NCBI GenBank assembly: GCA_016871675.1 | Contig: VHCN01000023.1 | Span: 1-44,589, forward strand | Length of the DNA stretch: 44,589 nt | Direction: 5' to 3' | Source of the DNA: Verrucomicrobiota bacterium | GTDB taxonomy: Bacteria; Verrucomicrobiota; Verrucomicrobiia; Limisphaerales; VHCN01 | Shown: positions 1 through 44,589 of the stretch, in pieces | Layout of the letters: every line of letters begins with the position of its first letter | How positions within the stretch are numbered: position 1 is the first letter of the stretch | Position numbers and translations under genes: made by a program | The notes under the pieces: generated by a model | Database searches by the model: none | What the model saw: only the letters and a program-made list of their open reading frames with translations | Told to the model about the DNA's origin: nothing

Positions 1-2976
<2,976 letters not shown>

Positions 2977-3046
2977 TTTGAAGGCGTCAGTCGGCTGCGG
3001 TTGCAAGGATGAATGACCGGGCGAGGAGGTGGCGAATTCACGGCGG

Positions 3047-3982
3047 TTACTTCAACGGAGGGCCTTCAAGCGGTTTCCCATTCGTTTCGAGCACCTGCAC
3101 CTCGTGGATGCCGGGTTTGCCCTCGTCGGTGAAGGTCCACACAACTTTCTTGTCCCGCGTGACCTCGACGAGCTTGGTGCGGTTCGCGCCGATGGCGTAG
3201 CTGCAAATCACCGTGTTGCCATTCGGGAGCCGTTGCGCGCCGCACGGGTCGTTGAGGAGCTTTGCGGGCAGGTCGTCGTTCGCCAACGTCCACACGATCT
3301 TTCCTTCGCGGTCCACCTCGATGACCATATTGCCGTGCGTGCAGGTGATGAGCGTGTTGCCGCCTGTGAGGCGGATGGCGGTGAACGGCCAACTCTCCTT
3401 GGGTGCGTCGGGCGTCTTGAACTCCCACACGATGGTGCCCTCCGGCGTGTATTCGCGCACGACGCGGTCGAGCAGTTGCGGCACGAGGTAGTTGCCATTG
3501 GCGAGCTTGCGCGCCATGCGGCTCTGCAGGTGGATGTTTGTCGTCTGGCAGAGCAGCGGCACCTCGACGACCGTCTTGCCTTCGCGGTTGATCTCGAGGA
3601 TGCGTGGTTTCGGCCCGGCCTCCGTGAGCATGTAGTTGCCGCCGGGGAGTGCCTGCACCGTGTTCACTTCGGACTGCGTGCCCTTCCATTCGAATACCGT
3701 GGCGCCTGCGCGAGTGAGCTCGACCACGCCGCCGCCGGGGAAGTCCCGCCCCCTCGACACTGCGAGCAGGATGTTGCCGTTCGGCAGCACGAAGCCATCG
3801 CGCGTCGGGCGCGGATAATTCCACGCCACGGCGCCGTCCGCCGCCACGATGCGTGTCTCGGCGCCGAGCGCGAGGAAGGAATGTGAGACCCCGGCGGACT
3901 TCGCCGTGAATGGCATGGCTGCTACGACCAGGAACGAGATCGCGGCGAGTGCCAAGCGAAGAGCCATCGTGGCGATCAGCAT
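3047..3982 (-). CDS. secreted beta-propeller repeat protein
   Basis: About 311 residues. The frame is open further upstream, to 4105, but that would run through a terminator hairpin and into the thioredoxin gene. I therefore place the start at ATG 3982, with ATG 3967 (MALRLALAAISFLVVAAMPF) an equally good choice. Both give a hydrophobic signal peptide. The mature part has at least five repeats, each with a Leu-x-Gly/Asn-Gly-Asn turn (LPNGN, LPGGN, LANGN, LTGGN, LPNGN) followed by a beta strand and a Val-x-Glu-x-x-Arg-x-Gly-Lys segment, as in PQQ- or arylsulfotransferase-type propellers. No catalytic residues can be assigned. It is probably an extracytoplasmic binding or scaffold protein. The downstream neighbour on the same strand is the PSD1 gene. 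Confidence 0.75.
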   Translation of the reverse strand: MLIATMALRLALAAISFLVVAAMPFTAKSAGVSHSFLALGAETRIVAADGAVAWNYPRPTRDGFVLPNGNILLAVSRGRDFPGGGVVELTRAGATVFEWKGTQSEVNTVQALPGGNYMLTEAGPKPRILEINREGKTVVEVPLLCQTTNIHLQSRMARKLANGNYLVPQLLDRVVREYTPEGTIVWEFKTPDAPKESWPFTAIRLTGGNTLITCTHGNMVIEVDREGKIVWTLANDDLPAKLLNDPCGAQRLPNGNTVICSYAIGANRTKLVEVTRDKKVVWTFTDEGKPGIHEVQVLETNGKPLEGPPLK

Positions 3983-4028
3983 AGCCGCAGCCCCGGTTTC
4001 GACAATTCGAAACTCGGCCGACGGCCCC

Positions 4029-4055
4029 AAAAAAGCGCGGCTGAACCAGCCGCGC
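4029..4055 (-). terminator. Rho-independent terminator after the Sec thioredoxin gene
   Basis: On the minus strand there is a perfect 9-bp stem GCGCGGCTG/CAGCCGCGC (plus positions 4035-4043 and 4047-4055) with a 3-base loop, followed at once by six T (plus 4029-4034). It lies 24 bases past the stop codon at 4080 and ends the thioredoxin transcript before the propeller gene. Confidence 0.85.
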
Positions 4056-4079
4056 TGTTGAACAGGATGTCGCCGGGAG

Positions 4080-4526
4080 CTACTTCTTCTTGAGCAGCTC
4101 CTCAAGTTTGGCGATCACGGACTTCACACCCTTCCCGTCGTAGCCGACGATGGTGCCGAGCTTCTTGCCGTCGGCATCGAGCACGAGCAGCGTGGGGAAG
4201 CCTTCGATCTCGTATTTGTCCTTCACTTCCACGTTGTGCCGGTTTTGGGCCTCGGTCTGCTTCTTCTTGTCGGGGAAATCCACCTCGACGAGCACGAGCT
4301 TCTGTCTGGCCCAGTCCTTGAACTCCTTCTTGGCGAAGACGTCCTTGTTCAACTTGATGCACGCGCCTCACCAGTCCGAACCGGTGAAGTCCACGAGCAC
4401 TTGTTTCTTGTCCGCCTTGGCCTGCGCGAGCGCCTTGGGCAGGTCGGTCAGCCACGCGGCCTCGGCCGCGCGCGACGCGCCCGCGAGCGCGAAGCAGGCG
4501 GCGAGGGTCATCAGGGTTTTGTTCAT
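4080..4526 (-). CDS. thioredoxin-like selenoprotein candidate (UGAC active site)
   Basis: 148 residues if the in-frame TGA at plus 4370-4368 (codon 53) is read as selenocysteine. The start is ATG 4526, with AAGGA five bases upstream and a signal peptide (MNKTLMTLAACFALAGASRA). The secreted thioredoxin_7-type family common in PVC bacteria has a VDFTGSDWCxWCIKL motif. Here the sequence reads VDFTGSDW-TGA-GACIKL, so the TGA falls exactly on the first, nucleophilic Cys of CxxC, giving U-G-A-C with the resolving Cys at 56. The frame then continues without a lesion through the cis-Pro segment (EGFPTLLVLDADGKKLG) to a TAG at 4080. A start at TTG 4352 would give 90 residues with no signal peptide or active site and is rejected. 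Alternatives are a point mutation or sequencing error (TGC/TGT to TGA). The second such gene at 6282-6755 makes chance unlikely. Confidence 0.8.
4320..4344 (-). promoter_or_regulatory. SECIS-like hairpin after the thioredoxin UGA
   Basis: Read on the minus strand, 25 bases can fold as a stem of nine pairs (two of them G-U) with one internal G-A mismatch and a five-base apical loop GCCAA (plus 4334-4330). The loop begins with G, 33 bases after the UGA. Bacterial SECIS elements are hairpins just 3' of the UGA, inside the coding region, with a G among the first loop bases, so the form fits. I paired it by eye; in GC-rich coding DNA such hairpins also arise by chance. Confidence 0.4.
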
Positions 4527-4616
4527 GGGGTCCTTGGGTTGGGGTTTGCTGGAAATCCGCGTCGCATCAGGGGCGGCAACCCGCCGTGAGGATGAGATGG
4601 CGGTCTTGCTGCCGAC

Positions 4617-5459
4617 TTACTTGCCCGCGTTGTCGTCGTATTCGCCGAGCTTGCGGAGCCAGATGTTGCGGAAGCGCATCGGATTGCCGTGGTCCTGCAA
4701 CTGGATGAACACCTCCGGCGCGTGCGGCGAGTTGTAGTTGCCGGTGCGCAGGTGCGGCGTGTTGCCGAGGTATTCGCGGCGGTGATGCACGACCACGCCG
4801 TTGTGGATGACGGTCACCGCGGCCTTCTTGATATTCTGCTTGTTCTCGTCCCATCGCGGTGACTCGAAAATGATGTCGTAGCTCTGCCACTGGCCGGGGC
4901 CTTTGCTCGCGTTGACGAGCGGCGGTGACTGGCCGTAGAGCGCGGCGCACTGGCCGTCGGGGTAGGTTTGGTTCCCGAACGAGTCGAGCACCTGCACTTC
5001 GTAGATGCCGTTGAAGAGCACGCCGCTGTTGCCCCGCTGCTGGCCCTCGCCCTTCACCTCGACGGGTGTGGCGAATTCGAGGTGGAGCTGGAAATCGGCG
5101 AACTTGCCCTTGGTCTGGATGCTGCCGGTGCCGCCGACGACTTCCATGTGGCCGTTCTCAACCTTCCAGCCGGGCGTGCCGGTCTTGCCGCCGGTCCACT
5201 GGCTGAGGTCGGTGCCGTCGAAAAGGACCGTGGCGTCGGACGGCGGTTTGGCCAGGTGGCTGAAGCTCTCGCCGGGCTTGATGATGCGCGGTTGCGGGCG
5301 GTCGCCGTCGTGCACGACCCACTTGGTGCCGGGGATGGATGGCGTGTTGATGTAGCCCACGCCTTTGCGCTCGACCTTCTTGTCTTGGGGCGCGGCGATG
5401 ACGAGTGCCGAGGCGGCGGTGGCGGCCAGAGCGAGGGAAATCCAGCAGGTGGTTTTCAT
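4617..5459 (-). CDS. DUF1080 (3-keto-disaccharide hydrolase-type) secreted protein
   Basis: 280 residues from ATG 5459, chosen because it begins a signal peptide (MKTTCWISLALAATAASALVIA); the frame is open further upstream without one. The body shows the DUF1080 jelly-roll pattern: VLFDGTDLSQW, GWKVENGHMEVV, FQLHLEFATP, RGNSGVLFNGIYEVQVLDS, GQWQSYDIIFESPRW and, at the end, EVFIQLQDHGNPMRFRNIWLR. Family members are extracytoplasmic; some hydrolyse 3-keto-glycosides and others have no known activity. It is encoded upstream of the Sec thioredoxin (90-base gap, same strand). No Shine-Dalgarno sequence is obvious. Confidence 0.9.
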   Translation of the reverse strand: MKTTCWISLALAATAASALVIAAPQDKKVERKGVGYINTPSIPGTKWVVHDGDRPQPRIIKPGESFSHLAKPPSDATVLFDGTDLSQWTGGKTGTPGWKVENGHMEVVGGTGSIQTKGKFADFQLHLEFATPVEVKGEGQQRGNSGVLFNGIYEVQVLDSFGNQTYPDGQCAALYGQSPPLVNASKGPGQWQSYDIIFESPRWDENKQNIKKAAVTVIHNGVVVHHRREYLGNTPHLRTGNYNSPHAPEVFIQLQDHGNPMRFRNIWLRKLGEYDDNAGK

Positions 5460-5609
5460 GGTGAGGAATCGGGTTGTTGGTTGCGCCGCGAACTGCCGAC
5501 GACTGCGCCGTGCCCGCGGAAGTGGGCTATCGGTAGCATCCGTCCCGCGGCAAGGCAAGCCCCGCGACGAGGCGAGGCGGCGTGAGGGTTTCGCCCGGCG
5601 GTCGCGGTG

Positions 5610-5646
5610 AAAAAGCGAGACGGGCGGAAGTTGCCTTCCGCCCGTC
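5610..5646 (-). terminator. Rho-independent terminator after the Cys peroxiredoxin
   Basis: A perfect 12-bp stem (plus 5619-5630 with 5635-5646) and a 4-base loop. On the minus strand it is followed, after a four-base TCGC gap, by a run of five T (plus 5610-5614). It lies just past the stop of the peroxiredoxin gene at 5670. Confidence 0.75.
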
Positions 5647-5669
5647 GCGAATGGAGTGGGGAGTTGCGC

Positions 5670-6161
5670 CTACCGCAGCTTCGAAAGCGTCGCCTTGATG
5701 GCGTCGAAATTGGGCAGATCCTTCACCGTCGCGGTCTGCTCGCTGTATTGGACGACGCCGGCCTTGTCCACGACGAACGCCGCGCGCGCGCTGGTGGAGG
5801 GGAAATCCGGGATCAACCCGCCGAGGCCGCTGACAAGCACGCCGTAGGCTGCGGCGGTCTTCTTGTCGAGGTCGCTGACGATCTTGATTCCGATCTTGTT
5901 CTGCGTCGCCCACGCTTCCTGCGCGAACGGGCTGTCCACGCTGCACGCGATGACGTCGGCATTCAGGCCCGCATACTGGCCGAGACCCGCGGTGATGTCG
6001 CACATCTCCTGCGTGCAGACGCCGGTGAAGGCAAGCGGGAAGAAGAGCAACACGGTGTGTTTCTTGCCGAAGTTGTCCGAAAGCTTCACATCGGCGAGGC
6101 CGGAGGCGGACTTGGACTTGAGGTTGAAATCAGGGGCTTTGGTTCCAACGGAGATGGGCAT
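5670..6161 (-). CDS. peroxiredoxin, cysteine form (AhpE/AhpC-TSA type)
   Basis: 163 residues, ATG start at 6161. This thiol peroxidase reduces H2O2 and organic peroxides. The peroxidatic cysteine is Cys49 in the motif LAFTGVCTQEMCD, with a second Cys at 54. The N-terminal KAPDFNL and the ACSVDSPFAQEAWA segment match the peroxiredoxin fold. There is no signal peptide, so it is cytoplasmic. It lies between two genes in which the equivalent catalytic Cys codon is TGA, and so serves as an internal control: this family member uses an ordinary Cys codon. It has its own downstream terminator, and a 120-base gap separates it from the upstream Sec peroxiredoxin gene. Confidence 0.95.
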   Translation of the reverse strand: MPISVGTKAPDFNLKSKSASGLADVKLSDNFGKKHTVLLFFPLAFTGVCTQEMCDITAGLGQYAGLNADVIACSVDSPFAQEAWATQNKIGIKIVSDLDKKTAAAYGVLVSGLGGLIPDFPSTSARAAFVVDKAGVVQYSEQTATVKDLPNFDAIKATLSKLR

Positions 6162-6281
6162 GGTTTGTTTCAGGTTTGGGTTTGTCTGTCGCGCGTGCGG
6201 TTATAGGGGCGGGTCGGGGGAGTGTCAAACGGAGGATTTGCCCGCGGCCGGGACGCGCCTTTCCGCTCGATTCACGGCGGG

Positions 6282-6755
6282 TCAAAGAGCCGCGAGCACC
6301 TCGGCCGCGTGGCCCTCGGGCGTCACCTTCGGCCACACGGCGCGGATGACTCCATCGGCGCCGATGAGATACGTGACGCGGTGAACGCCCAGATACTTCC
6401 GGCCCATGAAGGACTTCTCACCCCAAACCCGGTATGCGGTGACGATGCGCTTCTCCTCATCCGACAGGAGCGGAAACGGAAGTTTGTGTTTCGCCGAAAA
6501 CTTGTCGTGGGATTTCACGCTGTCCACGCTCACCCCGAGGACGACCGCGCCGCGATTCGCGAACTCGCGATGCAGCGCGGCAAAGGCGCACGCCTCGGTC
6601 GTTCACCCCGGCGTGTCGTCGCGCGGATAGAAGAACAGCACGACGGGTTTGCCGCGGAAACCCGCGAGTGAAACGCTTGCGCCGCCTTGCGCCGCCGCTG
6701 TGAAGCCGGGCGCGGGGTCGCCTTGCTTGAGCAGGTTCAAAGGCTGGGTGGCCAT
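6282..6755 (-). CDS. bcp: BCP-type peroxiredoxin, selenoprotein candidate (peroxidatic Sec)
   Basis: 157 residues if the in-frame TGA at plus 6605-6603 (codon 51) is read as selenocysteine. The start is ATG 6755, with GAGG 11 bases upstream. The N-terminus has the peroxiredoxin DPAPGFTA segment and VVLFFYPRDDTPG. The universally conserved BCP active site TPGCTTEAC is TPG-TGA-TTEAC here, so the TGA replaces the peroxidatic Cys itself, while the resolving-type Cys five residues on (TTEAC) is kept. The frame continues cleanly with LGVSVDSVKSHDKFSAKHKLPFPLLSD and the BCP motif GVHRVTYLIGADG. Starting after the TGA, at codon 75, would leave 83 residues without an active site. Family: thioredoxin-dependent peroxidases; Sec peroxiredoxins are known in some bacteria. 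Alternatives: point mutation or sequencing error. Confidence 0.8.
6556..6584 (-). promoter_or_regulatory. SECIS-like hairpin after the BCP UGA
   Basis: On the minus strand the 29 bases can pair as a lower stem of five pairs (one G-U) and an upper stem of three pairs plus one beyond a mismatch, closing a six-base loop UGCAUC whose second base is G. The loop starts 28 bases after the UGA. A shorter alternative (five pairs, loop GUGC) starts six bases after the UGA. Drawn by eye in GC-rich sequence, so only suggestive. Confidence 0.35.
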
Positions 6756-6831
6756 CGCCGCGGCATCCTCGTTTCAGGATTCGGGGCCGTCAATCGCGGC
6801 ATCATCAACGTGGATCCCGCCGCTCCAACGC

Positions 6832-7932
6832 TCACAGCGAATTGAGGATCCGTTGCACATCCACGTGCTTGGCGATGAGGTCGCGGATGAGCGCGATCTT
6901 CTCCGTGTCGTCGGGCCGGGTCTTCACGATCATGTCGTGGACCTTCGATGCCGTGTCGTAACTGTCGTCGCGCGCCAGCAGCACGGGGCAGGGGAGCGCG
7001 CGCACCTGCTCGGTCGTGGACGGTCCCGGCCGCAGCCCTCCGGTCAGCACGATCCCCGCGACGCGTTGGCCCGGATCCGCAGCCGCGGCTGCCGCGGCAA
7101 GGAGGATGTCTTCGCGATCGCCCGGCGTGATGAGCAGCACACCCTGCTTGAAAAACTGCGCCGCGTTGTGCGCGGCCATCGCGCCGACAATGACGTCCTC
7201 GACAATGTTCTGCCGGTGCGCGGCACCCGAAAGGAGCTCGGCGTTCAACTCCTCCTGGATGCTCGCAAGCGTCGGGTTGCTGAGCGTCGGGAGGTGCGGC
7301 AGCACGCCGAGCAGTTCAAGCCCCTTGCGCTTGAGCCCGCGCCGCGTGAAGTCCTCCACGTAGCCGAGCTTGTCGGGAAGCACCTTGTTCACGATCACGC
7401 CGATGATCTCGACGCCTTCCTTCTCGAAGAGCGCCTGGTTGAGCGCGACCTCGTCCACCGGCTTGCCAATGCCGCCGCGCGACACGATTACGACCTTCGC
7501 GCCGAGGAGTTTCGCGACCCGCGCATTGGACAGGTCGAACACCGCGCCGACGCCGGCGTGCCCGGAGCCTTCGCAGAGCACGAAGTCCTTTTCCCACGCC
7601 ACGCGGTCGAAGGCGTCATGGATGCGCCGGACGAGCGCGTCGTAGTTGGAGCTTTGCAGGTAGCGGCGCGTGAAGTCCGGCTCGATGGCGATCGGGCTCA
7701 TGTCCGCAAGCGGGCAGTTGAGCTTGTAAACCGAGTCCATCAGCACGGTGTCCTCGTCGATCTTGTGCTCGGCGACTTCGACGAAGCGCTGGCCGACGGG
7801 CTTGATGTAGCCGATGCGACGGTGGTGCCTTTGCAACGCCGCCATCAAGCCGAGCGAGGTCGTCGTCTTGCCGTCGTTCTGCCGCGTGGCGGCGATGAAC
7901 ACGCGCGGCGTGCTGGTATTGCGGAGGGACAT
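6832..7932 (-). CDS. BioD-like P-loop/DRTGG protein, regulatory half of phosphotransacetylase
   Basis: 366 residues from ATG 7932. The N-terminal half is a dethiobiotin-synthetase-like P-loop domain (VFIAATRQNDGKTTTSLGL near residue 11, GYIKPVG, LCEGSGHAGVG, VVIVSRGGIGKPVDEV). The C-terminal half is a DRTGG domain (VEDVIVGAM, LITPGDREDILLAA, GIVLTGG). Enterobacterial Pta carries these same two domains N-terminal to its catalytic domain, where they sense NADH/pyruvate. Here they form a separate protein encoded 12 bases downstream of the catalytic gene. It probably binds or regulates the phosphotransacetylase, but no catalytic role can be shown. Confidence 0.85.
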   Translation of the reverse strand: MSLRNTSTPRVFIAATRQNDGKTTTSLGLMAALQRHHRRIGYIKPVGQRFVEVAEHKIDEDTVLMDSVYKLNCPLADMSPIAIEPDFTRRYLQSSNYDALVRRIHDAFDRVAWEKDFVLCEGSGHAGVGAVFDLSNARVAKLLGAKVVIVSRGGIGKPVDEVALNQALFEKEGVEIIGVIVNKVLPDKLGYVEDFTRRGLKRKGLELLGVLPHLPTLSNPTLASIQEELNAELLSGAAHRQNIVEDVIVGAMAAHNAAQFFKQGVLLITPGDREDILLAAAAAAADPGQRVAGIVLTGGLRPGPSTTEQVRALPCPVLLARDDSYDTASKVHDMIVKTRPDDTEKIALIRDLIAKHVDVQRILNSL

Positions 7933-7944
7933 GCGACCGCCACG

Positions 7945-9099
7945 TCACTCTCCCGGCAGCCGCGTGCCGGCCTCGGGGTAGAGCAACCGGTACGCGATGG
8001 CCTGCAGCCCCACGATCGCCGCCACGCCGAGCACGTCGTGCGCGCTCGCGCCCCGGGAAACCTCGGCCGCGGGCCGGTCGAGGCCGAGCAGGATTTGTCC
8101 GTAGGCATTCGCGCGGGCGATGTGCTGGATGAGCTTGCTGGAGATGTTGCCGGAATTGAGGTTGGGAAAAATCAGCACGTTCGCCCGCCCGGCCACGGGG
8201 CTTTCGGGGACCTTCCGCTCGGCCACGTCCGGCACCAGCGCGGCGTCCACCTGCAACTCGCCGTCGAAGTCCGCCTCGAGCCCGCGGTCGCGCGCGTGCT
8301 GCTGCACGAGCGCCGTCGCCGCCTGCACCTTCGCGACGGAGGGATGCGCCGCGCTGCCGCGCGTGGAAAAACTCAGCAGCGCGACGCGCGGCCGCACACC
8401 AAGCAGATGCCGCGCAAGCTGCGCCGTCGAGAACGCGATGTCGGCGAGTTGCTCCACCGTCGGGTCGGGGATGACGCCGCAGTCCGCGAAGATCATCGCG
8501 CCGGAATGCCCGAAGCGCGTGTCCTCGACTTCGAGCAGCATGCAACTCGAGGCCGTGGTGATGTTTGGCGCCACGCGGATGATTTGAAAAAGCGGTCGCA
8601 GGACGCTCCCGCCGGATTCACTCACGCCCGACACGAGCCCGTCGGCCTGGTGCATCGCCACCATCATCGAGCCGAAATAGTTCGGCTTGAGCATCGCCTC
8701 CACCGCCTCGCGCTCCTGGATGCCCTTCGACCGACGGACCGCCTCGAAGCGTCGCGCAAAATTCTCAAGCTCCTCGCTCTCGGCCGGGTTGATGATGCGC
8801 ACGCCCTCGAGCGGGACGTTGAGGCGTTCCGCGGCATCCTTGATGCGCGTGCGGTCGCCAAGCAGGATCGGCGCGCCGAGCCGCAGCGAGTAGAACTGCC
8901 GGGCGGCCTGCAACACACGCGGCTCGGTGCCCTCGGGGAACACGATCCGCTTCGGGTGCCGCTGCAACTTCTCGATGACCCCGCCGATGAAACGCACGGG
9001 CGCTGTGTAGCCGACGCTTCCCCTCGCGGCAATGGCCAATTTCCCGAGCGCAAACGGGCGGCCAAGAAAACGGTTCAGCCCAAGGGCTGTTTGTGCCAT
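7945..9099 (-). CDS. pta: phosphate acetyltransferase, catalytic domain only
   Basis: 384 residues from ATG 9099 (MAQTALGLNRFLGRPFALG); the frame is open upstream but low in coding character. The enzyme interconverts acetyl-CoA + phosphate and acetyl phosphate + CoA. Family landmarks: RIVFPEGTEPRVLQAA, GAPILLGDRTRIKDAA, PNYFGSMMVAMHQADGLVSG, ADCGVIPDPTVEQLADIA, VALLSFSTRGSA, FDGELQVDAALVPDVA, NVLIFPNLNSGNISSKL and LLGLDRPAAEVSRGAS. The length corresponds to the PTA_PTB domain with a short N-terminal extension. The regulatory P-loop/DRTGG part follows as a separate gene. No acetate kinase gene is in the window, so the usual pta-ackA pairing is absent here. Confidence 0.93.
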   Translation of the reverse strand: MAQTALGLNRFLGRPFALGKLAIAARGSVGYTAPVRFIGGVIEKLQRHPKRIVFPEGTEPRVLQAARQFYSLRLGAPILLGDRTRIKDAAERLNVPLEGVRIINPAESEELENFARRFEAVRRSKGIQEREAVEAMLKPNYFGSMMVAMHQADGLVSGVSESGGSVLRPLFQIIRVAPNITTASSCMLLEVEDTRFGHSGAMIFADCGVIPDPTVEQLADIAFSTAQLARHLLGVRPRVALLSFSTRGSAAHPSVAKVQAATALVQQHARDRGLEADFDGELQVDAALVPDVAERKVPESPVAGRANVLIFPNLNSGNISSKLIQHIARANAYGQILLGLDRPAAEVSRGASAHDVLGVAAIVGLQAIAYRLLYPEAGTRLPGE

Positions 9100-9117
9100 C
9101 GTCACGCGCGAATCCGC

Positions 9118-9374
9118 ATGAATGACGACCTCCAGCCCGGCGCGAAGCCTGCGGGTGCAGTCGTGCCCGGGCTTGCGCTGGTGCGGAAGAACAAGTTTGT
9201 GCTTTTCGCACTGATGGGCCTCGCAGGCGGGTCGCGATTTGGTCGTCGGTCTTCGGCGTGTGCATCGCCGCTGCGCTGTGCTGGGCGGCCAAGCTCTACA
9301 GCCGGCGGGTTGAGTTCTCGCCGGTCCGGGCCGTGTTCGGCTGGATCGGCGTAGTCGTCCACGCAAAGTTCTGA
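9118..9374 (+). pseudogene. possible small membrane-protein gene with a one-base frameshift
   Basis: From ATG 9118 the frame reads MNDDLQPG, then RKNKFVLFALMGLAGG up to about 9231, after which it becomes Arg/Ser-rich. Shifting back one base at the G run at 9229-9231 gives VAIWSSVFGVCIAAALC, then WAAKLYSRRVEFSPVRA and GWIGVVVHAKF, ending at TGA 9374. The joined product of about 85 residues would have a hydrophobic span of one or two membrane segments and a basic flank. A missing G in the run, either real or a sequencing error, explains it. I do not recognise the family. Confidence 0.35.
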
Positions 9375-9432
9375 CGCTGCCTGCCACGCACCGTTTCCCA
9401 ATCCGAATCCCAATCCCAATCCTCCCCGCACC

Positions 9433-9525
9433 ATGATCGCAGCCAGCATCCCCCGAAATCTATTCGCCTCGACCGTTGCCGCTGACCCGCAGCCGAAGGC
9501 GGCGAAGAAAAAGGGGAAGGTGTGA
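9433..9525 (+). CDS. 30-residue reading frame with lysine-rich end (doubtful)
   Basis: ATG 9433 to TGA 9525 encodes MIAASIPRNLFASTVAADP followed by QPKAAKKKGKV. No ribosome binding site is clear and I recognise no family. The Lys/Ala end resembles the tails of larger proteins in this genome. Low confidence. Confidence 0.15.
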   Translation: MIAASIPRNLFASTVAADPQPKAAKKKGKV

Positions 9526-9579
9526 GTGACTCGCGCGCTGAACAGCCGGCAACCGGCAATCGGCGATTGAAAGTCCCCT

Positions 9580-11820
9580 TCATCTCCATTCGAACACGCT
9601 GAGAATGTCCGAGTAGTCATCCGTCCACACTCGCCGGCCAGGTTGCGGCGGGATCGGGATGAAGCGGCTGGAGCGGCGCAATTTCCCGAGATCCTCTTCG
9701 CCACGGGCGAGCAGCATCCAGTGCGACTCCTCCTTTCCGTTCGCTGGGTCATCCTGCATGTCCTCTGCGGAGCGGCACGTGAGTTTGAGTTCACCGGCGA
9801 TGTCGGCGATCACCGGCGCGAGATTCAGGTAGCGATTCGAGATGTGCACCGCGAGCAAGCCCCCGGGCGCGAGCTTGCGCACGTAAAGCTCGAACGCCTC
9901 GCGCGTGAGCAGGTGCAGCGGAATTGAGTCCGAGCTGAACGCATCCAGCACGAGGAATCCGAACTGTCCGTCCGCCGCTGTTCGCAGGCGAAGCCGGGCA
10001 TCACCCGGCACAATCCGCACCGGGGCGCGGGCGCAGGCCGAGAGGTAGGTGAAGTAGTTTGTGCCGCGCGCGAGGCGGATGACGGCAGGGTCGATCTCGT
10101 AATACGTCCAGTCCTGCCCCGGCAGCGAGTAGCTGGCCATGGACCCCGCGCCAAGGCCGATGACGCCGACGCGCACGGCCGGCCGCGAATTGACTTCCGC
10201 AAACAAATCCCCGAGCGGTCCCGTGCCGTGATAATACGCAAGCGGCTCGCAGCGCCGGTCCGCCGCGATGAACTGGCGCCCGTGCACCGTGTTCCCATGC
10301 ACGACTTGGTGGAACGCGCCGGTCGCATCCAGCGTCACCCGCGTCACGCCGAAGAAATGCCGCTCGCGATGCAGTGGCCGCCCGTGCGCGCCCGGGAGCA
10401 GGGCCGCTGCAAGAAAGATCGCCGCGACCGCGAGCGCGAAGCGCCGCGGATGGTGCATGAACGCCAGCCCGAGGATCGCCGGCGCGCCGAAGACGATGGC
10501 GTTGCGAAGGCGGGCCGGCTCCCAGCCAAAGTGAGCCGCCGCGAGCGCGAGTCCCGCCGCCAGCAGGCCGCACGCGAGCGCGAGCGGCGCATCGAGTTGC
10601 GGCCGGGGCGTTCGCGGGCGTTTAAGCTCCGGTTGTGTGCGGACCATGCACGCGAGCGCGAGCGCGAGCGGGTATTCGACGATGCCGTTGAACAGCACGG
10701 GCGCGAGCAGCGCGTTGAACCCGCCGCCGAGCACGCCGCCCACGGACATCCACAGGTAATACTCCGTGAGGTGCCCCGCCGCGGGCCGGTCGGCCGCGAG
10801 CTTGCCGTGGCAGACCATCGCGGCGCCGAAGAACGTGGCGAGGTGCAGCGCGAGGAGCATCCACACGGGCTGCGTCGCCTCAGTGCAGAGCAGGAACACG
10901 AGGCACATCACGCCGTAGGGCAGGAGCTGGTTGACGACGCGCAGCGGGAGCACTTCGCGGCGCGCGAACACGAATACGAACGAGACCAGATACAAGGCCA
11001 GCGGGATGACCCACAGCAGCGGGATGCTTGCGATGTCCGTGGTGATGTGCGTGGTGACCCCGAGCATCAGGCTCGACGGGATCAAGGCGAACAGCACCCA
11101 AGCGGCTCGTCGCTTCGCCGTGACCGGAGCGCCGGCCTCTCGATCGGCCTGACTTGTTTCACCGTTGCTTGTCACGCCGGTCTGGACACTGGCGGTCCCT
11201 CGGAGCCGCAAAGCGCACAACGCCGTCATCGCCACCAGCACCCCGAAGCCCGCCGACCATGCCGCCGACTGTTCACGGATGCGCAGCATCGGCTCGATGA
11301 GCGCCGGATACGCGACCAGCGCGACGAGGCTTCCAACATTGCTCGCGCTGTAGAGGAAATAGGGATCGCCCGCGCCCTTCGCTTCGGACTTGGAGAACCA
11401 CCGTTGCAGCAGCGGCGACGTGCTCGCGACGATGAAGAACGGAAGCCCGACCGTCGCCGCGAGCGTGGCCAGCAGCCAGAAAACCGGCGTGGTTTCCGCG
11501 GGCGGCTCGGTGTCCGCGCGCAGTTGGATCGGCAGCACTGCGGCCGCGACAAGCAGGGCGAAGTGGATCGCGAGCTGCGGTTTCACCGGCCATCGCGAGA
11601 GCCAGTGCGCGTAACCGTAGCCGGCCAGCAGCGCGGCTTGGAAGAACAGCATGCACGTGTTCCACACCGCGGGCGTGCCGCCGAGTTGCGGCGCGAGCAT
11701 CTTCGCCACCATCGGCTGCACGCAGAACAGCAGCGCCGCGCTCAGGCAGAGCGTCGCGGCGAAGAGCCATGTCGTCGCGCGGCTCAAGCGAATTGCGGGT
11801 GGCCGCGGAGTTTCTCCCAA
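9580..11820 (-). CDS. membrane protein fused to spermidine-synthase-like domain
   Basis: 746 residues, starting at TTG 11820; a second TTG at 11787 overlaps the upstream stop as TTGA and is a credible coupled start. Residues about 15-500 hold a dozen or more hydrophobic segments, beginning TTWLFAATLCLSAALLFCVQ and including GGTPAVWNTCMLFFQAALL, typical of the 'fused MFS/spermidine synthase' family. The C-terminal 230 residues are a Rossmann aminopropyltransferase-like domain: VGVIGLGAGSMASY (cofactor loop), YYEIDPAVIRLAR, LVLDAFSSDSIPLHLLT and PGGLLAVHISNRYL. Whether these proteins make polyamines is not established. The gene overlaps the MnmD-like gene by 37 bases, so the two are probably co-translated. 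Confidence 0.85.
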   Translation of the reverse strand: MGETPRPPAIRLSRATTWLFAATLCLSAALLFCVQPMVAKMLAPQLGGTPAVWNTCMLFFQAALLAGYGYAHWLSRWPVKPQLAIHFALLVAAAVLPIQLRADTEPPAETTPVFWLLATLAATVGLPFFIVASTSPLLQRWFSKSEAKGAGDPYFLYSASNVGSLVALVAYPALIEPMLRIREQSAAWSAGFGVLVAMTALCALRLRGTASVQTGVTSNGETSQADREAGAPVTAKRRAAWVLFALIPSSLMLGVTTHITTDIASIPLLWVIPLALYLVSFVFVFARREVLPLRVVNQLLPYGVMCLVFLLCTEATQPVWMLLALHLATFFGAAMVCHGKLAADRPAAGHLTEYYLWMSVGGVLGGGFNALLAPVLFNGIVEYPLALALACMVRTQPELKRPRTPRPQLDAPLALACGLLAAGLALAAAHFGWEPARLRNAIVFGAPAILGLAFMHHPRRFALAVAAIFLAAALLPGAHGRPLHRERHFFGVTRVTLDATGAFHQVVHGNTVHGRQFIAADRRCEPLAYYHGTGPLGDLFAEVNSRPAVRVGVIGLGAGSMASYSLPGQDWTYYEIDPAVIRLARGTNYFTYLSACARAPVRIVPGDARLRLRTAADGQFGFLVLDAFSSDSIPLHLLTREAFELYVRKLAPGGLLAVHISNRYLNLAPVIADIAGELKLTCRSAEDMQDDPANGKEESHWMLLARGEEDLGKLRRSSRFIPIPPQPGRRVWTDDYSDILSVFEWR

Positions 11821-12650
11821 GTCTCGTCGCGCAGCGGCGCGCGCTGATAATGGGGCCCGGCCAGGGGTTCGGCGGCACCCGAGCGTCGCGCGCGGTCGAG
11901 CCAGCGACGGTCGAGCGGCGCGTCCAGCAGCGCGGTTGAATTCGCCGCGAGCGTCGTCTCTTCCTTCTCACCGGTGGCAAGTCCCCGTCCGACGAAGAAC
12001 CCGGCGAGCAGCAGCGCGACGCGGATCATTGTCGCGCGCGAGTAAGTCGCGAGCGCGCATGGACGCGCCGGGTCGAGCCAAGCGTGGAGGGCGCCAAGCA
12101 CCGGCAGTGTCCACATTGCGGGATTCGCCGCGGGAGAGAACGGGTCGAACAGAATCGCATGCGGCGGCGGGTGGCCGTCATCGGCTCCGATTGGGGACTC
12201 AGTGATGAACGTCGGGAAATCCGTGACCAGCGCGGTCCAGCGGATGCGTTGCGTGCCCCGGGTGGAACTCGCCTCGTTCGCCGAGTGCAGGTCACGCACG
12301 AGCGCTTCGTAGCCGGCGAAATAGCCGAGCGCGGCGGAGTTTTCGAGCGCGAAGCGAAGCGGCTCCAGTGTGCGATCGAAGCTGAGAAGGCGCAGCGAGC
12401 AGTCGAGCGCTTGTGTCGCGTGCAGGGCTGCGAGTGCGTTCGCCGCGCCGCCGAGCCCGACATCCCAGACCACGAACTCGCTTCCGGCGGCTTCACGCAC
12501 GCGCTCGACGAGCCGCAGTTGGCGCACGTAAAGCGTGTCGGCTTCCGCCGCCGGCCCGATCACGGGATGGAACGTCTCGCCGGCCGCCAGCGATCGCAGG
12601 CTGAACGAGCCATTGCGGAGCTGGACAATCTGGTATTCGGCGGACGGCAC
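11784..12650 (-). CDS. MnmD/MnmC-like tRNA wobble-uridine methyltransferase
   Basis: 288 residues from GTG 12650. An upstream ATG at 12755 would place the N-terminus inside the tRNA-Gln gene and adds a Cys/Arg-rich stretch with no family character. The core is the SAM-dependent MnmC methyltransferase domain: a YQIVQLRNGSFSL start, SAM loop VVWDVGLGGAANALAAL, a LLSFDRTLEPLRFAL acidic strand end, and HAILFDPFSPAANPAMW, the family signature. MnmC/MnmD makes the last methylation of mnm5(s2)U34 in tRNAs for Gln, Lys, Glu and others. The oxidase half of enteric MnmC is absent. The gene points away from a tRNA-Gln(UUG) gene, a likely substrate, starting 81 bases from it. Confidence 0.85.
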   Translation of the reverse strand: MPSAEYQIVQLRNGSFSLRSLAAGETFHPVIGPAAEADTLYVRQLRLVERVREAAGSEFVVWDVGLGGAANALAALHATQALDCSLRLLSFDRTLEPLRFALENSAALGYFAGYEALVRDLHSANEASSTRGTQRIRWTALVTDFPTFITESPIGADDGHPPPHAILFDPFSPAANPAMWTLPVLGALHAWLDPARPCALATYSRATMIRVALLLAGFFVGRGLATGEKEETTLAANSTALLDAPLDRRWLDRARRSGAAEPLAGPHYQRAPLRDETWEKLRGHPQFA

Positions 12651-12731
12651 GCGCGGAACGTAGCAAGCGGCGGCGGCGCGGCCAATTTTCGATTTGCAGC
12701 ACCGCGGGGCCGCATTACTTTCGTCGCGGCC

Positions 12732-12805
12732 TGTCCGGTGGTGTAACGGTAGCACAAGGGTCTTTGGAGCCCTTTGTCATGGTTCGAATCCATGCCGGAC
12801 AGCCA
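12732..12805 (+). tRNA. tRNA-Gln (anticodon UUG)
   Basis: A full cloverleaf: acceptor TGTCCGG pairs with CCGGACA; D arm GTG/CAC; anticodon stem AGGGT/GCCCT with loop CTTTGGA (anticodon TTG); T arm CATGG-TTCGAAT-CCATG; discriminator G; CCA encoded at 12803-12805. The U1-A72 first pair is typical of bacterial tRNA-Gln. The gene ends 14 bases before the sulfatase start codon. Confidence 0.97.
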
Positions 12806-12819
12806 GCTTTCACTGACCT

Positions 12820-14397
12820 ATGCGCGCAAACAAACTTCGAAACGCCGGGGCTCTCATCGTTGCGACCTGGCTCTCGGCGGCGGCGGCCTTCGCCGCGAGG
12901 CAGCCCAACATCCTGTTCATCTTCACCGATGACCACGCGTATCAGGCCATCAGCGCCTACAACGATCCGCGCAAGCTCGTGGAGACGCCGAACATCGACC
13001 GCATCGCCCGCGAGGGGATGATCTTCCACCGCGCGGTGGTGCCCAACTCCATTTGCGGGCCGAGCCGCGCGACGGTGCTCACGGGCAAATACAGCCATGC
13101 GAACGGATTCTACAACAACACCAACTCTCGCTTCGACGGCGCGCAGCAGACGTTTCCGAAGCTGCTCAAGGCGGCGGGCTACCAGACGGCCATCGTCGGC
13201 AAGTGGCATCTCGTGAGTGATCCGACGGGGTTTGATTACTGGGAAATCCTCCCGGGTCAGGGCGTGTATTACAACCCGCCGATGAACCGCATGGGCCAGC
13301 AGGTCCGCCACAGCGGTTACACCACCGACATCATCACCGACCTCGCCCTCGCGTGGCTCAAGAACCGCGACAAGGCCCGTCCGTTCGTGATGATGTGCCA
13401 GCAGAAGGCGCCGCATCGCGAGTGGTCGCCGGCGCTGCGCCACCTCGGCTGGAACGGCGACCGCAAGTTTGCCGAGCCGGAGACGCTGTTCGATGATTAT
13501 TCCGGCCGCGGCAAGGCGGAGCGCGCGCAGGACATGACGATCGAGAAAACATTTACGCTGCTCGATGCGAAGCTCACCACCCCCGGCAGCCTCAACGAGG
13601 AACAGCGGGTGAAGTGGAATGAGTATTACGGCCCGCGCAACGCGGCCTTCACGAACGCGAATCTCACAGGCAGGGACCTCGTCCGCTGGCGCTACCAGCG
13701 TTACATGCACGATTACCTCGGGTGCATCCTCGCCGTGGACGAGAGCGTGGGACGACTGCTCAAGTTCCTCGACGACGAGGGGCTCGCGAAGGACACGCTC
13801 GTGGTCTATTCGAGCGACCAGGGGTTCTATCTCGGCGAGCACGGGTGGTTCGACAAGCGCTGGATTTTCGAGGAATCGCTGCGCACGCCGCTCGTCGCGC
13901 GCTGGCCGGGCGTGACCAAGCCCGGCGGCGTGAATCGCGACATCGTGAGCAATCTCGACTTCGCCAGCACCTTCCTCGATGCGGCGGGCGTGGCCGTGCC
14001 TGCGGACCTCCAGGGCCGCAGCCTCGTGCCGGTGCTGCGCGGCCAGACGCCCGCCGACTGGCGCAAGAGCTTCTACTACCATTATTACGAGTTCCCCGGC
14101 CCGCACAGCGTCGCGCGCCACTACGGCGTGGTGACCGGGCGCTACAAGCTCGTGCGCTTCTACGAGGCGAGCATGAACTACTGGGAGCTGTTCGACCTGC
14201 AAAAGGACCCGCGCGAAATGAAGAGCGTTTACGGCGCGCCCGACTACGCTGCGACGCAGAAGGAACTCCACGCCGAACTCGACCACCTCCGCAAGGAACT
14301 CAAAGTGCCCGACCCCGATCCGGAGGAAACCGCCATCCGCCCCGGCGCGGGGAAAGCGAAGAAGGGTGAGGCGAAGGGGAAAGCCCCGGGAAAATAG
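12820..14397 (+). CDS. secreted S1-family sulfatase (formylglycine type)
   Basis: 525 residues from ATG 12820, with a signal peptide (residues 1-26, [16 protein letters not shown]). It hydrolyses a sulfate ester, probably of a polysaccharide, in the periplasm or outside. Metal site [13 protein letters not shown] (Asp37, Asp38); formylglycine site Cys79 in [21 protein letters not shown], which matches CxPSR and needs an anaerobic or aerobic sulfatase-maturing enzyme; KWHL at the KxxH position; and [20 protein letters not shown] for the second metal cluster. The C-terminal subdomain is followed by a Lys/Gly-rich tail ([14 protein letters not shown]). It begins 14 bases after the tRNA-Gln gene with no room for a promoter of its own. 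The exact substrate cannot be told; the overall form resembles the heparan or mucin-desulfating sulfatases. Confidence 0.95.
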
Positions 14398-14433
14398 GAT
14401 TTCAATTCGCACCGAAACTGCTATCCACGATCC

Positions 14434-15186
14434 ATGCTCCCGCCTGTTCAAAGGTGCCGTCGATTCGGGTTTACGTTGATCGAACTTCTCGTTGTCATCG
14501 CGATCATCGCGATCCTTGCCGGGCTGTTATTGCCGGCGCTGGCCAAGGCCAAGGACAAGAGCAAATCCATCAAGTGCCTGAACAACCTCAAGCAGATCGG
14601 CTTGGCAATGATGGTTTATGTGGATGACAGCGATGGGTTTCTCTTCGGCCCGGTCAACCGCGGCATCCGCCATCCTGTCGCCAATCCAAGCACGAACTAC
14701 ATCAGCAACCGCACGAATGTCTTCTCGCGTTACCTCAGCTCGCCGGACACGAACAACACCGTGTGGACCTGCCCGGCCAATCGAGGCGCGATGGAGTCGG
14801 TGATCACCGGTTCCACGCTCAACCCGACCCGGCTCTGTTTCCTGCTCAACAACCGCGGCCTGGCCGCCACCGGCACGCTGCCGGGGTTGATGTTCGGCGA
14901 CCCGAACCTGCCGGCGGGCGGCTTGCCTTTCACGCCGTCGAAACGGCTCGACGAATTGCGCGCCGCCGGGCAGACCGCGGCGAACGGGCTCAGCGTCACA
15001 TCGCCCTCGGACATCTGGATGATCGGCGACATCGACGGCGTGAACTACAGCTCGGCCAACAGCGGCAGCACCACGCTTTACGTGCCACCGAACGTCCCGC
15101 CCCCGCACAACTTTGGGCGCAATTACAACTTCTTCGACGGCCACGCGGAGTATCGCAAGACCAACGCGCTGCCGGCGAATCCGTAG
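14434..15186 (+). CDS. type II pseudopilin-like protein (prepilin N-terminus, H-X9-DG type)
   Basis: 250 residues from ATG 14434. The leader [12 protein letters not shown] is followed by [20 protein letters not shown], the type IV prepilin signal: cleavage after Gly12, methylated Phe13, Glu at +5. The globular part contains [21 protein letters not shown] and ends with [16 protein letters not shown], the terminal pattern of the very abundant PVC pseudopilin-like proteins, which are usually encoded singly rather than in a secretion operon. It probably sits in the inner membrane or cell envelope after prepilin peptidase processing. It follows the sulfatase by 36 bases. Confidence 0.92.
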
Positions 15187-15309
15187 GCCGCCCTCCACCC
15201 CCGGACTCCGGTCGCGACGCGGCACCCGCGCGACAGGTCCCTTCCTCGAACGGGCGCTGAAAAATTTCGATGCTCCGGCGCGTTGCGTTCATTGCGGGCT
15301 TCGCGTGTA

Positions 15310-16602
15310 ATGCCGCGGCACATGGCTGGTTCACGCAATTATCCTCTCCTGCTCGCGGCGCAGACACTCGGCGCGTTCGGTGACCAGTTTGTGCTCGCGG
15401 TCATTCTCGGGCAGTTCACTTTCATGAAGGTCCGCGGCGAGATTCCGGAGGCCGACTACCAGCTCGCAAACGCGGTGTATCCGATGCTGTTGTTCATCCC
15501 CTACGTGCTCGGCGCCCCGCTCACAGGCTATCTGAACGACCGCTTCTCAAAGACCCGCTGGCTGCTCGGCGGAAACATCATCAAGCTCGTCGGCACGCTC
15601 ATCGCCATGGCCAGCCTCTCGTCCGGGCCCGGTGCGATGGCGTGGCAGGGCGTGGGCTACTTCATTGTCGGCATCGGCGCGTGCATCTACGGGCCGGCCA
15701 AATACGGCATCCTTCCCGAAATCCTCCCCCTCGAGCGGCTCGTGAAGGCCAACGGCACGGTCGAAATGCTGACGCTGCTGGCCATCCTGCTCGGCGGGCT
15801 CGGCGGCGCGAAGATGATCGACCATTACCCGCCGGTCGCGTGCTATGGCGTGCTGCTCGTGCTGTTCGGCACCGCCGCGGTGCTCAACGCCTGCATGACC
15901 GTCACCCCGAGCAACCCGGACGTGCGCTGGCAGAATTCCGTCGGCGCATTCTTCGGGCACTTCCGCGGGCTGTTCGCGCAGCAGCGGCTCGGGCGCGTGC
16001 TGCTTGGCACAGCCGTCTTCTGGATTTGCGGCGCGGTGTTCAAGATGAACTTCAACCCGTGGGGCGCCGAGACGCTCAACTACAAGGACTCGCGCACCGT
16101 GAACACGGACATCGCGCTGCTCGGACTCTGGCTCGCCGTCGGTGTCATGATCGGCAGCATGCTCGCGGGGCAGTTGCACCGCGTCGGCGAACTGCGCTGG
16201 ACGCAGCGCTACGGCTGGATGCTCGCCGCGGTCATCGCGTCGCTCGGACTCATAAACCACCTCGGCCTCGACGCGCACACGCAACGCAAGCTCGCCGTCG
16301 CGGGACTCATCGGGGTCGGGTTGTTCGCGGGCCTGTTTCTCATCCCGCTCAACGCCGCGCTGCAGGCCGAGGGAGATCCCTGGAAGCTCGGCAAGACCAT
16401 CGCGTGCCAGAATTTCCAGGAGAACGTGGCGATGACGCTGAGCGGCGGGCTCGTCGCTTTCGCCACCAGCCGCGGCGCGAGCGCGCCTGAGGTGTTCCTC
16501 GGCCTCGCCGCGCTGGTGTTTGTCACGGTGACGCTGCTGAAAATCCCGGAGAAGCAACCGCCATCCTGCCCGCCGAGGCGGCGGCGCAACGACGGGCCAT
16601 GA
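15310..16602 (+). CDS. lplT: LplT-like lysophospholipid transporter (MFS)
   Basis: 430 residues from ATG 15310; ATG 15322 is also possible. A twelve-helix MFS-type protein: NYPLLLAAQTLGAFGDQFVL, MLLFIPYVLGAPLTGYLNDR (the MFS loop 2-3 motif region), GIGACIYGPAKYGILPEILP (strongly LplT-like), and repeated Gly-rich helices after that. LplT flips lysophospholipids to the inner face for re-acylation. The stop TGA overlaps the ATG of the aas-like gene (ATGA at 16599-16602), so the pair is translationally coupled as in enteric lplT-aas. The last residues (PSCPPRRRRNDGP) come from a 41-bp repeat shared with 35132-35172 and are not family sequence. Confidence 0.9.
   Translation: MPRHMAGSRNYPLLLAAQTLGAFGDQFVLAVILGQFTFMKVRGEIPEADYQLANAVYPMLLFIPYVLGAPLTGYLNDRFSKTRWLLGGNIIKLVGTLIAMASLSSGPGAMAWQGVGYFIVGIGACIYGPAKYGILPEILPLERLVKANGTVEMLTLLAILLGGLGGAKMIDHYPPVACYGVLLVLFGTAAVLNACMTVTPSNPDVRWQNSVGAFFGHFRGLFAQQRLGRVLLGTAVFWICGAVFKMNFNPWGAETLNYKDSRTVNTDIALLGLWLAVGVMIGSMLAGQLHRVGELRWTQRYGWMLAAVIASLGLINHLGLDAHTQRKLAVAGLIGVGLFAGLFLIPLNAALQAEGDPWKLGKTIACQNFQENVAMTLSGGLVAFATSRGASAPEVFLGLAALVFVTVTLLKIPEKQPPSCPPRRRRNDGP
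16558..16598. repeat. 41-bp dispersed repeat, copy 1, at the 3' end of the lplT-like gene
   Basis: 41 bases identical to 35132-35172, with a perfect palindromic core CCGCCGAGGCGG. It supplies the Arg-rich last 14 codons of the lplT-like gene and ends on the base before the ATG of the aas-like gene. Confidence 0.85.
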
Positions 16603-18764
16603 TCAAGCTCATCTTCCGCCTGCTGTTGCGTCTGCTGCTGCGCTTCCGCGCCTACGATACCGACGCGCTCAAGTCGCCCGGTCCTGTGCTGCTGCTGCCC
16701 AACCACGTTTCGTGGTTCGACTGGCTGCTGCTGTTCGTCTGTCTCGACGATGACTGGCGGTTCGTCACGAGCGAGCCCGCGTCCCGCGTGAGCCCGCTGC
16801 ACCGCGCGATCATGGTCAACCGCCACACGTTCCCCGTGGATCCCGCGTCGCCTTACGCCGTCAAGCGCATGGCGGAGTTCCTGCAGGGCGGCGGCCGGCT
16901 CGTGCTGTTCCCCGAGGGCCGGCTCTCGCTCACCGGCGCGCTGATGAAGCTGTTCGATGGCACGGGCTTCCTCATGCACAAGACGAACGCGAAGGTCATC
17001 ACCGCGTATTTGCGCGACGCGCACCGGCTGCCGTTCTCGCGGCACCCCGGCTGGACCAAGTGCTGTCCGCGCGTGACGGCGCATTACAGCGAGTTGCTCA
17101 CACCGCCGAAGCTCGACCACGTGGGCACCGCGCAAGCCCGCGAAACGCTCACCACCTGGCTGCGCGACCGCATGGTCGAGCAGCAGTTCCGTGTGGAGAT
17201 GGCGTTCGGAGCAGGCGACGTGCTGTCCGCGGTGGCCGAGACCGCGTCGCAAGTGCCCAACCACGTGGTGATGGAGGACGCGAGCGGCACGGAGTTGACG
17301 TATCGCAAGCTGATGGTCGGCGTGCGCGTCCTGTCGAAGGCGCTTGCGGGGCGGGTGGAGCGGGGAGCTTCAGTTTCGCGTGTCGGCATCTTGCTGCCGA
17401 ATGTGAACAGCTTCCCTGTCACGGTGCTTGCGTTGTGGAGCCTCGGCAAAGTGCCAGCCATCCTGAACTTCTCCACCGGCCCGACCGTGATGCTCACGTG
17501 CTGCGAACTCGCGGGATTGAAGCAAGTCGTCACGTCGCGGCTCTTCTTCGAGCGCGCGCGGCTCAAGCCCGAGCCCTTCACGCAAGCCGGCATCGAGCTC
17601 ATCTACCTTGAAGACGTCCGCGCCGACATCACGAGCGCAGGCAAACTCGCCGCGCTCGCCCGCAGCTACTTCACTCCGCACCCCGCACCGGACGCTTCTC
17701 ACTCGCCCGCGGACGCCGCGGTCGTGCTCTTCACTTCCGGTTCCGAGGGTGTGCCGAAGGGCGTCGAGCTTTCGCACCGGAACATCCTCGCCAACATCCG
17801 CCAGATGCTTGCCATCACGGACCTTCACGACGGCGACCGCATCTTCAACTGCCTGCCGCTCTTCCACAGCTTCGGGCTCGTGGTCGGCACGTTCCTGCCG
17901 CTCGTGCGCGGGATGCACGTGTTTCTGTATCCGTCGCCGCTGCACTATCGCGTGGTGCCGGCCGCGGTGTATGAGTCCAACTGCACCGTCTTCATCAGCA
18001 CCAACACCTTCCTCAACGGCTATGCGCGCAAGGCGCATCCCTACGACTTTCGCAGCTTGCGCTACTTGTTCGCCGCGGCGGAAAAGCTGCAGGAGGCGAC
18101 GGCGACCACGTGGGCGCAAAAGTTCGGCATCCGCATTCTCGAAGGCTACGGGGCGACCGAGTGCGCGCCGTGCGTGAGCTTGAACACGCCGCTGGCGCCG
18201 CGTTGGGGAACCGTGGGACGACTGTTGCCCGGAATGGAAATGAAGCTTGAACCGGTCGAGGGCGTGAGCGACGACCCTGCGCTCGCGGCGGCCGGGCTGA
18301 GAGCGGGGCGGCTCTTCGTGAGCGGGCCCAATGTCATGCGCGGCTACATCAACTCCGACGCGAACGCGGTCTTCCAATCGCACGGCGGCTGGTATGACAC
18401 CGGCGACATCGTGAGCGTGGACGCGCTCGGCTCGCTCACCATCCGCGGACGCATGAAGCGCTTTGCCAAGGTCAGCGGCGAAATGGTCAGCCTCACCGCC
18501 GTCGAGGACGCGCTGGCCGGCGCGTTCCCGCAATACGGCCTGCGCTGCGCCGTGGCCGTCATCGCCGTGCCGGACGAAGACAAGGGCGAGCGGCTCATCG
18601 CCGTGTCAAACGAATCACGGCTCCAGCTTGGTGAAATCCGCGAAGCGGTGAAGGCGAAAGGCCTGTCAAACCTCTGCGTCCCGCGAGAGATCAGGGTTGT
18701 CCGGGAAATTCCGAAACTGGGCACGGGAAAGGTGAACCATCGCGAGTTGCAGAAGCTGATGTGA
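16599..18764 (+). CDS. aas: Aas-like bifunctional acyltransferase/acyl-ACP synthetase
   Basis: 721 residues, the same size as E. coli Aas (719). ATG 16599 overlaps the lplT stop. The N-terminal PlsC domain has the catalytic NHVSWFD (His36-x4-Asp41) and the acceptor-binding FPEGRLS. The C-terminal ANL-type ligase domain has the P-loop VVLFTSGSEGVPKGVELSH, motif LEGYGATECAPCVSLN, YDTGDIV and a C-terminal subdomain ending in GTGKVNHRELQKL with the catalytic Lys. The enzyme activates a fatty acid onto ACP and re-acylates 2-acyl-lysophospholipids at the inner membrane. With LplT upstream and a secreted lipase-like gene four bases downstream, it forms a phospholipid repair unit. Confidence 0.93.
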   Translation: MIKLIFRLLLRLLLRFRAYDTDALKSPGPVLLLPNHVSWFDWLLLFVCLDDDWRFVTSEPASRVSPLHRAIMVNRHTFPVDPASPYAVKRMAEFLQGGGRLVLFPEGRLSLTGALMKLFDGTGFLMHKTNAKVITAYLRDAHRLPFSRHPGWTKCCPRVTAHYSELLTPPKLDHVGTAQARETLTTWLRDRMVEQQFRVEMAFGAGDVLSAVAETASQVPNHVVMEDASGTELTYRKLMVGVRVLSKALAGRVERGASVSRVGILLPNVNSFPVTVLALWSLGKVPAILNFSTGPTVMLTCCELAGLKQVVTSRLFFERARLKPEPFTQAGIELIYLEDVRADITSAGKLAALARSYFTPHPAPDASHSPADAAVVLFTSGSEGVPKGVELSHRNILANIRQMLAITDLHDGDRIFNCLPLFHSFGLVVGTFLPLVRGMHVFLYPSPLHYRVVPAAVYESNCTVFISTNTFLNGYARKAHPYDFRSLRYLFAAAEKLQEATATTWAQKFGIRILEGYGATECAPCVSLNTPLAPRWGTVGRLLPGMEMKLEPVEGVSDDPALAAAGLRAGRLFVSGPNVMRGYINSDANAVFQSHGGWYDTGDIVSVDALGSLTIRGRMKRFAKVSGEMVSLTAVEDALAGAFPQYGLRCAVAVIAVPDEDKGERLIAVSNESRLQLGEIREAVKAKGLSNLCVPREIRVVREIPKLGTGKVNHRELQKLM

Positions 18765-18768
18765 CGCC

Positions 18769-19518
18769 ATGCCGCTGCTCATGCTCATCTCGTTCACGCT
18801 GCTCTGCTTCGCCGCAACCGGGCCGGCGCACGGCGCCCCCACGAATTCGGAACGCCGCGAATGTGTCGTCCTCCTGCACGGGCTGGGGCGGTTTCCGGTC
18901 TCAATGAAACCCATCGAGCGCGACCTCCGCCGCGCGGGCTATCACGTGGTAAACCTCAGCTACCCTTCGTGGCGCGTGCCGGTCGAGCGCATCGCAGACG
19001 ATTACCTTCCGCGGGAACTCGCACGTCGCATTCCCGCCGGGACGGCGAAGGTCCACTTCGTCTCGCACTCGCTTGGAGGCATTCTTCTCCGGCAACACCT
19101 CGCCACGCACACCTTCACCAACCTCGGCCGCGTGGTGATGCTCGGCCCGCCGAACCGCGGCAGCACCCTCGCGGATTGGTTCAAGTGCTGCGACGTCGTG
19201 CGGTGGGTGGTGGGGCCGAATCTGCCGCGGCTCGGCACCGGCCCCGATGACCTGCCCGCGCGGCTTGGTCCGGCGAACTTTGAGCTCGGTGTCATCGCGG
19301 GGGACCGCCCGCTGTTCGGCGGATTCCTGCTCGACGAGAGGCCGAATGACAGCAAGGTGACGGTCAATGCGACCCGCATCGCCGGCATGAAGGACCACGT
19401 GGTGGTGCACTCGTCCCACACCTTCATGATGCGGAACCCGGCCGCACGCCATCAAACGGTCCACTTTCTCGTGAACGGGCACTTCGATCGCGACGAGGCG
19501 CGCGGCGTGCGCTTTTGA
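18769..19518 (+). CDS. secreted alpha/beta-hydrolase (lipase-like)
   Basis: 249 residues from ATG 18769, four bases after the aas stop, with a signal peptide (residues 1-23). The fold is seen from ECVVLLHGLGRFPVSM (oxyanion HG), nucleophile elbow VHFVSHSLGGIL (G/S-H-S-L-G-G), a MLGPPNRGSTLAD segment typical of lipase-like esterases, and a C-terminal His region (VVVHSSHTFMM). An esterase or lipase acting outside the cytoplasm is likely. Position suggests a phospholipid or lysophospholipid substrate, making lysolipids that the two upstream products recycle; that link is inference from the operon only. Confidence 0.85.
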   Translation: MPLLMLISFTLLCFAATGPAHGAPTNSERRECVVLLHGLGRFPVSMKPIERDLRRAGYHVVNLSYPSWRVPVERIADDYLPRELARRIPAGTAKVHFVSHSLGGILLRQHLATHTFTNLGRVVMLGPPNRGSTLADWFKCCDVVRWVVGPNLPRLGTGPDDLPARLGPANFELGVIAGDRPLFGGFLLDERPNDSKVTVNATRIAGMKDHVVVHSSHTFMMRNPAARHQTVHFLVNGHFDRDEARGVRF

Positions 19519-19559
19519 CGTGCAACCGCCGCGGACGGTTCCTATCGTCGCCGCGCTTT

Positions 19560-20774
19560 ATGGCGACCGTGAAACCCTTTGCCGCGCTCCGGCCCGTTCC
19601 CGCGCTCGCGGCGCGCATCTGCGAGCTGCCTTACGACGTGATGTCGTCCGACGAGGCGCGCGCCATGGCCGCCGGCAACCCTCTCAGCTTCCTGCACGTC
19701 AGCAAGCCGGAGATCGACCTGCCCGCCGGCACCGACGTGCACGCGCCCGGGGTGTATGCGAAGGGTCGCGAGAACTTCCGGCGCCTCATCGCTCAAGGCG
19801 CGCTGCGGCAGGACGCGCAGCCGTGCTTCTACGCGTATCGGCAGGTGATGGGGGCGCACTCGCAGACCGGCATCGTCGCGGTCGCGAGTTGCGACGAATA
19901 CCAGCGCGGCATCGTCAAAAAGCACGAACTCACGCGGCCCGACAAAGAAGACGACCGCGTCCGCCACATGGAAGCGCTCGACGCGCAGACCGGTCCGGTC
20001 TTCCTCACCTACCGGGCGACCGCTGCGCTCAACGAGATTGTGACGACGCGCACCGCGGCGGCGCCGGAGATTGATTTCACCGCGCCCGATGGCGTTCGCC
20101 ATTCCGCGTGGGTTTTTGCGGGCGCCGCCGACCTGCGCCGCATTGAGGACGAGTTCGCGCGTGTGCCGTGCCTCTACATCGCGGACGGTCATCATCGCAG
20201 CGCCGCGGCCGCGCGCGTGTCGGCAGCGCGCAAGGCTGCGGGTCACAGCGATCGTTTCCTCACGGTGATCTTTCCGCATGACCAGTTGCAAATCCTGCCC
20301 TACAACCGCGTGCTCAAGGATCTCAACGGCCGCTCGCCGGGGGAGTTGCTCGCGACGCTCGACTCCGTCTTTGTGATCAAGGACGCGGGCGCGGCGAAGC
20401 CTTCGCGCAAGCACGAGCTGGGATTCTACCTGGGCGGCTCATGGCGCACGCTGCACTTCCGGCCGCAGTTCACCGCGACGAGCGACCCGGTCGAGAAGCT
20501 CGACGTGACGCTGCTTCAAAAGGTCGTGCTCGCGCCCTTGTTCGGCGTCGAGGACCCGCGCACGAGCACGCGAATCCAGTTCGTCGGCGGCATCCGTGGC
20601 ACGGCCGAGCTTGAACGGCTCGTCAACTCGGGCGACGCCGCGTGCGCGTTCTCGATGTTCCCGACGAGCATCGAGGACTTGATGGCCATTTCGGACGCCG
20701 GCGGCTTGATGCCACCGAAGAGCACGTGGTTTGAGCCGAAGCTCCGCGACGCGATGTGTTGCCACATGATCTAG
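19560..20774 (+). CDS. DUF1015 family protein
   Basis: 404 residues from ATG 19560, 41 bases after the lipase-like stop; the frame is open further up to a TTG overlapping that stop, but the family begins at [12 protein letters not shown]. Conserved DUF1015 marks: [77 protein letters not shown] and the terminal [16 protein letters not shown]. Cytoplasmic and widely conserved in bacteria and some archaea; the biochemical role is not known to me. It may be the last gene of the lplT-aas transcript or have its own promoter. Confidence 0.92.
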
Positions 20775-20944
20775 TCCCGGGTTTTGGACGCGGGTGTTCA
20801 AGTTTCCCGGCGCGAGTTGTGAAGACGGGCGATGACTCGCTGCGATCAAAGTCGCCCCGCTGTGCTGCGACGGGCCGGTTCGAATTCCGTTTGATGGGCG
20901 GGCAGCCGCCGGCGCGTCCAAGTCCCGTGCCGCCAAAGGCCCCG

Positions 20945-22411
20945 ATGAACAACCAGCGCGAGTGTTTCGTGAAACGGCGGGATGTCGTTTCCCGTCGCGG
21001 GTTCCTCCACGGCACCGCGCTTGGCTTCGGCGGGCTCGCGCTCGGCACGATGCTTGCGCGCGAGGCCCGTGGTTCGGACGCGGCGTGGCAGGCGCCGACC
21101 GGCACCGCGCACTTTGCGCCGCGGGCCAAGAGCGTGATCTGGCTGTTCATGCGCGGGGGCGTGAGCCACATGGAGAGCTTTGACCCGAAGCCGGCGCTGA
21201 ACCACTACGCGGGGAAGACCTTCGAGGAGACGCCGTTCAAGGGCATCAACGACCCGGAGAAGCGCAAACGCGTGCGCGTGGTGGTGGTGAACGACGCCAA
21301 CGGCCAGCAACGGAACAAGATTTACCCGCTGCAAGTCGGCTACCAAAAGGCCGGGCGCAGCGGCATCGAGGTGAGCGACTTCTTCCCGCACATCCGCGAA
21401 TGCGTGGACGACATCGCGATCGTGCGCTCGATGTGGACGACGGACGACAACCACGGCGCGCAGGTGCAGTTCCATTCCGGCCGCCACATGCTCGAGCCGC
21501 CGGTGCCGACGATCGGCGCGTGGGTGAACTACGGGCTCGGCACCCTGAACGAAAACCTCCCGCAGTTCGTGAACATGGGCCCGCGGTTCTTCGACACGCG
21601 CGACGGCCACTATCTCGGTCCGGCCTACGATGCGGTGCCATTGAAGATCGACCCTCGCGAGCCACTGGCTTACGCCAAGCCCGAGGCGGACGTGAGCGCG
21701 GCGGAGCAGGAAATCCAGTTCAACCTCGTCAACAAGCTCGATCGCCTCGCGGCGCAACGGCATCCGCTCGACGCGAGCCTCGCCGCGCGCATCAAATCCT
21801 ACGAACTCGCCTACCGCATGCAGATGGCGGTGCCCGAGGTGATGGATCTGGGGAAGGAATCCGCGGAGACGAAGAAACTCTACGGGACGGAGAGCGAACC
21901 GACGCGGGCGTTCGGCACGCAATTGCTCGCGGCGCGGCGGATGATCGAGCGTGGCGTGCGGTTCGTGCAAATCCAGCACGGCGACGGCGCGGCGGGCGCG
22001 TGGGACGCGCACGGCGGGTTGAAGGCGAATCACACCAACCTCGCGCGGCAGGTGGACCAGCCGTGCGCGGCGCTGTTGCGCGACCTGAAGTCGCGCGGCC
22101 TGTTCGACGAGACGATCGTGGTCTTCGCGACGGAGTTCGGCCGCACGCCGGGGTCGCAAGGCTCGGACGGGCGCGACCATCATCCCTACGGCTTCAGCGT
22201 GTGGATGGCGGGCGGCGGGATCAAGGGCGGGGTCGTGCACGGCGCGACGGATGAACTCGGGTTTCACGCCGTGGAGCCCGCGCACTATGTGACGGATGTG
22301 CACGCGACGCTGCTCAAGCAGCTCGGGCTCGACTCGCGCCGGCTGGAAATCCCAGGTCGAAAGCGCCTCGACATCGAGCACGGCGAGGTGATCCGCGACA
22401 TCCTCGCGTGA
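20945..22411 (+). CDS. DUF1501 Tat-exported protein (sulfatase-like fold)
   Basis: 488 residues from ATG 20945, chosen because it places the Tat signal near the N-terminus ([19 protein letters not shown], twin Arg at 17-18). Family marks are [96 protein letters not shown] and [23 protein letters not shown]1501 proteins share the alkaline phosphatase/sulfatase metal fold and in PVC bacteria are usually paired with a DUF1549/DUF1553 protein. Here the only such gene is at 1-2976, far away and on the other strand, so this member is unpaired in the window. Function not established. Confidence 0.92.
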
Positions 22412-22427
22412 CGCGCCGCCGCGCGTC
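22410..22427. terminator. hairpin between convergent genes
   Basis: A perfect 7-bp stem GACGCGC/GCGCGTC with a 4-base loop starts on the last base of the DUF1501 stop codon and lies 9 bases before the cyclase stop. There is no T run, so a terminator role is only likely from position. Confidence 0.3.
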
Positions 22428-22435
22428 GCGGGGCT

Positions 22436-23113
22436 TCACTTCCTCGCCCGCAACACCGCCCTCGCCGGTGCGCCGTCGGCCCCGAGGATTTTCAGCGGGA
22501 GGCAGACGAGATCGTAGTGGCCGGGCTTGATCTTCGAAAGGTCGAGGCCTTCGATGATCCAGATTTCCGCGCCGAGCATGATTTGGTGGCACTCGACGCC
22601 GTCCTTCTGCCACCCGCCGACGCTCAGGTAATCCACGCCCACCGTCATCACGCCGCGCTCGACGAGGTAGCTCGCTGTGTCGGCCGGGATGTAGATGAAC
22701 TGCTCATCGAAGGTTGAGGTCTTCGCGAGCCGCCACGAGCGGGTGGAGTTGCGCGTCCTGAACAGCACGCGCTCGCCGCGCTTGAGCTTGTGCGGCTTCA
22801 ATTCCTCCACCGTGATCGCGGACTTGTGTTTGAGTGCGATGACCCGGCACGGGCCGATGACGGCGTCGAGCGGCATGGACTCCATCGTGCGGCCGTCGCG
22901 GATGAAATGCCGCGGGGCGTCCATGTGGGTGCCGGTGTGCGCGCAGAGCGAGAGCTTCGTCAGATTGCACGGGATGGTTTTCCCGGGCTGGTCGGGCACA
23001 GGGTCGCCGAGCTTGACGTGCAGTGAGACGCGGCACTCGGGGTCATTCGGCCAGTGCACCATGCCGTCGCGCAAGGTGACGGTGATGTCGAGCCAGGGGC
23101 TGGATGTGCTCAT
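22436..23113 (-). CDS. cyclase family protein (kynurenine formamidase-like)
   Basis: 225 residues from ATG 23113. Metal-dependent hydrolase of the cyclase/KynB fold: WLDITVTLRDGMVHWPNDP at the start, the metal-binding signature CAHTGTHMDAPRHFI, and ECHQIMLGAEIWIIEGLDLS followed by YDLVCLPLKILGADGAPARAVL. Family members cleave amides or esters such as N-formylkynurenine, or cyclise polyketide-like acids, so the substrate is open. No signal peptide. It lies 22 bases downstream of the glucose-dehydrogenase-like gene and is probably co-transcribed; no other kynurenine gene is near, which argues against tryptophan breakdown. Confidence 0.88.
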   Translation of the reverse strand: MSTSSPWLDITVTLRDGMVHWPNDPECRVSLHVKLGDPVPDQPGKTIPCNLTKLSLCAHTGTHMDAPRHFIRDGRTMESMPLDAVIGPCRVIALKHKSAITVEELKPHKLKRGERVLFRTRNSTRSWRLAKTSTFDEQFIYIPADTASYLVERGVMTVGVDYLSVGGWQKDGVECHQIMLGAEIWIIEGLDLSKIKPGHYDLVCLPLKILGADGAPARAVLRARK

Positions 23114-23135
23114 GCGAAAAGGGCGATGGCTCCAG

Positions 23136-24263
23136 CTACTTGCTGAAGGTGATGACGTGTTTGATGCCGGTGGGCTTGGCGACGAGGAGGTCCCGGAAGT
23201 TCTCGACGGGATGGCGCGCGCTGATGACGTTTGCGAGCGCCTTGGGCCAGCGCTTCTTGAACTCGCCGAGGTCGCGGATGGCGTTCTCGAATGCGGCCTT
23301 GTCCGCGTTGACCGTCCCGACGACGACTTGGTTCTTCAGCACGAGATTGCGCATGAGCACGTTGCCAGGCACTGAGATGTGGCCCTCGGGTGCGGGGATG
23401 CCGGTGAAGACAAACACGCCGTTGAGGCCGAGCACTTCCATCACGCCGAAGGCGACGTGCGACACGCCGAGCGCCTCGTAGACGAGGTCGATGTTGCCGA
23501 CCATCGCGGCGAGTTCCTGCGGCGTCTTCTCCTGCGCGGAGATGTATCTCGCGCCGAAGCTCTCGACGAGCGCGGCTTTGTCATTTGGCTTTGGCGACCG
23601 CGAGTAAACCCACGTTTCAAATCCGTTCAAGACGAGCGTCATCGCGCCGAGGATGCCGATGGGCCCGGCGCCGAGCACGACCGCGCGGAGCCCATTGCCC
23701 GGCCTGCCCGGCTTGGCAGAAGCCCACGGCAGCCGGCTTTGGATGCGCCACACCTGCGCGAGTCCTTTCTCGGCGATGGTCAGCGGTTCGGCGAGCACTG
23801 CGAAGTCACGCAACGTGGGCGGGACGAGCGTGAAGTGCTTCTCGTCGTCCACGTAAAACTCCGTCATGTAACCGTGCGTCTGGTTGATGCCGCGCTCGAC
23901 GAACTTGTGCGTGGCGCAGAAGTCCTGAAGGTCGGCGCGGCAGGGGCGGCAGTGCGCGTCGTCACAGGGCCGGCGCACGGAAGGCACCACCAGGTCGCCC
24001 ACCTGGATGCGCTTGACGCGGGAGCCGACCTCGATGACCTGGCCGAGCGATTCGTGGCCGAGCACGAGATACTCCGAACCGGCGGGCGGCGCGCCGTAGA
24101 CGAACGTGCAAATCTCGCGGTCCGTGCCGCAGATGCCGACGTCGAGCGTGCGGACCTTCAACTGGCTCGGGCCCGTCAGGGCGGGTTCGTCGTGGTCGAG
24201 CAGCGCGACTTGGCGGCGGGTGGGCATCACGCCCACCGCTTTCATTTGCTTCTTCTGGCTCAT
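23136..24263 (-). CDS. zinc-dependent glucose 1-dehydrogenase-like enzyme
   Basis: 375 residues from ATG 24263; MKAVGV at 24245 is an alternative start. Medium-chain dehydrogenase: catalytic zinc Cys in VGICGTDREICTFVYG, LVLGHESLGQVIEVG, structural zinc Cys cluster CDDAHCRPCRADLQDFC, then cofactor loop VVLGAGPIGILGAMTLVL. The pattern ICGTDREI and VVPSVRRPC is that of the archaeal/bacterial glucose 1-dehydrogenase subfamily rather than simple alcohol dehydrogenases. It would oxidise an aldose to its lactone with NAD(P). The following cyclase-family hydrolase could act on the product, but that is speculation. Confidence 0.88.
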   Translation of the reverse strand: MSQKKQMKAVGVMPTRRQVALLDHDEPALTGPSQLKVRTLDVGICGTDREICTFVYGAPPAGSEYLVLGHESLGQVIEVGSRVKRIQVGDLVVPSVRRPCDDAHCRPCRADLQDFCATHKFVERGINQTHGYMTEFYVDDEKHFTLVPPTLRDFAVLAEPLTIAEKGLAQVWRIQSRLPWASAKPGRPGNGLRAVVLGAGPIGILGAMTLVLNGFETWVYSRSPKPNDKAALVESFGARYISAQEKTPQELAAMVGNIDLVYEALGVSHVAFGVMEVLGLNGVFVFTGIPAPEGHISVPGNVLMRNLVLKNQVVVGTVNADKAAFENAIRDLGEFKKRWPKALANVISARHPVENFRDLLVAKPTGIKHVITFSK

Positions 24264-24591
24264 CTGGGGCGGAGTGGACGCGGCGCGAACGGACAAAATC
24301 GCTCCGCCGATGGTCCGGCGGCGCGGCGATGATACACCTGGTCCAAAGGGTGAAAACAAGAAACTCGGCGCGGCGCAACGGCGCGCTCTTGACTCGCGCC
24401 ATTCCTGCGCCGGAGCCAGGTCCCCTCCCGTCAAAACTCTTCGATGCCTCCGGCACGCGGGCCCTTGCCCGCAGCATCGTGCAGCGCCACGAGCGCGATG
24501 CCAGAGGCGATGTGGCCGATGCCAACGATGCCGGCTGCTTTCGAGGCGTGAGACTCTCACGCGCTGCATCGGGGTGCAAATGGAGGCGATG
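24264..24591. other. 328-base intergenic region with a possible gene remnant
   Basis: Between the dehydrogenase start and the end of the large heme protein gene. On the minus strand at 24556-24431 a stop-to-stop stretch reads ESHASKAAGIVGIGHIASG and then IALVALHDAAGKGPRAGGIEEF. It is protein-like in composition but has no start codon. The region also has many GGCATCG/GATGCC repeats that may by themselves create this composition. Nothing else is recognisable. Confidence 0.35.
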
Positions 24592-27500
24592 TCAGTTCAG
24601 GCTGAACGTCACGTCCGCCGACCGCACTCGTGTCGAGGCGGGCGGCTTCTGAGCGTCGAAGCGCAGCACGATCGTGTGCGCGCCAGCGGTGACAGTCGTC
24701 TTGATTTCGCCGCTCGGCGAGGGCTTGACGGGCTTGCCGTCAAGCCACACATCGGGCTTGTCCCCGCCTTCGAGGACGAGCGTCACGGGGCCGGGCTTCG
24801 AGGCTGTGAAGGTTGTGCCGGCGACGAGGTGATTCACCGTCACGTGCAGCGGCGCCTTCGCGAGTTCCTCGAACTCGGGCTTCGACAGCGCGCCGTTCAC
24901 GAGGGTTGTCGTCGTGCCCCAAGCGAGCCCGCCAGCAAAGCCGCTGTGGAACTGGTCCCACTTGCCGGTGAAATCGCCTTTCGTGAACGGCTCGATGCCG
25001 TCCTGGCTCATGCGGTGCGTGACCGGCAGCACGCGCCACACGCGCGCCACGCCGCCCTTGCCCGCGTCGAAGTTGCCGGGCTTGCCGAGCTTCGAGAGGA
25101 ACGCGATGAGGTCGAGCTGCTCGGCCTCCGGCATCGTGTCGAGCAGGCCGGCGGGCATGAGCGAAAACTGGGAGTTCCCGCGCCGGGCGATGTTGTTCTT
25201 CGCCACGGAGACTTCCACGTTCTGCGCGTTTCGGACGACGACCTCCTGCCCCGTCTCGCGCACGAGCAAGCCGCTGAACTCCTGGTCGTCCTTCGTCGTG
25301 ATGACGGTCGAGTGGAAGCCCTCCTTGATCTTCGCGTTCGGCAACAGCACGGACTCGACGAGGTAATCCACCGGCGCGCTTGCGCCGATACTCGTCATGT
25401 CGGGACCGACCTTGCCGCCCGCGCCGCCGATGCTGTGGCAGAGCACGCAGCCGAGTTCCGCACGGCGATACACGCGCTCGCCGCGCGCGGGGTCGCCGGA
25501 TTTCACGGCGAGGTCGGCCAGTTCCTTAAGCTTCGCGGGCGTGAGCTTGTCGGGCGAAAGTGCGGTGATGTTCGCGAGCTTGGTGAGCGAGGCGACGAGC
25601 GTGGCGTCCGGCTGCGCGCCTTCGCGGGCGGCGCGGAGGCCGGAGCTGGCGACGTGCGGGGGCAGCGCGGTGCGGCTGCCGACTTTTTCGCCGAACGATT
25701 TGGCCGCGCCCTTGGTGGCGAGCACGCTGCGCCAGAGGTCGAGCGCCTCGGCTTCGGTCTTCGTCTCGGCCAGTTCGTCGAGCGCGAGGTCGGCGAACTT
25801 CGCGGGCTGGAGCGACGCGAGCGTGACGGCGGCGGCGCGGCGCACGGGCGCGGGCGAAGTCTTCGCTGCCAGCGGTTGCAGCGCGCCCAGCACGGGGCCA
25901 ATCGCGCCCAACTCACGGAACGCACCAAAGAGCGCGGTGCGGACCTCGGCGGGCGTGTTCTCTGTGCCGGCGAGCTTCACCATCTCGGCGAAAGCCGCGC
26001 CGGGATTCTTCCACGCACCCTGCAAGTTCACGAAGGCGACGCGCGTGGCGAGGTTCGCGTAGGAGAGCAGCGCGAGGCCGCGCGAGGCGTCGCCCGCGGG
26101 CTTCACATTGCGGAGGCGAGCGGCGGAGGTGAGCGCGGCGAGCGCACGGTTGAGCGCGGCGTCGGTGAAGTCGCGCTTCACGACCTGCTCCCAGAGGCGG
26201 TTGATTTCCGCCGGACCGCCGGCGGCACCGATGAGTTCAATCCACGGGCCGGAGCCATCCTTGGTGAGCGGCTTGGCGGCGAGAATCTTCGCGACGCTGG
26301 ATGACGCCAGCGCGGGGTCGAGCGCCTTCATCGCATACTCAAGCTGCGCTTGTTTCGCCGGTGAGTTGGGCCCCCACGCGCCGGACTCCAGCGCGGCGAG
26401 GAACGGCTGCGCCAGCTCGTTGATGGAAAGCCACACCGCGTAGTCGAGGAACGGGTCCGTGCCGATGGTGTCCACGGCGGAGAGCACGAGCTCAGCGGAC
26501 TTGGCGGACGGGAACTTCGCCAGCGCGCGGACGGCCTCGACGCGCACGCGCGAGTGCGGGTCAGCGACAAGCTTGGTGAGTCGCGCGACGGTGTCGCTCT
26601 CGGCGAAGCTCGCGCTGGCGTCCGCGAGATACGTGCTCGCGGTCCCGTTCGCGTCGGCGACCAGCACTGGTTTGGTGGGCGCAGCCGTGGCGAAGCTCAA
26701 CGCCCGCACCGCGGCGGCGCGGATGCGGCCGTCCTGCGCGGCGAGCAGCTTGGTGACCAGCTCCGGCGCGGGGATGTTCAGGGACTGGTGAATCCACAGT
26801 GCAGCGAGCTGCTCCTTCTCGGTCTTGAGCTTCGCGGTCCAGGTCTTCAGCTCGGGCGCGACGGCGTCGGCGCCTTTCTCCACGAGGAGGCGCGTGGCTT
26901 GGGAGGCGTTGAAGTGGTTGGGCGAAATCAGTTCGTTGAGCAATGCGCTCGTGCCGGCTTTCACCAGCTCCGGTTTTTTCAGGACCGGCTTGCCCTTCAT
27001 CGCCACGCGCCAGATGCGGCCGTGCTCGTGGTCGCGGCGCGGGTCGCGGAAGTCCACCTCGCCGTGCTGGATGATCGGGTTGCTCCAGTCGGCGATGTAG
27101 AGCGCACCGTCGGGGCCGAGCTTCACGTCAATCGGCCGGAAGGTGTTGTTCGAGGTGCGGCAGATGTCGGTCTCCTGCTTGGTGATGTAGGCCGCGCCCT
27201 GCTCGGTGATGCTGAAACTCGTCACGCGGTTCGCGCGGAAGTCGCACGTCACCAGGCGGCCCTGCCAGTCGGCGGGGAAGTGCTGGCTGCGGATGATTTC
27301 GAGGCTGGCGAACTTCGGGTAGCCGCCCGGGCTGACGCTCGGGAGGATGCGGCGCGCGCGGGCGTAAGTCACATACATGCCGCCGGGGAGACCCCAGTTG
27401 ATGCCGCCGCCGCCCGCGCCGTCGGTCATGAAGCTCTGGCCGAACTCGTCGAACTGGTGGCCCCAACTGTTCACCCAGCCCTTGAAGACGACTTCCAATT

Positions 27501-29085
27501 TCAGCGACGACGGCTCGAAGCGGAACACGCCGCCCGAACGCAGGCGCACGACGCCGTGGGGCGTCTCGACCTCGCTGCGCGTGTAGATGGACTGGCTCAT
27601 CCACAGCCGGCCGTCCGGCCCCCAGCGCAGCGTGTGAAGGTTGTGGTGCGTGTCCTCGGTGCCGAAGCTGGAGAGAACGACCCGGCGCACGTCGGCCTTG
27701 CCGTCGCCGTTGGTGTCCTTCAAGTGCAGCAGCTCGGTGCTCTGCGCGACATACACGCCGCCATCGCCGGGCGCGAGGCCGGTGGGGATGAGCAAGCCGT
27801 CGGCGAAGACTGTGGCCTTGTCGGCCTTGCCCGCGCCCTTGGTGTCTTCGAGGACGACGATTTTGTCGTGCGCGGCCTGGCCGGGTTCGATTTGCGGATA
27901 GACCTCGCTGCTGGCGACCCAGAGGCGGCCCTGCGGATCGAAGTTGATTTGGATGGGCTTGGCGAGGTGCGGGTTCTCGGCCCAGAGCGTGACTTCGAGA
28001 CCTTCCGCCACGGTGAACTCGGGCGTGGGCTGCGGCGTGTGCTTGGCGGCGGCGGCCTTGCCGAGCAGCGCGGCGGGCTGGAGTTCGGGGCCGGGCTTGA
28101 AGCTCGCGTCGTTCAAGTGCTTGCACAGCTCGCGAATCTTCTTCTCCTCGGCGGCGATGAGCGGGTCGAACTGCGGCATCTCGACGGCGTTTTTGCCCTG
28201 CTCGCGTTTCCGGAAGCCGAAGATGTAAGCCATGTTCGCCGGGCGGGAGCGGTGGAAGAAGAACTCGTTTTTGCGGAGGATTAACTGCCGCAAATGCTGC
28301 ATGTGCGCAGAAAATCCAGGATTCAGTGTGTGACGCGTTCCGAAGAGAGCCAGTTCCAAAGACCGAGCTGTCTGGTGATAGCCGAGTTCCCCCAGATGAA
28401 TTCCGTTCTCTGTCTGAAAGATTTCACTTCGGCTGACATTTCCAGTCGACTCTCGCGTTGCCTCATATAAAGAGAAGTGCATCGGCCCCCGGTCAAAAAG
28501 CGACACGAAGAATGCACTGCGTTCCTTCGCAATCAAACGGCAGGCATCAACATAAAGTTTCAGTTGTTCATTGTGCTTCGTCGGGTCTAGCGACATCCAC
28601 GGCACTTGCTCGTGCTTGATGGGTGACAGCAACACAAACCGGCACCCCGGCGAAATCTTCTCAATCGCATCGAGCAGCCGGTTGTAGTCCGCCTTGAACT
28701 TCTCCAACCCCGCTTCGCCCGCGAACGACGCGGCCATGCCGTAGCCGATGAACGCGACTGTCGGTTTGGTCTCCTCGATTTGTTTTTGAATGAGCTTCCA
28801 CGCTTCGCCCGGCGGCTCGTTGCCGGCCTGCCCGAGCGAGAGTCCTAGGCGCGACTCGCCGTCCGGGAGGTCCGCGCTCCAGCCGAGGTTGCGGAAGGTC
28901 ACGCGCCGGTCGGGGAAGCGCGTGGTGAGCATCAGCTCGATCCAGCCGTGATGCTGCTCGCGCTCCATCAGCGTGTCGCCGAGGAACACGACGCGGTCGC
29001 CGTCCTTCAGCTCGAAGGGCGCGGCGGCGGTAGCGGGGATCGCGAGTGCGACCACGGCGGAAAGGAGGAGAAGAAGTCGCTTCAT
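24592..29085 (-). CDS. PVC-type heme-binding protein: SGNH hydrolase, propeller, HEAT and CxxCH domains
   Basis: 1497 residues from ATG 29085, with signal peptide MKRLLLLLSAVVALAIPATA. Domains in order: an SGNH/GDSL-like hydrolase (about 25-270; VVFLGDTLMER, FIGYGMAASF, ENGIHLGELGYH); a PVC membrane-bound dehydrogenase-type beta-propeller (about 355-695; EGLEVTLWAENPHLAKPIQ, DTNGDGKADVRRV, GPDGALYIADWSNP); alpha-helical HEAT-like repeats (about 700-1190); a cytochrome c domain with CVLCHSIGGAGGKVGPDM near 1213 and Met ligand candidates beyond; and a C-terminal beta-rich module (to 1497; DVWLDGKPVKPSPSGE). Secreted or surface redox protein of unknown substrate; the multi-domain plan is standard for Verrucomicrobia and Planctomycetes. 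In the SGNH site the usual GDS is GDT, so hydrolase activity is uncertain. Confidence 0.92.
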   Translation of the reverse strand: MKRLLLLLSAVVALAIPATAAAPFELKDGDRVVFLGDTLMEREQHHGWIELMLTTRFPDRRVTFRNLGWSADLPDGESRLGLSLGQAGNEPPGEAWKLIQKQIEETKPTVAFIGYGMAASFAGEAGLEKFKADYNRLLDAIEKISPGCRFVLLSPIKHEQVPWMSLDPTKHNEQLKLYVDACRLIAKERSAFFVSLFDRGPMHFSLYEATRESTGNVSRSEIFQTENGIHLGELGYHQTARSLELALFGTRHTLNPGFSAHMQHLRQLILRKNEFFFHRSRPANMAYIFGFRKREQGKNAVEMPQFDPLIAAEEKKIRELCKHLNDASFKPGPELQPAALLGKAAAAKHTPQPTPEFTVAEGLEVTLWAENPHLAKPIQINFDPQGRLWVASSEVYPQIEPGQAAHDKIVVLEDTKGAGKADKATVFADGLLIPTGLAPGDGGVYVAQSTELLHLKDTNGDGKADVRRVVLSSFGTEDTHHNLHTLRWGPDGRLWMSQSIYTRSEVETPHGVVRLRSGGVFRFEPSSLKLEVVFKGWVNSWGHQFDEFGQSFMTDGAGGGGINWGLPGGMYVTYARARRILPSVSPGGYPKFASLEIIRSQHFPADWQGRLVTCDFRANRVTSFSITEQGAAYITKQETDICRTSNNTFRPIDVKLGPDGALYIADWSNPIIQHGEVDFRDPRRDHEHGRIWRVAMKGKPVLKKPELVKAGTSALLNELISPNHFNASQATRLLVEKGADAVAPELKTWTAKLKTEKEQLAALWIHQSLNIPAPELVTKLLAAQDGRIRAAAVRALSFATAAPTKPVLVADANGTASTYLADASASFAESDTVARLTKLVADPHSRVRVEAVRALAKFPSAKSAELVLSAVDTIGTDPFLDYAVWLSINELAQPFLAALESGAWGPNSPAKQAQLEYAMKALDPALASSSVAKILAAKPLTKDGSGPWIELIGAAGGPAEINRLWEQVVKRDFTDAALNRALAALTSAARLRNVKPAGDASRGLALLSYANLATRVAFVNLQGAWKNPGAAFAEMVKLAGTENTPAEVRTALFGAFRELGAIGPVLGALQPLAAKTSPAPVRRAAAVTLASLQPAKFADLALDELAETKTEAEALDLWRSVLATKGAAKSFGEKVGSRTALPPHVASSGLRAAREGAQPDATLVASLTKLANITALSPDKLTPAKLKELADLAVKSGDPARGERVYRRAELGCVLCHSIGGAGGKVGPDMTSIGASAPVDYLVESVLLPNAKIKEGFHSTVITTKDDQEFSGLLVRETGQEVVVRNAQNVEVSVAKNNIARRGNSQFSLMPAGLLDTMPEAEQLDLIAFLSKLGKPGNFDAGKGGVARVWRVLPVTHRMSQDGIEPFTKGDFTGKWDQFHSGFAGGLAWGTTTTLVNGALSKPEFEELAKAPLHVTVNHLVAGTTFTASKPGPVTLVLEGGDKPDVWLDGKPVKPSPSGEIKTTVTAGAHTIVLRFDAQKPPASTRVRSADVTFSLN

Positions 29086-29285
29086 AGGTGCGCAGGAGAT
29101 TACAGGTCGCGCCGGTGAATTCACTCAGAAAAGCGGCAGGTGAATCGCGCGGGTGCTTTGGAGTGCGCCGGCAAGTCCGTCGCGTCGCCGCTTTCGCCGA
29201 TGCGTCCCCAAGCGCGGTCGCCGCTGCGCTCTGCCGGCGCACACCATGGAAGTCACCGCGCCGTGCTTCAGCGCCCCGGTGCGCT

Positions 29286-31028
29286 TCAACGGTTGCTGAA
29301 CAGTTCCCACTCGCCGGATGCGAGAACCAGCCTCGGTGTCGAATCCGGAAGCAGCCGGCGGACTTTCTCGACATCCCCCTTGAATCCCACGACGAGCACG
29401 CGGCGGTCGCCGCCGAGGAACGTCGAGAGCGAGGGCTCATCCGGGATGAGCAGGGGCTTCATGCGGTCGGCGTTGCCGGGAAACGCAAAGGGCACGCGGT
29501 GCATGGGGAAGCCGTGGATGAACGGACGGTTCGTGGCGTTGATGGCGGGGAAAGCGTGGAAGGGCAGGCCCTGCGGAATGCGCGTCATGCAGAGGATGGC
29601 ATCGCCCGGCCTGACTTCGGCGCGGAGCGCGGCGCCCAGCGGCGCGAGGGTCTGGTTGCTGCGAAGGCGGGTTTCGATTTCTGGAGTCCAAAACAGCACG
29701 GTGAGGAGCGCGACTGCGCTCATGGCCGCGGGTTGCAGTGGGAAACCCCGCACGTTCCAATGGCGAGAAGCAAAGAACGCGACCGCAACCACCATGAAGC
29801 AGCCCAAACCCATCCCGGTCCGCATCCACGGTTGATCATCCAACTTGAACGCGAACTTGAACACGAGCGGCAGGGTGATCAACGGCAGCCATGCACAACA
29901 CGCCGTCGCGGTGCGCAGCCTCGAGGCGAGTGCTTCCTGTCCCCATTCCTCGAACCCCTCCCTCCACCTCATCGCCACCAGCACCGCGAGCGCGGGGAAC
30001 ATCGGCACGATGTAAGCCGGCAGCTTCGCGCGCGTGAGGGAGAACAGCACGAACGTGAATGCGGCCCAGGCGGTCAGAAGCACCCACGCGTCCCTGTGCG
30101 CCTTGCCGAGCAGGCGCCAGTGCGCGCGGCGCCACAGCCAGCCGAGCAGCGGCGTCCACGGCAGGAAGCCCGCCGCCAGCACGCCGATGAAGAAGTAGAA
30201 CGGCTTGCCGCGGTTGTCGATGCCGCCAAGCGAATGGCCGATGGCCTGCCCTTTCACCATGAAATCGAACGAGCCGGGCACGGCCTTGAACACGGCGAAA
30301 TACCACGGCAGCGCGAGCAGGGAAAAGATGAGCGTGCCGCCCACCGCGCCGATGACGAGGATGTTCAAGCGGACCTTGTCCGCCCGCCGGAACACCAGCA
30401 GCGCAACAACCGCGGCGAATGGGATCGCCACGGCGACGGGACCTTTCGTGAGAAAGCCCCCCGCGAGCGCGGCCCACGCGGCGACTTGCCAGAGGAATGA
30501 CTTGCGACCCGCGCGGCCGCGGGCGTCCTCATCCTCGTCGCTCAGCGCGTCGAGTTCGCGCCAGCTTCGCCAGAAGAAATAGAGCGACCACGTGATGAAC
30601 TGCGTGAGGAAAATGTCGGTGGTGAGCATCCGCGCCATCGCCCAAAAGAGCATGGAACTTGCGAGCACGAGCGCGGCCGTCCGGCCCGCGCCCGCGCCGG
30701 CGATGCTGCGCGCGAGAAGAAACGCCGCCCACACGCCGCTCAAGCCGGCGAGCGCGAGCGGCAGCCGCACGGCCCAGGCGTTCAAGCCGAACAGCTTCAG
30801 CGACGCCGCGACAAGCCAGTAGGTCACCGGCGGTTTGTCGAGGTGCGGCACATACCAGAGATGCGGCACGAGCCAGTCGCCGCGCTCGATCATCTCACGC
30901 GCGATTTCGGCGTAGCGTCCCTCGTCGGGCTCGTTCAACCCGCGCGTGCCGAGCAGGAGGAAGAAGGCGGCAAGGGAGAAGAGGACGACAGGCCAGCGCG
31001 AAGAAGTTGGCGGCTCGGAGGCGGTCAC
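29286..31028 (-). CDS. ArnT-like membrane glycosyltransferase (GT83/PMT family)
   Basis: 580 residues from GTG 31028. The first periplasmic loop carries the acidic signature LNEPDEGRYAEIAREMIERGDW followed by VPHLDKPPVTYWL, diagnostic of ArnT-type glycosyltransferases that use polyprenyl-phosphate sugars. About a dozen membrane helices follow, and a soluble C-terminal domain (MTRIPQGLPFHAFPAIN). The enzyme would transfer a lipid-linked sugar to lipid A, a glycan or a protein at the periplasmic face. No arn or polyprenyl-sugar synthesis genes are adjacent, so the sugar is unknown. A 200-base gap separates it from the heme protein gene downstream. Confidence 0.9.
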   Translation of the reverse strand: MTASEPPTSSRWPVVLFSLAAFFLLLGTRGLNEPDEGRYAEIAREMIERGDWLVPHLWYVPHLDKPPVTYWLVAASLKLFGLNAWAVRLPLALAGLSGVWAAFLLARSIAGAGAGRTAALVLASSMLFWAMARMLTTDIFLTQFITWSLYFFWRSWRELDALSDEDEDARGRAGRKSFLWQVAAWAALAGGFLTKGPVAVAIPFAAVVALLVFRRADKVRLNILVIGAVGGTLIFSLLALPWYFAVFKAVPGSFDFMVKGQAIGHSLGGIDNRGKPFYFFIGVLAAGFLPWTPLLGWLWRRAHWRLLGKAHRDAWVLLTAWAAFTFVLFSLTRAKLPAYIVPMFPALAVLVAMRWREGFEEWGQEALASRLRTATACCAWLPLITLPLVFKFAFKLDDQPWMRTGMGLGCFMVVAVAFFASRHWNVRGFPLQPAAMSAVALLTVLFWTPEIETRLRSNQTLAPLGAALRAEVRPGDAILCMTRIPQGLPFHAFPAINATNRPFIHGFPMHRVPFAFPGNADRMKPLLIPDEPSLSTFLGGDRRVLVVGFKGDVEKVRRLLPDSTPRLVLASGEWELFSNR

Positions 31029-31034
31029 CGGACG

Positions 31035-31135
31035 TGTTCAGTAATCAGTGTTCAGTGTTCAGCCCGCGAGGCCTCGTGCCGCGCGATGAACGCCCGAAAC
31101 TGAACACTGAATACCGGACACTGAACACTGAATAC
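31035..31135. repeat. intergenic inverted repeat built from CAGTGTTCAG units
   Basis: The left arm (31035-31062) holds repeated TTCAGT/CAGTGTTCAG units. The right arm (31100-31135) holds the complementary CTGAACACTGAA units, twice. At least 12 bases (31051-31062 with 31100-31111) pair perfectly across a 37-base spacer. Base composition (AT-richer) differs from its surroundings. It lies between divergent genes. Confidence 0.7.
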
Positions 31136-31234
31136 TTCAGAGCTTCGCGTCGCGCACTCCATCCGGCCCGTCGAATTCATTGACCGCGCCGCCTCGAACC
31201 CGTAGAACACGCGCGTCCTCCAACACTCCGACGC

Positions 31235-32467
31235 ATGTCCTTCACGCTCTTCCTGCGCCTTTGGTTCATGGTGTTCCTGCACTACTTCGTGTGGGGCTCG
31301 TGGTATGTCACGCTGAGCACCTACCTGAACAACGAACTCAAGTTCCCCGGCGGGCAGATCGGGCTGGCCTACGGGACGACCGCGATCGGCGCGATGGTGT
31401 CGCCGTTTTTCGCGGGGATCATCGCCGACCGGTTCTTCGCCACGCAACGGTTGCTCGGCTGCCTGCACCTCGCGGGGGCGGCACTGCTCTATTACGTCTC
31501 CACCACGCGGTCATTTGGCGCGTTCTATCCGGCGCTCATCGCCTACACGATCACTTACATGGCGGGGCACGGGCTCACGAACGCGCTGACGCTGCATCAT
31601 TCGAAGAACCCCTCGAAGGAATTCCCGCTGGTCATGTTCATGGGGAGCGTGGGCTGGATCGCGGCGGGGTTTGCGTTGAGCGCGTTCAAGCTGGAGGACA
31701 ACGCGGGCATGTTCCGACTGGCGTCGGGAGCGGCGCTGGTGATGGGCCTCTACTCGTTCACGCTGCCGCACACGCCGCCGAAGGGCGCCAGCGCGCCGGT
31801 GAGTGTGCGGACGATGCTCGGCCTGGACGCGCTCAAGCTCATGCGCGACCGCTCCTTCTGCACGTTCATCCTGTGCTCGTTCCTGATCTGCATCCCGCTG
31901 AGTTTCTACTTCAACTGGATGCACGCATTCATGGGCGAGCTCAAGATCACCAACGCCGCGATGAAGCTCACGGGCGCGCAAGTGTCGGACGTGGTGTTCC
32001 TGCTGCTGCTGCCATTTCTGCTGCGGCACCTCGGCGTCAAAGGCATCCTCATCCTCGGCATGGTCGCGTGGACGGTGCGATTCGGCCTGTTGACGCAATT
32101 CGACGCCGCGCGCGACGCGACGTGGATGCTCTACATCGCGATCGCCGTGCACGGGATGTGCTACGACTACATCTTCGTGATGGGCCGCATGTATGTGGAC
32201 CAGCGGGCGACGGAGGATATCCGCGCGGCGACGCAGGGGTTCCACGCGTTCGTCACGCTTGGCGCGGGGATGTTCGTCGGCTCATGGCTCGCCGGCGTCA
32301 CGGCGGGTGCGTTGACGTATCCCGCTGTTCCCGACGGGCACGCGCACTTGTGGCAGCACATCTGGTTTGTGCCCGCGGCAATGTCGGGCGCGCTGATCGT
32401 CGTCTTCGCGGTGCTGTTCAAGGACTCGCCACCGGCTTCGAACGAGACGAAGCCCGCGTCGCCATAG
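31235..32467 (+). CDS. nucleoside-type MFS transporter (NupG-like)
   Basis: 410 residues from ATG 31235. Twelve predicted helices, starting LRLWFMVFLHYFVWGSWYVT and TLSTYLNNELKFPGGQIGLA, a pattern of the nucleoside:H+ symporter MFS branch; AGIIADRFFATQRLL carries the loop 2-3 motif and IFVMGRMYVDQRATEDIRAA is a typical late-loop feature. Inner-membrane uptake of a nucleoside or related compound is the likely role, with the substrate not provable from sequence. It ends 63 bases before hrpB on the same strand. Confidence 0.88.
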   Translation: MSFTLFLRLWFMVFLHYFVWGSWYVTLSTYLNNELKFPGGQIGLAYGTTAIGAMVSPFFAGIIADRFFATQRLLGCLHLAGAALLYYVSTTRSFGAFYPALIAYTITYMAGHGLTNALTLHHSKNPSKEFPLVMFMGSVGWIAAGFALSAFKLEDNAGMFRLASGAALVMGLYSFTLPHTPPKGASAPVSVRTMLGLDALKLMRDRSFCTFILCSFLICIPLSFYFNWMHAFMGELKITNAAMKLTGAQVSDVVFLLLLPFLLRHLGVKGILILGMVAWTVRFGLLTQFDAARDATWMLYIAIAVHGMCYDYIFVMGRMYVDQRATEDIRAATQGFHAFVTLGAGMFVGSWLAGVTAGALTYPAVPDGHAHLWQHIWFVPAAMSGALIVVFAVLFKDSPPASNETKPASP

Positions 32468-32530
32468 CGGACTTGAGTTCGCGATTTTGCCTTCGCGTCA
32501 GCATCTCCACCGCGATACAACGCCCGGCCG

Positions 32531-35068
32531 ATGGCCGACCGCCTTCCCATCTACGACATCGAGTCCGACATTCTCTCGGCGCTCAAGGCGACCAAGCGCC
32601 TCGTGTTGCAGGCTCCCACCGGCTCGGGAAAGTCCACGCAAGTCCCGCAGATGCTCCTCAAGCACGGCCTGCTCGGCGACGGCCAGGTTGTGATCCTGCA
32701 ACCGCGCCGGCTCGCGGCCCGCCTGCTCGCGCATCGCGTCGCATTCGAGATGGGTGTGCAAGCCGGCCGGGAAGTGGGCTATCAGGTCCGGTTCGAGAAC
32801 TTCACCAGTGACGTCACGCGGATCAAGTTCGAGACGGAAGGCATTCTTCTGCGCCGGCTTCTCAACGACCCGAAGCTGCAGGGCGTGCAGGCGCTGATCT
32901 TCGACGAGTTTCACGAGCGGCACCTCTACGGGGACATCACGCTCGCCCGCGCTCTCGAACTTCAGGAAACGCTGCGCCCCGACCTGCTCATCCTCGTGAT
33001 GTCGGCGACGCTCGACGCCGGGGCGCTCGAGGACTTTATGTGGCCGTGCACGATGCTTGCATCGCAGGGCCGCGTTTTCCCCGTGCACGTCGAGTATCTG
33101 CCGCACAGGCTCGGTGAGAACGCCCCGCCGCCGTGGGAACTTGCCGCGGACGCTTTCATCGCGCACGTGCGCTCCGGCGGGAGCGGCGACGTGCTTGTGT
33201 TCATGCCCGGCGGCTACGAAATCAGCCAGACCCTCGAAGCTCTCCGCAACTCGGCCGAATCACGCGGTTACATCCTGCTCCCGCTTCACGGCGAACTGCC
33301 TCCACGCGACCAGGACGCTGCCGTCGCGCGCTACGACCAGCCGAAAGTCGTCGTGGCCACCAACGTCGCCGAGACGTCCGTGACGATTGACGGCGTGAAA
33401 CTTGTCATCGACAGCGGGCTCGCCCGCCTCGCGCGCTATGACGCCAACCGCGGCATCAACACGCTGCTCATCGAGAAGATTTCCCAATCAAGCTCCGACC
33501 AGCGCGCCGGCCGCGCGGGACGCACCTCGCCGGGCAAATGCGTCCGCCTGTGGTCGCGTCCGGAGCACGACGAACGCGCCCCGCACGAGCTCCCCGAGAT
33601 CAAGCGGCTCGATCTCGCGGAGATCGTCCTCACGCTCAAAGCGGCGGGCGTCGGGGACCTGCGGAAGTTTCGCTGGCTCGAGAAGCCCGATGAAATCGCA
33701 CTCGCCCACGCGGAGGAACTGCTCACCGACCTCGGTGCGCTCGGCCATGACGGACACATCTCCGAACTCGGCCGCCGCATGCTCGCGTTCCCGGTTCACC
33801 CGCGCTACTCGCGCATGTTGCTCGCCGCGCAGGACCATGGATGTGTCCACCAAGCCTGTCTGGTCGCGGCACTCACCCAGGGGCGCGACCTGCTCCAGCG
33901 CAACGTGGGCAAGGACGTGCGCGACTATCGGGAAGACCTGCTCGGCGAGAAGGCGTCCTCGGATTTCTGGATCCTGATGCGCGCGTGGACCTACGCGGTG
34001 AAGCACAACTTCCGGCCCGAACCGTGCCGCCGGCTCGGCATCCACATGGTGACGGCCCGGCAGGTCGGCCCGCTGCTCGATCAGTTTCTGCGCATCGCGA
34101 AGGACGAGGGACTCGATACCGCCCCGCGCGACGTGCCGGACGACGCGCTGCAGAAGTGCATTCTCATCGGCTTCAGCGATCGTGTGGCGCGCCGTGTGGA
34201 CCAGGGCACCCTGCGCTGCGAGCTGGTTCACGGACGGCGGGGCGTGCTCGCCCGTGAGAGTTGCGTGACCCACACGGCGCTTTTCGTGGCCGCCGAAGTC
34301 CGCGAAATCGAGGGACGGGATGACGAGGTGCGGACGCTGCTCTCGCTCGCGACGGCGGTCGAGGAGCCATGGCTTCGCGAGGTGTTCCCCGGCGACTTCG
34401 AGGCCACGCAGCACGTGGCATACGATTCGCGGGAGCGCCGTGTGCAGGCCGCCGAGATTGTCAAATTCCGAGGCCTCGCGTTGTCCGCCAGACGGCTCGG
34501 CACCCCGCCTCCGGAGGCGGCGGCCCGGCTTCTTGCCGCCGAGGTCGTCGCCGGGCGCGTGCAGCTCGAACGGTGGGATCACTCGGTCGAACAGTGGCTC
34601 CAGCGACTGCAGCTTCTTTGCACTCACTGTCCCGAACTCAACCTGCCGCCAATCAGTGACGAGAACCGGCAGGCGATCATCGAGCAGATTTGCCTTGGTG
34701 CGACCAGCGCGCGCGACCTGCGCGACAAGGAGGTGAAGCCCGCGGTTGTCTCGTGGCTCTCCGACGCGCAACGCCAGTCGCTCGACAAGCACGCGCCCGA
34801 ACGCCTCACGCTTGCAAACGGCCGCACGCCGAAGGTGACCTACGCACCGGGCGTCGCGCCCTACGTCTCGATGCGAATCCAGGATCTCTACGATGTGAAT
34901 CAGACGCCGCGCATCGCCCTGGGGCGCGTGGCCGTCCTTGTGCACATCCTTTCGCCCGGCAACAAGCCCGTGCAGGTCACCCAGGACCTCGCGAGTTTCT
35001 GGAGTTCCCACTACCCGCGGTTGAAGTCGGAACTTCAACGCAAGTATCCCAAGCACGAATGGCGTTGA
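32531..35068 (+). CDS. hrpB: ATP-dependent RNA helicase HrpB
   Basis: 845 residues from ATG 32531. DExH-box helicase: Walker A APTGSGKSTQVPQ (GSGKST at 31-36), motif II LIFDEFHERH near residue 122 (DEFH in place of DEAH, usual for HrpB), motif III VMSATLD, motif V TNVAETSVTIDGV, motif VI QRAGRAGRTSPGKC. Then helicase-associated and HrpB C-terminal regions ending with SSHYPRLKSELQRKYPKHEWR (PF08482-like). Length matches the family (about 820). Cytoplasmic; its RNA target is not well known. Confidence 0.95.
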   Translation: MADRLPIYDIESDILSALKATKRLVLQAPTGSGKSTQVPQMLLKHGLLGDGQVVILQPRRLAARLLAHRVAFEMGVQAGREVGYQVRFENFTSDVTRIKFETEGILLRRLLNDPKLQGVQALIFDEFHERHLYGDITLARALELQETLRPDLLILVMSATLDAGALEDFMWPCTMLASQGRVFPVHVEYLPHRLGENAPPPWELAADAFIAHVRSGGSGDVLVFMPGGYEISQTLEALRNSAESRGYILLPLHGELPPRDQDAAVARYDQPKVVVATNVAETSVTIDGVKLVIDSGLARLARYDANRGINTLLIEKISQSSSDQRAGRAGRTSPGKCVRLWSRPEHDERAPHELPEIKRLDLAEIVLTLKAAGVGDLRKFRWLEKPDEIALAHAEELLTDLGALGHDGHISELGRRMLAFPVHPRYSRMLLAAQDHGCVHQACLVAALTQGRDLLQRNVGKDVRDYREDLLGEKASSDFWILMRAWTYAVKHNFRPEPCRRLGIHMVTARQVGPLLDQFLRIAKDEGLDTAPRDVPDDALQKCILIGFSDRVARRVDQGTLRCELVHGRRGVLARESCVTHTALFVAAEVREIEGRDDEVRTLLSLATAVEEPWLREVFPGDFEATQHVAYDSRERRVQAAEIVKFRGLALSARRLGTPPPEAAARLLAAEVVAGRVQLERWDHSVEQWLQRLQLLCTHCPELNLPPISDENRQAIIEQICLGATSARDLRDKEVKPAVVSWLSDAQRQSLDKHAPERLTLANGRTPKVTYAPGVAPYVSMRIQDLYDVNQTPRIALGRVAVLVHILSPGNKPVQVTQDLASFWSSHYPRLKSELQRKYPKHEWR

Positions 35069-35118
35069 GACAGAGCGGAGGACACGACACACTTCACGTC
35101 GCCTCGCCGGCATCCATC

Positions 35119-36348
35119 ATGCAAACTCCTTCCGCCATCCTGCCCGCCGAGGCGGCGGCGCAACGACGGGCCGCGGCTTCGGCCGTCCCGTGGCATTGCG
35201 TGATCGTGGTGCTCGGCGCGGCGTGCATCCCGATCGGTGTGTTGTGGGACATTTCGTGGCACTCGACGGTCGGGCGCGACACGTTCTGGACGGCTGCGCA
35301 TATCATGATTCAACTTGGCGGGATCGTGCCCGGCCTCGCGTGCGGCTGGCTGGCGTTCAAGACGACCTTCTTCGGCACCGCGGAGGAGCGCGCGTCGTCG
35401 GTGCGCATTTTCGGGGCGCACGCGCCGCTCGGGGCGTGGGCCACCATCTGGGGCGCGCTGGCGATGGTCACGAGCGCGCCGTTCGACGACTGGTGGCACA
35501 ACGCCTACGGGCTCGATGTGCAGATCATCAGCCCGCCGCACTCGCTGCTCGCGGTCGGGATGTTCGGCGTGGCGCTCGGTTGCCTGCTGCTCGTGCTGGC
35601 GTGGCAGAACCGGAGCGAGGGCGCACAGCGAGCGCGGCTCGCTCTGCTGTTTACGCTCATGACCGGCGTGATGATCTCGATGAACGCCGTGTTCATCACG
35701 GAGGAGAGCTTTCCGAATCAACATCGGGGACTCGTCTTCTACATCGCCGCGACGTTGCAATTCCTGCCGCTCGTCGTGCTGGTGTCGCGCGCATCGTCGC
35801 TCCGCTGGCCCGCAACGGTCGCGGCGCTTACCTACATGGGAATCCTCTGCGGGATGATCTGGGTGCTGCCGCTTTTCGCGGCGACGCCGAAGCTCGCGCC
35901 GGTGTATCGCCAGGTCACGCACATGGTGCCGCCTGCGTTTCCGATTCTGCTGGTGATTCCCGCGCTCGCGATCGATCTCGTGATGCGGTTCTGGCCTGCG
36001 TCGCTTCGGCGCGACCTAGGTTCGTCGTTGCTGCGTCCGTTCGCCACGGACTGGTGGAAGGAGTGGGTGCTCGCGGCGGCTCTCGGAGCCGTTTTTCTTG
36101 GGGTGCTGCTGGCTGTGCAATGGCCCTTCGCGGCGTTCTTGATGAGCGATGCCGCGGACAACTGGTTCTTCGCGCGCGACGGCAAATGGCCCTACTTCGT
36201 GCCGCAAGGGAGTTGGACCAACGAGTTCTGGAAGCGGGGCACCGTGCCGGTCACACCCGCGCGACTGCTGCTGGCATTCGGCGTGGCGGTGCTCGCCGCG
36301 CGCTGGGGGCTCTGGCTCGGTCACTGGATGGTTCGCGTGCGACGATGA
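35119..36348 (+). CDS. polytopic membrane protein, unknown family, paired with the next gene
   Basis: 409 residues from ATG 35119. Long hydrophobic helices alternate with short loops: WHCVIVVLGAACIPIGVLWD, MIQLGGIVPGLACGWLAF, LGAWATIWGALAM, SLLAVGMFGVALGCLLLVL and others, about nine to ten segments. His and Trp residues recur at helix ends (WDISWHSTVGRD, DDWWHNAYGLDV, SPPHSLLAVG), which could bind a metal or heme. Residues 5-18 (SAILPAEAAAQRRA) are encoded by the 41-bp repeat also found at 16558. Its stop overlaps the next gene by four bases (ATGA), so the two products probably act together. I cannot assign a function. Confidence 0.7.
   Translation: MQTPSAILPAEAAAQRRAAASAVPWHCVIVVLGAACIPIGVLWDISWHSTVGRDTFWTAAHIMIQLGGIVPGLACGWLAFKTTFFGTAEERASSVRIFGAHAPLGAWATIWGALAMVTSAPFDDWWHNAYGLDVQIISPPHSLLAVGMFGVALGCLLLVLAWQNRSEGAQRARLALLFTLMTGVMISMNAVFITEESFPNQHRGLVFYIAATLQFLPLVVLVSRASSLRWPATVAALTYMGILCGMIWVLPLFAATPKLAPVYRQVTHMVPPAFPILLVIPALAIDLVMRFWPASLRRDLGSSLLRPFATDWWKEWVLAAALGAVFLGVLLAVQWPFAAFLMSDAADNWFFARDGKWPYFVPQGSWTNEFWKRGTVPVTPARLLLAFGVAVLAARWGLWLGHWMVRVRR
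35132..35172. repeat. 41-bp dispersed repeat, copy 2, in the 5' end of the membrane-protein gene
   Basis: Identical over 41 bases to 16558-16598 but read in a different frame, encoding the N-terminal Ala-rich stretch after MQTP. Contains the palindrome CCGCCGAGGCGG. Confidence 0.85.
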
Positions 36349-38102
36349 TGGCCGACGAGGAAGCACAATCATCGCAGGGCCCGGGGCGGAACGCGCCGCG
36401 ATCCGAGGCATCCCGGGGCGCGACGCGGCCGGAGCAAAGTTGTCGCCGGGCAGCCGGGTCCTTTTCGGTGACAAGGTTGCTTCTGCGTTTCCGCGTCTTG
36501 TGCTCCGTTGGGGCCTTCCTCTTCCCGTTGGGTGCAGCCGCGCATATCGGCAGTCCGAACGTGATCCTCGACGGCCGTTGCGGCGCGCACCCGGTGCGTG
36601 TCGTCATCCGGCCGCCGCCGGTGATTCCTGGCATTGCGGAGATCAACATCAAGGTCGAGGGCGCCGGAGTCCGCCGCGTAACGGCGTTGCCCGTGTTCTG
36701 GGCGGCCGGCAAGAAGGGCGCGCCACCGCCGGATGTGGCACAACTCGTTCCCGGTGAAACCAACCGTTACTCCGCCGAACTCTGGCTCATGGCGCCCGGC
36801 GCTTACAGCGTCCTTGTGAACGTGGAAGCCGACGATGGCGGCGGAGAACTCATCGTCCCCGTGAACGCCGTGGCCACCGTGCGACGCGACATGCCGCCTG
36901 TGATGGGCGTCGTGCTTTCAGCGATGGCGACCCTGCTGTTCGTCCTCGCCGTGCGCCTGACCGGCGCCGCCTTCAGCGATGCCTTGACGGAGCCGGGTGG
37001 CGCGCCGGCGCAAGGTGCGCGACTCGCCGCGTGGATGGGCAGCGGTATTGCCTTTGTGGTCATCGCGGGCGGCGTCACCGGCGGAAAGCTCTGGTGGGAT
37101 CGCGTGGACCGCGACTACCGCAACAACCGCCTTTACCAACCATTGCCCGTCACGGCGGACATCCGCAACGAGCGCGAGGTGGATGTGCTGCGACTGCGCG
37201 TGGACAACACCGGCCGCAACGCGCGCTTCTGGTCCCCCGTGATACCCGATCACGGCAAGATGATGCATCTGTTCCTGCTTCGAGAACCGGAGCAGGACGT
37301 CTTCGCCCATCTGCATCCCGTGCAACGGAACGGCACGACGTTCGAATGCGTGGTGCCACCAGTCCCGCCGGGTCGTTACGCTGTGATCGCCGACGTGACT
37401 CACGAGAGCGGCTTCGCGCAAACGCTCACGGCGAATGTCGAAGTGAAGCAGACGGGAAGTCGGATCGCCTACTCGCTCCCGCGAACCAACACCGGCGCAG
37501 CCACCACCGCGCCGGGAACCGCATCCGACCCGTTCTGCTCCACGCCCGTCGCGAATGTTGCGAACGTGAATTGGTATCAAACGCCCGACCCCGACGACTC
37601 GTGGCACGTCGGGAATCGCGCGGGACTCGGTCAGCCAGCGGCAGGCGGCGAGCGCCGGTGCCCGCTCGACGGCGGCTTCACGCTCGTCTGGGAAGACTCC
37701 GCGCCACTCGTGGCAACACGCGAGGTTTCGCTGCGCTTCCGCGTGCTCGCACCTGATGGCTCGCCCGCGAAACTCGAGCCTTACATCGGGATGTTCGGCC
37801 ACGCCGCCGTGCGCCGCGCCGATGGAAAGGTCTTCGCCCACTTGCATCCCGTGGGAACCGTCTCGATGGCGGCGCAACAGGCCTTCGAGCGCCGCGACCA
37901 ACGCGATGCGTTGGCGCGCCCTCCCGCGGGTTCGTCCACGAACTCCGCCACGTTGTCCATGGCCAAACCCCACGCGCAGGGTTCCGTGGAATCCGTGACC
38001 TTTCCCTACGAGTTCCCGCAACCCGGCCGCTACCGCATCTGGGTGCAGGTGAAAGTGTCGGGACGTCCGCTTACGGGCTTGTTTGAAGCGGAGATCCCCT
38101 GA
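36345..38102 (+). CDS. membrane-anchored protein with two HLHP motifs, unknown family
   Basis: 585 residues from ATG 36345, which overlaps the previous stop. After a long basic N-terminal extension comes a membrane segment (LCSVGAFLFPLGAAAHIG), a beta-rich extracytoplasmic domain (SPNVILDGRCGAHPVRVVIR; cupredoxin/YtkA-like in feel), two further membrane segments (MGVVLSAMATLLFVLAV and GSGIAFVVIAGGVTGG), and then two similar beta domains, each with FAHLHPV: one in HLFLLREPEQDVFAHLHPV, one in YIGMFGHAAVRRADGKVFAHLHPVG. His-x-His and Met-rich surroundings suggest copper or another metal, but no family assignment is secure. The start may instead be a later Met or Val nearer the membrane segment. 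Confidence 0.7.
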   Translation: MMADEEAQSSQGPGRNAPRSEASRGATRPEQSCRRAAGSFSVTRLLLRFRVLCSVGAFLFPLGAAAHIGSPNVILDGRCGAHPVRVVIRPPPVIPGIAEINIKVEGAGVRRVTALPVFWAAGKKGAPPPDVAQLVPGETNRYSAELWLMAPGAYSVLVNVEADDGGGELIVPVNAVATVRRDMPPVMGVVLSAMATLLFVLAVRLTGAAFSDALTEPGGAPAQGARLAAWMGSGIAFVVIAGGVTGGKLWWDRVDRDYRNNRLYQPLPVTADIRNEREVDVLRLRVDNTGRNARFWSPVIPDHGKMMHLFLLREPEQDVFAHLHPVQRNGTTFECVVPPVPPGRYAVIADVTHESGFAQTLTANVEVKQTGSRIAYSLPRTNTGAATTAPGTASDPFCSTPVANVANVNWYQTPDPDDSWHVGNRAGLGQPAAGGERRCPLDGGFTLVWEDSAPLVATREVSLRFRVLAPDGSPAKLEPYIGMFGHAAVRRADGKVFAHLHPVGTVSMAAQQAFERRDQRDALARPPAGSSTNSATLSMAKPHAQGSVESVTFPYEFPQPGRYRIWVQVKVSGRPLTGLFEAEIP

Positions 38103-38295
38103 GACCGGCCGAAGATTGTTGACGATATTAGTTGCGGTTTGGCCTGGACCCGTCACCCTACGCGGGTCTGTTAGATGGCTTGTCTCTTTCGGTGCATGGT
38201 GAATCTTCAGGTGAACCTGGTTCAGTGATGATTTGAAACCCGATGGTCGGGAACAGCTTCGGAAAGTGCTCGTTTGTCGGACAGCAAGACATCAC
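38103..38295 (+). promoter_or_regulatory. long hairpin-rich leader before the RNA-binding protein gene
   Basis: 193 bases lie between the upstream stop and the RRM gene. Hairpins visible by eye: GACCCG/CGGGTC (38147-38152 with 38163-38168), CAGG/CCTG near 38210, and CCCGA-TGG-TCGGG (38239-38251). A TTGACG box near 38119 could be a -35 element, but I find no good -10. No strong Shine-Dalgarno sequence precedes the ATG. Confidence 0.3.
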
Positions 38296-38601
38296 ATGAG
38301 TAACAAACTGTTTGTGGGAAATCTTTCCTTCAACACCACTGAAAACGACCTGCAGGACGCGTTCGCCGCGCACGGCACGGTCACGGAAACCAACCTGATG
38401 ATGGACCGCATGACGAACCGCCCGCGCGGTTTTGGCTTTGTGACCATGGCGTCCGCCGAGGAAGCCCAGAAGGCCATTGCGGCGATGAACGGGAAGGAAC
38501 TCGACGGCCGCGCCCTGACGGTGAACATCGCCCGTCCGCGCGAGGAGCGTCCCCCCGGCGGTGGTGGCTACCGCGGCGGGGGCGGGTCGAACCGCTACTA
38601 G
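38296..38601 (+). CDS. RRM-domain RNA-binding protein, glycine-rich
   Basis: 101 residues from ATG 38296 ([12 protein letters not shown]). One RRM fold: RNP2 LFVGNL at residues 5-10 and RNP1 RGFGFVTM near 45-52, with [19 protein letters not shown] completing the domain, then a short Arg/Gly tail ([16 protein letters not shown]). Small single-RRM proteins of this kind in cyanobacteria and other bacteria are often cold-induced RNA chaperones. Cytoplasmic. It has its own long leader and a strong terminator, so it is a single-gene transcript. Confidence 0.95.
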
Positions 38602-38620
38602 TCCCACTGGATTCACGGAT

Positions 38621-38653
38621 CGGGGCCCGGTTCAACCGGGCCCCGGTCTTTTT
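38621..38653 (+). terminator. Rho-independent terminator after the RRM gene
   Basis: A 10-bp GC-rich stem (38621-38630 with 38636-38645), 5-base loop TTCAA, then GTC and a run of five T (38649-38653). Confidence 0.9.
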
Positions 38654-38701
38654 CAAGCCAAGCAGTCAAACGACCCACTCAACCACAATTCACCGCCATT
38701 G

Positions 38702-38935
38702 ATGAGCGCACACTTGCCCACGAAGGAAGAGCACATTGAAGTCGAAGGCAGCATCCAATCGGTGCTCCCCGGCACCATGTTCCGCGTCGAACTGACCAAC
38801 AAACATCTCGTCCTCGCCACCATCTGCGGCAAGATGCGCAAGCGCTGGGTCCGCCTCACGGTCGGCGACCGCGTGAAGATGGAGATGTCGCCTTACGACT
38901 TGAGCAAGGGCCGCATCACGTGGCGCCTGCGATAG
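38702..38935 (+). CDS. infA: translation initiation factor IF-1
   Basis: 77 residues from ATG 38702. S1/OB-fold protein binding the 30S A site: [61 protein letters not shown]. Length (usual 71-72) and the closing KGRITWR match. It lies just after the RRM gene's terminator and so must have its own promoter; it is not in the usual ribosomal-protein operon. Sequence such as [13 protein letters not shown] is somewhat divergent from enteric IF-1 (AHISGKMRKNYIRI), so a second infA copy may exist elsewhere. Confidence 0.93.
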
Positions 38936-38980
38936 CAAATCGCCCGTGTCTCGATAGGGCCACGTGGTGCGCAAGAACGG

Positions 38981-41050
38981 TTACTTCACCCACTCCATCG
39001 CCGCCGCGGCCATCTTGTCCGAGGTCAATCCGTGCCGGTCGTAGAGTTCCTCCGCCAGATACGCGGACTGGCCGAATTCGCCGTGGATGCCGAGGGTCTT
39101 GATGCGGTGCGCGATGCCCGCTTGTGAAAGCGCGTGGCTCACTTGCGCGCCCATGCCGCCGACGGCTTGATGGTCCTCGATGGTCACGACCCGGCCGCCC
39201 GCGGCCTTCACCGCTGCGCCGATGGTTTCGAGGTCCACTTTGTTCACGAAGGGATTGTTGATGACCGTCGCCTTCACGCCTTGCCCGGCGAGTTTCCGGC
39301 CGGCTTCGATGGCTTTGTTCACGAGCACGCCGCAACCGATGAGCACCACGTCCGCGCCTGTCTGGAGCACTTGCGCGCGGCCCCACGGGCAGACCGGGCC
39401 GTCCACCCAGCGCAGGGGATAGTTTTCACGACCGACGAAGAAGATGTAGGTCTCGCCGTCCTTGCCCGCGGCGCGGTCGGTGGCCTGCCGCTTGATGGCC
39501 TCATACATGAACGCCTCGGCTTCATCCGAGCAACTCGGGCAGATGACGGTCGTGTGCGGAATGCCGCTGACGGCCGCGAGGTAGGTCGTGGCCTGGTGGC
39601 TCGCACCGTCCGCGGCATCCTGAAAGCCCACGTGCGAAAACATCGCGATGACCGGCGCTTGCGACAGTGCGGCCATGGTGAGCGGAAGATTGCCCTTCGT
39701 GACGCCGAACTGGCCGAACGTGTCCACGATGGGAATGAACCCGGCCTTGGAGAACCCGGCGCCGACGCTCACCATGTTCGCCTCCGCGATGCCGACCTCG
39801 ACGAACCGGTCGGGCAACGCCTTCTGGAACGTGCTGATTCCCGTCGAGCCCTGCACGTCGGATGAAATCGAGTAAACTGGAAAACCGTCCTGCGCGGCGC
39901 GAATCGCGCCCTTCGCGAGGCCGGCCTGCACCTTGTCCTTCTTCGGAGCGGGTGAGGCGGAAGCAGGCGCGGCGGCGGCCTTCGCCTTTTTCTCGGCTTC
40001 CTTCCTTTCCCAATCGGCGCGCTGCGACTTCGCCCACCCGGCGAATTCCTCCGGCGGATTGCCGCCGTAAATCTCGTGGATCCAGTCCACGATCTTCTCG
40101 GCGTTCGCGAGCGGGAAGCCGTGGCCGCCGGCGGCGTTTTCCTCGGTGGACTTGATGCCGTAACCCTTCACGGTCTTGAGCCAGATGCACACGGGTTGGC
40201 GCGGATTGGCCCGCGCCGCGGCGACGGCCTTCTCGACCGCGTCGTAAACCGCGGGCAGATCGTGGCCCTTGTCCACCCGGATGACATTCCAGCCAAGTGT
40301 CGTCATCGCGTTCATCGTGGGCTGCATCGAGAAGGAATCTTTTGTGATGCGGCCGGAGAGTTTCGTGTCGTTGTCGGAGAGCACGAGCACAAACGGGTTC
40401 ACGCGATCCTTCGCGGCGAGGCCGGGGATGGCGGCGAAGGCCTCTTTGGCTTCGCCTTCCATCGCCGCCCCGTCGCTCACGGTGCAGATCGTCACTCGGT
40501 CGCGCCCGGCGACGCGGTCGCCGATGGCGAGTCCTTGCGCCTGCGGCAGGCTTGACCCGAGCGGGCCGTTGCTGAGCAGCACGCCCCCGGGATTCAGGTG
40601 CGACTCGCCGTGGCCGGTGAGCTTGGACTTGATGCTTCGGAAGCCGCGCAAATCGTCGAAGGTCATCCCGTCGAAGCCATAGTTCGCGCGCAACGCATAG
40701 ACACCGTTCTCGGTGTGCCCGGCGTCGTTGCTGAAGTTGAACGCCTCGTGCCACTCGCGTCCCCCGGTCGCAAACATGATCGCGTGAATCGCGGCCATCA
40801 CTTCCGCGAACGCCGCCGGTCCGCCCCAATGACACGCCGCGCCGCCGACCACGGCGTGGATGTCCATCAGCGCCACGAGCGCGCGGGTCGCGCGCGGGTC
40901 GGCGAGCACAACGTCCTGTCCGGCCGCGTTCTTGATGGTGACGGAATACTTCGGTTGGTTGCGCGGCGTCGGGGCGAGGCGCGACTTGAGCGCGAGGGGC
41001 TTGAGTGGCGGGGCTTCGATTTTTGCAACGGGGGACGTGTCAGCGGCCAT
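38981..41050 (-). CDS. tkt: transketolase family protein
   Basis: 689 residues from ATG 41050. Both halves of a transketolase are in one chain. Thiamine-diphosphate region: CTVSDGAAMEGEAKEAFAA with NPFVLVLSDNDTKLSGRI. Pyrimidine domain: PDRFVEVGIAEANMVSVGAG, IVDTFGQFGVTKGNLPLTMA. C-terminal domain: VVLIGCGVLVNKAIEAG, VVTIEDHQAVGGMGAQVSHAL. It moves two-carbon units between sugar phosphates in the pentose phosphate pathway. Unusual points: the metal-site GDG is SDG, the normal N-terminal start of transketolase is replaced by a basic, Pro-rich stretch, and an Ala/Lys/Pro linker (KAKAAAAPASASPAPKKDK) joins the halves, as if two half-proteins had been fused. Terminal regions are nonetheless complete. 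Confidence 0.87.
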   Translation of the reverse strand: MAADTSPVAKIEAPPLKPLALKSRLAPTPRNQPKYSVTIKNAAGQDVVLADPRATRALVALMDIHAVVGGAACHWGGPAAFAEVMAAIHAIMFATGGREWHEAFNFSNDAGHTENGVYALRANYGFDGMTFDDLRGFRSIKSKLTGHGESHLNPGGVLLSNGPLGSSLPQAQGLAIGDRVAGRDRVTICTVSDGAAMEGEAKEAFAAIPGLAAKDRVNPFVLVLSDNDTKLSGRITKDSFSMQPTMNAMTTLGWNVIRVDKGHDLPAVYDAVEKAVAAARANPRQPVCIWLKTVKGYGIKSTEENAAGGHGFPLANAEKIVDWIHEIYGGNPPEEFAGWAKSQRADWERKEAEKKAKAAAAPASASPAPKKDKVQAGLAKGAIRAAQDGFPVYSISSDVQGSTGISTFQKALPDRFVEVGIAEANMVSVGAGFSKAGFIPIVDTFGQFGVTKGNLPLTMAALSQAPVIAMFSHVGFQDAADGASHQATTYLAAVSGIPHTTVICPSCSDEAEAFMYEAIKRQATDRAAGKDGETYIFFVGRENYPLRWVDGPVCPWGRAQVLQTGADVVLIGCGVLVNKAIEAGRKLAGQGVKATVINNPFVNKVDLETIGAAVKAAGGRVVTIEDHQAVGGMGAQVSHALSQAGIAHRIKTLGIHGEFGQSAYLAEELYDRHGLTSDKMAAAAMEWVK

Positions 41051-41143
41051 GGTCGGGAGGGTGGCGGTTGTGGTGGGGGCTCTGTCGCGAACGATGAATC
41101 GTGCGCGAACTGTAAAAGTGAACGACGGAAAGGGAAGAAGTTT

Positions 41144-41157
41144 TTGCGCCGGCGCAA
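41144..41157. promoter_or_regulatory. 14-bp perfect palindrome in the tkt divergent intergenic region
   Basis: TTGCGCCGGCGCAA, perfectly symmetrical, lies in the 196 bases between the divergent starts of the transketolase gene and the Cys-rich protein gene. It could be an operator for a dimeric regulator; no regulator is encoded near. Confidence 0.35.
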
Positions 41158-41246
41158 GCCAAGAGACAGCCGGGGCTTGGCAAGAAATGCGAAGTCATCG
41201 CGCGCGGATGTTTTAGCCTGTCCACCGTTCCTACGACCATCACCTC

Positions 41247-41579
41247 ATGAAGATACCAATCATCGCACTCTTCACCGCGGCCGCGCTCATGCTCGGCGTC
41301 ACATCGGTCCTTGCCGAGGGAAAGGGCAAGGAAATCACGATCACGGGCAAGGGTTGCTGCGCCAAGTGCTGCCTCAAGGAAACGGACAAGTGCCAGAACG
41401 CCGTGACCGTGGAGAAGGACGGCAAGAAGACGACGTATTACCTCGTGGAGAACAGCGTGAGCAGCGCGTTCCACAAGGAGATTTGCAAGGAGATCAAGCC
41501 CGTGAAAGTGACCGGCACGTGCGAGAAGAAAGACGGCAGACTGCTGGTGACCGCGAGCAAGATCGAACTGGCGAAGTGA
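41247..41579 (+). CDS. small secreted Cys-rich protein (DUF6370-like)
   Basis: 110 residues from ATG 41247, with signal peptide (MKIPIIALFTAAALMLGVTS). The mature part starts with KEITITGKGCCAKCCLKETDKCQNAVTV: Cys at 37, 38, 41, 42 and 49, then further Cys at EICKEI and GTCEKKDG. It matches my memory of a small PVC family annotated DUF6370. Beta-rich OB-like pattern after that (GKKTTYYLVENSVSSAFHKE, VTGTCEKKDGRLLVTA). The Cys clusters could bind metal or form disulfides; function unknown. Confidence 0.8.
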   Translation: MKIPIIALFTAAALMLGVTSVLAEGKGKEITITGKGCCAKCCLKETDKCQNAVTVEKDGKKTTYYLVENSVSSAFHKEICKEIKPVKVTGTCEKKDGRLLVTASKIELAK

Positions 41580-41623
41580 CGGAGCATTTCGAGCCGCAAC
41601 TGGATGGTTGTGGTTCTGTCGCC

Positions 41624-41667
41624 CAAGCCCGCCTTTGGGAGAGTCAACTCTTCTGGGGGCGGGCTTG
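41624..41667. repeat. interrupted inverted repeat after the DUF6370-like gene
   Basis: A 10-bp stem CAAGCCCGCC/GGCGGGCTTG (41624-41633 with 41658-41667) surrounds a second small palindrome AGAGT-CA-ACTCT (41640-41651). There is no T run, so it may be a structural or processing element rather than a classical terminator. Confidence 0.5.
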
Positions 41668-41852
41668 ATGAGCGACGGAACCCACCGCCGCCCCTGCAAG
41701 GCAGATTCCTGAATTTCGCCCTCCCCCGTGGCTGCTGGTCGCCGTCCTTTCGGGACGGAATGAACGACTGGCAAATCCCTCTTTGACACGTCCCCGGCCG
41801 GTTGGCATCGTCGCGCCCGATTTTTCGCGTCGGGCGCGAACGCACCTCCACC

Positions 41853-43124
41853 ATGAGTGAACTTGCCGGAAATCTCCTCGTTGCGCAGTCGGGCGGCCCA
41901 ACGGCGGTGATCAATGCCAGCGTGGCGGGCGTCATCCAGGAGGCAGGAAGGCACGGGTGCATCGGGGAGATTCTCGGTGGTCTCAGCGGCATCCTCGGGA
42001 TTCTCAACGAGGAGTTGATCGACCTCAACGAAGAGAAGGCCCGCACCATCGAGGGGCTCAAGCACACGCCCGCGGCCGCGCTGGGAACGTGCCGTTACAA
42101 GATCAACTTCAAGGGCGACCCGGAGAGGGCCGCTCAAGACATGAACCGGCTGTTCGAGGTGTTTCAGGCGCATGACATCCGGTATTTCTTCTATGTGGGC
42201 GGTAACGACTCGCAGGACACAGCACACAAGATTTACGAGGAGTCGCTGGTGCGCGGCTGGGAGTTGCGGGTGATCGGCGTGCCCAAGACCATCGACAATG
42301 ACCTGCCGCATACCGACCACTGTCCGGGTTACGGCTCGGTGGTGAAATACGTCGCGGCAACGGTGATGGAAGTGGCTGCCGACGTGAAGAGCATGGCCAC
42401 GGATGATGGGTTCTGCTGCATCATCGAGGTGATGGGACGGGCCGCGGGCTGGATCGCGGGCGGGACCGTCGTCGCGAAGCGCGAACTGGACGACGCGCCG
42501 CACATCATCCTGCTGCCGGAGGTTCCGTTTGATGAGCAGGGCTTTCTCGCGAAGGTAAGGGAGTCGGTCGATGCGCGGAGACATTGCGTCGTCGTCGCGG
42601 GCGAGGGCATCAAGTATCCTTCCGGCGAGGAGGTGGGCGTGGACAAGTCACGAGTGGACGCATTCGGGCACGCGGCGCTCGGAGGCTCGGCTGACCGGCT
42701 CGCCGAGTTGGTCCAGGGGGCGCTCAAGGTCAAGACGCGCACGGTGAAGCTCGGCTACGCCCAGCGCGCAGCGGCGCATTTCGCGAGTCTCACGGATGCC
42801 ACGGAAGCCGTGGCTTGCGGCCAGGCTGCCGTCCGCGCCGCCGTCGGCGGGCAGAGCGGGTTCATGGTCAAGATCGTCCGCTCAGCCGACGCGCCTTACC
42901 AGTGGACGACGGGGCTTCAGCCACTGGGCGACATTGCGAACGTCGAGCACCTGGTCCCGCGGGAGTGGATTGTCGCGGACGGGATGATGGTGAACGGGAA
43001 GTTCGTGGATTACGTCCGCCCGCTGGTGGTGGGCGAAGTGGTGGTGCCGATCGAGGGCGGTTTGCCGAGGTTCGCCGTGCTGGAACGGCATCCGGTGGAG
43101 AAGAGGCTGGCCCCGCGGAAGTAG
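41853..43124 (+). CDS. pfp: diphosphate-dependent 6-phosphofructokinase
   Basis: 423 residues from ATG 41853; the frame is open to 41802 but the family starts at GNLLVAQSGGPTAVINASVAG. It phosphorylates fructose 6-phosphate. PFK marks: FFYVGGNDSQDTAHKI (GGNDS nucleotide/PPi loop), VIGVPKTIDNDLPHTDHCPG (PKTIDND, whose Lys marks PPi-using enzymes), EVMGRAAGWIAGG (MGR substrate motif). The Asn of GGND, where ATP enzymes have GGDGS, and the Lys support pyrophosphate as donor, making the step reversible. Length agrees with the approximately 400-residue PPi-PFK group. Cytoplasmic. Confidence 0.92.
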   Translation: MSELAGNLLVAQSGGPTAVINASVAGVIQEAGRHGCIGEILGGLSGILGILNEELIDLNEEKARTIEGLKHTPAAALGTCRYKINFKGDPERAAQDMNRLFEVFQAHDIRYFFYVGGNDSQDTAHKIYEESLVRGWELRVIGVPKTIDNDLPHTDHCPGYGSVVKYVAATVMEVAADVKSMATDDGFCCIIEVMGRAAGWIAGGTVVAKRELDDAPHIILLPEVPFDEQGFLAKVRESVDARRHCVVVAGEGIKYPSGEEVGVDKSRVDAFGHAALGGSADRLAELVQGALKVKTRTVKLGYAQRAAAHFASLTDATEAVACGQAAVRAAVGGQSGFMVKIVRSADAPYQWTTGLQPLGDIANVEHLVPREWIVADGMMVNGKFVDYVRPLVVGEVVVPIEGGLPRFAVLERHPVEKRLAPRK

Positions 43125-43190
43125 CGCGAAGCGGGAACCGGGTTCACCGCGGACGGGGATTTTAGAGCCGGGCCCGAGCGGAGCCGTTTC

Positions 43191-44012
43191 TCAGGGAACG
43201 GGCGGAACGGGCGGAACGGGCGGCACGGGCGGCGCGGGCGGCGGGGCGGACGTCGGGAAGGGGGGAAAGTCGCCGCGGACGATGGCGTCCTTATGGTAGA
43301 TCTCCATCCCGCGCATCATAAGTTCCTGCTTCACCGGGTCGATCTGCGGCGGGGCGGGCGGGACCGCATTGGCCTGGGGTTGGATCGTCGTGCGGATTTG
43401 GCGTGAGGGAGTGGGGCGAAGGTCGGGTTGCATGACGGGGCCGGCAGTGCCGCCTGCCGGCGCGGCGGGTGCGACGCCCGGTGTTGCGCCGGAGGATCCC
43501 GGCTGTATCCAGCTCGCCGTGGGCTGCGGTGTGTTCCGAACCACGCCGCCGAGGGGCTGTGCGCCGCTCGTGGCGCCGGGAATCCCTGCAACTGCCGGCG
43601 CAGGCCCCGTGGGCTTGTCGTCCTTGAAGTTAAGGACCTTTTTCACCCCGCCATTGACGATCTCGACTTCGCCGGCGTCCGCATCAATGCGGATGATTTC
43701 GACGGCGCCGTCCTTTTCGCCTTCTCGCAAGGTCAGGTAATCAGGCTTGGTCTGGCCGGGTTCCTGTCGCACGAGCATCGCGCGCGGCGGGCCGATGATG
43801 GACACGATGCCGCTCAGTTTCACGGTCTTTGGCGGCTCCGGGGATGGGGTCGGGACGACCGGTTGCGCCACCGGCTCTTTAAGCCCAAACGGATTGCGTT
43901 CAAGGATGACCTTGAACTGCTCCTTGTTGTCCGCGCCCGAAGCCGCAACGCCGAGCATGAGCGCGAGAGCCGCGCTGGCGCCGGGGCCGCGAAGGTTGCG
44001 GGCGAGTGTCAT
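43191..44012 (-). CDS. secreted proline-rich protein, GspC/PilP-like core (tentative)
   Basis: 273 residues from ATG 44012; the frame is open to 44051 but this ATG begins a signal sequence ([20 protein letters not shown]). After it, [19 protein letters not shown], then a proline-rich spacer, and a small beta domain, [39 protein letters not shown] and [14 protein letters not shown], which resembles the homology region of GspC or PilP secretion/pilus proteins. A low-complexity Pro/Ala/Gly/Gln region follows, and the extreme C-terminus is an APP/VPP repeat from a 9-bp tandem DNA repeat. Envelope location likely; function tentative. Confidence 0.65.
43195..43248. repeat. 9-bp tandem repeat encoding PVP units
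   Basis: Six units of the type GGAACGGGC (first three identical, then GGCACGGGC, GGCGCGGGC and a degenerate last one). They encode the Pro-Val-Pro/Pro-Ala-Pro end of the minus-strand protein. Confidence 0.85.
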
Positions 44013-44125
44013 GGGGCGAATGTAGCCGACGTTGGAAAGAACACCACTCAAAAGTCCGGGTTGCGCGGACGCGGGAGCCGGAGATTTGCTTGGCTTCGGC
44101 TGGCGCAGTGTGGCCAGATGCGGGG

Positions 44126-44589
44126 ATGAACAGATTCCTCTCCGCGCTCGTGGTGTCCGCCGTCGCTGCCGCGACTTCCCATGCCGCCCCGCTCAAGGCG
44201 CTCATCATTGACGGACAAAACAATCACGATTGGAAAAGCACCACGCCCGTCATCCGGCGCATTCTGGAAACGACGGGCCGGTTCACGGTCGAGGTCGCGA
44301 CGAGCCCGGCGAAGGGCGGCGACATGGCGGGCTTCAAGCCGCGCTTCGCGGGGAACGACGTGCTGGTGTCCAACTACAATGGTGAGCCGTGGAGTGAGGA
44401 GACCCAAAAGGCATTCGTGGCATACGTCCGCGGCGGCGGCGGATTTGTGACCGTGCACGCGGCGAACAACTCCTTCCCCGAGTGGCCGGAATACAACACG
44501 ATGATCGGCGTCGGCGGCTGGGGCGGGCGCACCGAGAAGAGCGGTCCCTACATCCGGCTGCGCGACGGCAAGTTCGTGAACGACACCAC
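44126..44589 (+). CDS. ThuA-domain secreted protein, 3' end beyond window
   Basis: 154 codons from ATG 44126 to the window edge. Signal peptide [20 protein letters not shown], then the ThuA/trehalose-utilisation fold (class I glutamine-amidotransferase-like): [53 protein letters not shown] and [13 protein letters not shown]. Widely found in PVC bacteria next to sugar-degradation genes; enzymatic role uncertain. C-terminus missing. Confidence 0.9.

Follow-up and report, generated by a model that had tools for sequence, protein, structure and literature searches.

An in-frame UGA at the catalytic position of a DsbH-like gene points to a secreted, thioredoxin-fold selenoprotein in Verrucomicrobiota

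The window analysed here comprises 44,589 nucleotides of contig VHCN01000023.1 from a Verrucomicrobiota bacterium of the order Limisphaerales (GCA_016871675.1). On its minus strand, a frame of 149 codons including the stop runs from an ATG at 4526 to a TAG ending at 4080 and, with UGA read as selenocysteine (Sec), codes for a DsbH-like protein of 148 amino acids (4080..4526), as delimited by the ORF and its Pfam, NCBIfam and PDB matches. The sole in-frame stop is the TGA at 4370-4368 (codon 53; DFTGSDW-U-GACIKL), which forms the first residue of a UxxC motif, with the TGC of Cys56 at 4359..4361. Sequence and alignment agree with the first-pass annotation in placing this single TGA at the first Cys of the CxxC motif of the family. 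We take the putative Sec53 to be the nucleophile and Cys56 the resolving residue, as in other UxxC thioredoxin folds. The N-terminus of the read-through protein (MNKTLMTLAACFALAGASRAAEAAWLTD) includes a probable signal peptide at residues ~1-21 (MNKTLMTLAACFALAGASRAA; 4464..4526, minus strand), read from the sequence and coinciding with low pLDDT over residues 1-20, with a predicted cleavage site. The protein also contains GFPTLLVLD, in which Pro111 (codon at 4194..4196, minus strand) occupies an invariant alignment column and corresponds to the cis-Pro position of thioredoxin folds. The flanking signals noted in the first-pass annotation are present: a moderate Shine-Dalgarno-like AAGGA 5' of the ATG (4531..4535, minus strand) and, 3' of the gene, an intrinsic terminator-like hairpin with a 10-bp GC-rich stem and a T-run (4034..4056, minus strand), shuffled versions of this region containing 0.9 terminator-like sites on average. 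Standard ORF calling yields only a 90-amino acid TTG-start fragment (4080-4352), the truncation that had been anticipated for automatic annotation. The upstream neighbour (4617..5558, minus strand) codes for a 3-keto-disaccharide hydrolase domain and lies outside the proposed mechanism. Elsewhere in the window, a sulfatase (SGSH-type) gene (12820-14397, plus strand) is located immediately 3' of a tRNA-Gln(ttg) (12732-12805).

Among Pfam families, the read-through protein best matches Thioredoxin_7 (PF13899; E 1.2e-17), with Thioredoxin_2 (PF13098; E 1e-14) and others matching as well. It also matches the NCBIfam DsbH model (NF043050; E 6.6e-35), the 120.6 bits falling below the curated equivalog cut-off of 190, and on these sequence matches it is termed DsbH-like rather than DsbH. 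DsbH itself (PDB 2ju5) is the closest solved relative (40% identity, E 3.4e-25 in phmmer). An AlphaFold model built from an alignment of 24 homologues predicts a thioredoxin fold (pLDDT 97-98 over residues 31-80) with residue 53 immediately preceding the helix formed by residues 54-64, and Foldseek ranks 2ju5 first (TM 0.75, 40% identity, E 1e-12), followed by the DsbD gamma domain, so that the predicted fold is of the DsbH type. The invariant columns of the alignment include G49, S50, D51, position 53, C56 and P111. The initial description as a thioredoxin-like, secreted protein thus holds for the fold, by both Pfam and AlphaFold, and can be narrowed to a relative of DsbH, while secretion is predicted from the signal peptide. 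The genome holds no other close copy of the gene.

The same TGA at codon 53 occurs in seven further genomes of the order, namely G051, G054, G089, G154, G155, G156 and G140 (the genome of locus L128). Cys occupies the position-53 column in the remaining aligned homologues, and codon 53 is TGC or TGT in the relatives searched that lack the TGA, in line with the comparison to Cys homologues proposed in the first-pass annotation. A pattern in which codon 53 could be TGA, TAA, TAG or TGG, applied to 320 genomes of the order, retrieved only TGA among true homologues, a control partly biased for TAA and TAG in that TGC becomes TGA in one step and either of these in two. A TGA-motif scan of ~85,000 species genomes returned 113 stretches, of which 23 are true homologues (six from the same genomes as the order-level TGA carriers) and most others are short chance ORFs. 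Among the titles listed, the homologues derive almost throughout from Verrucomicrobiota and Planctomycetota. At least two dozen other genomes of these two phyla share the identical codon and show no further in-frame lesion, other lesions in related strains being what the first-pass annotation had named as evidence against a selenoprotein. Two homologues, L122 and L100 (titled Planctomycetota), code for two tandem thioredoxin-like domains, with GSDWUxxC in the second only.

The draft genome (3.61 Mb, 149 contigs, 97% complete) encodes selA, selB, selD and tRNA-Sec, the four components whose absence would have spoken against the original proposal. The tRNA-Sec, selD and selA genes are consecutive within 2.6 kb on contig C44, while selB is located on contig C27 (311.8 bits with its neighbours in frame; cut-off 242). 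The tRNA-Sec has a UCA anticodon, is called SeC/tca by ARAGORN and scores 68.6 bits. Only Rfam matches of 61-69 bits were accepted as tRNA-Sec; those of 50-54 bits were discarded and, where checked, represent ordinary tRNA-Ser(tga). The selD gene adjoining tRNA-Sec and selA (L018:1480-2430) codes for a UGA selenoprotein in its own right, with the in-frame UGA at the catalytic site (SSCAGUAAK). A Thioredoxin_7 search further identified two adjacent Trx7/PDZ genes on the minus strand of contig C8 (27800-28780 and 26336-27658; L221:6337-8781), each with two in-frame UGAs (FRUVPUVDC and FRUVPUVEC). These match the Trx7/PDZ (seleno)protein model NF041199 with E-values of 6e-89 (slightly below cut-off) and 1e-117. 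Their UxxU motif looks like a double-Sec variant of the family, for which the listed motif is CxxU with one Sec. A CxxCH haem-type motif is also present in these genes, in which UGA apparently serves as the true stop as well. Counting the DsbH-like gene, the genome thus has at least four genes with UGAs at redox positions, six such UGAs in all.

Across the order, selA is found in seven of the eight TGA genomes as opposed to 84 of the 312 others (Fisher p 8e-4), a correlation that partly reflects shared ancestry, five of the eight carriers belonging to one family. Similarly, selA is present in 20 of the 23 genomes with scan homologues and in 11 of the 21 whose match to the pattern is due to chance (p 0.02). 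ARAGORN confirmed tRNA-Sec in G051, G089, G154, G155 and G156. No selA, selB or tRNA-Sec was found in the TGA carrier G054 (L026, L182; 79% complete, 1080 contigs), and no selA match in two more of the scan genomes. The gap in G054 is probably due to incomplete assembly, although the genome may also have been misbinned or have lost Sec decoding recently.

Bacterial decoding of UGA as Sec relies on SelB, Sec-tRNA and a SECIS element. By the published rules, this element has a small apical loop with a G, located shortly 3' of the UGA (PMC1088965). As a group, the Sec genes form stronger hairpins than their own synonymous-codon shuffles (combined p 2e-5, relatedness ignored), and their SECIS-like hairpins are stronger than those of the Cys homologues (Mann-Whitney p 7e-4, relatedness likewise ignored). 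Clear SECIS-like shapes occur in several of them, for instance with GGUC as the loop in both L128 and L125, or with CGUG in the Planctomycetota set. The window gene has a candidate hairpin at 4320..4344 on the minus strand (GGACgUCUUC-GCCAA-GAAGGaGUUC), with a loop that begins 33 nt after the UGA with G as its first base and a stability of -8.7 kcal/mol. Relative to synonymous shuffles this corresponds to z -2.4 and p 0.09, and folding the 60 nt that start at the UGA as a whole shows nothing unusual (z -0.2). The SECIS search proposed at the outset was productive at the level of the family, and for the window gene it returned a candidate, which forms the weakest link of the selenoprotein case. 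A TTG codon for Leu59, which may be part of the SECIS, is found in all eight Verrucomicrobial Sec genes as against nine of the 35 Cys homologues with Leu (p 2e-4); it was set aside as evidence, being confounded by ancestry and by the use of TTG elsewhere in several of these genes.

Comparison of the codons 3' of the UGA with those of the closest Sec homologue (61% identity; 76 gapless codons) gives a dN of 0.29, a dS of 1.09 and a dN/dS of about 0.26, and the region 3' of the TGA is thus under purifying selection. This bears directly on the possibility that TGC mutated to TGA in a gene that no longer functions or yields only a translated fragment. Such a change would take a single step, and the 90-amino acid product of ordinary ORF calling is what it would leave. 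Degeneration is, however, at odds with the continued coding selection beyond the TGA, with the lesion-free recurrence of the identical codon and with a genome that holds both the Sec machinery and other UGA genes, and a pseudogene is very unlikely. An error of sequencing or assembly at 4370-4368, hiding a true TGC or TGT, might be suspected in a draft of 149 contigs, but would then need to have struck this one codon repeatedly, in unrelated assemblies produced by many projects. Since the TGA is identical in independent genomes, such an error, like a pseudogene private to this genome, can be ruled out for practical purposes, its probability being close to negligible. Full-length protein would also result from any other form of readthrough, be it reassignment of UGA to Trp or Cys or near-cognate decoding. 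This is extremely unlikely in a genome in which UGA apparently terminates both of the C8 Trx7/PDZ genes, the in-frame UGAs found sit at redox positions and the tRNA-Sec has a UCA anticodon.

The Sec machinery, the other UGA genes, the recurrence of TGA at the same codon, its association with selA and the selection downstream of it together make it highly probable that the gene codes for a secreted DsbH-like thioredoxin-fold oxidoreductase with a selenocysteine nucleophile. Sec at residue 53, as originally proposed, accordingly has the support of machinery, recurrence and selection, the insertion of Sec being deduced from them. A ribosome reaching the UGA at codon 53 of the mRNA would be met by SelB and Sec-tRNA(Sec), steered by a hairpin just 3' of the UGA, and translation would continue to the TAG at 4080 after Sec insertion. 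The protein would then be exported by means of its signal peptide, and the Sec53-Cys56 selenenylsulfide/selenol pair may serve in the cell envelope to reduce disulfides or oxidised thiols of a related kind, with electrons supplied by a DsbD/ScsB-type transporter. The export, the reducing direction and the electron donor are proposed by analogy with DsbH, a chlamydial periplasmic protein described as a dithiol oxidoreductase that acts in the reducing direction and is akin to both thioredoxin and DsbD-gamma (PMC5193440).

DsbH of Chlamydophila pneumoniae (2ju5; NF043050) is the nearest known protein in both fold and sequence, and shares the FTGSDWCxxCIK context and the small, exported, single-domain architecture. 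The window protein differs in having Sec for the first Cys and in its score below the equivalog cut-off. Neither a DsbH family nor a single-domain UxxC family of the Thioredoxin_7 type is among the 119 families of prokaryotic selenoproteins inventoried in 2026, the nearest entries being a PF13098 UxxC thiol:disulfide interchange protein, Trx7/PDZ (CxxU) and selenothioredoxin (PMC13188914). The first of these (WP_011366075.1; PMC13188914, PMC9312934), reported from Geobacter and Syntrophus (PMC1794560), shares the UxxC motif and the PF13098 match, but PF13899 is the best Pfam family of the window protein; the two were compared by description only and may overlap. Trx7/PDZ (NF041199) is likewise a Thioredoxin_7-domain selenoprotein, with the two copies on C8 in the same genome, but has CxxU as its listed motif and a PDZ domain, and its model matches the window protein with E 4e-4 over 58 residues, short of a full-length match above cut-off. 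Selenothioredoxin (PF00085) also has UxxC in a thioredoxin fold with Sec as the nucleophile, but belongs to the classic thioredoxin family, whereas the window protein is DsbH-like and has a signal peptide. None of the NCBIfam selenoprotein models covers the window protein. It is therefore likely that these DsbH-like, secreted UxxC oxidoreductases form an uncatalogued selenoprotein family across Verrucomicrobiota and Planctomycetota, set apart from the PF13098 UxxC entry by description, in genomes with a small, envelope-directed selenoproteome (here SelD, the Sec-containing DsbH-like protein and the double-Sec UxxU Trx7/PDZ proteins). The double-Sec pair in the same genome also suggests that selenium chemistry is directed at the cell envelope. 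Annotation renders such genes as fragments or pseudogenes, so that a redox enzyme of the envelope that depends on Sec goes unnoticed in a large, mostly uncultured group. The Sec and Cys lineages are intermingled in the tree, with six parsimony changes; no direction of change is claimed, as the tree is weakly resolved and unevenly sampled, the Sec rows having been collected by TGA pattern and the Cys rows from the order only. The occurrence of Cys and Sec forms within one order amounts to a natural experiment on the contribution of Sec to the enzyme.
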